51,860 nt of DNA from a bacterium (GTDB lineage: Bacteria; Patescibacteriota; Gracilibacteria; Absconditabacterales; Absconditicoccaceae). The notes below the pieces were generated by a model. That model had not been told where the DNA came from, ran no database searches, and was given only the letters and a program-made list of their open reading frames with translations. The position numbers and the translations under genes are program-made. This document shows positions 1 through 51,860 of this stretch, in pieces (positions within the stretch are counted from its first letter, which is position 1; every line of letters starts with the position of its first letter). The stretch lies in assembly GCA_020627925.1 (NCBI GenBank), contig JAHDFY010000007.1:1-51860 (forward strand). Reading direction: 5' to 3'.

Positions 1-23
1 TTAACCATACCTATATATATCAA

Positions 24-51
24 AAAAACATCCTACTTTGGATGTTTTTTT
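24..51. terminator. Rho-independent terminator
   Basis: A 7-bp stem (AACATCC / GGATGTT) is followed by a T run on + and preceded by an A run, so it could work in both directions. It lies just upstream of atpD, so atpD is probably not co-transcribed with whatever is to its left. Confidence 0.7.
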
Positions 52-199
52 CTATTCTTCTGTTTTCTAACTTCTCTTTTAGAGGGTTTGTTGAATTTTT
101 GTTGGTACTTTGCTTGCAATTCTCACGAAAACCTATATACAAAATGTGAAACTTGTCAGCTTGATTGGTTTTTTTATTGGTCTAAAAATAAGATTTTTG

Positions 200-1606
<1,407 letters not shown>

Positions 1607-1630
1607 TTATAATCTAATCATAACAACCAA

Positions 1631-1659
1631 AAAAAGAGGCTTACTACAGCCTCTTTTTT
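1631..1659. terminator. Terminator after atpD
   Basis: An 8-bp stem AAAGAGGC / GCCTCTTT with an 8-nt loop sits between the atpD stop and the end of the convergent DinB-like gene. A runs on one side and T runs on the other let it serve both genes. Confidence 0.8.
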
Positions 1660-1669
1660 GTGTTTGTAA

Positions 1670-2176
1670 TTATTTTTCTGCATCTTTTCCTCTCCAAAGA
1701 TTGCTTGTGTTTAAGTGATACATTTCTCTTCCTTGTTTCATGTATTGGAATAATTGCATTCCATAGCTTGCATAATTTTTGATTCCTATGTGAAGAAGGT
1801 AGCTCTTAATTGATTGAGGCTGATTCATTCCAAATAAATCTATCTCTTCATCTAGTTCTTCATCAGAAAGACTTTCGATATATGAAGAGAAGGCATTAAG
1901 TTGCTTGTCCATTAGTCAAGGAAAGTCCTTTATCATGTCTTGTGATTCAGAAGTGATCCTTAGCTCTTTTGCGATTACTGGGTCATATGCTTTGTTTTGC
2001 AAAAAATTGATCAATAATGTTGTCATACGAGAAAGATGTTGTAGTAGTCATTCCATTGACCATTGATGATCATTAGGTTTATAGCTGAGATCTTCTTTTT
2101 GTATTTTTTCATGGAGGTGTTTGATAATATTGGTTTCATGAGTGATGTGAGCAATCATATCTTTTTTGGTATACAT
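1670..2176 (-). CDS. DinB/YfiT-fold four-helix protein
   Basis: 168 aa, read through two in-frame TGA codons (about 1916 and 2033). The N-terminal half has the pattern of the DinB superfamily: a first helix with spaced histidines (MIAHITHETN near residue 7), then HQWSMEGLLQHLSRM around residues 37-51, as in metal-binding DinB-like proteins where histidines hold a divalent metal. The C-terminal half is helical and acidic. Family members include thiol-dependent S-transferases and many proteins of unknown activity, so no substrate is proposed. It is divergent from the HxlR regulator next to it, a layout typical of a regulator and its target. ATG at 2174-2176 was taken as start because it precedes the conserved first helix. 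Confidence 0.7.
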
Positions 2177-2312
2177 GTGATTGAACGAAGAGTGTAAAAT
2201 ATATGCAATGTATATGATGGATAATCATTCTGCTTGCATATCGCAATTAACTTACTAATATATACCTACTTTACAATAGCTAGTATGTTAGCTACTTACT
2301 TTTTGTCTACCT

Positions 2313-2642
2313 ATGAACACTATTACACATTGCCACCCATCATGATGGAATGAAAATTGCGAACTCTACAAACTGTTTGACATGCTAGGAAAAAAATGGG
2401 TCATTTTTATAATTTTTTTGTTTGATGAAGGTGCAACGTGATTCAATGAAATTCAAAAAACATTGACTCATCTCAATGCAAAAACACTCTCGCAAAGACT
2501 AAAACTTTTGCAAGAGCACAAACTAATTGATAAAAAAATTACGAGCATATCTCCTGTAAAAATTTCCTATGTACTTACTTCTCAATGAAAAAAAATTGCA
2601 CAAAAAATTAGATCATTTAAAACCTTTGTAAAAGAGGAGTAA
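2313..2642 (+). CDS. HxlR-family winged-helix transcriptional regulator
   Basis: 109 aa, the usual HxlR length. The N-terminus carries the conserved single cysteine (NENCELYKLF, residue 16) followed by the LGKKWVIFI signature of HxlR proteins, then the winged helix with recognition segment LNAKTLSQRLKLLQEHKLI and a C-terminal wing ending SYVLTSQGKK. Four in-frame TGA codons encode glycine. Members of this family bind DNA as dimers and often sense electrophiles or oxidants through the N-terminal cysteine. It diverges from the DinB-fold gene, which is its most likely target; this is inference from layout. Confidence 0.9.
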
Positions 2643-2658
2643 TCTTTGAAAATTATTT

Positions 2659-3531
2659 TTAGTTATGCAAAGAACGTTTTATTATTGCTGTTCCTGGTGC
2701 TACAAATTTTTGTATGAGTAATTTTCGCAACCAGAAGTCAGTATATTCACAACAATTTGTTCTTTGTATAAATTCGTCAATAGGCATCATCTGACGTCTA
2801 TTGTTGTATGTGTTTACTAATGAAACGTGCGTGATTCGTTCTCACGTTTTTTTGCTTTTCATTTGACCAATCCAATCAACCGAAGCATAATGCAGGTTAT
2901 TTGCTCCGTTCATCATATGTGGTGCTGCATAAAGGACTATAGGAGAAACATTGCTAGCAATTGATTCGACCAATTGTTCAGCCGTTATGTTTTTTGCCAT
3001 CTCATAAATTTCTTTTTGAAAATGCTCATTCATTTTTTCAGCAATACCTCAGGGGGTGTTTATAAATCAGAACGTTTTGTGTACATTGGTGATTTTGTAT
3101 GATTCGTACCTATTCATAGGAATCTTGTGCAAATAACTTTGCAGTCTTACTTGCGCTGGAAGACAGGCTGTGCCAAACTCTTGAGCAATGTGAATTGAAG
3201 AAGGGAGTGAAATTTCAGTCTTGCAATACGCAATTTGCTTTATGAACTCTTCGGTATTTTCTATTGTTCCATCGTAGGGCAAAAATCGATTTGTTTCATT
3301 AAAATGTTGTATATATTCTTTTTCTTTGTGATATGTTTTTTTCATGATCTTGTTGTAACCTATTTTTTTCTGATTGTCGTATTGTTCTACTGTGTTATAT
3401 GTTATTTTTTTGTTAAGCACAGAAAATAGTTCTTTTTCTGCTTTTTCTTTTGTATTGTTTTTGTACGCATGGAATACCTTGGACAGATTGTTGCCCTTTG
3501 CGTATTCTTTGACCCAGTTGCTTAGTTTCAT
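2659..3531 (-). CDS. Hypothetical protein, 290 aa
   Basis: One continuous frame of 290 aa once three TGA codons (3067, 3049, 2842) are read as glycine; it ends with TAA. No family is recognised. The N-terminal 65 residues are lysine-rich and helical; the middle contains FGTACLPAQVRLQSYLHKIP and a His/Asn-rich stretch MMNGANNLHYASVDW; the C-terminal part has the paired cysteines RTNCCEYTDF. No signal peptide or membrane segment is seen, so it is probably cytoplasmic. The gene is divergent from nrdB, and a sequence matching the left part of an NrdR box lies at 3565-3580 just upstream of its start, so shared control with nrdB is possible but weakly supported. Confidence 0.6.
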
Positions 3532-3770
3532 TTTGCTATGTAATGTAAATATATCTATTATTTTACACTATATACGCTCTATGTCAAATGAAGAATATGT
3601 ATGAGTGATATTCTTGTTTTGCTTATTGAAACCTATATTTTTTTGTTATAGAAGTTTCGATCTTATAAATACGAACCATTACTATCGTCAAGAGAAATAT
3701 TTTGAAGGAGGAGACCTTGGTTTTGCTATAAATTTTTTGCGACCGTTTTCTCTTTAAATACTTAGGTGAG

Positions 3771-3818
3771 ACACTATATATAGTAGTACAATAATAAATG
3801 AGGCACAATATATAGTAT
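3771..3818 (+). promoter_or_regulatory. Two tandem NrdR boxes upstream of nrdB
   Basis: Two 16-bp near-repeats, ACACTATATATAGTAG (3771-3786) and GCACAATATATAGTAT (3803-3818), match the known NrdR-box shape (ACACwATATATwGTGT). Their starts are 32 bp apart, about three helical turns, which is the usual spacing of NrdR box pairs. They lie 76-123 bp before the nrdB start. NrdR represses ribonucleotide reductase genes when dATP is high. The rest of the 3532-3893 intergenic stretch holds no gene I can support; 3565-3580 resembles the left two-thirds of a third box. Confidence 0.75.
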
Positions 3819-3893
3819 TAACGTGAACATGTGTCAAGTTCATTTTTTTTTGACCATTTTTGTTGTGGTGTTTTACTCTTAGATTGCTCAAAT

Positions 3894-4883
3894 ATGAAAT
3901 CAATTTTGCTCTGAAAATGATCAGTTCTGGATGCTGTAAATCTTACCGATATGTGATGGGAAGAAAGGTTTCATAGGCTTTATGAAGATCAAAAAAAAGC
4001 TGTATGGTTCCCTGAAGAAATTCAAATAGATCAAGATAAAAATGATTACCAATCACTCTCTGATGAAGAAAAAAGAGTTTTCAACACTCTGGTAGCATAT
4101 TTCGTTTGAAGTGAGCTTTTGGTACAAAATGTTTTGGGAGACACATTTTATGCTCATATTACATCTGCTAGAGCAAAAATGGCCCTTTCAGTACAAATGT
4201 TTATGGAGGCTATTCATAACGATTACTTTGAAAAAGTGTTGAACACATTCAGCATGGACAAAGAACAAATGTACAATATAGCAGCTACTAATAGTGTTAT
4301 TGCAAGAAAGAGAAAACTTGTTGCACAGGCAGCTGATCGCATTAATGCAAGAGGGGATGTTGATCCTGATACTCTTGAAGGAAAAAAAGCAATTTTGTAT
4401 GCTATTTTGGTTAATAACATTTTGCAAGAAGGAATTTTTTTCTATAGCGCATTTGCTATCTTCTTTGCAATGAGAGAATCTGGAAAAATGCAACGTGTAT
4501 GTAATGGTATTGATCTTGTCTTAATTGACGAAAGTATGCATCTAAAGATGGGAATGGAAATGATCTTTGCCATTCTTGATGAAGCACCAGAAATTGCTGA
4601 TGATGAAGCATTTATTGCAAATATTCAACAAACATTGATTGATGGAGCATACTTAGAACTAGAATTTTTGAAACAACAATTTGAGTCAGGGATTACTTTT
4701 GGTCTCAACTACAAAGAAATGGAAGAATACCTCAAGTACATTGTTGATAGAAGACTTGAAGAATTAGGATTTGAACCTCATTTTCACGTAACGGATAATC
4801 CACTTAATTTCCTTGAAAAGCAAGATCTTATGACTCTCCAAAACTTCTTTGAAGTAACACCAAATCAATATACTAATTTTTAG
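3894..4883 (+). CDS. nrdB: Ribonucleotide reductase, small (beta) subunit, class Ic-like
   Basis: 329 aa R2 protein that supplies the radical or oxidant to NrdA for making dNDPs. The six metal ligands can be placed as E74 (GSELLVQ), E105 and H108 (EAIHNDYF), E179 (QEGIFFY), E213 and H216 (DESMH). The first ligand is Glu, not the Asp of class Ia, and the position four after H108, where the radical Tyr sits in class Ia, is Phe112. Both features, and the ligand spacing, match the Chlamydia trachomatis Mn/Fe enzyme (E89, E120, H123, E193, E227, H230, F127). Five in-frame TGA codons in the N-terminal part encode Gly. First gene of nrdB-CYTH-nrdA under two NrdR boxes. ATG 3894 gives a complete N-terminus; a downstream ATG at 3951 is possible. 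Confidence 0.95.
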
Positions 4884-4902
4884 TCTCTTTTATATGTTGC
4901 GT

Positions 4903-5421
4903 ATGCAAGAAACAGAATTAACTTTCTTGGCAAAATATATTCCAGAAGACTTCAGTAAAAAAAACTATATTGATTTAATTGATTCATACTTCTTTGAGAC
5001 AGGTGAATCAATATTTAGAACACGCAAGAAGTGAAATAAACTCATGCTTACGAAGAAGGAAGTTGATCCAAGTGGAGATAAATCTATTCATCAGGAATAC
5101 ACGATACCTTTGTCACAAAAAGAATACGATCAATTTACTATCCTCCCAACAAAAAAAACTATTAAAAGAAGATATTTTTATAAAAAAGACGGCTATGTAT
5201 TTGAAATAGATGTTCTTTGATGAAACCTTAAATGATTAGTTCTTATTGATGTTGAATTTACTAATAAAGAAGCAAGAGATTTATTTATCATGCCTGACTT
5301 TTGTTTAGCTGATGTTACTCAAGACGAATGGGTAAGGTGATGAACAATTGCATGACAGACATATGAAAACCTTCAATCAATACTAGATAGCTATTGATAC
5401 CAGAAAATATATTTGGACTAG
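4903..5421 (+). CDS. CYTH-domain (triphosphate tunnel) protein
   Basis: 172 aa. It opens with ETELTFLAKYIPEDF, a variant of the ExExK-type start of CYTH enzymes, followed by alternating charged beta strands (EYTIPLSQKEYDQF, KRRYFYKKDGYVFEIDVL, LVLIDVEFTNKEARD) expected of the eight-stranded tunnel that holds triphosphate and metal. Six or more TGA codons encode glycine. CYTH proteins act on inorganic triphosphate, thiamine triphosphate, or serve as class IV adenylate cyclases; which one applies cannot be told. It sits between nrdB and nrdA with short gaps, so it is probably part of the same transcript and may act on a triphosphate related to nucleotide supply (inference). An in-frame ATG at 4894 is an alternative start. 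Confidence 0.75.
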
Positions 5422-5456
5422 AAAGCAGTCAATTTTATTCTTTTTGTAACCCCACC

Positions 5457-7976
5457 ATGCCAAAAACTATTGTTATCCATAGAGATGGAACGAGAGAAGA
5501 ATTTACGTTGGAAAAAATTATTGCTGCAATTAGAGCGGTAGTAAAGCCAGTTGCTCCTGCTGATGAAGTAGAAACTATTGTTGCGACTATTTTGACGAGT
5601 GTGCAACTTAAATTGCCTGAAGAAGTGACTACGTCACAATTTGATGAAGTAGTATTGAAAGCGATTGAACAAAAAATTAGTTCTGATACAATTTTTGATA
5701 CAATTGCAGCGGCACAAATTTTGAAGATGGTAAAGGCAGATGTTGAACAAAGATTTGCTACTTTTGAAGACTATATCAATTATGCTGTTGGTGAAAAACT
5801 TCTTTCAGAAAAACTTCTCAATTTTGATTTTGACCGCCTTCACGCTTCGCTAGATGATTCACGTGATGGATTGTATAATTATTTTGGTGCTGCAACTTTG
5901 GCTGACAGATACTTGTTGAGAGATAGAGAACAAAAAACAATGGAAAAAGCTCAATGGATGTGGATGAGAATTTCTATGGGGTTGTCGTTGAATGAAAAGG
6001 ATCCTACTGATTTTGCAATCCGTGCATATGATCAAATGTCATCGTTGAAATATCTTCACTCTACACCGACACTGTATAATTCAGGAACTCCGTTTTCACA
6101 ATTAAGTAGTTGTTATATTAGTGTTGTTGGTGATGATTTGACACACATTATGAACAAAGCAAATGAAATGGCTCAGTTTGTAAAATATGCAGGTGGAGTA
6201 GGAATGTCTGTAACAAAATTGAGAGCGAGTGGTTCATCAATTAAATCAATTAATTCTATTTCGTCTGGTCCTATTCCGTTTATCAAAATGTATGACGTGA
6301 TCAAGAATGGTGTTTCACAAAATGGTAGAAGAAGAGCAGGTTTGGTAATTTATATTGAACCTTGGCACTATAATATTATGGAATATCTTGATCTAAAAGA
6401 ACAAAATGGATCGCCATATTTGAGAGCTCATTCGATCAACACTGCATTGTGGATTCCTGATTGTTTTATGGAAAGAGTAAAGGCAGGCAAAGATTGGTGG
6501 ATGCTAGATCCACATGAGTGTCCTGAGCTTGCTGAAACATGGGGTGAGGAATTTACCGCTTACTATGATAAATATTGTGAAATGGCGGAAAGAGGTGAAT
6601 TAAAGCTAGCCAAAAAAATGCCAGCAAAACAATTATATGATCATATGCTTTTCCAATTGGCTAAGACAGGAAACAATTGGCTAAACTTTAAAGATACACA
6701 TAATAGAGCTAATCAAGCACCAAGTTATGGAAATATTCACAGTTCGAATCTTTGTACAGAAATATCTATTCCCAACAATGAAAATAGCACGGCCGTATGT
6801 ACACTGGCGTCTCTTGTTCTTCCTAGATTTTTGAAACAAGATGAAAGGTTGGGAACCGAAAAAGTGATTGGGTTGTCGACAGAAGAAAAAATGCAATTGA
6901 TTGACTGGGATACCATGAGAGAAACAATTCGTGTTGCGATCCGTGCATTGGATAATGTTATTGATCTTAACTTTTTTCCATCAGAAGATGCAAAAAGAAA
7001 TTCATTTGATCTAAGGCCAATTGGTTTAGGATTCATGGGATTGGCAGAGTTGTATATTGATTTGGGTATCGCTTTTGATAGTCCTGAAGCAGTAGAACTT
7101 GCTGACAAAATTGGTGCGTTTATTCAACAATTGACATTGAATGCATCAAAAGAGCTTGCAGAGGAAAGAGGGGCATTTAGAGATTATAATGCTGAAATAT
7201 ATGACTATGAGCCAAGAAGAAATGCCTTGCTCATGGCTATCGCTCCTACTGCATCGATCTCGTTGATTGCTGGTACGTCAAGTACGGTTGATCCATATTT
7301 TGCGAATGTATATTCTCGTGAAGTAATTAGAGGTAAGTTTACGATTATTATTCATCAGCTGGTGAATCAATTAAAAGCAAAAGGTGTATGGACAGAAGAA
7401 TTGAAAAATAAAATTATTGCCAATCAAGGTTCTATCCAAAACATCGAAGAGCTTGATGGAGTGATTGATAAGAATCTGTTCAAGACCTCGTATGAGACTG
7501 GTTGGAAGGCACAAATTGATGTGGTTTCTGCATTGCAAAAACATTTGGATCAATCGATTACAAGAAATATGTACATCCAAGAAGAATCAAGATCTGAAAT
7601 GGATGACGTCTATATGTATGCTTGGGAGAAAGGATTGAAATGAACGTACTATTGCTTCATTGAGAAAAAGATTCAAGGAGAAAAATACACACAAACAGTA
7701 AACAAGAGAGGAGCGAGAAAATGATTCGGAGCAAGAAAAGGTTTTGCTACAAGAAGAATGGGTGCGCTGCAAGCAGGAACAGAAGCGACATCTGATGATT
7801 TGAAAGACATCGATTTTGCTAACATTACTGCTGAACAAAAAATTGCTATTAGACAAAAACTTATCAAAGATAAAGGAGCTGATTACGTAAAGAAACTTGA
7901 AAGTGGAGAACTGTACCAAAATGGTGCATGTCCAGTTGATCCATTTGAAAAAGTAATGTGTGAAGCTTGTCAGTAA
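5457..7976 (+). CDS. nrdA: Ribonucleotide reductase, large (alpha) subunit, class I
   Basis: 839 aa catalytic subunit. An N-terminal ATP-cone (residues 1-95, PKTIVIHRDGTREEF) suggests dATP feedback control. Active-site residues are visible: C219 (SSCYIS), C433 and E435 with the preceding Asn (NLCTEIS), C448 (CTLASLV), and the tail cysteines CEAC at 835-838 that accept electrons from thioredoxin or glutaredoxin. Two TGA codons (7641 and 7722) lie near the C-terminus; read as stops they would remove the tail. The start at 5457 gives MPKTIVIHRDG; the longer frame from 5394 overlaps the CYTH gene and has no family support. Followed by a terminator, so the nrdB-CYTH-nrdA unit ends here. Confidence 0.97.
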
Positions 7977-7983
7977 GAAAAAC

Positions 7984-8010
7984 GATCCTACTTTTGTAGG
8001 ATCTTTTATT
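7984..8010 (+). terminator. Terminator after nrdA
   Basis: Perfect 8-bp stem GATCCTAC / GTAGGATC with a TTTT loop, followed by TTTTATT, eight bases past the nrdA stop. Confidence 0.85.
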
Positions 8011-8025
8011 AGATGAATTTATTTT

Positions 8026-8523
8026 ATGTTTGAATCAATTCCTTCATTTCTTTCTTCTATAGAAGAATGATTAAAAAAAAGAAATATTGATGTTGAACAT
8101 TATGAGATGGATCATTTGTGTTGGAGAGTTGAGACTCACAAGGAGTATGAGTTGTATAAAATTTTATTACAAGAAAGAAGTGAGCTTTTGATAGAAAGCA
8201 AAATTGGATGAAGAATGATAGCAACCTATAAACTATTTAATCCTATTCATTATGCGGGGAGAGTTATTGATGTGATTGAGCTTCCATCTCCTAAAAAGGG
8301 TAGTTATTATCCAACAGGATGGGAACATGTTGAGTTTGTTGTTAAGGATCTGTTGCTTGAAAATATGATGAAGAAATATAGAACATTGTCATGGAAAACT
8401 TCTGGGCTTAATGATTATCGTAACCCTACGGTTGCAATAGCTCTTGATGATGGATTGTCAGTAAAGTTTCATACAAAGACACTCCAAAACGTGATTGAAG
8501 AAGAGCAAAACATGACAATATAA
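8026..8523 (+). CDS. YecM-like VOC-superfamily protein
   Basis: 165 aa. The sequence follows YecM: DHLCWRVET near residue 30, the ELLIESKIGGRMIATYKL block (residues 52-71), VIELPSPKKG and the paired motif GWEHVEFVV around residue 105. These are the metal-site histidines and glutamates of the vicinal oxygen chelate fold. Its biochemical role is not established in any organism I know of. Two TGA codons encode Gly, one of them inside the IGGR motif. It follows the nrdA terminator and precedes dcd by 29 bp, so it may share a transcript with dcd. Confidence 0.75.
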
Positions 8524-8552
8524 TCTTTTAATTTTTTTGTACTGATACAATA

Positions 8553-9158
8553 ATGATCTTATCTGATGCACAAATTAGAGAGAATATAGAAAATGGTAGA
8601 ATTGGTTTTACTCCTGTTGATCAGAAACATTATGGCCATGATGTGATGAATCAAATTGGCCCAGCAAGTTTGGATTTTCGTTTGGGTAATACATTTAAAA
8701 TTTATAGAAAAAGTAAAATTGCGATGATCGATCCACGTGATCCTTCAACAGTTGATGGTATGGTAGAGACAGTGACCATCAATGACGGAGAGTTTTTTAT
8801 GTTGCACCCACGTCAATTTGTACTTGGAGTAACAGCAGAAGTGCTTCGTATTCCTGATGACCTTGTAGCTAGATGTGAAGGTAGAAGTAGTCTTGGAAGA
8901 CTAGGTCTTATCATTCATTCAACCGCATGATTTATTGATCCAGGTTTTACATGAACAATTACTCTGGAAATTACAAATATCAATGAAGTTCCTATTAAAT
9001 TATACCCAGGTATGAGAATCGGACAATATGCTTTTGAGACAGTTGCCGGTGAAGTAGAAACTCACTATGGTGTCAGAAAATGAAGCAAATATATGCATCA
9101 AGTATTACCAGAAGAGAGTAGAGTATTTCACGACCATGAGCATAAGGATGAAAATTAG
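8553..9158 (+). CDS. dcd: dCTP deaminase
   Basis: 201 aa. Converts dCTP to dUTP (or to dUMP in bifunctional forms) for thymidylate synthesis. The signature [23 protein letters not shown] spans about residues 110-132, with the substrate-binding Arg/Ser/Ser, and LEITN carries the catalytic glutamate. N-terminal ILSDAQIRENIENGRIGF and C-terminal RIGQYAFE fit the family. Three TGA codons encode Gly, one directly after HSTA. Lies with YecM between the nrdA terminator and a bidirectional terminator shared with atpA. Confidence 0.95.
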
Positions 9159-9183
9159 ATAACAATATGTGTTTGATACAAAC

Positions 9184-9210
9184 AAAAAAAGACGCTTATG
9201 CGTCTTTTTT
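9184..9210. terminator. Bidirectional terminator between dcd and atpA
   Basis: AAAAAAGACGC - TTAT - GCGTCTTTTTT is a symmetric 11-bp stem between two convergent genes. It also means no atpG follows atpA directly. Confidence 0.9.
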
Positions 9211-9215
9211 GTTAT

Positions 9216-10724
9216 CTATGATTCTTTTACTTCATCTACAGCATCACGAATTACTTTCTTTATTCCTTCCTCTATTTCATCAGTAAGTTTTTTGATATCA
9301 ATAATCATATCACGTACTTCAACAAATGAGCTGTCTAGTTTTTCGTATAATGTTTGCTCGAATTTTTTTACTTGTTCTACTTCTAATTCATCCAAGTAAC
9401 CGTTAATTCCTGCATAAGTAAGAACTACTTGTTTGTCGAATGTAATCGGACTATTCACATCTTGTTTGAGTGCTTCTACCAATCTTTTTCCTCTATCCAA
9501 TACTTTTTTGGTAGCAGGGTCTAGATCAGAACCAAATTGTGAAAATGCTTCTAGTTCTCTATATTGAGCAAGTCCAAGTTTTAGTTTTCCTGCAACTTTT
9601 TTCATGATCTTTGTTTGAGCAGAACCACCTACACGTGATACAGAAGTACCAACATTAATCGCTGGTCTCACTCCAGCATTGAATAGGTCTGCTTCTAGGA
9701 AAATTTGACCATCAGTAATAGAAATTACATTAGTTGGAACGTATGCAGATACGTCTCCACCTTTTGTTTCGATGATTGGGAGTGCCGTAAGACTTCCACC
9801 TCCATTCTCTGGATTTACTCTTGCAGCTCTTTCTAGCAATCTTGAGTGTAGGTAGAATACGTCTCCTGGGTATGCTTCTCTACCTGGAGGTCTTCTCAAA
9901 AGAAGAGACATTTCTCTATACGCGTCAGCGTGTTTTGATAGATCATCATAAATGATAAGTGCATCTTTACCATTTTGCATGAAGTATTCTCCAATAGTAC
10001 ATCCGATATATGGAGCGAAGTATTGCATTACAGAAGGGGCGTTAGCTGGAGCATTTACTACAACAGTATAGTCCATTGCTCCTTTTTCTTTTAATGTTTG
10101 TACAATTCTTGCTACTTTTGATTCTTTTTGACCGATAGCAACATAGATACACACCATGTTTTCATTTTTTTGGTTCAAAATAGTATCAATAGCTACGGTT
10201 GTTTTTCCTGTTTGTCTATCTCCGATAATCAATTCTCTTTGACCTCTACCAATAGGGATCATGTTGTCAATTGATTTGATTCCAGTTTGAAGCGGTTGGT
10301 TTACTTCTTTTCTTGCCATAACTCCAGGAGCAACTCTTTCAACAGGATATCTTTCTGATCCTTTGATTTCTCCTTTGGCATCAATAGCTTCACCAAGTCC
10401 ATTTACTACTCTTCCTATGTAATCTTCTCCTACAGGAATTGAAAGTACTGTTCCTGATCATTGAACTATTTGACCAGTTGCTAGACCTTTTGCTTCACCA
10501 AGAATAAGAACTCCTATTTGATCCTTGAGTAGATCAAGAATAAGACCTTTGGTTCCGTTTTCGAATAATACAATTTCTGAGTACATTGCATTTTGCAATC
10601 CACTCACAATAGCAACTCCATCTTTGATCTCTAGGATTTCACCCTTGTTGCTGAGTGAATCACCAAGATCACTTTTGTGGATTTGCTCTTCGATTTTAGC
10701 TACGATATCATTTATGTGTGACAT
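9216..10724 (-). CDS. atpA: F-type ATP synthase subunit alpha
   Basis: 502 aa, normal length. N-terminal beta-barrel with [16 protein letters not shown], nucleotide-binding domain with Walker A GDRQTGKT around residue 170, and the catalytic arginine region [12 protein letters not shown]. One TGA codon at 10458-10460 lies between IVQ and SGTVLSIP and encodes Gly. Last gene of the atpB-E-F-H-A run. The gamma and epsilon genes that often follow are absent here: transcription meets a terminator six bases beyond the stop. Confidence 0.97.
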
Positions 10725-10760
10725 GATGTTGTTCTATTACTAACAAAATTAAAGATGTTG

Positions 10761-11198
10761 TTATCAGAGTAGTTTATTTAAATCTTGATCGAGAGATCTC
10801 GAATAGTATGTACCTTCTCCTTTGATTAACACACGAGGCTTGTCTATGTTGACCGGATGAGTCTCTGCATTATAGGTTGTTTTTATATGATCCGCAATGT
10901 CTTTATCTGATGGACTATATATGGTAAAGACAGGAGTGTGTTCAAAGTTTTCTTTTATCAAACGAATAATGTCTTGGACAGCATCTTTATTCATTTTTGA
11001 AAGAGAATGTAATAGACGAATAATACGCACAAGATCAGGATTATTTTTTTCAATAATAGATAGTATGCTATCTTTTTTTAAGTTTTTACCTTGTCTCAGC
11101 AGCAGTAATTTTATAGTTTCAAGATGTTGGATCACAAGATCGGTATCTTTTTTTCCTAGCTGTTCTGCTAACTGTTTGTTGGTCATATACATATGCAT
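10761..11198 (-). CDS. atpH: F-type ATP synthase subunit delta
   Basis: 145 aa, shorter and more divergent than typical delta (about 175-180). Identified by position between atpF and atpA and by a C-terminal segment PRVLIKGEGTYYSRSLDQDL that matches the end of delta subunits, which link F1 to the peripheral stalk. The codons after NKLL are TGA then TAA; under the glycine code the protein ends ...NKLLG at TAA, three bases later than a standard reading. Three in-frame ATGs near the start (11198, 11192, 11186) leave the N-terminus uncertain by four residues. Confidence 0.8.
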
Positions 11199-11216
11199 AA
11201 ACGGACTAGAATAAAA

Positions 11217-11714
11217 TTATGACTTTTTTGCTTCTTTTACAATAACATCAATGTATTCATTTTGTAATTCTTTTTTTCCATTGAATAATTTATTGATTGC
11301 TGAAGCAGAAACTGTTTTTACTGCATTTTCAAATTCTTTTTCCATTTCTTTTTCCATTTGAGCTGCTTTTGTTTCAGCTCCTTCTATAATGGTTTGCGCT
11401 TTTGTATGTCATTCGCTAATAATTTCTTCTTTTCTCTTTTCAGCGATACTACCAGCTTCTGCTATAAGAGAATCTTTTTTGTCTTTACCTTCTTTTATAA
11501 TTGTATCAGCTTTTTTATTTGCTTCGTCGATGATTTCTTCATATGCAGTGTCTGCGTTTTCAAGTTTTTTGATAAGATTTCTCTTTTCTTGCACCTCTTT
11601 GATTATTTTGTCTCCAAGAAAATATTTGAAAGCAAAAATAAGAAGAAGTACATTAACCGCTTGTGCAATAAGAACTCATCAATTCAAATCCAATGATGCT
11701 AGTAGTTCGTTCAT
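11217..11714 (-). CDS. atpF: F-type ATP synthase subunit b
   Basis: 165 aa. One N-terminal membrane helix (about residues 13-32, VLIAQAVNVLLLIFAFKYFL) followed by a long charged amphipathic helix rich in Lys, Glu and Ala (EVQEKRNLIKKLENADTAY and onward), the peripheral-stalk coiled coil. TGA codons encode glycine, including a pair in LNGGVL before the membrane helix. Placed between atpE and atpH as expected. Confidence 0.9.
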
Positions 11715-11776
11715 TAAAAAGATTAAGTAGTATAAAATTAGTTGTTAGTGTGTGTTATTGTTCTTTATGGAAAAAA

Positions 11777-12217
11777 TTATCCTAGGATTTGGAATGCTAG
11801 TACCAATCCGTAGATAGCTGCAGATTCAACAAGAGCAATAAATAGTACCATATATGTCAAAATTGATCCTTTGATTTCTGGATTTCTGTGTACTGCTGCA
11901 AGAGCTTCTTTTGCAACAAAACCTTCACCAAGACCAGCTCCAAGACCAGCAAGACCGATAGCAAGACCAGCTCCAACTGCTTGCATTACTTCAATAGACT
12001 CAGCAGAAACAATATTGAATCCGATAACAAGAGCGTAGATAGCTGCAGATTCAACAAGAGCGATACCTAGAATTGTGTATACAAGAATAGTTCCACTAAG
12101 TTCTGGGTTTTTCCCCATAATTTCTAATGCTTTTTTTGCAGTAATTCCTTGTCAAATAGTTACTCCGATAGCTGCTAGACCAATAGCTAAACCAGCTCCA
12201 ATAAGATGTGTAGTCAT
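11777..12217 (-). CDS. atpE: F-type ATP synthase subunit c, duplicated hairpin
   Basis: 146 aa, about twice a normal c subunit, with two tandem helical hairpins (residues 1-70 and 80-146). Each repeat has an ion-site glutamate in helix 2: E56 and E131, both in VESAAIY. The Na+-site residues of the Ilyobacter ring (Q32, E65, S66, Y70) map to Q23, E56, S57, Y61 in the first hairpin, and to E98, E131, S132, Y136 in the second; the 33-residue spacing is exact in both. Thr67 of Ilyobacter is Ala in both. A TGA codon encodes the Gly before Q23. Both hairpins keep the carboxylate, unlike eukaryotic-type V ring duplications where one is lost. Confidence 0.93.
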
Positions 12218-12306
12218 TTTTATATATAGATAGAATAGATAAATAAGTTATATGTAGTGTGTTTGTAAGCCACAATTTGCTAACCCGAATGGGTTATAAG
12301 TATTTA

Positions 12307-13161
12307 TTATGCTTTTGCAACTTTAATAAATATTGCTCCTAATAATGTCACAACAAAAGCTTGCACAAGAGCAACAAGTAATGATTGAATCCAAAGAATA
12401 ATAGGAAACAAAAATGGGAAATCCAATCCACCGATACTTTGTGATAGTCAGATAGTTGCTGTAGTCAAAATTCCTAGGAGAATTGTTCCTGAGAACATGT
12501 TTCCAAATAATCTGAAAGAAACTGATATGATTTTTGCAAATATCCCAATAATATCTAAGACACCAATGAAGAGCGATATAATAATATCAAACAATTTTAC
12601 TACCACGAGCATTGGATAATAAACTATTGCTGATTTTTGTCCTCTGTCTACTGATAAGTATCATTTACCCATGATTGGAAAGTATTCAGAGAAAAATTTA
12701 ATTGGCCCTATATGAAACAATTGAATCACTAACGAGAGCAATACAATGATAAGTGAGAGAGCAGTCGTTGCATTTTTGTCTCATGAGAAAGCTCCAAACA
12801 TGTTTTCTCCTTGTGCAAGACCAATTGATTGAGCATAGCTATCACTTATTGATACAAATGATCAAACAATGTCTCCTACCAAACCAAGAAGGTTTGCTAT
12901 GAGAACAACAAAAAATATTGAAGTGAGAAATGAAAGTATCCATTTTTTTTCATGAGTTCCAAGGATTTCTTGAAGAAAGTCATGGATTTTTTCAACTGCT
13001 CACTTGAAAAGTAAAGTGAAACTTCATTGCGGCATTGTTCTAAAAGACAATGCGATAAGTACGATAAGTAGTAATTGAACAAGTCAACCAAGAATAGCTG
13101 GTTGATATCACAAACTCATAGTTGTGTTGATTGCTTCTGGCATAACGCTTATTGTGTCCAT
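12307..13161 (-). CDS. atpB: F-type ATP synthase subunit a
   Basis: 284 aa membrane protein forming the ion half-channels. About five to six membrane helices; the essential arginine lies in SVSFRLFGNMFSG (around residue 218), and the last helices read LVALVQAFVVTLLGAIFI. About nine TGA codons encode Gly. ATG 13159-13161 gives MDTISVMPEA; a second ATG seven codons on is possible. First gene of the minus-strand ATP synthase run; a TATACT box lies about 45 bp upstream. Confidence 0.95.
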
Positions 13162-13206
13162 CGTTTTCTTGCTTCGTCTCAATAAACATAAAAAAAGACA
13201 AAACCA

Positions 13207-13212
13207 AGTATA
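13207..13212 (-). promoter_or_regulatory. Possible -10 element for the atpB-E-F-H-A run
   Basis: TATACT on the minus strand, 45 bp before the atpB ATG. The same hexamer precedes several other genes in this window. No convincing -35 was seen. A TATAAG on the plus strand overlaps it (13209-13214) and could drive transcription the other way. Confidence 0.4.
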
Positions 13213-13226
13213 AGTGGCTATTAACG

Positions 13227-13316
13227 TTTGTTTCTCTCCATTGCAAAGTGGTAAGCTCAGTCCCGCTGCGCGGCACATATCGGCTCCCAGATGGAAAGTG
13301 TAAGAAAGACAAACAG
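13227..13316 (+). ncRNA. Candidate structured RNA in the atpB upstream region
   Basis: This stretch is richer in G+C than its surroundings and folds on paper: an outer stem GTTTG...CAAAC extended by TTTCT/AGAAA, a 5-bp hairpin CCATT-GCAA-AGTGG with a GNRA tetraloop, and CCGC-TGC-GCGG. The GNRA loop favours the plus strand, and TATAAG lies 13 bp upstream. No known RNA family was recognised. The rest of 13162-13545 holds no gene I can support. Confidence 0.3.
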
Positions 13317-13545
13317 GGTTAATAATTCACTAAATACTTAGCTTTATTTAATTTTTGTATAGTCTTTTGCGTAAAGTTTGCAAGAACATTTTTGAAGAAA
13401 GTGTTGCTTGCTTGTCTATAATTATGAATTATACGATTTTGTAGCTAATGTCAATTCATAAAGTAGTAGAAACTTACTGATTTTTGTCTTCTTTTGCTAT
13501 TTGTGTATACTAAACTTATTATTTAGATTTTATTATTGAAGGACG

Positions 13546-14868
13546 ATGACAGATACCACTACTGTTCAACCTGGGCAACAAGGAGATAATAATGTGGCAC
13601 AAAATGGGCAAAACGCAAGTGTGCCTCCTTTTCACTACGATCATTTTACTATTGATAATGGTCAAAATACTGATGCTGTTTCTCCACAACCAGCCTCACT
13701 AGAACAACCACTTCCTACATTAGATCAAGCTATGCCAACGCTTGATGCAATGAGTGCACAAACAGATGTCATTCCTCCTGTGACGACACCTGTCATAGAA
13801 GAGTGATTAGCAAGTATTGATCAATGAACCCCTAGTTTGGATATGAATTTTCCTACTCAAGAGGATGTGAATGTTCCACTTACGCCTCCACAAACGGAGA
13901 TTTTTGAACCTCACCAAGATGAATGAGTTACTTCTCCTGTTGTTTCTCCTTTGGAAGATACTGTGTTGCCAAGTCTTGATAACGAACCAAGTTTGGATTC
14001 GTTGACACAAGAAAAACCAATTGAACAGTCTTCTGCAGAAATTATTGCACCATTAGAACAAGCGCAAGTAGAAACTCCGATTTCTATAACTACTCCTGAG
14101 CCTCCAATGGAACCAGTAGTAGAAGCTGAGCCTGCAGTAGAAGAATTTTCGCCTGAGTTAACAATGCCAGAATCATCACCAATATCGGTAGATATGGTAA
14201 ATACTGCTACTGTTCCTATTGAAGAACCTCCTGTTGCTGCACCAGAAGTGGTTGTTGGGTCACAAGAACAATCAGCTGAAGAAGTTGCGCCTACAATAGA
14301 AGAACAAGAAGATATTGTGGAAACCCCTGTTGCACAAGAAGAGGAGAAATTGGTTGAAGAAGAGGTTGCTGCTCCGGTGGTAGCAGTACCAGAAATGAAA
14401 GAAGATGTAACGCCAACAAATTCTATTGTCTATAAATACCACGAAACTTATTCTCTTATACAAGAACTATTTGAAGTTTCTGGAACAAGTCTTGATGAAG
14501 AATTTACTATTGTGTGAATGGCTTCTGATACGCAATCAATTGATTATGTTTTTCGTTTCTATGGAGGAGATGAAGATGGATTCACTATAACCAAAATCAA
14601 TAAAAAATGAGATGAAGTTACAGACTCTCATTCTATGGTGTTCACATTTAATGATGCTGATGTTGTACTTCGTTTGGTTATTGATGATGAACTTGCATTA
14701 GAAGAAAACAATTACAAGACAGATAACAAGGATGCGAAACACTATGTTTTTGATAAGCTAAATAAATTTGACGCCCTTTTGAGAGGTAACATAAAAAAAA
14801 TCAAAAAAAAGGAGAAAAAGAATAAAGAAAAAAGAAAACTTATATTAAAAAAATTGAGAGACTTCTAA
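13546..14868 (+). CDS. Acidic, Pro/Glu-rich protein with a small C-terminal domain
   Basis: 440 aa, continuous through TGA codons (13804, 13825, 13924, 14515, 14608). Residues 1 to about 290 are low complexity, rich in Pro, Glu, Gln, Val and Thr (for example EEVAPTIEEQEDIVETPVAQ), and probably unfolded. From about residue 290 there is a compact region: NSIVYKYHETYSLIQELFEV, GTSLDEEFTIVG, VFRFYGGDEDGFTI, ADVVLRLVIDDELALEENNY. The end is a lysine-rich helix (about 815 acidic-to-basic switch at 14795-14868). No signal peptide. The start has one of the few clear Shine-Dalgarno-like sequences here (GAAGGA). No family recognised; a scaffold or surface-linked role is only a guess. Confidence 0.7.
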
Positions 14869-14893
14869 ATTAATTCGTTTCACGATTTTGATT

Positions 14894-14944
14894 AAATACT
14901 TGTATCAGGTAGCTGTATTGCTATTATGGTAGAAGTATTTTTTT
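14894..14944 (+). terminator. Possible terminator, long loop
   Basis: AAATACTT (14894) and AAGTATTT (14933) form an 8-bp stem with a 31-nt loop, ending in a run of seven T. It follows the acidic-protein gene and precedes rsmE. Confidence 0.45.
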
Positions 14945-14962
14945 GTTTTGGTGTAAAAATAG

Positions 14963-15670
14963 ATGCAATTATTTGTTTGCGATTATGAGCAGATAGGGGA
15001 GCGTGTGACTGTTAATGATTCAGGTATTTGTAGACAAATGCGCCAGGTACTAAGGATGAAATCATGAGATCGTTGTCAGTTGCAAAAAATTGAAGCAGAT
15101 CACGTCCATAGAGTTACTATTGTGCTTGATTCTCTTACCAAACAAGTCCTACATGGAACGGTAGTACAAGAAGAAAATCGCGAGGTTTTGAACAATAACT
15201 CTATTATTTATCTTGCTTTGCCTAATAAACTTTCCAAGTTAGAGCTCATTTGCCAAAAGATAACTGAGTTATGAATCCATCGTTTGTGTTTGTGGAAAGC
15301 AGAAAGATCGCAATTAAAAACTATTTCGCCAGCAAAGCGAACGAGGTTACAAAAAATCATACTAGAAGCAGTAGAACAAGCTCATTTGCGACATGTTCCA
15401 GAAATTGTTCTTATTGATCCAACAATAGAAAAAAGACCAGACCGCTTGTACGTTGCTGACTTTGGATGAAAGTCTTCTTTGTCGATGACGTTGGATTCTT
15501 CCAAGCAGCTAGGATTGCTTGTCGGACCTGAATGAGGCTTAACGCCTAAAGATTACGCTTGTTGGTGAGTTGTACAGGAAAATGTGGTTTCTTTTGGAGA
15601 AAGCGTGTTGAGAATGGAAACTGCTGCTATTGTAGGAGCATGGCGAATAAAAAACAACCACAAAGAATAA
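14963..15670 (+). CDS. rsmE: 16S rRNA m3U1498 methyltransferase
   Basis: 235 aa SPOUT-class methyltransferase. The SAM-binding knot motifs are clear: LLVGPEGGLTPKD near residue 190 (the second Gly of PEGG is a TGA codon) and SFGESVLRMETAAI near residue 215. The N-terminal PUA-like region includes RQMRQVLRMKSGD, and ALPNKLSKLELICQKITELG matches the conserved region before the knot. Length is normal. Seven TGA codons encode glycine. Confidence 0.95.
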
Positions 15671-15714
15671 CCACCAAAGACAAATAATTTATACTTATAT
15701 CAATTAATTATATT

Positions 15715-17010
15715 ATGTTGTGAGTGATCAAAAGAATGATAGGATACCATGTGTGGTTCCCATGGATTAATCAATCGTTTCTTTATAGAATGATAAAAAA
15801 ATATTATTCTTGAATGGCGGCGGGATTGTATGGAAATCCTTCAAAAGATTTTTTTGTTGTAGGAGTGACATGAACGAATGGTAAAACAACAACCAGCCAA
15901 TTAATTCATGCGATATTCAATAAACTTATCGGAAAGACACTTGTTGTTACGACCGAGTGAGTATATATTGGAAATGAAAAAATTTCTATGAAGAAAAAAA
16001 TGACTTCTTATGATCCCTACACATTACAAAAATTATTTGCAACTGCCAAAGAAAACTGATGCAAAATAGCTGTCATTGAAGTTAGTAGTCATGGGATACA
16101 TCAGTATAGATTTCAAGGTGTCGAGTTTGATATGGCTGTATTGACCAATATTGCAGAAGAACACTTGGATTATCATTGATCACTTGATGAGTATGCAAAA
16201 ACAAAAAAACAACTTTTTCAATGGGTGTTGCACAACAAAAAAAACAATAAGTTAGCAGTCTTCCCCAAAGACGATAAATTTGGAAGAGAATGGAATGATG
16301 ATATGACTTTTGACAGATCGGAAACGTTTGGTATGGGATCTGCATCGTTGCAGGCTGATAATCTGCAATTGTCGGCAACAGGAACATCATTTGATCTTCA
16401 TTATCTTGGAAAAGTCATCCCTGTGACAACAAAATTGTTAGGATGATATAATGTCTTGAATGTTTTGGCTGCTATGAGTGCGTCGCAACTCATTTCATTG
16501 CGTCTTGAAGATGTGATAAGTGTTATTCGTGAATTTGAAGCGCCATCGTGAAGAATGCAATCACATACCTCCAATGGCGTTCATTATTTTGTAGATTACG
16601 CTCATAATGCTGATGGTTTGCAAAAGGCACTACAATTCTTGCACAGTATCAAATGAAATGGGAGACTGCTTTTGATGTTTGGGCTCCCTGGCGAAAGAGG
16701 GGACGTTCAGATGCCTTTGTGAGGTGAATATGCTGATCGTTACGCTGATTTTATTGTTTTGACAGAAGACGACTCTGGAGAGGATAATAGGTTAGAAATT
16801 ATGAATAAAATATTGCAATGATTGCAAAGAAAAGAGGGAGATAATTTTTATATTATTCCGGAAAGATCATTGGCAATGGATTTTATTGTAAAAGAAGCAA
16901 AAGAAGGTGACTTAGTCTTGTTTGCAGGTCAATGACATCAAAAAAAGCTTTATAGTCACTATGGAGTAAGAAAGCGAAATGATATGGAAGAATTACATAA
17001 AAGATTGTAA
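15715..17010 (+). CDS. Mur ligase (MurE-like) lacking the UDP-binding domain
   Basis: 431 aa ATP-dependent peptide ligase. P-loop VGVTGTNGKTT at about residues 48-58 (with one TGA glycine), then EVSSHG, the metal/ATP motif LTNIAEEHLDYHG and a K for carbamylation in EYAKTKKQLF, and the C-terminal ligase domain with VDYAHNADGL and LMFGLPGERGD. MurE normally has about 90-110 residues of UDP-MurNAc-binding domain before the P-loop; here there are only about 47, with no recognisable such domain. The DNPR motif that selects the amino acid in MurE is replaced by DDSGEDNR. It could still be the cell's MurE, or a ligase acting on another acceptor. It is the first of four genes on the same strand with short gaps. 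Confidence 0.85.
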
Positions 17011-17033
17011 TTTTATTCTCTTTGGTATGATGA

Positions 17034-17741
17034 ATGGTTGATTTTGAACATATCTTACATCATTTGGTCGCAGGAAAATATTATGGAGATTTTGTGAGCT
17101 TATTCTGTTGATGATGACTGGAAAAAGACGATATTCGCCCCTATTTTGTGTGAGATGACGCTAAACTCATTAACCGAAAAATGTCAGCAAAATCTCATGA
17201 AACTTATGTAGATATATTTTCTCAGGAAAAGGATGCGACATTAGATGTTTTTTTTGATGTAAATACTAATTGGATTGGGGGGTATGACGTCAAAAATGGT
17301 GACCGTATTATACAATATTTTTTTGATTTGATAGTGTTTTCTTTGAAACATGGAATCTTTGTCGAATGTTTTTTCTTTGAAAATGAAACAATGATTGTGA
17401 ATTCTATAGGAAAGAATAAAATGAAGGTAATGACTTTTGTTTCTTCTTTGAAAAAAATAATTGCTTCATATAAAAAGAAGAAAAAATATTCCTCGTATGG
17501 TCGTCTATTTTTGGAGAGAATGAGCGAGTCATCCAAAAGGCGTGCTATTATTATTTTTTCTGATTTTTTGTGGCTTGAAAATCATGATGTTGCTTTGTTG
17601 CAACAGTTGGAAAAAGACCATGCATTATATTTGTTTCGTTTGCCTCTTTTTGGTTCGTGAATAAATTACAATGATTATAGCCTTTCTATTAATCAAGAAA
17701 TAAATGCTCTGTTGCATTTTCATGAAATACAACTTCTTTAA
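17034..17741 (+). CDS. DUF58-like protein with a vWA-type core
   Basis: 235 aa. Begins with DFEHILHHLVAGKYYGDF, then a glycine patch encoded by three TGA codons, then EKDDIRPYFVGDDAKLINRKMSAKSHETYV (about 35-65), which follows the DUF58 pattern of a GDD...R.I.W..SA block before a von Willebrand-A-like domain. The next segment LDVFFDVNTNW stands where DUF58 proteins have the metal-site DxSxS; here it reads DVNTN, a partial match. RAIIIFSDFL resembles the later vWA strand. DUF58 proteins usually neighbour MoxR ATPases; none is present. The stop is 20 bp before the 7-TM gene, suggesting one transcript. Confidence 0.7.
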
Positions 17742-17760
17742 TATACTTCTACCTGTAATT

Positions 17761-19320
17761 ATGTTTCAAAAAATGCTACAATATGTTTTGTTGATGTTTG
17801 CTCTATTTGCTTTTCCTTTTTTGTGATACGCACAAAATGATGCTTGTTGAAACTTAGCATTATTCATTGATGGTCCCTCAGAGGTAAAAAAAGAATCACA
17901 AACATTTTATGAAACATATATCAACGAAGAATGAATTTTGGAGTCGCTTGCTGTTGATAATGATTTGAGTAATGCATCGGTGCTTTATCGTGTATTCTAT
18001 GAATGAAAACTTATCAAAACTTCCTCAGAAAAGAAGTTTTTTTATGAGTTTGCTAATATTGGTATCTACGAAATTTCAGCGACTGTTTCTATCAAAAATT
18101 GCACCTTGGTTGATACCATAACGATTAGAACATTTGATGACATATTTTTCTATTTTGGAAGCTTTATTACTGATTTTAATAAAGGTATCCAACAAAATAT
18201 CCAACAACAAGAAATATTATTTTCATCGTTTATTGTCGATGGAGGAATTGATAATGTACTGGATGAAACAATCTTGCAGGATTTAGAAAAAAAACTCACT
18301 GATATTAGGCATAGCCAAGTTTTTTATTTTAATTTGGAGAATTTTTCTCATGTTTTCACTTTGTTGGATTGGCTAGAAAATGAAAAAAATATCGATTTTT
18401 CCAGTAAAAAAGTAGTCTTAATTTCTTCTACTGACCCAACACTACTCAAGAAGTTTTTGGCTCCTTTCATAAAAGATAGAAGCTATTCTTTGTACATTGC
18501 TACTATTGGCAACCTTCGTGATGTTTTTTACTCTCTTTCGGTATGAGATACGCAATCTGTTTATAATGTGTACTCATCATCTATTCAATTTGTTGGTGAT
18601 GAATTGAGTTACTCTTTAAGTAGGTTTGTAGATATTCTTATCTATTATGGTTTTCCTATGGATGTGGTATCAATGCTGCTTGTTTTGTCATTGTGTATTT
18701 GTATCTTGGTATTTTTGAGGCAAATTATTGGTGTTTCTGTCTTTGGATTGTATTTCCCTATGCTTATGGCAATTTCATTTGTCATGATTGGAGAACCAAC
18801 AACCTTGCTTTTCTTTGGTCTTTCTTTTGTTTCTTATTATGCTGCAAAGTTTCTTCATGCTAAGATTAACATGCTTGTTTATGCAAAAATTGGTTCTTAT
18901 CTAATTCTGTATATTTTCTTTACTTTGTTGTTGCTGGGAATTGCTACATTGATCACAAGTTATCAATGGAATTTGGGATGAGTTAGTGATATTGTCGTTG
19001 TTATTTCCTATCTTTTGATGCCATTGATTGGTAAAAAAGTTTTTGCATGAAAAAAATGATTATTGACAATGAACTTTTGGTCTTCACTGATTTGGTTTGT
19101 TGCTTTGGCTTATATGATGTCATGGATGTTGATGGCAGAAACACTACAGCATTGGCTGCTTATTAGACCAGAAATTATTGTAGCATTTTTCTTTTTTGTT
19201 ATTTTGTTTGGTAAATTTACTGGATTGCAGGTTTCAGAATATATTCGTTTTTGGCCTGTTATTAAAAAAGAAATCTTCAGCAAAAAACCTAAAAAAATTG
19301 GAGCGAAATCTAGTAAATAG
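17761..19320 (+). CDS. Secreted-domain protein with a C-terminal 7-TM module
   Basis: 519 aa in a single frame through about eight TGA codons. Signal peptide MFQKMLQYVLLMFALFAFPF then GYAQ. Residues 25-285 form an extracytoplasmic region with two cysteines near its start. From about residue 293 there are six or seven membrane helices (MLLVLSLCICILVF, FGLYFPMLMAISFVMI, LLFFGLSFVSYYA, YLILYIFFTLLLLGI, DIVVVISYLLMP, SLIWFVALAYMM, IIVAFFFFVILFG). The layout matches the family of 7-TM modules usually fused to an inactive transglutaminase domain, known to be encoded next to alpha-L-glutamate-ligase-like ATP-grasp proteins. The next gene encodes exactly such a ligase. The extracytoplasmic domain itself is not recognised. 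Confidence 0.7.
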
Positions 19321-19347
19321 TAATTTGTTTTTATTTCATGTATTCTG

Positions 19348-21861
19348 ATGCTTCGTAATTTATGAGTTCTTTGATTAAATGCGAGAAACTTACACTACAT
19401 CAAGCAGTTTAATCCCAGAAAACAAATTCGTTTGGCAACGAACAAACATAAAACAAAGGAATTCCTTTCTCAAAGATGAATTCCGGTTCCTTTGACGTAC
19501 GCGCATATTTCTCATCGTGACAATCTTTTTCATATGGATTTTGGCACTTTCCCTGAAAAAAAATTTGTTGTAAAACCAAATAGGGGGAGTCAAGGAAAAG
19601 GAATTTATGTTGTCAAAGATACCAAATGAACTAAGGCAACTTTTCATGAAAAAAAGAGTAAAAAGTTCTCCCGAATGCCTGCTATTATACAAAAATGGAG
19701 CGATACTATTCAATACAAATATCATGATTATTTTTACTCTCATCTTCCTTTTTTTCCTTATTCATACAAAGTAGGAAAAAAACATATACCGGATCTGCAA
19801 TTCAAAAAAGAACTTGTACAAATTCTTGATGGGCAATATAGAATAGGGAATAAACCTGATTCTATTTTGATTGAAGAATTGATTGAAGCAGGGGATTGAT
19901 TTGAGATGTTCTGTGAATGGGGCTTGGCTGATATTAGAATCATTTGTTTCAACCTGGTTCCTATTGCAGCTATGTTGAGAGTTCCTACAAAAAAATCGTG
20001 AGGAAAAGCGAATATTGCACAAGGATGAATTGCTTTGGGCGTTGATATTGCAACATGATCTGTGACATCTCTTTCATGGAAATGAGCCGGAAAAGTTTTT
20101 ACTGATGAATTCCCAGAAGAATACAAACATTTTAAAGATGTCAAAATTCCCTATTGGGAAGACTTACTTTTGTTGTCAGCGAACACACAGTTTTTTGTTA
20201 ATATTGGTTATATCGGTTTGGACTGGGTTATTACCAAAAAATGACCTCAGTTGTTAGAAGTAAATGGGAGAGCATGAATTGAAATCCAAAACATCACGAT
20301 GACTCCATTATTAAAAAGAATAAAAAAAGTGGATGATCTTCACGTTCCAGATCCCAAAAAATGAGTAGAGATTACTCATGCACTGTTTTCAAAACATAAA
20401 ATTCCGGTACAACATACAAGAGTCGTGTATCTTTCTCAAAAAGCATCACTCAGTAAGGCAGAAGACAAATCGTTTCATGTTGATGTTATTGCCTTGGCGA
20501 CTATTAAGAAAAAAAGAAACTATGTTTCTAAAGAATTATTTGCCAAACTAGGAACTGATAGAATTACTCTCAAACTCCCGGATAGCGATATCAAAGCTAC
20601 TATTACTATTCATGAATCGGATTCAATTTATGGAAATCAAATACGCTTGTGAACTAGTTTTTTGGAAGACTATGTCCTTAAAACAGAACATAAAGCACAC
20701 CCTAATATTGAGTTTATAGGAAGAACAAATCTTGTTCCTACAGAGATACAAGATCTAAAGATTCTTGATCAAAATATTTTCACTCTTAATAAAAAAATAT
20801 CTTTAGCAAAAGTACTCAAACCAACCAATTATCTTTCTGAGTTAGATACTTTTGTCAGCAAAAAAGGAAAATATAATCCAACATTCCATTATTCTTATCC
20901 TTCAACGACAAAAATTGCTTCTTGGAGAAATAAACTACAGAGGTTGTACGATCAACATGCACAAGGAACATTGCTTGAGTCTCCTTTTGCCAAACTATTA
21001 TATAATAAAATTGATGAACTTGACCATACAGTTTCTCTTATAGAAGCATATGCAAAGCAGGATTTTAAGAGTATTTACACGCATAACAAAGCGCTCTTTA
21101 ATGATTTTGATCCTGATTTGATAGCATTAGCAAAAAGAAAGCTTCGTGAGTATGTTCTTCCTGAAAAAAATCACATGGGAAAAAAAATGACTCCTACAGA
21201 AACCAAAAAAAGATTGTTAGCTTTTATGAAAGAAAGAAGTATTGAAGGAGTTCCTGTTTATGCAACAACTAGAAGTATGTCCAGAATTGCCGTTGGTTAT
21301 AAACATGATAAACCATTTATCAGATTATTAATGACTAATAGGGGTAGTTTTTGGGAGGCAAAGCTTGAATCAAAGCTTGTTCATGAAATAGATGTACATT
21401 TGAAAAGATATCTTAATGGGCAAAAAATGGGTTGGAATATCATGACAATGGGAACTGCAAAATATATTATTGATGAAGAAGGGCTAGCTATTTGGAAAGC
21501 TGAGCAAATAATGAAAAATTATCTTCCTGATTATAATACTATTGCAATTTATGAAAAATATGACTCACTATTTAAAGCAAAAACTCTTAACTTTATGCAA
21601 TTGGCAGAGTATATTATGAAGCATAAAAAAGGAAAGAATAAAAAACATACATTGTCTGGGGTATATAATACTGCATTAAAACTAAAAAGAGGAATACAAC
21701 AAACAAAGCATATTCACCAATGAGCTATTTATATGAAAGACAAAGTATATTTGGACGGATATGCAAAAATTAGCAACCACATACAAAAAAATAACGGAGT
21801 GGTTGATGAGCGCTTGATGGTAGGAAAGATAACGTTAGAAGATATTGACCTTATTTATTAA
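19348..21861 (+). CDS. Fusion: glutamate-ligase-like ATP-grasp + DUF1704 zincin
   Basis: 837 aa in one open frame. Residues about 40-340 are an ATP-grasp domain of the RimK-related type: KFVVKPNRGSQGKGIYVV (ATP-binding lysine and Gly-rich loop), SILIEELIEAGDG, LADIRIICFNLVPIAAMLRVP, SGGKANIAQGGIALGVDI, and the metal-site end LLEVNGRAGIEIQN. Residues about 355-440 are an unassigned beta-rich link (ITLKLPDSDIKATITIHESD then IRLGTSFLEDYV). From about 450 to 790 is a DUF1704 domain, with the zinc motif HEIDVH (HExxxH) and EEGLA. Families: ATP-grasp ligases add amino acids such as Glu to peptides; DUF1704 members include the tubulin carboxypeptidase MATCAP. Joining a ligase and a peptidase in one chain is the odd point. 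At least fourteen TGA codons encode Gly, most in the ATP-grasp half. Confidence 0.85.
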
Positions 21862-21891
21862 AGTTTTGCTGTGATTGCGAGTAAATAGGAA

Positions 21892-21924
21892 AAAAGGATA
21901 AACATCTGTTTATCTTTTTTTTTT
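21892..21924 (+). terminator. Terminator after the ATP-grasp/DUF1704 gene
   Basis: GATAAAC - ATCT - GTTTATC, flanked by an A run and followed by ten T. A 14-bp direct repeat (GAGAAAGATGCAAC) comes right after it at 21926-21955. Confidence 0.8.
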
Positions 21925-21967
21925 GTGAGAAAGATGCAACTGAGAAAGATGCAACGTAAAAGAATGA

Positions 21968-23017
21968 CTATTCTTTCGTGGATTTTTTTACTCTGTTCAT
22001 GATAGCAAGCCCGATTCCTTTTTCTGGTAAATTTTCTATGAGAATGATAGACATATGTAAATCGTCGCATTTGTGATAGAGATTGTATAGCGATTGAGCG
22101 CATTCGGTGAGTTTGAGGTGTGATCACCAAGGGAATGTGGTGATTGGTTGTAATGTTGCTGGTTTGTCGTCTTGTGGTGTTTGGGGGTTGGTGAAATGAT
22201 TGATAATATTTTTGTGTTTGCTTAAGAATTCTTTGGTTGCTATGAGTCAAATATTGTGGCCTTGGGAGAGCAATTCTTCAATTGTTTTTTTGTGTAAGGC
22301 GTTTATTATTTGTACTTTTCCTGATGGTGCGTAGTGGGTATAACGAGTTCCGGGAGATTGTTCCTGGTGCTTGCTGCTGTATTGGACTATGATGTCTTCT
22401 CCAACAATATCTTTGATATCTTCTTTTGTTATCATCCCTGGGCGCAGGATAAGTATTTCTGTTTCGCTGACCACTTTGACTACTGTTGATTCAATTCACC
22501 ATACACAGTTTCCTCCGTTGATAATAAGAGGCACTTTGTTGTTCATGTCACGATGAGCCATTGATGCTGATGTGGGACTCGGTTTTCATGAAATGTTTGC
22601 ACTTGGGGCTGCGATAGCTGTTCATGAAGCACGAATACACTGCTGTGCTGTAATATGATCAGGAATTCTAACACCGACGCTGTCTAATCAAGCTGTTGCT
22701 GCCTTGCTAATGCTATCTTTTTTGGGAAGAATGATGGTCAGTGGACCTGGCATAAGTTGTTCAATAAGCTTTTTTTCGAGGTCGTAAGTTACTGTTGCGT
22801 AGTGGTCGATACTAGTTTTGCGATCGACATGGACGATGAGAGGGTTATCTTGTGGCCTTCCTTTTGCTGCAAAAATTTTGTTGATCGCTGCGTCATTTGT
22901 TGCGTCTGCTCAGAGTCCGTAAACAGTTTCTGTTGGAATGACTACTACTTCTCCATTTTTTAAAAGTTCTCAGGCTTTTTGGATAGTTGTTGCATTTGCT
23001 CTGAGGATTTCTGTCAT
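21968..23017 (-). CDS. Threonylcarbamoyl-AMP synthase, Sua5 type
   Basis: 349 aa. Makes threonylcarbamoyl-AMP from Thr, bicarbonate and ATP, the first step of t6A37 formation in tRNAs. YrdC domain in residues 1-200: VVVIPTETVYGLGADATN, KIFAAKGRPQDNPLIVHV, LMPGPLTIIL, GVRIPDH, AAPSANISGKPSPT, ESTVV. A C-terminal Sua5 domain follows after the linker SPGTRYTHYAPSG, so it is the long Sua5 form rather than short TsaC. About eight TGA codons encode glycine, including the one in VYGLGAD. Ends in TAG. Confidence 0.93.
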
Positions 23018-23179
23018 AATCAATATTGTTGTAGATAAAGCAGTAATATGAGTCTTTTGTTTTTTTTCTTTATGTGGTTTGTGTCATTTTATATAATTAC
23101 TGTTGTTTTTTTCTAGTGATTTTGCTATTGTTCAGTCATATTTCGGTCGTATTATTTATTTTTTTATAATGCTTATATT

Positions 23180-23767
23180 ATGAAACCAAAAATTATTTTT
23201 TTGATGGGAGTATCATGAAGTGGAAAAAGTACTATAAGAAAAGAAATTTTAAAAATGGATGAAGTTGTGTATGTCCCTTCATGCTCAACAAGAGTAATGA
23301 GACCTGAGGATGGTGAAAAAAATGGACAACCTTACTGGTTTTTTTCAAAAGAAGAATTTGAAAAAATGATTGATAATGATGAGTTTGTAGAATGGGCAAC
23401 AGTGCATAAAGTTGCATACTATGGTAGTAGATATTCAGATTTGCAAGATGTTCTTGATCAATGAAAATACCCTATAAAAGAAATTGAAATATTAGGTTTG
23501 GACAAAATTGTTGCTAATGGTAAGATTGATGGAAAATATGTAACTATTTTTATGGATCTTGATAATGAAACAATGAGAAAAAGAATCTTGTGAAGACAGC
23601 CAAACATTTCACAAGAAGAGTTGCATAATAGATTAGAAAGCGCTGATTATGAAAGAAAAAGAGGCCACGAACTATGTGATTATATTATAGACGCAAGCCC
23701 TACTATTCCTGAAGTAGTTACTACTGTTTCTCGTTTGGTGAGAGAGAAGATTATGGGAGATAAGTAA
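23180..23767 (+). CDS. gmk: Guanylate kinase
   Basis: 195 aa; phosphorylates GMP to GDP. P-loop GVSGSGKST at residues 10-18 (one glycine from TGA), GMP-binding SCSTRVMRPEDGEKNGQPYWF, FVEWATVHKVAYYG, and the lid-region RQPNISQEELHNRLESA. Usual length is about 200. A TATAAT at 23165-23170 lies only nine bases before the ATG, so the transcript may have almost no leader. Confidence 0.95.
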
Positions 23768-23796
23768 AAATATTGATTGGTCAACAATGACCACAT

Positions 23797-23823
23797 AAAA
23801 CACTCATTTAAGGGTGTTTTTTT
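23797..23823 (+). terminator. Terminator after gmk
   Basis: AAAACACT / GGTGTTTT stem and a run of T. A second perfect hairpin, TGGTCA - ACAA - TGACCA, stands just before it at 23778-23793. Confidence 0.7.
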
Positions 23824-23901
23824 ATAGGACAAAAAAACTACAGCATGGGTGTTTTTTTTGTATACTGATAAATAGATGTTTTTAGTTGTTGATTTGTGAT
23901 T

Positions 23902-24264
23902 ATGGAAATTATAGTATTGATTCTTAAAATCGCTGCTGCGCTTATTTTGCTTAAAACTGCTGTCATGAAATTTATGTGAGGGCGCATGGTTTCTACAATA
24001 TTTGCTAATCTAGGTATGGAGCCATGGGGTAGGTACTTTGTTGGAGTATTTGAATTAGCTGCTGTTGCTTTATTTTTTGTTCCTTGATACTTTTGGTTGG
24101 GAGCTTTGATTGCTGGTGGTTTGATGATTGTTATTATTTTGTTACACTTATTCAAATTAGGCATTAATAAAATGTTTTTTATGGCTTTGGGTATCTTGTT
24201 AGTAAGTGGATGGATCTTCTGTATTGATTATCTTGCATGATTAACACCATTTCCTGTGTCATAG
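23902..24264 (+). CDS. DoxX-like small membrane protein
   Basis: 120 aa with four hydrophobic helices: IIVLILKIAAALILLKTAVMKF, YFVGVFELAAVALFFVPGYF, LGALIAGGLMIVIILLHLF, and FFMALGILLVSGWIFCIDYL. The LKTAVMKFMGGRMVSTIFANLGM loop and the G-x-x-E-L-A second helix are typical of the DoxX family. Function is not known; members are linked to redox or thiosulfate metabolism in some bacteria. Three TGA codons encode Gly. A TATACT box is at 23861. Confidence 0.75.
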
Positions 24265-24303
24265 TATAGTACGTTATTTATTGTTGTAATACTTGGTTTG
24301 CTT

Positions 24304-25995
24304 ATGTTTCCTTTTTTTTGAGTAGTTTTGTTGATTGTCGGTCTTGTTTTGCTTTTGGTTGCTTTACAAGATTGGCAAATACAGAAAAAAAATATTGTGA
24401 GGGCTAATTACCCGGTACTTGGTCGTTTACGCTATTTTTTTCATGAACTTCGTCCCTTTTTTCGTCAATATTTTGGTGATGATAATGCATTTTTATCGAG
24501 AAGGATTATTGATTGGATTCTCGATGTTTCATACAAAAAGACAGGATATTTTGCATTTGATAAGTTTGATACGACAAGAACATTCCATGACGGGAAACAT
24601 CAAATGGTGCACGCGATAGCGCCCAAGAATATGGATGAAATGAAACCTATTTATCCGCTTATTGGAAAGAAAAGAAAACATCCATTTCAATTTCATGGTT
24701 TTTTTTATAGGAGCGCAATGAGTTTGGGATCTCTTGGTTTTGAAGCAACGAAGACGATGGCTAAGTCTTGTGCGGAAATTGGTGCTCCATTTAATACCGG
24801 GGAGTGAGGTCTTTCGGTGCACCATATCCCGAATGTTCCGTTTTCTTTTGACAAAAAGTTTTTTGCTTATAAACAATTACCTGTATGGACTAAATGGTTC
24901 TACAAAATGTTGCCTACTATTAGAATGAAGAATAGATTTATAGAGTGGTGTGGTAATTATTTTGAGCCAGAGAAGTGAGAGAGAGATTTGTTTTTGTTTG
25001 ATTATGATCATTGGCTCTTTTATACTATTGATTGGGATGCCCCTTTGGAGGCTTTTCCTCAACCAGAAGATCTTGGGCCAGAATATGGGACTATTATTTT
25101 GCAAATAGGTTCTGCTTTGTATGGAATGAGAAAAAAAACAAAAGACGGCTCTATCGTTGTGGATTGGGATAGGTTCCAAAAAACTTCAAGTTTTGCTCGT
25201 GGGATTGAAATTAAACTTGCTCAGTGAGCAAAGCAAACATGAGGAATTCTAAAGGCATACAAGAATACTGACACTATTGCAAGGATTCGTGGTGTTCATT
25301 CAGGTGTAGAATTAGTGTCTCCCAACAGATTTCCTTACTATCATCATGATAATGAAAAAGAATTTTTTGATTTTATAGAAAAAGCATCGATATTGTCAGG
25401 AGGAAAACCAGTAGGATGCAAAATTGTTATTTCTGACAAATGAAATATTGAACCTCTTGCCAAATATATGGCAACGCTTCCTGTTGAACAATGATTAGAT
25501 TTTATCACAGTTGATGGAGGCGATGGAGGTACATGAGCAGCCCCATTGGCTCTAGGTATTCTTTTTGGTAAGAAAGCATACGATGCTATTACTATTGTTG
25601 ATAATATTCTCAAACAATATGGTGTAAGAGAGAGACTCAAAGTGTTTGCTTCATCAAAATTGTACGCTCCTCATCAATCAGCAAGAGCTCTTGCTTTGTG
25701 AGCTGATGCGGTAGGGAATGCTCGTAGTGTGATGATTGCATGATGATGTATTAGAGCTGGTTTGTGTAGTGGAGAGCATGGTCCTTGTCCTGTAGGAATT
25801 GCAACTATGCAAAGAAATAAGAGGCGTGGATACGAGCAAGTTCGACAGCAAAAAGTAGAACATATAAAAAATTACATTAATGCTCACAATCACTGATTGA
25901 TGCAAGTTGCCGCCGTTGTTTGAGTTGATTCTCCGTCAAAATTATCACCTGATCATATTATGGCTCCTACGCAACATATAAATCCTGAATTTTAA
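24304..25995 (+). CDS. FMN-binding glutamate-synthase-like membrane protein
   Basis: 563 aa. One N-terminal membrane helix (residues 5-24), then the FMN-binding (beta/alpha)8 domain of glutamate synthases: AMSLGSLGFEATKTMAKS near residue 139, FNTGEGGLSVHH, IEIKLAQGAKQTGG, SGGKPVGCKIV, DFITVDGGDGGTGAAPLAL. The 3Fe-4S cysteines are in GGCIRAGLCSGEHGPCPVG around residue 482. This is the stand-alone GltB-domain family, without the amidotransferase domain, so it cannot use glutamine directly in the classical way; the real substrate is unknown. About ten TGA codons encode Gly, several at invariant positions. Followed by tRNA-Thr. Confidence 0.88.
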
Positions 25996-26072
25996 GTATC
26001 TTCTATAAAAGACTATCTATCTGGTAAATTCATATTGCATTTCTCTCCTTCTTTGCTATGGTTGGATCACGC

Positions 26073-26148
26073 GCCACCATAGCTCAGTAGGTAGAGCGCA
26101 CCCATGGTAAGGGTGAGGTCACCGGTTCAATCCCGGTTGGTGGCTCCA
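26073..26148 (+). tRNA. tRNA-Thr (GGT)
   Basis: Full cloverleaf: acceptor GCCACCA/TGGTGGC, D arm GCTC/GAGC, anticodon stem CACCC/GGGTG with loop ATGGTAA (anticodon GGT), T arm ACCGG-TTCAATC-CCGGT, and an encoded CCA. Confidence 0.96.
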
Positions 26149-26150
26149 TT

Positions 26151-26173
26151 AAGCGCGTCAGTGCTTTTTTTTT
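26151..26173 (+). terminator. Terminator after tRNA-Thr
   Basis: AAGCGC / GTGCTT stem with a GTCA loop followed by nine T. Confidence 0.7.
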
Positions 26174-26198
26174 GTTTTGCAAAAAAAATGACGTAATC

Positions 26199-26221
26199 AA
26201 AAAAAAGAGCCAAAGGCTCTT
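26199..26221 (-). terminator. Terminator of the lipoprotein gene
   Basis: On the minus strand AAGAGCC - TTT - GGCTCTT is followed by a run of T. It begins one base after the lipoprotein stop codon. Confidence 0.75.
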
Positions 26222-26222
26222 C

Positions 26223-26777
26223 TTAATTTATTTTGAGTATGATATTATTTGCTATTGCTTGTGCTGCTGCAAGTTTTTTGATTTCATTGTCTGGTCACTG
26301 TACAGTGATGTAAAAAACGTTGTTATCGCTTCTTACAAGCAGTAGACTTTTGGTTGGAAACCAGACTGCTTCTTGAGCAAATCACATAGCAATTGCTTCG
26401 TAGTCAAAATTAGATTGACCTTTGAGTCATAACTGTTGATTGTGAAACGCATTATCGTATGTTGTCTGCACATCTTTATTGAATGGTGAGTAGACTACTG
26501 TTATATTTCATCTATTGTATTCTAATCATTGCTGTTCCCATTCATAGATACAAGTTGTAGTAGCCTGTGATGGTGGATTTGCAATTGTTAGTAATGAATC
26601 ATCTTTTATCCACTCTTGTCTGAGCAGAAAGTCTGCCGTTATTACCTCACAACTAGTGTGAATTTTTTGAGGTCAATCTCCAAGAGCTGGTTCTTCAATT
26701 TCTGGTAATGGTTGTTTGCATCATGTCAGTACGATAAGAGCCATTGATGCGAGTATTGACGCATAAAAGCGTTTCAT
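26223..26777 (-). CDS. Lipoprotein of unknown function
   Basis: 184 aa. The N-terminus MKRFYASILASMALIVLTGC is a lipoprotein signal with lipobox LTGC; the Gly of the lipobox is a TGA codon, so the signal is visible only under the glycine code. The mature protein has a short acidic Pro-rich linker (KQPLPEIEEPALGDG), then a compact domain with two more cysteines (HTSCEVI and TTTCIYEW) that could form a disulfide. No family recognised. A TATACT at 26793-26798 on the minus strand is the likely -10, which gives a leader of roughly nine bases. Its upstream region overlaps the tRNA-Arg gene. Confidence 0.8.
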
Positions 26778-26801
26778 ACTTGTTTGATAAGTAGTATAAA
26801 T

Positions 26802-26873
26802 CAAGGGGCATGGGACTTGAACCCATAATGACGGTTCCGAAGACCGTTGTGTTACCTATTACACCAACCCCTC
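26802..26873 (-). tRNA. tRNA-Arg (TCG)
   Basis: Acceptor GAGGGGT / GCCCCTT (with wobble pairs at both ends), D arm GTGT/ACAC, anticodon stem ACGGT/ACCGT with loop CTTCGGA (anticodon TCG), T arm ATGGG-TTCAAGT-CCCAT, discriminator G. CCA is not encoded, unlike the Thr and Leu tRNAs here. Confidence 0.92.
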
Positions 26874-26901
26874 ACAAAGAAAATCCTCAAAAAAGTGGAT
26901 T

Positions 26902-27789
26902 TTATTGAACAACTAGTGGCTTGATCATGCTTTCTTGTAGTAAGTTAATAGTGGCTTGATCATAGTTGTTTATTTCTAAATACGAAATAATACGTGATTT
27001 AAAAAAATCAGCACGCTCTTTTTTAGTGATTTTGCTAAAGCTTGCAATAGGTTTATACCAATGAGCTAATTGTTCTATAATTTCATAGTCGTTAATGGTG
27101 ATTTGCATCACCTCACCATCATTAGAATCTTGCATTGTGTGATCAACAAGAATGCCATCGTGTTTGAGCGCTAAGATCATTTGCTTGATTGTCTGAGCGA
27201 GCTGTCCATAGACTCAAAATATCGGAATATGTATTTTGATTGACAAAAGCTCATCGTGTTTTGCTTGGTAATTTCCATAAATAAGAGATAAACCAAACAA
27301 AAAACTTGTAATGTGATACGTGTCGTTCAGGTCCTCTTGAGATTGTGCTGACGTTGGTGTAGTTGCTCGTGTGATGTCATTGTTGTTGTTGAGGATGACA
27401 TTGGATTGTAATGCTTGTAGTGATGTTTGTAAATTTGCTGTTTTCTGTTGGTTTATGCGATATAAGAAGTGGTTTTTTTCTCCATTGATTTCATCAAAAC
27501 TTGAAAACAATGTAAACGCACTGTTGAATGAGGCAACGTGATAGCAGTCTTTCTTTTTTTGAGGAATTTTGCTATGTATTGCGCCTTCTAGTTCCTGTTG
27601 AGGAACATAAAATATTGTCATTTTTTGACCGAGATTTTTGAGACTAATGTTTTTTAGCTGTCTTTTGTGAAAGACCAAAATATCCCTATCATAGTCAGAA
27701 AAATGAAAAGAGCCTGCTTTGACGTTGTACTGTTTTTGTATCGTATGGACGTCAGAGGTGGCTATGATGTTATTGCTGAGATAGAGCAT
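26902..27789 (-). CDS. Hypothetical protein, possible LAGLIDADG-like domain
   Basis: 295 aa, one frame through a TGA at 27214. Residues 1-130 are mixed, with DYDRDILVFHKRQL and FNSAFTLFSSFDE. A Gln/Asn/Thr-rich linker follows (about 110-155). From residue 163, FLFGLSLIYGNYQAKHDELL is followed by a beta strand, a helix (YGQLAQTIKQMILALKHDGI) and EVMQITINDYEIIEQLAHWY. That order resembles a single LAGLIDADG unit, but the acidic residue that would bind metal is replaced (LIYGN), so if related it may be a DNA-binding relative rather than a nuclease. The gene starts two bases past the ftsW stop, suggesting co-transcription with ftsW. Confidence 0.5.
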
Positions 27790-27791
27790 AA

Positions 27792-28934
27792 TTATTTGTT
27801 GGTATAAAGTATTTTGTACAGAAGTACGACTTCTATAAAATTAACCATCAGCGCGGTTCCTCCAAAACTGATAAATGGTAATGTGAGGCCCGTGTTGGGG
27901 AGTAATTTGAGGTTTACTCATAGATTAATGAACATTTGCAGTATGATCAAAGAGAGGAGCCCTGTTGCAACCATTTTGAGATGAAAGCTTTGGACGTGCG
28001 GCAGTTTGATGAGACAAAAATAAGCGAAAAGAAAATAGAGGGATAAAATAATAATATTTCCTAAAAACCCTATTTCCTCTGAGAATGCTGAAAAAATGAA
28101 ATCTGATTGTGCTTCGGGGATGTATCATAGTTTTTGCAGTCCTTTTCCATAACCATTTCACCAGAATCATCCACCACCGATAGCAATAAGCGCTTGCTGG
28201 TTTTGCCAACCCACTTCTCTGTTATCTTCATCTGTATCAAAACCAAAAAAGTAGGCGAGTCTATCTTCGATATAACCAAATTTGGTCGTTGTGACACTTG
28301 CGATTAGTCCTACAGCTAGTGCACTAAAAATACCGGCCAAACACAAAACAAGAATTGATTTTCCTTTTGCTCATGCGTATCGCAGCATAAGTAATCCTGT
28401 TGATCACAACACTAACACTGTCCCAATATCAGGAATCAATAAGAAGACAAAAAGCAGTATGACGTGAAGTACCGCAAATGACACAAAAAATTCATTAGTG
28501 TTCATTTTTGTTTTTTTTCTGATGAACCGTGATGCCAAAAACAACACGTATCATATTTTGAAAAACTCGGAAGGTTGTAGGGTAAATGATCATGCTATTC
28601 TTACCCATCCTCTTGCTCCATTAAATGTTGCTCCAATAGGTTCGGGCAAAAATACGGCCATTTGAAACAAAAAAGCCAAGAGAAATAATCCAATAACAAT
28701 TTTGTGGTTTTGTAAGTGTTTTGTAGGAAATAGGTAGGCGGCCACTCAAGCAAAAAACGCAACAATAAGATTCCTTATTTGCCTACTAAAATAGAAATAG
28801 TTTGATGGCTCTCCTTCCCAGATTCCTCCTTTGATAAGATCCAGCGTAAGCGTAAACGATTCATGAATACTTACACTAAAAATAGCCAAAAAACCAATCA
28901 ACACTAATGCTCAAACGATTATAATAAGGGGCAT
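27792..28934 (-). CDS. FtsW/RodA/SpoVE-family peptidoglycan polymerase
   Basis: 380 aa SEDS protein with about ten membrane helices. Motifs: WVRIAGSFTLQPSEFFKI near residue 100, DIGTVLVLGSTG near 170, the loop GGGFWGNGYGKGLQKLGYIPEAQSDFIFS with PEAxxDFIF near residue 260, and the C-terminal NTGLTLPFISFGGTALMVNF. The catalytic aspartate is in the DIGT loop. Motifs do not decide between division (FtsW) and elongation (RodA), so no symbol is given. Many TGA codons encode Gly. Start ATG 28932-28934 gives MPLIIIVG; an upstream non-ATG start is possible. Confidence 0.9.
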
Positions 28935-29035
28935 ATTGTATGATGTTTGGTAAACTTTATCAAGATAGTGATTTGGGTTGTAATGACAATAAAAAATAGA
29001 TAGAGTGTATAATGATTTATGATAAACAGTAACAA

Positions 29036-29644
29036 ATGTATAATCCGTATGACCACTATTTTACCAAAGCTAAAAAGACCAAATTTAGAGCAAGAAGTGC
29101 TTTTAAATTAGAAGAGATTGATAATAAATTTCATATTTTTGATGATTCTGTGAAGGCTGTTATTGATGTATGATGTTCTCCATGAAGTTGGTTGCAATAT
29201 GTCTACCACAAATATTCAGACAAAAAAAAACATCCTACAATAATTTGATTTGATCTCAAACCAACGAGCGCGATTGGAGATAATGTGTTTACCTATCAGC
29301 AAGATATTGAACAACATGAAGAAGTACAAGCTCTTTTGCTAAAGCATCATATTGACCGTGCAGATGTGATTATTAGTGATATGGCTCCTGATACAACCGG
29401 AGATAAATGGACAGATAGTCTTAGATCAGTTGGTCTTATTGAAAGCACATTATGGATGTATGATCGTATTTTGCAATCAAATGGGAAGTTTGTGATCAAA
29501 GTCTTTATGGGACCAGGTTTTGATGAACTTCGTGATACCTTCAAATCAATGTTCGGTGCGAAAAATATCAAGGTTTTTAAACCTAAAGCATGTAGAAAGA
29601 ACAGCAAAGAGACATACATTATAGGATTGGGACGTGATAAGTAA
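29036..29644 (+). CDS. rlmE: 23S rRNA Um2552 2'-O-methyltransferase
   Basis: 202 aa FtsJ-type enzyme. The KDKE catalytic set is visible: Lys in RSAFKLEEID (residue 24 region), Asp in ISDMAPDTTGD, Lys in GKFVIKVFMG, and Glu in NSKETYIIG. The SAM loop reads VIDVGCSPGSWLQ with both glycines from TGA codons. Length is normal. A TATAAT at 29008-29013 lies 22 bases before the ATG. Confidence 0.95.
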
Positions 29645-29696
29645 TATTGATGATGAATGCAGCCAGAAAAAAAATATTTTTTGTGCGTTCATACAA

Positions 29697-29724
29697 TTGA
29701 CTTTTGTTACTAAAAACCTATACT
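29697..29724 (+). promoter_or_regulatory. Promoter for der
   Basis: TTGACT, 16 bp spacer, TATACT. The predicted start of transcription is about seven bases before the der ATG, so the leader would be very short. Confidence 0.55.
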
Positions 29725-29737
29725 TTTCTCATATTTT

Positions 29738-31162
29738 ATGAAACAACAACACATCGCAACTATGCATATATGATTGGTGGGAGCAACCAACGTTGGTAAG
29801 TCATCCCTGTTTAATAGATTAATTGGTCAATTTCGTGCCATTGTAACAGAAGTTCATGGAACAACGCAAGATATATTGATGCATACGGTACAACATGAAG
29901 CTCTTTGAGAGCTTGTTTTTTCTGATAGCCCGTGATTGACAAGTTTTGACGAAGAATGGCTATTTATTACTACGTTGGTTGAGAGTTCGGATTTGCTGCT
30001 TTTTGTGATGGACAAAAATGTTGGTATTACTGCAAAAGAGCAAAGAATTCATGAATATATTCAACAAAATGGTTTCCAAGACAAAGTTGTTTTTGTTGTC
30101 AATAAATATGACGCTCCAATGAGTGACGATGATTATTTGATCGCACTGAGTGAGTATTATGGAATGTGATATGAAGATGTTGTTGGGGTGAGTGCAAAAG
30201 CGGGTCACAATATTTCTATGTTGTGGAGCATTATGCAAGGAAAAATCAAAAATGTAGCAGAACAGCACGAAGCAAAAAAACATATACACAAAAAAATACC
30301 ATTGGCTATCGTGGGAAAACCTAATGCAGGTAAATCAACATTGATGAATACATTAGCAAAAAAACATATTTCGAGAGTAGAGGATAAACCAGGAACAACG
30401 TTGGATTATCTACAACACGATATTGTCTATGATAAAAAAGAATATACTCTGTACGATACAGCAGGTATTAGAAAAAAAGCGAAAACACGTGGGTTGGAAA
30501 AGATCGCATATGACAAAACAATTTCGATGATCAAATATGTAAGGCCTATCGTGGTGTATTTGTTGGATATGACACAAGGATTGACTCATAGAGATATGAC
30601 ATTGATTGAAGAAATTCACAACAAGGCCGTGCCGTTTTTGATTGCATTGAACAAGACGGATACGGTTGAAAAAGAGGAATATAGAAAATATGTTGAAGAT
30701 CTAGCAAAACGTTTTAATCACATGAAATACGTTCCTATCGTTCCTATTTCTGCTTTGAATGGAAAAGGTTTTGGGAATTTGTTTACGATGGTTGGTCGTT
30801 TGTACAAAGAGTCTCGCAAAAAAGTTTCTACTGGAGAGTTGAATTCTATTGTGACCAAGGAATTTATTACAAGACCTCCACGTTTTCCAAAAAATAAAAT
30901 CTGTAAGATTTTTTATATGACACAAGTTGACAACAACCCACCAAAATTTATGATTTTTGTAAATCATTTGAATAGAGCAAATTTTTCTTTCAAAAGATGG
31001 GTGGAAAATACGATTAGAAAACACTATGGATTTATTGGTGTTCCTTTGGTGCTGATTTATCGTGGAAGAGAGGAGAAAAAACACAGTGAACATTCTCGTG
31101 ATTTTCAAGATAGAATCAGGCACGAACGCGATAGAGAGCTTGGCTTAGAAGAAGAGGAGTAG
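29738..31162 (+). CDS. der: Ribosome assembly GTPase Der (EngA)
   Basis: 474 aa with two tandem GTPase domains, the hallmark of Der. Domain 1 (residues 10-170): [15 protein letters not shown] (in place of DTPG), VNKYD, VSAKAG. Domain 2 (residues 187-350): [33 protein letters not shown]. The C-terminal KH-like domain follows ([49 protein letters not shown]). Glycines in domain 1 are often TGA, while domain 2 has none. Der matures the 50S subunit. Confidence 0.96.
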
Positions 31163-31212
31163 GTGTGTGTCTATAGGCATAGCGGCATAGTTTATTTTGA
31201 TGACAAGAATAC

Positions 31213-31530
31213 ATGAAAAAAATAAATGAGACTTTTGTGTGTGTTCATTGTGGCTATCATGTTCCTCTTGCTGCGAGGACGTGTAGAAATCATTGTCCAC
31301 GTTGTTTTGTTTCCTTGCATGTTGACGGAAAAATTCCGGGAGACAGAGCGAGTGCTTGTGATGGTTGGATGTATCCAGTCGATTACAAATTACTTAATGG
31401 GGATTACAAAATTCTTTTTGCTTGTGCTAGTTGTGGTAAACAACATCGAAACAAGAGAGCAATTGACGATGAGGTAACTTGTTTGCCAGATCTTATCAAA
31501 GAATATCGTTCACGTTTTCTTCAACAATAA
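31213..31530 (+). CDS. RNHCP-domain protein
   Basis: 105 aa. Two zinc-ribbon-like cysteine pairs: CVHC near residue 10 and CASC near 75, with the family signature RNHCPRCFVSLHVDGKIPGDR (about residues 25-45; the fifth to seventh positions CPRC). Known as a small RNHCP family of unknown function. Genome role unknown; zinc binding is inferred. No TGA codons. Starts 51 bp after der and ends at a terminator, so it may be read with der. Confidence 0.8.
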   Translation: MKKINETFVCVHCGYHVPLAARTCRNHCPRCFVSLHVDGKIPGDRASACDGWMYPVDYKLLNGDYKILFACASCGKQHRNKRAIDDEVTCLPDLIKEYRSRFLQQ

Positions 31531-31538
31531 AAAAACAG

Positions 31539-31575
31539 AAGCCTTACAAGATAGTGAATCTCGTAAGGCTTTTTT
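31539..31575 (+). terminator. Terminator after the RNHCP gene
   Basis: AGCCTTAC / GTAAGGCT perfect stem with a 15-nt loop, then TTTTTT. Confidence 0.8.
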
Positions 31576-31577
31576 AG

Positions 31578-31881
31578 TATGCTGTTAGTCTTTTCTGTGC
31601 TGTACTGTTTAATCGTCTTACGGAGATTTACTCTCACTCCGTGCAGTATTTTTAGTTTTGTGTGAAGGAATCAAATATTATCTTCCTTCGTGGCTTCTGC
31701 CTTCGTGGTTTTTTTTCATTTTAAAAAAAGTTGGGGATTTGTTAATGTTAATAAATTAAGTTTCATCTGTGTGACCTGTCTAGTCGTCATACTAATGTAA
31801 TTTCCTAACAGCATATTTTCTACTACTACCCTTGTATGCAAGGGCAGCAATCATTATAATGACTTGTAATAGTATTACAAG
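31578..31881. other. Intergenic stretch rich in inverted repeats, possible structured RNA
   Basis: No gene is seen between 31531 and 31943. An 11-bp inverted pair TATGCTGTTAG (31578) and CTAACAGCATA (31805) encloses two hairpins: TACTG/CAGTA plus ACGGAG/CTCCGT (31603-31648), and GAAGGAA/TTCCTTC (31664-31689). Outside it lie CCCTTG-TATG-CAAGGG (31829-31844) and CTTGTAAT-AGT-ATTACAAG (31863-31881). A short direct repeat CCTTCGTGG is at 31686 and 31700. No tmRNA, RNase P or 6S signature was recognised. Confidence 0.35.
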
Positions 31882-31943
31882 CATCTTGTTTTAATGTAAT
31901 GATATATAATAATTATCATTGCTTTGTTTGATTTGAAAACAAT

Positions 31944-33032
31944 ATGATAAAACTATCCTTGTTACCAAAGATTTTGTTTGGTATTTGTTGTTTTTGTGTG
32001 ACACATGTTTTTTCTTTTGATCGTGCAATTATGGATCAATCTTTTTCTTTGATTGATTCCTTGGCTAATCAGTCAAAAGTAGATACATGATTTGTTGCTC
32101 GTTTGTCTTCTCTGCAGTATGACTATACTCATGACAAGGCGGTGTATGATTATCTTTCTTCATTGAGACATTATGCTGCCGATATCGTGTTTGCTTTGTC
32201 ATTAGAACCAACTGATCATTATGTATGATATAATTATTTTGTTCGTAAAGGAGTAGTGTATTATGATAATTATATTATTCATAATGCAGATGTTGCTTCT
32301 TTTGATGCACTTGATTATGATTATGCGATCGACGAACACTGTGCATATTTTTTTAACGCTTGTGTCTGGCCTCTTTGAGAAGCAAACCGAGAATTCTTGG
32401 GTGATAATTTTTCTCGTTATGCAACAACTATTTTTCGAAAAGACATCCCTTTAGACGCAAATGGTCTCACTTTTTCTCTTCTGGGCCAACATTATGCCAA
32501 AGACGACCAATTTGTTTATTTTGCTGGTAAGCAAATGTCGTATGATGTTGATTCTTTTGTGTTGCTTGGTGATGGTTATGTCGTAGATAGTGGAGGAGTT
32601 TATTACAATAATATTCCTCGAAATGTTGATCGTGATAGTTTTGAATATCTTGGTCATCATTATGTCAAAGCGAATGGTCATATCTTTTGGTATCATCAAC
32701 AGCAAGCGTATGATCATGATTCTTTTGTTGTTTTAGATCCTCACTATGTTGCTGATCGCAATGGTGTATACTTTCGTAATATATTGTTATCTAATACTTC
32801 CCAAGATGATTTTGTTATATTGGAGTATCCTTTTGCAAAAGATACACATTATGTCTACGAGCAAGGAAAAAAAGTCTCACGGCTTGATGCAAAAAGTTTT
32901 GCTATTATAGATCTGTCACAATGATTAGTCCGCGATAAATATGGTATATACAAAAACCGACAATGGCATGAATGAACATGGCGAGGAAGAATAGGAAACT
33001 TGCTACAGAGAATATGGAGTAAATTATGGTAG
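31944..33032 (+). CDS. Secreted DKNYY-type repeat protein
   Basis: 362 aa. Signal peptide MIKLSLLPKILFGICCFCVT, cleaved near HVFS. From about residue 150 to 330 there are five or so repeats with the form 'SF..LG..Y.KD...VY..G': YAKDDQFVYFAGKQ, YVVDSGGVYYNN, YVKANGHIFWYHQ, YVADRNGVYFRN, FAKDTHYVYEQGKK. This matches the DKNYY family found in cell-surface proteins of several bacteria; function unknown. Probably exported or periplasmic. Five TGA codons encode Gly. Confidence 0.75.
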
Positions 33033-33044
33033 AAAAAATGTTGT

Positions 33045-33932
33045 TTATTCTAAAGAGTTTTTTGAAACCAAATGTGTTGGTGAGGCAACAGTTGATTTGT
33101 AAATAATATCTGATTGAAACAATAAATAGCTTAGTAGATAATAGCTTCCAATCATAAACAAAGGTAGTAAAAGTGTTCGGTTGAATACGACCGTCATATT
33201 AAAAATCCAGTGAAGTAGTACTCATCAGACAATTCATCACCACATAAATAGAGCATTTTTGTGTGAAAGCGAAAACATGATACCCATCCCAATCATTCAC
33301 GTAAAAATCGCATGTACACTGGTGGTCAGAATTCCTCTTTTGAGTAGTAATCAACCTGCTTTATTTAGAGATAATGATACGTTTTGGTTGGAAATAAGAT
33401 AGACGATATTTTCCAAAAAAGCAAATCATAGAGCGCTCAGTAGTGCAAATACTATGATGTCTCTTGGGGTAATAGAAAAGCGTTGGTAGAGAATGTTTCC
33501 CAAAAAATATTTACTCGTTTCTTCACCAAAAGCGATAAACATATAATACAATGCAACATCCTTGATGATTCATATAATGCCCAAAAGGCTTATCACTCAC
33601 CGTGTTGTCACAAAAAAGAATGCCTGAATGTATTCACGTGTGCGAATACGGGCGAGAAGTATGTGACAGAATGACAAAGTCAGTAGCAGATATATGATGT
33701 AACTGACATATGATCATGAGCTGACCGCTTGCAAAAAGCTTCGTTGCTCGGTTTGTAATATGTTGAGGAGTGGATGATATCACCACATGATAGCGATGCT
33801 TGCAATACCAGAAAACACCAATCCTAGGATGATTGGTCGTTTTGTTTTGTGAAATGAAATGAGTTTGTGTACAAACCGCAATCGCGTATTATATACGAGT
33901 AAGTTTGCAACCACCAGCACCAGTATTTCCAT
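33045..33932 (-). CDS. PrsW-like intramembrane protease
   Basis: 295 aa with about eight membrane helices. Family motifs in order: FGEETSKYF (EE, about residue 137), LGFAFLENIVYL (E/N, about 170), TTSVHAIFTGMIGMG (His, about 205) and LLHWIFNM (His, about 240). These are the putative metal-binding residues of the PrsW/CAAX-type proteases, which cut membrane proteins such as anti-sigma factors in Bacillus. The target here is unknown. Many TGA codons encode Gly, including in GFAF. Converges on the DKNYY gene. Confidence 0.85.
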
Positions 33933-34043
33933 TGGTTGTTTTGGTAAGCAAAATTGTCCTTTGTGTTGTTATAGTGATTTGTTAGGTTTCTTGCTAATTG
34001 TTAGTTAATTTCATCATTTTGTCCGTGACAATTGTGTATTCAA

Positions 34044-34340
34044 TTATGCAATATATTTTTCAAATGTGTGGAGCATGTATTCTTTGAGGGATAGGGTTTC
34101 TTCTGGTGAGCAAATCACAAAAAGTTCTTGCGAGGTAGAACCTTTGTTCATTTTGAACTTGAGACCACTACTTGTCTCATATGAGTAACTGAGACGCATC
34201 ACTGATGTCTTTTTTTGTTTTCTATGTACTCTTCCTGGAATGATCCTTTGTATACGAGGATCTTTTTCTATTTGTTGAAGGTATTTGTGATATTCTTTGA
34301 GAATGTGATGTTCTGTCTTTACTTTTTTGAAGGTAACCAT
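34044..34340 (-). CDS. DUF2103-like small protein
   Basis: 98 aa. The block RIQRIIPGRVHRKQKKTSVMR followed by LSYSYETSSGLKFKMNKGSTSQELFVIC fits DUF2103 (IPGR..., a Thr/Ser-Gly-x-K strand, and QE-x-FV). Annotated elsewhere as predicted metal-binding, but no activity is known. Lysine-rich with no membrane segment. No TGA codon. Divergent from prmC. Confidence 0.6.
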   Translation of the reverse strand: MVTFKKVKTEHHILKEYHKYLQQIEKDPRIQRIIPGRVHRKQKKTSVMRLSYSYETSSGLKFKMNKGSTSQELFVICSPEETLSLKEYMLHTFEKYIA

Positions 34341-34416
34341 AATCTGTTTTATTGATGAAAGTGGCTTATGCTGCTAAACTGTTTCTACGATTTTATCATT
34401 ACTTTGATCAATTGCA

Positions 34417-35307
34417 ATGAAGCTACGAGATTTTCTTTCCGATGAAACATTACAAAATAAACATGTCCTCAAAATGTTGCTCATGCATCATGCATGATTT
34501 ACCAAAGAAACTTTGCTGACACAAATGGATCAAGAAATAGAGCAGCATGTTGTCGATCTTATTCTGCATGACTACAAAAGATACGTCAATGATAAAGAGC
34601 CACTTGAATATATTATGGGATACGTTGAATTCGATCAGAGAAAATTATTCGTCGATAAAAACACGATGATACCAAGACCGGAGACCGAATATATGATACA
34701 GGCTTGTAAGCAAGAATTGCAAGAATGGGCACAAACTTCTACGGAGTGACAACACATTGTTGCAGATGTTGGGACTGGATGTGGCGTGCTGGGATTGTCG
34801 ACGTTTTTGTCTGCTCCTGATTGGTGTGATTCGCTTTTTTTGATGGATTATTATCCTGAATGTCTCAAAACTGCCAAAAAAAATGCCCATCATTTGCTGA
34901 CGCAAGAACAGCAACAAAAAGCGCATTATTTACACGCAAATTTGCTGCAAGGTTTGTTGGAAAAAGTTTCTTTGGAAGAAAATGATTCGCTTTTGGTCAC
35001 TGCTAATTTGCCGTATATTCCAACACAAACATTTGATGAACAAGCAGAAGATAATGTGCATCTCTGGGAGCCAAGATATGCTTTTATTTCTGGTGATGAT
35101 GGACTTGATCTATATAGAGAAATGTTTGCTCAAATAAAAGAGCATGACTGACTTCGCGCAATGGCTACAGGTGGACGCTTTGTCATGTTTTTGGAGATGA
35201 TGACCTGGCAGGTGGATATTCTAAGAAAAGAATTTCCTTGGATGTCTTTTGAAGAAGTAAAAACCTTTCATTTTCAAATTAGAATAGTAAAAGCAACTTT
35301 TCAATAA
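34417..35307 (+). CDS. prmC: Release factor glutamine methyltransferase
   Basis: 296 aa. N-terminal helical domain, then YIMGYVEFDQRKLFVDKNTMIPRPETEYMI (residues about 66-95), the SAM motif VADVGTGCGVLGLS, and the substrate motif NLPYIP near residue 195 in place of the usual NPPYI. PrmC methylates the GGQ glutamine of release factors. In a code-25 organism only RF1 is expected to recognise stops, so this enzyme would serve RF1 alone (inference). Three TGA codons encode Gly. Start ATG 34417 gives MKLRDFL. Confidence 0.92.
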
Positions 35308-35418
35308 CAATATTGACTTTTGTTTGTTTTATGTTGACTTTGTGTTTGTTTTGAGTAGGATTATGTAGCAAAATATCTAATTAACAAACTAGTTAAAGAG
35401 CTAGTAAAAAAATAAAAA

Positions 35419-35676
35419 ATGACATACATTATCAAAAAAAACGCCCCCTACGTAAATCGGTTAGGTGTGTTAACTGTCCTCTTGTTTGTAATTTGGGCTG
35501 TAGGAAGTAAAATATGTCCAGAGTGGAACCATGCTTTGCTTTGTTTGCCTATAACTTCTGGTATTGTGCTTCTTGTTGGGGTTGGTTTTCCTGGAGCAAG
35601 AATACCTGAAGAAATTGAAGAAACGACAAAAATACCAATTGCTCAAAATGACGAGCAATTAGCGGAAGCCGCATAA
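35419..35676 (+). CDS. Small membrane protein
   Basis: 85 aa with two hydrophobic helices (LGVLTVLLFVIWAVG and HALLCLPITSGIVLLVGVGF) and an acidic C-terminal tail (EEIEETTKIPIAQNDEQLAEAA). No family recognised and no TGA codon, so its reading does not depend on the code. It is followed by a strong terminator, which supports it being a real gene. A weak promoter may lie near 35334-35361. Confidence 0.55.
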   Translation: MTYIIKKNAPYVNRLGVLTVLLFVIWAVGSKICPEWNHALLCLPITSGIVLLVGVGFPGARIPEEIEETTKIPIAQNDEQLAEAA

Positions 35677-35691
35677 GAGAAAAATAAATAT

Positions 35692-35726
35692 AAAAACCCA
35701 ACAAGGATTGCTTGTTGGGTTTTTTG
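35692..35726. terminator. Bidirectional terminator
   Basis: Perfect 11-bp stem AACCCAACAAG / CTTGTTGGGTT with a short GATTG loop, A run before and T run after, between the small membrane protein and the convergent ccdA-like gene. Confidence 0.88.
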
Positions 35727-35729
35727 TAG

Positions 35730-36485
35730 TTAGTTATTCTCTGCACTTTCCAAAAGAGAGTATTCAAATAGTGAGGTATCTATAGTGAGATTGTTTGTTG
35801 CCAACCGAAGACTGAAGTCTTTGTCGTAACCACTGACAATAAAAAATCATAGAAACACAATAATTACTCAAAGAATTCTTTTGAAAACGCCATGCGGTTG
35901 GACTATTCGTCCAATTTTTTTGATGATTTTGCGTCCTCCATAAATCAGTAGTAGTAAGGTTGTTCCAAGTCATAGTACATATGCAATAATATTGATGACT
36001 CATCGTAGATAATTTCCTGGTAGTATATTGGCGAGAAGAATTCCATAGGTTGGTGAACATGACTGCAACAGTGGCCCCAAAATAACTCATACTACAATAT
36101 CTCCCCAGATGGTATGCGTTGCTCAAGAGGCGATTGCTCATGTTTTTTGCTCAAACTTTATTTTGTGCATGATTCGATGCCATGCTTCAGGAAAAAGCAT
36201 CAACAATCAGAATAATATCAAGATTCGTCATGCTATGTTGACAAGATCTTCCTGATAAATACCAAATTGCTCACTAAGTCGTTTGAGTAGAAGACTGAAT
36301 ACCACGACTGATATCATGAATGATGATATCACAACAAGAGGTTTGTGGCCAAAGTCTTTTTTGTCTCTTTTGATAGAAAATCCTATAATAATAGGAAGAA
36401 GAGGAAGCACACAAGGAGCTAAAATAGTCAGCACTCCTGATATAAATGAAATGAAAATCAGGACAAATCCTAGTTCATTAACCAT
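35730..36485 (-). CDS. CcdA-like thiol:disulfide transfer membrane protein
   Basis: 251 aa with six membrane helices. The paired cysteines are visible: LAPCVLPLLPIIIGF in the first helix region and LLQSCSPTYGILLAN in the second half, as in CcdA/DsbD, which carry reducing power from cytoplasmic thioredoxin to the outside. About nine TGA codons encode Gly. No extracytoplasmic thioredoxin domain is attached. Start taken at 36485 (MVNELGFVL); an in-frame ATG at 36527 would add fourteen residues. Confidence 0.85.
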
Positions 36486-36596
36486 TAAAAAATGTAGAGA
36501 ACAAATAAACGATTGTAAGCATAGCAAAATGCTTTCTAGTTGGTAGTGAGAATGAGCAGGAACAATTTACACATGGTTATTCTGTGATATATTTTA

Positions 36597-38222
36597 TTAT
36601 GACTTCCTTTTTTGCTTTTTTAATAATTCATTGTACTCTTCTAGTTTTTTTCTTTCTTCTTCATTAGATGCATTCATAGGGTTTAAATATTTTTTTACAA
36701 TAGAAAGTATTTCAGCTATTTTTTTTGTATTGTCTCTTGTTAATTCCTTAGCGCTATTTAAATGATCTTCTTTTAAGAAATGATATTTCTTTTTTAAGAG
36801 CGCTATATAAACTTCTTTGTTTAAATGTTTTCCTATAAGTTTTGCCTTTATTAACTCTGCGAGTAGTCTTGGGTATGTTAGTGTAATATTTTCTTCTTCA
36901 GCTATCTGTTTTGCAAGAGGTATTTGCTCAAAGCTTACCTTAGCAGTAAAGTAGTCTCTTATATCTTTCCCTGACTCAAGTTCTTCTGCTAACCTTTTAG
37001 ATCATCTATAATAAGTAGTATCTTTATGTTGTACTCCAGGAAGGTTTTTGCTATAATTTCTTTTTCTTCTATCAAAAATTTTTTTTGGATTACTTTTTGA
37101 TCCTTTACCTTTGTAATAAATTGTTAAAAAATCTAAATATTCTTCACCGTTGAGTATTTCTCCCATGAGTATTAGCTTGATACTAGGTGAAATTCATTGA
37201 AGGTCTTGTATGCTATGATTCTGGAAAATCATATCTAACAGCTTTGCGAGTCATTCTTCTCTTCCTAAATTTTTTGCACCTCTAAATTTTCCTAGAACTT
37301 TTTCATTGTTGGCATCTATCATAAAATGAACGGATTGTTCATGTTGTATTAATTTCCCTACTCTTTCTAAAGGTAATGTTTCATAGGATTTGTTTCCAGG
37401 AATGTAGAGGTTATCATGTCAATCGTATATCGAGCTTTTGGTTTTGTCTATGATCACTCATTTTTTTAATTTATTGATTTGATGAAATAATTCAAAAATT
37501 CTCTTATAATCTTCTCTTTTGATTGGAGTGTCTTTTATTTTTTCTCGTAATGGATCATAATTGTGTTTTTTTGTTGTATGTTTTTCAATATTTTCGTCAA
37601 ATGTAGGCAATGATTTAATACGTTGTATATATCAAGATAATCTATCATATTCTTCTGTGTTTAATATCTCTTTTTCTTTTATTGTTTTCATCTCTTCCTG
37701 AAATTTATACAGACTTTGTGTTGTTTCATATTTGTTGCTTTGCACATCTCATCAAAATAACTTTGATTCTATGCTATCAATAGAATCTATATAGCTTTTT
37801 TGTATAGATTCTGGTATTGTGTTTTTGATTCCTCGTTTTTCAGCTTCAAAAGGTAATCCTAATAATGTTATCTGTAAAATATCATTAACATATTCAAGCG
37901 TTCATAAAAAAATACTTTCTCTGGCAGATAATGTCTTATTTTTTAATTGTTTTATATATTTTTGAAAAATTTCTTTTTTGTTTTCTAGTTTTATTCTTGT
38001 TGTTTGATAAGCAATATATTTATTTTCTCATTTTTTTCGTCATCCAATTTTCTCAAAAAGGGTTGTGTTTACTTTTTTGTTATTCCCTGTGTTTTTGTAT
38101 GAATAAGTTATTTCTATAATGTCTTGTATTTCATCCATTTTGATCTCTTCAATAATCTTTTCTAGAGAAATTTTTTCATGTAAATTTTCATGTAAACTAT
38201 TAGATAAGCTTGGTGGTATCAT
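36597..38222 (-). CDS. DUF1704 zincin, stand-alone
   Basis: 541 aa. The zinc motif HEQSVH (HExxxH) near residue 292 is followed 20-odd residues on by REEGLAKL, where the Gly is a TGA codon; together they define DUF1704, the family of the tubulin carboxypeptidase MATCAP. The surrounding sequence is charged and helical: TLPLERVGKLIQ before the motif, and KKIFDRRKRNYSKNLPGVQHKDTTYYRGSK after. It is a second member besides the ATP-grasp fusion at 19.3 kb, but without a ligase domain and with little similarity by eye outside the motifs. No signal peptide; probably cytoplasmic. Substrate unknown. No neighbour suggests one. Confidence 0.8.
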
Positions 38223-38413
38223 TTTTTCTTATATGTAACGTATAAATGTTTTTTTATATTATATGATAATGCGATTATTTGTCAATTTTTGTGGTAGGAA
38301 TTTGTTCTTTTCTTTGTGGATAGAAAAATAAACGAGATAGCTAGCCGTTCTTGCAATGTTGCTAGGATTCCGTAGACTGCAGTCAGCTTTATATTTTTTT
38401 TCTCCAATACGAA

Positions 38414-39517
38414 ATGAAAATTGGAATTGTAGGACTTCCTAATGTTGGTAAATCAACTCTGTTTAATGCATTGACTAAATCATATGCAGCTGATGCGCAA
38501 AATTTCCCTTTTTGTACCATTGATCCTAATGTTGGAGTGGTAGATGTAAAGGATTCGAGAGTTGATGCTTTGGCAGCAATGTCTTGATCAACAAAAACAG
38601 TTTATTCAACGATCAAATTTGTAGATATTGCTGGTTTGGTAAAAGGTGCTAGTAAAGGAGAAGGAATGGGGAATGCATTCTTGTCTAATATTAGAGAGGT
38701 GGACGCAATTGTTCAGGTGTTGAGACATTTTCCTGATCCTGATGTTTCTCATGTTGAGGGTGGTGTAGACCCTATGAGAGATGTAGAGATTATTAACATG
38801 GAATTGATTCTTTCTGATTTGGAACAAATTGAAAAAAAACTACCTTCATTGGAAAAAAAGGCAAAATCAAAAGATGTTGAATCAGTAAAAACAGTCGCGG
38901 TTCTTAAAAAAATTCATCAAGTTTTGTCGGAATGAAAACTTGCTTATGATGTTAAAGAAGAGCTTTCTGACGAAGAGTTGTCTATTATCAAAGGATATCA
39001 ATTGTTGACGTTTAAGCCATTTGTTTATGCGATCAATGTAGGGCAAGATGAACTTACACAGGCGGAAGCAATTAAAAACAAATTTGCAGAGGATCTTCAT
39101 AGACCAATTGCTATTGTTTGTGCTAAAATGGAGCATGAAATGATGGAATTTGATAAAGAAGAAAAAGATGAATTTCTCCAAGAGTTACTTGAAGTTGAAC
39201 ATTTGGATCACATACCAACATTGGATGACTTGATTAGTCTTTGATTTAGAACTGTTGGTCTTATGTATTACTTCACTACTGGAGAAAAGGAAACAAGGTC
39301 ATGGACTATTCCTGTGGACAGCACTGCGCCGCAAGCGGCTTGAGCAATTCATACTGATTTTGAGAGAGGATTTATCAAAGCAGAAGTGGTTGCTTGTTCT
39401 GACTTATTAGATGCTGGTAGCTGGTCTGGTGCAAAATCTGTAGGTAAAGTATGATTGCAATGAAAAGACTATGTCGTACAAGATGGTGATGTTATTGTGT
39501 TTAAATTTAATGTCTAA
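38414..39517 (+). CDS. ychF: Redox-linked ATPase/GTPase YchF (OLA1 family)
   Basis: 367 aa. G1 GLPNVGKST (residues 7-15), switch region [14 protein letters not shown]3 [17 protein letters not shown], and the C-terminal TGS domain ([47 protein letters not shown]). YchF prefers ATP and binds ribosomes. Seven TGA codons encode Gly. The gene starts soon after a TATATT near 38390. Confidence 0.95.
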
Positions 39518-39643
39518 CGTATTGCTAGAAGAGAATGGGGGAATTGTTTATCTCTCATTTTTTTTGTTTTAGTGTGATGTACTTTTTATGGCGATTTTTT
39601 GCAACTATAAGTGTTTTTTGTAGAAAAAGACTTGGATATTTCT

Positions 39644-39712
39644 ATTTTTGAGTGTTTTGTCATTATCTATATACGCTTTTGTTGTTAACTCAAAATCAAA
39701 ACACTCAAAAAT
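39644..39712. repeat. 16-bp perfect inverted repeat, 37-bp loop
   Basis: ATTTTTGAGTGTTTTG (39644-39659) and CAAAACACTCAAAAAT (39697-39712) are exact complements. The first arm comes 126 bp after the ychF stop. No run of T follows the second arm. The surrounding stretch 39518-39865 holds no gene; a TTGACA at 39788 with TTATAT at 39807 may be part of the promoter of the next gene. Confidence 0.6.
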
Positions 39713-39865
39713 AAAGAATTCACTTGTTACTTCTGCTAATAATATGTTTTTTTTGTGAAATGTCGGCAATATGTTATAGATATGTGCTTGACAACGACTG
39801 GCGGATTTATATTTTCAAGGGTGTTAAATAAAAAAGTGCATTTAATTTGATAATTGTTAGGTTTC

Positions 39866-41023
39866 ATGAATTTCAACGTAAAAATGGATGACAAGAAGAT
39901 CAATGTGAATATTGATACAAGCCATTTGAAAGACGTTCTTCAATATTGTAAGCCAAAAGAGCAGCTTGTATTGATGAAAAAATTCGGAATATTAACTGGT
40001 TCGGAGATCCCCCTACAAAGAATCGGAAAAGAATATTCTTTGACAAGAGAAAGAGTAAGACAAATTGAATCACAAGCTTTGATGAGATTCAGAAGACTAA
40101 TTGTTGGAAACAATAAATATATCTCAGTTTTGAATGAAGCAAAAAGAATTTTGGAAGAAGCAGGAGGTATCTTGTTGGAAGATTCTTTGATTTCAAAACT
40201 TATCAACCTAAAAAGATTTGAATTTACTAAACAAGAAATCAAACTAATTTTGGTCTCTGATTTTGATATTACTTATCTAAAAAGAAATAGATTCATTAAT
40301 AAATGTTTCTATATTGATAATCTTTTCGAAGATTTCCTTACTAATATGGTAATTTTTATTAAAGATTTTTTTGATACAAGAGGAAAGAGTATTGGTCTTT
40401 ACGAATTTATCGATATTCTAAAAACAGAATTTACCAAGAAGTATGATTACATTACTTTTTTGAAAAATGATCTGTTCTATATTAATTTTTTCTCAGCAAT
40501 CAGAGATATCAAAGTATTTGATGGAAAAGTAGGATTGCTTTCATATACGGATGTTAATCCTAAAACTATCAAACTCAAGATACTATACACTATGAGAAGA
40601 TTGAAAAAACCCCTTCACTTTCAAGAACTTCCAGCAAAAATTATGGAATGGTTCCCTACAAAAAATATTAAGCTTAATACGGTTCATAATGAACTAGTAA
40701 AAAATAATGATCTTTTTGTTAACCTTGGTTTGGGAATTTACGGTCTTACTGAATGGGGTTACAAAGGAGGAACTGTTATGGAAATTATCATCAGAATCTT
40801 CAAAAAGAATCAAAGACAAATGAGTGTAAAAGAAATATCAAAAGAATTGCTCAAAGAAAAAATGGTTAGTCCTAACACAATTCTTCTTAACTTGCAAAAA
40901 TACAAAGTTATTTTTGAAAGAGTAGACAAAGGTGTGTACAAACTTGTTGATGAAGTGGTAGATAAGGAAGAAGATGCTATTGCAGCAATTGGTAAAAATT
41001 CAATCAATAAGAAAAAGAAATAA
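39866..41023 (+). CDS. Sigma-70 region-4-like protein with winged-helix repeats
   Basis: 385 aa. Residues about 45-80 are a sigma region 4.2-type helix-turn-helix: IPLQRIGKEYSLTRERVRQI followed by ESQALMRFRRL. No sigma region 2 is present, so it is not a full sigma factor. The rest (about 100-365) contains repeated winged-helix-like units: KSIGLYEFIDILKTEF, KPLHFQELPAKIMEWF, QMSVKEISKELLKE followed by TILLNLQKYKVIFERVDKGVY, similar to HARE-HTH modules of RNA polymerase delta. The tail is Lys-rich. It contains no TGA codon. ATG 39866 is preferred over the upstream TTG. A role in transcription is inferred from domains. Confidence 0.75.
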   Translation: MNFNVKMDDKKINVNIDTSHLKDVLQYCKPKEQLVLMKKFGILTGSEIPLQRIGKEYSLTRERVRQIESQALMRFRRLIVGNNKYISVLNEAKRILEEAGGILLEDSLISKLINLKRFEFTKQEIKLILVSDFDITYLKRNRFINKCFYIDNLFEDFLTNMVIFIKDFFDTRGKSIGLYEFIDILKTEFTKKYDYITFLKNDLFYINFFSAIRDIKVFDGKVGLLSYTDVNPKTIKLKILYTMRRLKKPLHFQELPAKIMEWFPTKNIKLNTVHNELVKNNDLFVNLGLGIYGLTEWGYKGGTVMEIIIRIFKKNQRQMSVKEISKELLKEKMVSPNTILLNLQKYKVIFERVDKGVYKLVDEVVDKEEDAIAAIGKNSINKKKK

Positions 41024-41057
41024 TCTTGCAAACGATTGCTAGATGACTATAAAGCAG

Positions 41058-41081
41058 AGCAGTCCTATGGGGCTGCTTTTG
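41058..41081 (+). terminator. Terminator before tRNA-Leu
   Basis: AGCAGTCC - TATG - GGGCTGCT stem followed by TTTTGTTTG. Confidence 0.7.
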
Positions 41082-41096
41082 TTTGTCAGCTAGTAT

Positions 41097-41183
41097 GCTG
41101 GGGTGATGGAATTGGTAGACATGCACGCTTGAGGGGCGTGTGGGCGAAAGCCCGTGGGGGTTCAAATCCCCTCCCTAGCACCA
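41097..41183 (+). tRNA. tRNA-Leu (GAG)
   Basis: Acceptor GCTGGGG/CCCTAGC (one G-T), anticodon stem CACGC/GCGTG with loop TTGAGGG (anticodon GAG), long class II variable arm TGGGCGAAAGCCCG, T arm GGGGG-TTCAAAT-CCCCT, and an encoded CCA. Confidence 0.96.
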
Positions 41184-41254
41184 TAAAAAATTATTATGAC
41201 ACTATTATTGTTGAATAAGATAACTAAACTTTGAACATCTACTATCACAAAAAG

Positions 41255-41281
41255 GGTAGTATCGCCACGATACTATTTTTA
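41255..41281 (+). terminator. Terminator after tRNA-Leu
   Basis: TAGTATCG - CCA - CGATACTA perfect stem, then TTTTTAATTTTTTT. Confidence 0.75.
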
Positions 41282-41298
41282 ATTTTTTTCAAAACATT

Positions 41299-41835
41299 AT
41301 GAGTCTGTTTTCTCGCTATTCATTGCCTATCAGTATTATTGGTTTGACTTGTCAAATTGCCGGAGTTACTTCTGTGGCATGATCGTTATCACAACAAGTA
41401 TTTTTTCTTTTTTGAGTTTCTTTGTTAGGATTTGGTGCCTTGGGAGCAAAACAATCGATGTTTGTTGCAATGCAAATAGTTGCCTTTGTTGGAGTTGTTT
41501 TGTGATTCTTTGCCACTGTTCCATTGTGGGCTTTGTATGGGCTGATGAGTATTGCGCTGCTTTTTGCTCTCTTTTATATTTACAAACAAAAAACATATCA
41601 GCATGATCGCTATTATGTTTTGGGTATATTGTGACTGTTTTTATTGGCTTTGGGGTTTGCAACTAATCCACTGGGTCAACCATTCTTGTTTCATATTTAT
41701 TTAGCTTTGTGATGAATGACTATCGCGTTGTATTCATTCTTAGAAGTTGTTTTTTTGCAGATAAGAATTGCGTGGATTTTTCTTCTCCTTAATATTGTTT
41801 TTGTGATTAATCCGTTGTTGTGGCTACTGGGGTAA
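41299..41835 (+). CDS. Membrane protein of unknown function
   Basis: 178 aa with about six hydrophobic helices and few charges: SLPISIIGLTCQIAGVTSVA, QVFFLFGVSLLGFGALG, AMQIVAFVGVVLGFFATVPL, LYGLMSIALLFALFYIY, YVLGILGLFLLALGFA, and IAWIFLLLNIVFVINPLLW. No family recognised. Six TGA codons encode Gly within helices. Its stop is 7 bp from the convergent YjjX-type gene. Confidence 0.65.
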
Positions 41836-41842
41836 CCTAATC

Positions 41843-42418
41843 TTATTTTTGTGTGTTAGAAAACCATTGAGGATGTATTCGGGGCACAAATGCTGTTGCT
41901 ATATTGTCAGCAAATCGATCTGTTCTTGCAATAATATTTTTGGTTAAGACGCCTATCGTTCATTGTTTGTGCTTGATATTTGCTTCAGAGAGAAGCGTAT
42001 CCATGAGTGGTCATAGTTCCGTTCATTTTTTTAGTTCTGTTGCTATACTTGGGGGCATTATTACCCTTCCTCCAAATTCATAGTGACTGTATCACGTTGC
42101 ATCAACAATTGCGACTACTCAAAATAAGAAGCATTGTTCGTCTCCATCAATATTTTTTTGAAAATATACTCATCACTCCATTCCTATTGCTAGATCAGTG
42201 TTACTTACTGTTTGCATGATTGCTTGGCAGCGATTTTTTGCCCCTCTCACTGTTTCTTCTTTGGAAAGAGGTTGATCACTGACATTGCTAGGAACTTTGA
42301 CTCATTCTATAAGGTGGTTGTGTGGCAAGATTTGTGCAAAAAATGCTTTTGCTGCTTGTATTTTGACAGGATTAGTACTTCATACAACAATTTTGGTGAT
42401 CTTAGAAATATCTAACAT
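41843..42418 (-). CDS. Inosine/xanthosine triphosphatase, YjjX type
   Basis: 191 aa. Starts KIVVGSTNPVKIQAAKAFF and continues KVPSNVSDQPLSKEETVRGAKNRC and TDLAIGMEGGVYF, the motifs of the YjjX/DUF84 family that hydrolyse deaminated purine triphosphates (ITP, XTP). Glycines in VGST and EGGV are TGA codons. The second half (GVVAIVD, GRVIMPP, IGVLTKNIIARTD) is also typical. Length is slightly above the usual 170-180. Confidence 0.88.
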
Positions 42419-42607
42419 AGGTAGGGGAGGAAGGTAAAACGAACTATTATCTTCTATCATAAAAAAAATACGACAATAAACAATAAATAATGATAGACGC
42501 CATTAAAAATGTGGAAAATGCTAATAGTATTTGCAAAATACAGACAAAACGCTAAAAATGCAGTAGTAACGTGAAAGCAGTCAGAATTTATTATTTTTTG
42601 TATGTGT

Positions 42608-44989
42608 ATGAGTAAGAAAATTTCATTTTATGCAGATTTGGATGCAGCAAAAAAAGACGATGTCTATTATTCTTTGACAATGTTTCCTTATCCTTCGTGA
42701 TCTGCGCTTCATGCTGGTCATGCATCAGTTTTTACCTTGAATGACGTCGTTGCTAGATATCAAAGAATGCAATGAAAGACGGTGTTGAATCCATTTGGTT
42801 TTGATAGTTTTGGTCTGCCGACAGAGAATTATGCGATAAAAGTAGGAAAAACAGCACAAGAGGTAACAAAAGAAAATGCTGCTTATTTTTTGGAACAATT
42901 GGGTTCTATGGATTTAAGTTTTGATGAAAAAAGACTACTGTACACTTCTGATGCAGAATACTATCAATGGACGCAACGAATTTTTTCTCAGCTGTTTAAA
43001 GCGGGATTGGTTTATCGTGATACAATGTATGTCAATCGATGTCCTGACTGTCAAACGGTTTTAGCCAATGACCAAGTTGTAAACGGTAAATGTGAAAGAT
43101 GTGGTGCTGAAATTATGCAAAAAAAACATCCACAATGGTTTATCAAGATTACTGATTATGCTGATAGGCTTATTGATGATCTTGCTTTAGTTGATTGGCC
43201 AGAAGAGACAAAAACTAATCAAATAAATTGGATTGGTAGAAAATACGGAACAGAAATTGATTACGAAATTGATGGACACCCAGGTGACTATATAACAGTT
43301 TTTACTACACGCCCGGATACTAATTTTGGTGCTTCGTTTGTTGTGCTTGCTCCTGATAGTGACTATGTTTCACAATACATGGATAGTTTTCCCAACAAGG
43401 AGGAGGTGCAAGCGTATGTCAAAAAATCATTGGCAAAAACAACAGTACAAAGAATGCAAGATGCTAAACACAAGACATGAGTACACACATGATTGTATGT
43501 CGTGAATAGATTAAACAACAAAAAAATACCATTATATATTGCTGATTTTGTTTTGGCTAACGTAGGTACGGGAGCTGTTGTTGGTGTTCCTGCTCATGAT
43601 CCTCGTGATTTTGATTTTGCAACGTTGATGAATTTGGATGTCGTCAGAGTAGTGCAATCTCAAGAAGGTGATGACACTCCAATCAAAAAGTCTGAAGATG
43701 TTTTCACTGATGAAGGTATCGTTATGAATAGTGATTTTTTGAATGGTTTGACAACGCAAGAGGCAAAAGAAAAAATAAATGATTATCTTGAACAGAAGGG
43801 TCGAGGTAAAAAAATAGTAACATATAAACTTCGTGATTGGTCTGTATCTCGTCAAAGATACCGAGGTGCGCCAATACCGGTTTATTATGATGAGCATGGA
43901 GAGCCACAGTTGATCCCTGATGAGGAATTGCCTGTCGTGTTGCCTTTAGACTTGGAAGAGTACAAACCAACAGGAAAATCTCCTTTGGAAGATCATCCAA
44001 CATTCTCTACTTATACGCACAAGAATGGAAAAAATTATCAAAGAGAGTGTGATACATTGGATACATTTATGTGTTCGTCATTCTACTTTTTGAGGTATAT
44101 TGATCCAAGAAATACGCAAGAATTAGGAAATCCTGAATGGATGAACAAAGCACTTTCGGTTGATTTTTATTCGGGAGGTAAAGAGCACACTGTGTGACAC
44201 TTGTTGTACGCAAGATTTATTCACAAATTTTTGTATGATCAAGGATTTGTTGCTGAATCTGAACCGTTCAAAAAACTGTTTCATCAATGAATGGTGATGG
44301 GGGCTGATGGTCGTAAAATGGGTAAAAGATATAACAATGGAGTAGATCCTTTGGAAGTTGCTAGAGAATATGGTAGTGATGTATTGAAAACTTACTTGAT
44401 GTTTATGTGACCGTTGGATGCAGACAAGCCATGGGATTACAATTCTGTAAGAGGAGTGCAAAAGTTTTTGAAAAGAGTAGAGACATTGCTAGAGTGGGAA
44501 AAGACTGACCATAACCAACTGCCTAATGAGTTGATCTCATTGATGCACAAAACAATCAAAGGTACTCAATATGATTATGAACATTTAAAATTCAACACAG
44601 TGGTGAGTAAAGTAATGATTCTTGTCAACAAAGTCTACGACTGCAAAGTAGTAAGTAATGAATTGTTGCTTATGATTGCACAGTTGTTGGCTCCGATGGC
44701 AACAAAAGTTGCTGAACACATTCGAGAAAAGCTTGAACAAGAAGGTTCTATTCATTATTCACGTTTTCCTGATTTCGACGAAAACAAAATTGCTCAAGAA
44801 ATGCTTAATCTCCCCGTTCAATTCAATGGAAAAATGAGAGGAACTATTGAAGCTTCTCCATGAATACAACAAGATGAAGTAATGAGTTTATTACAAAACA
44901 ATGAACACTTTACCAAATACTTTGAAGGTAAAGAAATTAAAAAAATAATTTATGTACAAGATAAAATTGTGAATATTATTGTTGCATAG
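42608..44989 (+). CDS. leuS: Leucyl-tRNA synthetase
   Basis: 793 aa class I synthetase. HIGH motif as [10 protein letters not shown] near residue 31-40 (one TGA glycine), zinc knuckle CPDC...CERC near 143-164, CP1 editing domain with [11 protein letters not shown] and [13 protein letters not shown], tRNA region [12 protein letters not shown] and the C-terminal anticodon-binding and small end domain ([11 protein letters not shown]). The second catalytic motif reads [11 protein letters not shown] instead of KMSKS: both lysines stay but both serines differ. An in-frame ATG at 42602 would add two residues. The 189 bp upstream hold no leader or T-box that I can see. Confidence 0.96.
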
Positions 44990-44994
44990 TTTTT

Positions 44995-45024
44995 GCCACG
45001 ACATGTATGTCGTGGCTTTTTTTT
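44995..45024 (+). terminator. Terminator after leuS
   Basis: GCCACGACA - TGTA - TGTCGTGGC, then eight T. Confidence 0.9.
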
Positions 45025-45143
45025 GTATTGTCCTATAGAAACTTGTATTTATCAAATAAAACAAGACCAAAAAAGAAACTATTCTTGTAAAAAATACTAT
45101 GAACACTACCTAGATAGTATATTTTATTTTTTTGTTATCTGTT

Positions 45144-45824
45144 ATGAAAATTATTCAATGAATTATTGTTTTTGTTGTGCTCTTTGGAATAGGATATGGT
45201 TCGTGGTATTTAATTTCTCCTTTGTTTATTATGGTAGAAGTGAATGAAGAATTTCCTGAAGTTGATCAGCTCGTACAAGAAGAATATGCCACAAAAGATT
45301 CTTTAGATAATGATACAAGAGATACATGAAGTAATAATCTTATTACGCATCAAGAAACAGAACAAGTGAGAGATCTAACGGTTTTTGATAGAATGCAAGA
45401 AAAAGATTTTTCATCAATGGAATTTGATGAAGCAATGGAAATGCTTGAAGAGGTAAAAAAAACAATGGACGAAAAATCACCTATGCCTAAGGTAGAAAAA
45501 AAATCAATTAGCCTTCTTGCAAAATCACCACTGGTTCCTCATGGAGGACACTGGGTAGAATGAAAAGCGTTGATTATTCAATCATGAGATCAACAAATTT
45601 TGAGGTATCAAGATTTTGAAACTATCAATGGTCCAAACCTTCGTGTGTATCTTGCAACAGATACTAATGCAACAGATTTTGTTGATTTGGGAAAGTTAAA
45701 AGGAACCAAATGAAACATTAATTATCTTATTCCTGCGTGAACTGATCTTACAAAATACAATCACGCTTTGGTATGGTGTGTACCGTTTCGTGTGTTATTC
45801 AATTCTGCAAAATTTGATCTATAG
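45144..45824 (+). CDS. Membrane-anchored DM13-domain protein
   Basis: 226 aa. One N-terminal membrane helix (residues 5-30, IIQGIIVFVVLFGIGYGSWY), an acidic linker to about residue 135, then a DM13 domain: HWVEGKALIIQSGDQQILRY, FETINGPNLRVYLATD, VDLGKLKGTKGNINYLIP, and ALVWCVPFRVLFNSAKF with its conserved cysteine. DM13 is a possible electron-transfer domain in secreted proteins. Six TGA codons encode Gly. The protein faces the outside or periplasm by its anchor. Confidence 0.85.
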
Positions 45825-45908
45825 AGAAGCAAAAAAACGTGCTAGCTTTGATTGCTTTTGGTTGTAGTAATACTATAATACTGTCAGATTTATATCTTTT
45901 TAGTTTAT

Positions 45909-46826
45909 ATGAAAAAAATAATTTTTTGACTCGCTTTCTTGTGTAGTTTTGGAAGTGTAGCAGGATATACGATCGTTGATGGAACTGTTTTGAAAGTCAA
46001 TCTTGATGAAGATAGAATCGTGTCTTCTTTGGCATTGCCTACGTGAGCTTCTTTGCCTCTTAAGAATCTTGTACAACAAGCGGGTGGTGTTGCTGGAATT
46101 AATGCTGCATATTTTTGTCCTGATGAGGATGCTTATCACCGATGTGGACAAGGAAACAAAACAACATCAGATAGGATTCATGAAGGAAAGGTTTATTCTA
46201 AATGGGGAAAAGATACGGGTGCTAGAGGAATTCTAGGATTTACAAAGACGAATGATGTTCTTTTTGTGCAAAATAACTTTGGGTACGTTCCAGGAAGTTA
46301 TGAAGGAAATACCAACCAAGAAAGATTTGATGAAATTTACTTTGGTATTGGTAACTTTCCTATTTTGTTGGACCAAGGAGTTGATGTTGTTGACCAGTTT
46401 GATGATGTGATTGATGCAAAAATGAAAGCATCCGCTCTCAAAGGATTTATTTGTCACACAAGGGACGAAAAAACTGTCTATATGGGATTTGTTCCAAGTA
46501 AGACTATTTATGAAATGCCAGGATACATCAAAGAAAAATATGGATGTTATAATGCGATAAATATTGATGCAGGAGGAAGTGCTGGTTTGTATGATGATGG
46601 TCGTTATGTGCTTACTCCATGAAGAAATGTTGTTGATGCATTTGTTATTCTCGAAGGAGCACAACCTGCTTACAAACTTACTGCAATTGATCGTAAAATT
46701 GTAGCAAAGTTACAAGAAAGAAATATTCCTAAAAAATCTATTCGTCTTCTTTTGGAACATCTCAAGAAGAAAAAAGAAGAAAAGTGGATTAGAGTGAGAG
46801 CTATTTTGGCAGAACTTCTTAAATAA
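45909..46826 (+). CDS. Secreted phosphodiester glycosidase-family (NAGPA-like) protein
   Basis: 305 aa. Signal peptide MKKIIFGLAFLCSFGSVAG. The core has GGVAGINAAYFCPDEDAYH near residue 58, GARGILGFTKTNDVLF, and the family end-motif NAINIDAGGSAGLYDDGRYV then GRNVVDAFVI near residue 220-250 (usually DGGGS; here DAGGS). Members cut or make sugar phosphodiesters, as in the human uncovering enzyme and bacterial envelope proteins. The C-terminal 50 residues are Lys-rich and helical. TGA encodes Gly at three sites. TATAAT at 45874 could be the -10. Confidence 0.82.
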
Positions 46827-46853
46827 TATAAAAAATATTTTCTCTAAAATAGA

Positions 46854-46887
46854 ATCTACTGGTAGTCATTCCAGTAGGTTTTTTTGT
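46854..46887 (+). terminator. Terminator after the glycosidase-family gene
   Basis: CTACTGG - TAGTCATT - CCAGTAG stem followed by GTTTTTTT. Two further inverted repeats lie beyond, ATTACATT/AATGTAAT (46924 and 46951) and GATAGTTA-AACAA-TAACTATC (46969-46989), before the YD-repeat gene. Confidence 0.75.
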
Positions 46888-47014
46888 CTTTGAATTACAT
46901 TTGAGTAGCATTTGTTTCTTTTGTATTACATTAGAGGATAAAATATATTGTAATGTAATAGTAAAACGATAGTTAAACAATAACTATCTATTTACCTTGT
47001 TATGATTTGTTTAT

Positions 47015-50000
47015 ATGAAAAAGAATATTCTATGGTGCATCAATCTTTTTGTGATGTTATTTTTCTCTGTTTTTATTGTGGGAAACAGAACAGTACAAGC
47101 AAGTAGTTTTTCTACAACAACGACAACATGATTTACGACAACATGATACTACGAACAGACGGTGTATGATCTAGAATGGAAAATGAATTGGTTTGATAGT
47201 GCTGGATGGAAGCCAAATTTTTCATTGTCTGACGTGATAGTCAATGGTATAGCTTGGGTAGATAACAACTTACTCAACCTTACAACATCAAATCAAAATG
47301 ACTATGGAACGATCTATTCATTAGATATTCCTGATATCTTGGATGCGAACAATATACAAATAACACTTGATGGAAAAAATAATCAAACAAGCGGAGCATT
47401 AGCTGGGTATGATTTCCATATCTACATGCAAGGAACATCAGGAAATGCGGAGGTGAATTTTATTGGTTCTCCTCATCTTGCAACATACACGAGATTAGCA
47501 GCATGAAATCATTTGACTAATAATGCTGGAGCATTGTTGCAACATTTCACAACACGAAAAAATGTAAGCCTGAAAATTCAAGGAAATACGGTATCAGCTA
47601 CAATGAATGGTAATACGTTGCTAAGTAGAACATTTTCACAAGACTTAGGAAAATTAGTAAGAGTGCAACTAGATTTTAGAGGAAGTGCTGCAGTTGATAA
47701 CGTAAAAATCTATGAAAACAATATATTGAAAATACAAGAAGACTTTGATACACCAGGACAAACAACAGCACAATTGATTACGCGAACATGATACCTGTTT
47801 ACTGGAGCTACAACAGGAAATACTGTTACAACAGGGGTATATACGATGCCAGACCCATCATTGTACTTTAGTGGTTATGGGCCTGCTACTGATGGATGAT
47901 ATACCCAACCAATTTTTCAAGCACAACAAAAACCAAGAATCAAAAAACATGAAACACAAGTACTTCAATGACAGCAAAAACCAGAAGATAAAGATGACCA
48001 AGGAGATCCTGTGGATTTCACACAATGAGCTATGACCTATGAACAAACTTTGATGGATCTACCAAGCGAGTGAGAAAATTTCTCATTTGATGTGGTGTAC
48101 AACAGTGTTTTTTCTTATGATTATACTCCATTAGGTCATGGATGGGATCATCGTTATAATAAATATTTTGCATTTAGTGAATATGATGGAGAGTTATATT
48201 TTGGAGATGGAACAGGTGTTCCAAGTTCTTTTACAAGTGCATGAACAAATGTCTGGGAATCAGAGGCTCTGAGAGCAACAGTATTGAAATTACCAAATAA
48301 TGACCTTCGTCTCACGTATAACAATGGATGAAGTATGTATTTTAGACCAATCAAGTTGTGATATCAAGAAGTGATCTATAGGCCATATGTGATGACTGAT
48401 CGCAATGGAAACACACAAGAATATATCTGGAATGCAGATGATCAACTAGAAAAAGTGATTGATGCATCAGGACGTGAGATGACGTTCATGTATAATACCA
48501 ACAACAAGCTTACTCAGGTAGAAGAACAAGGAGGAAGAAAAGTGATCTTCACGTATTTTCCTGCAACAGGAAATCCTGTACAACAAGGAGGAACAATTGA
48601 TGATATACAATCTATCAGCGTGATACACAATGGACAAACAAAAAAGACAAGCTTCACGTATTCTGCATGATTTCCTCAACAACAAGATGAGTTGAATCAT
48701 AATATGTTGACCATTACTGATGATAAGGGACAACGTTATGTAGAAAATACATATAATACTGATGATGAAGTTATACAACAAACATATGGGGGTGATATCT
48801 ATACGTATGATTATAGTCATGATGCTCAATGATATATCACACAGGTAAACGTGAAAAATGGAAGAGGAATGAAAACAAGTTATATGATGACAAGACAAGG
48901 AGCAGTCAAAGAGAGAACAAGAACCGTACGTAATGGGACAAATAACGGAGCAACAGAAACAATCAAAATGTCTTATACCCAAGATGGTCGTATGGAAGAA
49001 TATATCTATCCAGATGGGAAAAAAATGAGCTATAGTTTTGATTCACTGTGACGTGTGAAAGAAAAAACATTGTATGGAGCTGTACAAGCTAATGTACCAC
49101 AACAAATACAAACATGGAAATATACCTATGATGGAGCAACAACGAGACTTGCAAGTATCACAGAACCTCATGGACAAAAAACAGAATACAGATATGATGG
49201 TAAGGGAAATATGATCAAACGTACACAGCTTAATGTTGATACAGGAAATGGTATTCAAAATCTAGAAACTCGTTATACTTATGATGCTCTATGACAAGTA
49301 GAAACAATCACTGATCCAGAATGATTGACAACAAGATTCTCTTATGATGGACAAGGAAGCCTTGTTTCAATAATACAAGCAGGAGATACAAAACAACTGG
49401 TTCGTGATACGTATGGAAATATTGCAAGCATGACTGATGAAGAAGGGAATGTGACACAGTTTTCTCACAATAGATTTGACCAACTCACGGAGATCGTGAC
49501 AGCAGAAGGAACAAGAAAAACAATGAGTTATGATCAAACAAACAATCTCACTGATGTACAGCAAGCAATACAATCAACAACAGCAGATGAAACGATGATC
49601 TATGATGTGCTTGATCGTTTGACTCGTGTAGAAACTGAACAATCAGCAACGCAAAGACAACAAATACAATGGACCTATGAACCGCATGATTTGATCAAAA
49701 CGATGACACAAGCAAATGGAACAGAAACATCGTATGAATATGATCATAATGATCAAATGATTGCTATGGAAGTAACCGATGGTACAACGATTAAAAAGTA
49801 TGCCTACCGCTATAATGATAATCAACAAATCATTGCAATGAGTGAGCCAAATGGAGCTCAAACGCAATGGGAAAGAGATTGATTGGGGAGGGTAACTAAA
49901 ATGATTGATGCTCGTGGAACAGAAACATTGATCACCTATGATCAACAAAATTTACCAACAGAAGTGCGTGTAAAAAATAGTTCTTCAGTGTTGCTGAAAA

Positions 50001-51860
50001 AAACAACATACACGTATAATACGGTAGGATGGTTACTGAGCAAAGATGAATATACGTTAGAAGGTACAGAATGGGTGCAATCACAGACAGCGAGTAGTTT
50101 GACGTATACAAACCAGGCACCTGCGGTGTATACAACAAGTTATACGTATAACAAAAGGGGTCAAAAAGAAAGCATGACAAACCCAAGAGGGTGAGTGATG
50201 ACGATGAATTATGATGCAAAAGGAAGACTTGCACAAACAACAGATAGTTTATGAAATATAACAACATATAGGTATGATAGAAGAGATTTAGTGACTCGTG
50301 TGACATTGACAGCAACACACGGAGCGACATATACCAATACCTATAGTTATGATGCAGATGGAAGAATAAAAGAAAAGACGAATAACGACGGAAAAAGTAC
50401 GATGTACAACTATAATGAACTCAATCAACTTGTAGCGACAACGGATGAAAATGGAAATGAAACAAAGATGACCTATGATTATGCAGGTAATATGTTGACG
50501 AGTACAAAATATCTACAACCAACAGGAAGCGGAAACACCCAAGTAATTCCGGCAACAACAGAATATACGTATGATATTATGAATAACCTTATTTCACTGA
50601 CTGATGCAGAGGGAAACAGATCGCAATTTGTCTATGATGGGTATAAGAGAAAAATCGAAGAGATCTATCCAGATGGAAGAAAGATACTCTATACGTATGA
50701 TGTGATGGATAATGTGAAGACAACAGTAGATCCAAATGGAACGGTAGTAGAAAATACCTATGATGTGTTGAATAGAATGGTACAAAGAGATATTACTCCA
50801 GCGTGAAGAGTATGAGGAGTGACTCGTGAAACGTATGATTATGATGCATTGGGAAGGTTGGTATGATGAGGTGATGATTTGCAACAAAATATCTATTTTA
50901 CGTACGATGGACTAGATAGGGTAACCAGAGAACGTAACAATGGAAAATATGTGCACTATGAATATGATGGTATGGATAATTTGACGAAAGTGATTTATCC
51001 ATCAACGAAAGAAGTGACAAGATTGTTCGATGCAGGACAGAGAATGAGAAGAATGTATTGGCATGCCTATGGGCAAAATGATTTAGTGATGGGTAATGAT
51101 TATGATAGCTTGTTTTTGAACGAGACATCTTTTGGTAACCAAGCAAAGACAACGTATGAGTATGATAATTTGATGAGAGTAAGCTCAATAGATCATTATC
51201 AATCATTCCATCCAATGCACAACAATGCAGGACAGGTGATAGAAGATCTTGACTATGGGTATGATGATGTGAGCAATGTATTATCAGATGGGCAAAGAGA
51301 CTATGTCTTAGATAGTCTGTATCGTGTGACGGATGCAACATACCCAGCGAACCAAGCACAAGCAATCAAGCAAGAAAAATTTATGTATGATCTGGTAGGA
51401 AATAGAGAACAATTTGAAAGCTGGACACAACAAGGAAATTGATGAGGATGAAACGGAAACAATGGAAATGGTAACGGAAACGGATGAAATTGAAATAACT
51501 GAAACGGTAACGGAAATAATGGAAACAACTGATGATGAAATGGTAATGGAAACAATGGTAACGGAAATGGTAATAACTGAAATAATAACGGAAACGGATG
51601 AAATTGAAATAATGGAAATGGTAACTGAAATAATGGAAACAATTGAAATGGAAATGCATGAGGAAACACCAATGGTTGAGGAGGATGAACACCATGAATG
51701 TTGACCTATCAATGACTCACAAGTTATACAACAAATAACTTGAATCAATATACAACAGTGACGTATCCAGCCAATCCAGCACAACAAGCGGTAGTGAGTT
51801 TTAGATATGACAAAAATGGAAATATTATACAAGATGATAAACGAGTATATCAGTATGATT
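47015..51860 (+). CDS. Secreted YD-repeat (RHS-like) protein, 3' end beyond window
   Basis: 1615 codons visible, no stop reached. Signal peptide MKKNILWCINLFVMLFFSVF, then a Thr-rich stretch. Residues about 45-260 look like two beta-sandwich units (YGTIYSLDIPDILDANNIQI; VRVQLDFRGSAAVDNVKIY). Residues about 345-400 are the RHS-type head FDVVYNSVFSYDYTPLGHGW. From about residue 460 come some 25-30 YD repeats of the form Y.YD..G.....T.P.G, for example YTYDVMDNVKTTVDPNG and YNYNELNQLVATTDENGNE. At codons 1475-1560 a Gly/Asn tract interrupts them and the repeats then resume (SFRYDKNGNIIQDD). Such proteins form a shell around a C-terminal toxin or act in adhesion; the C-terminus is not visible, so neither can be claimed. 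More than 40 TGA codons encode Gly. Confidence 0.88.
51436..51702 (+). repeat. Low-complexity Gly/Asn tract inside the YD-repeat gene
   Basis: In the frame of the surrounding protein about 85 codons encode almost only Gly and Asn (GNGNNGNGNG-type), with TGA, GGA and GGT all used for Gly and AAT/AAC for Asn. It probably makes a flexible loop. In another frame the same DNA spells an acidic Glu/Met/Thr string that is a shadow. Confidence 0.85.

Follow-up and report, generated by a model that had tools for sequence, protein, structure and literature searches.

A putative divergent class Ic-like R2 subunit of ribonucleotide reductase in a Gracilibacterium and its relatives from several phyla

What is known of class Ic chemistry in ribonucleotide reductase (RNR) comes mainly from the Chlamydia enzyme, its one biochemical model. 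Class I R2 subunits can be told apart by the residue at the radical position and by the first metal ligand: Phe with Glu is the class Ic pairing, Tyr with Glu that of class Id, and Tyr with Asp that of classes Ia and Ib (PMC8463856). In Chlamydia R2c, Tyr222 mediates cofactor activation together with Trp51 and is described as conserved among R2c proteins (PMC4118035). According to the same paper, metal specificity is not set by the N-terminal (first) ligand. Tyr-less R2 proteins and their possible polyphyly have been noted before (PMC3019208, PMC3824934, PMC4390871): Tyr-less NrdBs have been stated to form one tight cluster (Lundin 2015, PMC4390871), and a polyphyletic R2c has been attributed to Lundin 2010 (as reported in PMC3824934).

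Here we analyze an R2 gene, nrdB, from a bacterium of the Absconditicoccaceae (Gracilibacteria, Patescibacteriota), located in what we call the window, that is, the whole stretch of DNA analyzed, 51,860 nucleotides of contig JAHDFY010000007.1. Its product is probably the radical-generating subunit of the only RNR detected in the genome, with a metal-centred oxidant, most likely Mn(IV)/Fe(III), in place of the tyrosyl radical. Judging from alignments and trees, NrdB belongs to a cross-phylum clade comprising Gracilibacteria, Hydrogenothermaceae, Balneolaceae and KSB1, of which we found no prior description in the open-licence literature.

The nrdB locus and the RNR complement of the genome

The gene occupies positions 3894-4883 of the forward strand, from an ATG at 3894 to a TAG at 4881-4883, exactly where the original prediction had placed it. 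Read with translation table 11, the frame is interrupted by four TGA stops (3912, 3918, 3954 and 4107), whereas table 25, in which TGA encodes Gly, gives one complete protein of 329 aa. We adopted TGA=Gly because TGA hits a conserved Gly both in the AtpD P-loop, which then reads GGAGVGKT, and in NrdA; the standard code, with its stops, and TGA=Trp were both rejected. In-frame TGA recurs in the genes neighbouring nrdB. The protein scores 198.9 bits against the class I RNR R2 family (PF00268, cut-off 33.6 bits) which, with nrdA adjacent, identifies it as a member of this family.

The R1 gene, nrdA, is found at 5457-7976 (+) and encodes, from the ATG at 5457, 839 aa with one ATP cone, class I domains, and intact catalytic and radical-transfer residues: the equivalents of E. 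coli C225, N437, C439, E441, C462, Y730 and Y731, as well as a C-terminal CxxC, are present in NrdA and in 9/9 relatives examined. Between nrdB and nrdA lies an ORF of 175 aa (4894-5421, +) that contains eight TGA=Gly codons and matches no Pfam or NCBIfam family significantly; it may encode a CYTH-type protein. A further nucleotide-metabolism gene, dcd, encoding dCTP deaminase, stands nearby at 8553-9158 (+). The nrd genes and dcd are lodged between atpD (110-1606, +) and a group on the opposite strand, about 7.6 kb off, that holds atpA and delta/b/c/a-like ORFs (9216-13278, -): the ATP synthase cluster is split. AtpE, the c subunit encoded in this group (11777-12217, -; 146 aa), contains two ATP-synt_C stretches and reads as two fused c-subunit hairpins with a carboxylate in each, so that the c subunit of this F-type cluster seems duplicated.

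The genome assembly (1.27 Mb in 10 contigs, 96% complete) holds one R2 and one R1 barrel, and searches of it returned neither an NrdD nor any match to NrdI (PF07972). On this gene content, NrdB/NrdA appears to be the sole route to deoxynucleotides in the 96%-complete assembly.

Metal site and predicted fold of NrdB

NrdB was originally predicted to carry class Ic residues, with Glu74 as first ligand, Phe112 at the radical-Tyr position, and a ligand spacing nearly identical to that of the Chlamydia enzyme. Glu74 (4113-4115; all features of nrdB given here are on the forward strand) indeed stands where classes Ia and Ib have Asp, and the ligand set of four Glu and two His is completed by the motifs E105-x-x-H108 (4206-4217) and E213-x-x-H216 (4530-4541) and by Glu179 (4428-4430). 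Phe112 (4227-4229), at EXXH+4, falls on the radical-Tyr position of classes Ia and Ib and corresponds to Phe127 of Chlamydia R2c. The C. trachomatis set, checked on the PDB sequence, is E89, E120, H123, F127, E193, E227 and H230, which gives spacings, Phe included, of 31/3/4/66/34/3 against 31/3/4/67/34/3 in NrdB; with one residue of difference overall, 'nearly identical' was correct. The Chlamydia structures (PDB 1syy, 4d8f, 4m1h and 4m1i) share with NrdB the six ligands with Glu first and the Phe at the radical position, and NrdB keeps equivalents of Trp51, Asp226, His123 and Tyr338 (W51, D226 and Y338, as well as Y222, were also checked on the PDB sequence).

Conservation was counted over 40 sequences, namely the window and 39 loci that were retrieved from named genomes with two scan patterns. 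F112 formed part of one pattern, so that its conservation is partly ascertained, while E74 was in neither; L029, cut by a contig end, was left out of the residue counts. E74, E105, H108 and F112 are each invariant (40/40), and among the clade sequences reaching the sites so are E179 (38/38), E213 and H216 (both 37/37). This conservation throughout the clade excludes a chance origin of the E74/F112 pair. The C-terminal Tyr is kept in 36/36 sequences and Trp38, the radical-transfer Trp, in 39/40. The remaining sequence, from a Gracilibacteria-type relative (L006/L072), has Arg at position 38, either a real variant or a sequence error.

A Tyr one residue before Phe112 had been flagged at the outset as a possible complication. 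The alignment, together with conservation, rules out Tyr111 (4224-4226) as the radical site: it lies at EXXH+3, and this position is Phe in 39 of the 40 sequences, Tyr being unique to the window genome. That a tyrosyl radical still forms, on Tyr111 or on another tyrosine, is thus very improbable, even though Tyr111 adjoins Phe112 in the chain; on geometric grounds, EXXH+3 would moreover face away from the metal side of the helix (92-118 in the model).

NrdB departs from Chlamydia R2c in two further features. The alignment places Leu208 (4515-4517) at the position of the activation-relay Tyr222 (PMC4118035), and Leu is found there in 38/38 clade sequences. This position gives Tyr in 13 and Phe in 7 of the 20 Chlamydia-type rows, so that the published Tyr222 rule for R2c is a loose one; NrdB, with its Leu, does not follow it. 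In addition, NrdB ends in Tyr326-Thr-Asn-Phe (4869-4880), only three residues beyond the radical-transfer Tyr, as do all 36 complete clade sequences, compared with eight residues in Chlamydia R2c and at least six in all 63 rows counted from other R2 groups.

The AlphaFold2 model of NrdB has a pLDDT of 90.1, with the tail (residues 310-329) undefined. Among solved folds, those of Chlamydia NrdB come closest, Mn/Fe forms included, with Foldseek TM values (by query length) of 0.83-0.87, a Z of 40.4 and an rmsd of 1.8-1.9 over 310-311 residues, at about 27% identity over the structural match. Lower matches are obtained for E. coli R2 (Z 36.5), A. aeolicus (34.9), L. blandensis (32.8) and NrdF (32.1); as all of these share the R2 fold, the match to Chlamydia is supportive and not diagnostic. 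C. trachomatis R2c is also the best PDB sequence match, at 118 bits with NrdB and 157 bits with a profile, while class Ib and Id entries of the PDB reach at most 66.4 bits with the profile.

Four other assignments were considered and rejected. Classes Ib and Ie were ruled out, the NrdF model scoring 79.7 bits against a cut-off of 355 and NrdI not being found. For class Id, the profile gives 60-63 bits with chains 8dq5, 8dq4 and 6cwo, which we take to be F. johnsoniae NrdB, and 39 bits with 6sf4, compared with 157 for Chlamydia. Class Id R2 proteins (Flavobacterium johnsoniae, Leeuwenhoekiella blandensis) have Glu as first ligand, like NrdB, and a metal-based oxidant, but they retain the Tyr at the radical position (PMC8463856); Phe112 stands where this class needs Tyr, which rules it out. 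Class O (zero) ferritin-like subunits resemble NrdB in that their radical site holds Phe or Leu and their chain stops just past the C-terminal Tyr, but in this class the alpha and the ferritin-like subunit average 412 and 240 aa, and the alpha has no ATP cone (Burnim 2022, PMC9531940); an NrdA of 839 aa with an ATP cone and an NrdB of 329 aa do not fit this class.

The last of these assignments, an R2lox-type oxidase instead of a reductase subunit, scarcely deserves credence. The Tyr of the Tyr-Val cross-link of R2lox, which we take to lie five residues before the third Glu ligand, is replaced by Asn in NrdB and by Asn or Ser in 38/38 clade sequences, and with the R2lox models of NCBIfam NrdB reaches 26-68 bits, far below their cut-offs (194-346). 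The R2lox proteins also combine a Glu as first ligand with Mn/Fe (PMC4118035); against this stand the C-terminal radical-transfer Tyr (Tyr326 in NrdB), which R2lox lacks and which is kept throughout the clade, the nrdA gene downstream in most loci, and the position of NrdB as sole R2 of its genome.

Distribution and phylogeny of the clade

Five genomes of the window's family have the same R2 type, at 58-64% identity. The 39 scan loci comprise 24 Aquificota (Persephonella, Hydrogenothermus, Sulfurihydrogenibium and other MAGs), 9 Balneolaceae (Fodinibius, Aliifodinibius, Gracilimonas and MAGs), 5 Gracilibacteria, Patescibacteria or MAG entries that match the same-family genomes, and 1 KSB1. The Aquificota also include a described class Ia R2, that of Aquifex aeolicus (NrdBh, PDB 7aik/7ail), which shows a tyrosyl radical (PMC8772380), unlike the Glu/Phe sequences of Hydrogenothermaceae found here. 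Within the window's family, some genomes bear the window-type Glu/Phe R2 and others a distant one, which is Asp/Tyr in both of those read (L024 and L031); such patchiness suggests that the gene has been replaced by transfer.

In the window and in 28/39 clade loci, nrdB precedes nrdA; the other 11/39, which end inside nrdB or within about 2 kb beyond it, have no nrdA match. This order differs from that of the other groups: among loci having both genes, nrdA comes first in 10 Chlamydia-type, 8 second-clade and 5 related class Ia loci. The second clade mentioned here is a Patescibacteria clade ('f40' type, L074-L091), another unstudied Ic-like group, with Glu/Phe in 18/18 sequences as in the window clade. 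The two clades share about 32-37% identity, and the second differs by a Trp at the Tyr222 position (18/18), a tail of at least six residues, and the nrdA-nrdB order.

R2 trees were computed from 62 rows that lacked columns 74 and 112, the window clade being reduced to 18 representatives, and again after removal of eight long-branch rows. The pooled alignment was made without L066, L069, L070 and L071 (incomplete) and without L034-L037 and L072 (same genomes as L003-L007); the NrdA trees were made without L124 and L130 (no NrdA match), the second of them also without E. coli and with a mixture model. Most references came from Patescibacteria, supplemented by a small number from plasmids, phages, E. 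coli and the PDB; the set had no A. aeolicus, class Id or class Ie sequences.

The 62-row R2 tree recovers the window clade at 100/100 and joins it to the second Patescibacteria Glu/Phe clade at 91/90, with Chlamydia-type R2c placed elsewhere, among class Ia rows. Without the long-branch rows, the join of the two clades rises to 100/99, and Chlamydia-type plus Ia is found at 88/71. Both NrdA trees unite the window and second Patescibacteria clades at 100/100; Chlamydia-type and Ia group at 99/100 in the first tree and form no resolved group under the mixture model. The R1 of the window is in another clade than the R1s of Chlamydia-type R2c.

A single clade of all Glu/Phe R2 rows is rejected (p 6e-7 in the full set, 0.0007 in the reduced set), in part because two Glu/Phe proteins, PDB 6y2n and the R2 of an Aureimonas plasmid, fall among Asp/Tyr enzymes. 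With these two set aside, one clade obtains p 0.0138 in the full R2 set and p-AU 0.336, not rejected, in the reduced set; with an outcome that varies with sampling, and a long window-clade branch, the R2 trees alone cannot decide on a single origin. In NrdA, one Glu/Phe clade is rejected in the first tree (p 0.000245) and in the second (p 0.000308). A group supported at 100/99 brings together L106 and PDB 6y2n, both Glu/Phe, with L108 and L113, both Asp/Tyr: the site has therefore switched type within the Chlamydia-type neighbourhood.

As far as these alignments go, the rejection shows that the Glu/Phe trait and lineage do not coincide. It is compatible with independent gains or with reversals to Asp/Tyr and does not decide between them. 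Descent of all Glu/Phe R2s from one Glu/Phe ancestor, with the interleaved Asp/Tyr enzymes as reversals, is a question of history and not of mechanism, and we hold it to be a serious possibility, a little short of even. The trees call for few type changes (at least 3 on the R2 tree and 4 on the NrdA tree, in one direction or the other), and the grouping that the reduced R2 set does not reject unites the window and second Patescibacteria clades with the 13 main Chlamydia-type rows. The full set rejects this grouping, and all R2 and NrdA tests reject the all-Glu/Phe clade, but such rejections do not by themselves separate convergence from reversal.

The label 'class Ic' of the original prediction is thus sustained in part. 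It agrees with the residues, Glu74 and Phe112, and with the best sequence and fold match; it does not extend to lineage, since NrdB falls outside the Chlamydia-type R2c clade in the R2 and NrdA trees (one reduced R2 test giving p 0.336) and its clade has Leu at the Tyr222 position. NrdB is best described, on its sequence, as a divergent Ic-like lineage outside the Chlamydia-type R2c branch.

Putative cofactor and significance

We infer the identity of the metals, the absence of a tyrosyl radical and the electron path from the described families. The six-ligand carboxylate/histidine site would bind two metals. With Phe112 at the radical position, a stable tyrosyl radical could not form there, and the oxidant would therefore be stored by the oxidised metal pair itself, most probably the Mn(IV)/Fe(III) pair known from Chlamydia R2c. 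This oxidant would then draw an electron along a path that runs by way of His108, Asp212, Trp38 and Tyr326 into NrdA, with its tyrosine dyad and its active-site Cys.

Several points weaken this case: Leu208, and with it the absence of the Tyr222 relay; manganese uptake genes that were not found; and the diversity of the R2 family, to which cofactor types (Id, Ie) keep being added. The search for manganese uptake gave no support, as Nramp has no match in the genome and its one ZnuA-family binding protein is zinc-like. The Fe/Mn superoxide dismutase reaches 243 bits with one Mn model and 173 bits with the Fe model, each below the cut-off; this proximity to the Mn model lends slight support to manganese use.

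A Tyr-free R2 with some other metal oxidant, such as Mn/Mn as in class Id or Fe/Fe, would amount to an uncharacterised class I cofactor type. The placement of the clade apart from Chlamydia R2c in the R2 and NrdA trees, its Leu at the Tyr222 position and its three-residue tail point in this direction, and the first ligand is not diagnostic of the metal (PMC4118035); we nevertheless judge it unlikely, as the ligand set, spacing and fold are nearest to the Mn/Fe enzyme and class Id is far by sequence, with Tyr where NrdB has Phe. A bolder account, tentative and rather doubtful in our eyes, is that a separate class I lineage, transferred among Gracilibacteria, Hydrogenothermaceae, Balneolaceae and KSB1, reached a Tyr-free metal-oxidant R2 independently of Chlamydia. 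This lineage would activate its cofactor without the Tyr222 relay and dock on NrdA with a three-residue tail, and would in effect constitute a subclass of its own, perhaps with a distinct metal pairing.

Under the Mn(IV)/Fe(III) reading that we favour, NrdB would need manganese and might resist nitric oxide and superoxide, both of which the original prediction had put forward. We treat the two as hypotheses because the first ligand does not fix the metal. A link with NO has been suggested for subclass Ic in general (PMC4390871).

The clade constitutes a little-noticed branch common to a Gracilibacterium and to hot-spring and salt-loving bacteria, and it is relevant to the published claim of a single cluster of Tyr-less NrdBs. 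By keeping the same first-sphere residues without Tyr222, and with almost no R2 tail, it offers a natural experiment on what a metal-oxidant and R1-R2 docking need. Its members in named strains of Fodinibius and Gracilimonas make the enzyme testable without recourse to uncultured Gracilibacteria. For the host itself, DNA synthesis in a reduced genome would rest on one oxygen-dependent, possibly manganese-dependent enzyme.

What the first reader, a model, noticed from the sequence alone, without database searches (positions are those of the whole stretch)
11777..12217. Duplicated ATP synthase c subunit with Na+-type ion sites in both halves
Two fused hairpins each keep the ion-site Glu. Spacing Q23-E56 and E98-E131 (33 residues), plus Ser and Tyr at the Na+ positions, fits a sodium ring; the second half has the double-carboxylate variant known from some Na+ rings. 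Fused F-type c subunits with both sites kept are uncommon, and this bears on how a CPR cell powers itself.
Basis: partly seen in the sequence, partly recalled or inferred. Interest (0 to 1): 0.65.

Follow-up and report, generated by a model that had tools for sequence, protein, structure and literature searches.

The report
Two-in-one ATP synthase rotor subunit
A tiny uncultured bacterium builds the spinning ring of its ATP synthase from a protein made of two fused, different hairpins that each keep an ion site, and close relatives have stretched the same pair into a single protein long enough to form a whole 12-part ring.

Summary
Confirmed: the minus-strand ORF at 11777-12217, read with TGA=Gly, is the only c subunit of an F-type ATP synthase. 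It has two hairpins, both with the carboxylate (E56, E131), Ser and Tyr; Gln (A) or Glu (B) sits on the inner helix. Published rules require a polar residue there, and two-carboxylate sites also occur in H+ rings, so Na+ coupling is favoured but open (~0.6). Supporting it, subunit a lacks the Glu (E. coli 245 position) that accompanies H+-type c subunits. The fusion is not a one-off: 21 genomes of the order carry it, E65 and Tyr are invariant in all 42 hairpins, and the hairpins form two diagnosable types, A and B. Four relatives encode them in reversed order (B-A). A sister family has amplified A-B into single ORFs of 4, 6 and 12 hairpins (six genomes with exactly 12), alternating A-B, with E65 in every complete hairpin. 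The rotor is therefore an alternating, even-numbered ring, most likely 12 hairpins (six copies here), whereas every Na+ F-ring listed in the 2013 paper I read has 11. New variant of a known kind.

The parts
11777..12217 (-). atpE: fused double-hairpin c subunit, 146 aa, TGA=Gly at G22 (12152-12154)
12005..12217 (-). Hairpin A (aa 1-71): Q23 (12149-12151), E56 (12050-12052), S57, A58, Y61; loop GKNPE
11780..12001 (-). Hairpin B (aa 73-146): E98 (11924-11926), E131 (11825-11827), S132, A133, Y136; loop HRNPE
12307..13161 (-). atpB: subunit a, 284 aa; conserved Arg kept; Thr at the E. coli 219 position and Ser at the 245 position
   Evidence: Pfam ATP-synt_A; residues
11217..11714 (-). atpF: subunit b
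   Evidence: weak Pfam ATP-synt_B; matches the relative's b
10761..11198 (-). atpH: probable subunit delta
   Evidence: no Pfam hit; weak match to the relative's delta and same place in the operon
9216..10724 (-). atpA: subunit alpha
200..1606 (+). atpD: subunit beta, about 8 kb from the rest and on the other strand (gamma is on contig C1:42651-43541)

Best explanation
This is the rotor subunit of an F-type ATP synthase, built as an A-B dimer. Each protein spans the membrane four times as two hairpins. Hairpin B keeps the loop Arg that is nearly universal in c subunits; hairpin A does not. In the ring the hairpins alternate A-B-A-B, so the number of hairpins must be even, because this is the only c gene. 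From relatives whose c genes hold exactly 12, 6, 4 or 2 hairpins, the ring most likely has 12, i.e. six copies of this protein and 12 ions per turn (4 ions per ATP). Both hairpins carry a working ion site, so the ring alternates a Gln/Glu site (Q23-E56) with a two-Glu site (E98-E131, where one Glu would stay protonated). The coupling ion is more likely Na+ than H+. With no respiratory chain (literature on related bacteria) and no Rnf/Nqr or decarboxylase pump found, the enzyme may often run as an ATP-driven ion pump. Shown by sequence: the fusion, the two hairpin types, both sites kept, alternation in the longer genes. Inferred: the ring of 12, Na+ coupling, direction of working.
For: Single c gene in the genome. 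21 fused genes in the order; E65 and Y70 in 42/42 hairpins, S/T66 42/42, Q/E32 41/42. A and B are separate clades, with fixed differences: loop Arg 21/21 in B and 0/21 in A; column 60 Gly 21/21 in A and Phe 21/21 in B. Polyhairpin ORFs in a sister family: 12 hairpins in six genomes, 6 or 4 in others, A-B alternation at columns 57/60 with few deviations, E65 kept; odd hairpins all fall in clade A and even ones in clade B. Subunit a: the 245 position is non-Glu when most c hairpins have the complete motif; 93 of 97 rows agree. The AF2 model is a four-helix double hairpin and its best PDB match is the A. woodii c1 rotor subunit. No Rnf/Nqr or OAD-beta in 49 genomes.
Against: Position 67 is Ala in both hairpins; the ProAD rule (PMC11738941) would probably call this H+. 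The Burkholderia N-type ring had been predicted Na+ and proved H+-specific (PMC5376962). The a/c association rests on few independent changes (4 of 5 supported pairs agree, 0 oppose, p=0.125), and the majority rule used there was chosen after seeing the data. One relative has 10 hairpins (L125, possibly a collapsed repeat) and one has 12+2 (L118).
Confidence: 0.6

Rival explanations
1. Same alternating double-hairpin ring, but H+-coupled (or mixed H+/Na+); the Ser, Tyr and Gln/Glu serve a proton-binding network.
For: Ala at 67 in both hairpins; two-carboxylate rings that are H+-specific (PMC5376962, PMC3692424); single H+-type c subunits in the same order; Vampirococcus, an Absconditabacterium, was judged H+-type from its c subunit (PMC8080830).
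Against: In the order the H+-type c subunits look different (Ile/Leu at 32, Ala/Gly at 66) and pair with a Glu at the a-245 position; the fused ones pair with Gly/Ser/Asn there and have no acid at a-219 either.
Confidence: 0.35
2. Only one hairpin carries ions; the other is structural, as in V-type K subunits, giving a low ion-to-ATP ratio.
For: Duplicated c/K subunits often lose one site; V-type K genes elsewhere in the phylum (L066-L073) have Gln for the first carboxylate.
Against: E65 in 42/42 hairpins of the order and in every complete hairpin of the 12-hairpin genes; S66 and Y70 also kept in both halves.
Confidence: 0.04
3. Artefact: a misread stop, two separate genes, or an assembly error.
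Against: Same fusion in 21 genomes with diverged sequences; Gly at the TGA column in relatives; polyhairpin units as low as 59-65% identical at DNA level cannot come from misassembly.
Confidence: 0.01

Closest known systems
Acetobacterium woodii c1 subunit (PDB 4bem_J)
   Same: Double-hairpin c in an F-type Na+ enzyme; best sequence hit (E 1.7e-15) and best fold hit (TM 0.86)
   Different: There the duplicated subunit has Gln in place of Glu in its second hairpin (alignment) and shares the ring with single-hairpin c2; here it is the only c and both hairpins keep Glu
Fusobacterium nucleatum c11 ring (3zk1), two-carboxylate Na+ site
   Same: Glu32/Glu65/Ser66/Tyr70 as in hairpin B
   Different: Single hairpin, 11-fold ring, Thr67; here fused, even-numbered, Ala67
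Ilyobacter tartaricus c11 ring (1yce)
   Same: Gln32/Glu65/Ser66/Tyr70 as in hairpin A, spacing 33
   Different: Single hairpin, Thr67
Methanogen A-type K subunits (M. thermautotrophicus 2 hairpins, M. kandleri 13; PMC2359735)
   Same: Fused hairpins that keep every ion site; M. kandleri is a natural long-chain rotor like the 12-hairpin relatives
   Different: Archaeal A-type enzymes; here an F-type operon with alternating A/B hairpins
Engineered single-chain c10 ring of Bacillus PS3 (described in PMC8809890)
   Same: Fused F-type hairpins, all sites kept, active
   Different: Man-made repeats of one hairpin

Membership tests
F-type ATP synthase c subunit | ATP-synt_C fold, polar loop, carboxylate in the outer helix | tested here: met
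   two Pfam hits, RNP/KNP loops, E56/E131, fold
F-type ATP synthase c subunit | Sits in an atpB-E-F-H-A operon; F1 subunits present | tested here: met
   epsilon was not searched for specifically
Na+-type c ring (Mulkidjanian 2008 motif) | Gln/Glu32, Glu65, Ser/Thr66, Tyr70 | tested here: met
   both hairpins
Na+-type c ring (Mulkidjanian 2008 motif) | Polar residue at position 67 | tested here: not met
   Ala58 and Ala133; in the order A/C/V/S, never Thr
Na+-type c ring (Mulkidjanian 2008 motif) | Na+ protects against DCCD; Na+-dependent ATPase | not testable with these tools
   needs protein
V/A-type K subunit with one site per double hairpin | One of two carboxylates lost | tested here: not met
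   both kept; true K genes L066-L073 show the loss
N-ATPase | beta-epsilon-X-X-a-c-b-alpha-gamma gene order, delta absent or fused to b | tested here: not met
   order a-c-b-delta-alpha, beta apart
A. woodii-type hybrid F/V rotor | Mixed ring of single c and one-site double c | tested here: not met
   only one c gene in the assembly (96% complete), two sites

The most novel reading that the evidence does not exclude
A bacterial F-type rotor lineage in which the ring is an alternating A-B heteropolymer of 12 hairpins with two chemically different ion sites, encoded as A-B dimers here, with reversed order in some relatives, and as one 12-hairpin polypeptide in a sister family: a natural single-chain F-type rotor, probably Na+-coupled and the first Na+ F-ring not of 11.
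Probability: 0.5. Interest if true: 0.85.

Novelty: new variant of a known kind. Interest (0 to 1): 0.72.

Why it matters
Ring size sets how many ions pay for one ATP, and normally it can only be measured. Here the genes themselves seem to write it down (12, 6, 4, 2 hairpins). It offers natural equivalents of laboratory fused rings, a rotor with two site types in fixed alternation, a natural test of hairpin order (A-B and B-A give the same ring), and a concrete hypothesis for how cells with no respiratory chain handle ion gradients.

Tried and rejected
Reading with table 11 (frame breaks at G22). Treating other double-hairpin hits in the phylum (L066-L073) as relatives: they are V-type K genes with one site lost. 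Internal start giving a single hairpin B: M79 is not conserved in relatives. Using subunit a-219 alone as an ion marker: acids are lost there in both the fused and the H+-type single members of the order, so it does not discriminate; the 245 position does better, but S at 245 also occurs in H+ Bacillus PS3, where E is kept at 219. An apparent p of 1e-16 for the a/c association was discounted: only two independent changes on the tree. Literature searches for a natural fused F-type c with both sites found none in the open library; that is weak evidence of novelty.

Full report
OBSERVATION. The c gene lies on the minus strand. Under table 25 it is one 146-residue ORF with a single TGA, at G22. 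Pfam finds two ATP-synt_C domains, and a whole-genome search finds no other copy. Aligned with Ilyobacter, Fusobacterium and A. woodii c subunits, hairpin A has Q32/E65/S66/A67/Y70 and hairpin B has E32/E65/S66/A67/Y70 (Ilyobacter numbering). The omission is position 67, Thr in the Na+ reference rings and Ala in both halves here.

SURROUNDINGS. Subunits a, b, probable delta and alpha follow the usual a-c-b-delta-alpha order on the minus strand. Beta is at 200-1606 on the plus strand and gamma is on another contig. In several relatives the operon is whole, a-c-b-delta-alpha-epsilon-gamma-beta. There is one alpha/beta pair, so this is the cell's only F-type enzyme in the assembly.

THE FUSION IS CLADE-WIDE. 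31 of 49 genomes of the order match. 21, this one included, have an intact fused c; the others with a match have a single-hairpin c of H+ type (Ile/Leu at 32, mostly Ala at 66) or a fragment. In the fused set E65 and Y70 are invariant in 42 hairpins, S/T66 in 42 and Q/E32 in 41. This is what selection on both sites would produce. By contrast, double-hairpin V-type K genes elsewhere in the phylum have lost the first carboxylate.

TWO HAIRPIN TYPES, AND REVERSED ORDER. A hairpin tree separates types A and B (support 99/93 and 94/67). Fixed differences include the loop Arg (B 21/21, A 0/21) and column 60 (A Gly 21/21, B Phe 21/21). In L050, L051, L053 and L054/L033 the first hairpin is B and the second A. 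Holding all first hairpins, or all second hairpins, together is rejected (p-AU 0.0026 and 0.0057). On an operon tree (a, b, alpha) the A-B genomes are not one clade (p 0.0099), so B-A probably arose within A-B once or twice (one clade not rejected, p 0.09). A ring ...ABAB... is the same for both orders, which is what permits such a permutation if hairpins alternate.

POLYHAIRPIN RELATIVES. A class-wide search (353 genomes) showed tandem matches in a sister family. Translated with TGA=Gly, these are single ORFs: 12 hairpins (896-901 aa) in L117, L118, L120, L121, L122 and L126; 6 in L123 and L124 and in L151 plus L152 (two genes each), L127 and L128; 4 in L119 (two genes), L129, L130 and, cut by a contig end, L131; 10 in L125; at least 8 in L153, cut by a contig end; 2 in many. 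They sit between a and b of F-type operons in most cases; in L118 the 12-hairpin gene, and in L119, L123 and L124 the extra gene, lies on the far side of a. Spacing is almost always 73-79 residues. A-B units within one gene are as little as 59-65% identical in DNA (L118), so they are not an assembly artefact. Columns 57 and 60 alternate A-B along the chain with few deviations, and every complete hairpin has E65. In a joint tree all odd hairpins group as A and all even ones as B across both families. One A-B duplication followed by amplification is the simplest history.

RING SIZE. Because the only c gene here encodes an A-B dimer, the ring is even. Since the longest genes reach exactly 12 in six genomes and the shorter ones are 6, 4 or 2, a ring of 12 is the best estimate. 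L125 (10, with two units 90% identical that could be a collapsed repeat) and L118 (12 plus a separate 2-hairpin gene) are the known misfits. Na+ F-rings characterised by 2013 all have 11 hairpins (PMC3692424).

COUPLING ION. For Na+: the main ligands are present, and subunit a differs from that of H+-type relatives. At the E. coli 245 position, 35 of 35 rows with H+-like c have Glu and 23 of 23 with Na+-like c have Gly/Ser/Ala/Asn, but on two independent changes only. Adding the sister family, 93 of 97 rows agree, with 4 of 5 supported independent pairs in the expected direction and none opposed (p 0.125); the exceptions are L040, L127, L133 and L145, and the majority rule was set after seeing those data. 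Against Na+: Ala67, the N-type precedent and the ProAD rule (PMC2359735, PMC5376962, PMC11738941). I hold Na+ at about 0.6.

PHYSIOLOGY. No Rnf/Nqr or OAD-beta pump was found in 49 genomes. Membrane pyrophosphatase occurs in five genomes, three with single H+-type c and two without a c match, never with the fused form. Two Na+/H+-exchanger-family genes are in this genome. The literature on related bacteria notes an F-type enzyme without a respiratory chain and no agreed source of the gradient (PMC8080830, PMC6851277). An ATP-driven ion pump, possibly linked to antiporters, fits but is inference.

STRUCTURE. AF2 from two sequences gives four helices (3-36, 38-70, 77-111, 113-145), mean pLDDT 74.5. 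The best PDB match is A. woodii c1 (TM 0.86), then V-type K subunits.

VERDICT. Observation confirmed, interpretation partly supported; new variant of a known kind. The wider pattern (alternating A-B rotor, 12-hairpin single-chain relatives) is more striking than the finding as given.

Noticed in passing
L117:1487-4192, L118:1446-4139, L120:1691-4384, L121:1074-3767, L122:1412-4114, L126:1380-4070: Single ORFs of 12 c hairpins (896-901 aa) in F-type operons of a sister family; 6- and 4-hairpin versions in others.
   Followed up: yes
L050, L051, L053, L054/L033:5953-6411: c genes with hairpin order reversed (B-A): a natural permutation.
   Followed up: yes
L133, L134, L138, L140, L141, L142, L147: Two Fo gene sets in tandem, a-c(2 hairpins)-b then a-c(1 hairpin, H+-like)-b, followed by alpha in several: possibly two Fo motors sharing one F1.
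   Followed up: partly
L123, L124, L151/L152: Two different 6-hairpin c genes per genome, one on each side of subunit a in L123 and L124; 6+6 would again make 12.
   Followed up: partly
L117-L126 and L132-L149: In the sister family hairpin B often has Val instead of Ser at position 66, and subunit a then tends to have Glu at the 245 position: perhaps repeated Na+/H+ switches.
   Followed up: partly
window 200-1606; G000:C1:42651-43541: ATP synthase genes are scattered: beta is apart and on the other strand, gamma on another contig, while several relatives keep one operon.
   Followed up: partly
G292, G295, G334, G290, G329: Membrane pyrophosphatase (PF03030) occurs only in genomes of the order without the fused c.
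   Followed up: no
L018:1250-1716: Two adjacent single-hairpin H+-type c genes in another Patescibacterium, a possible first step to fusion.
   Followed up: no
L121:1074-3767, L122:1412-4114: 12-hairpin c genes use TGA for Gly up to 147 times, while the window's c gene uses it once.
   Followed up: no
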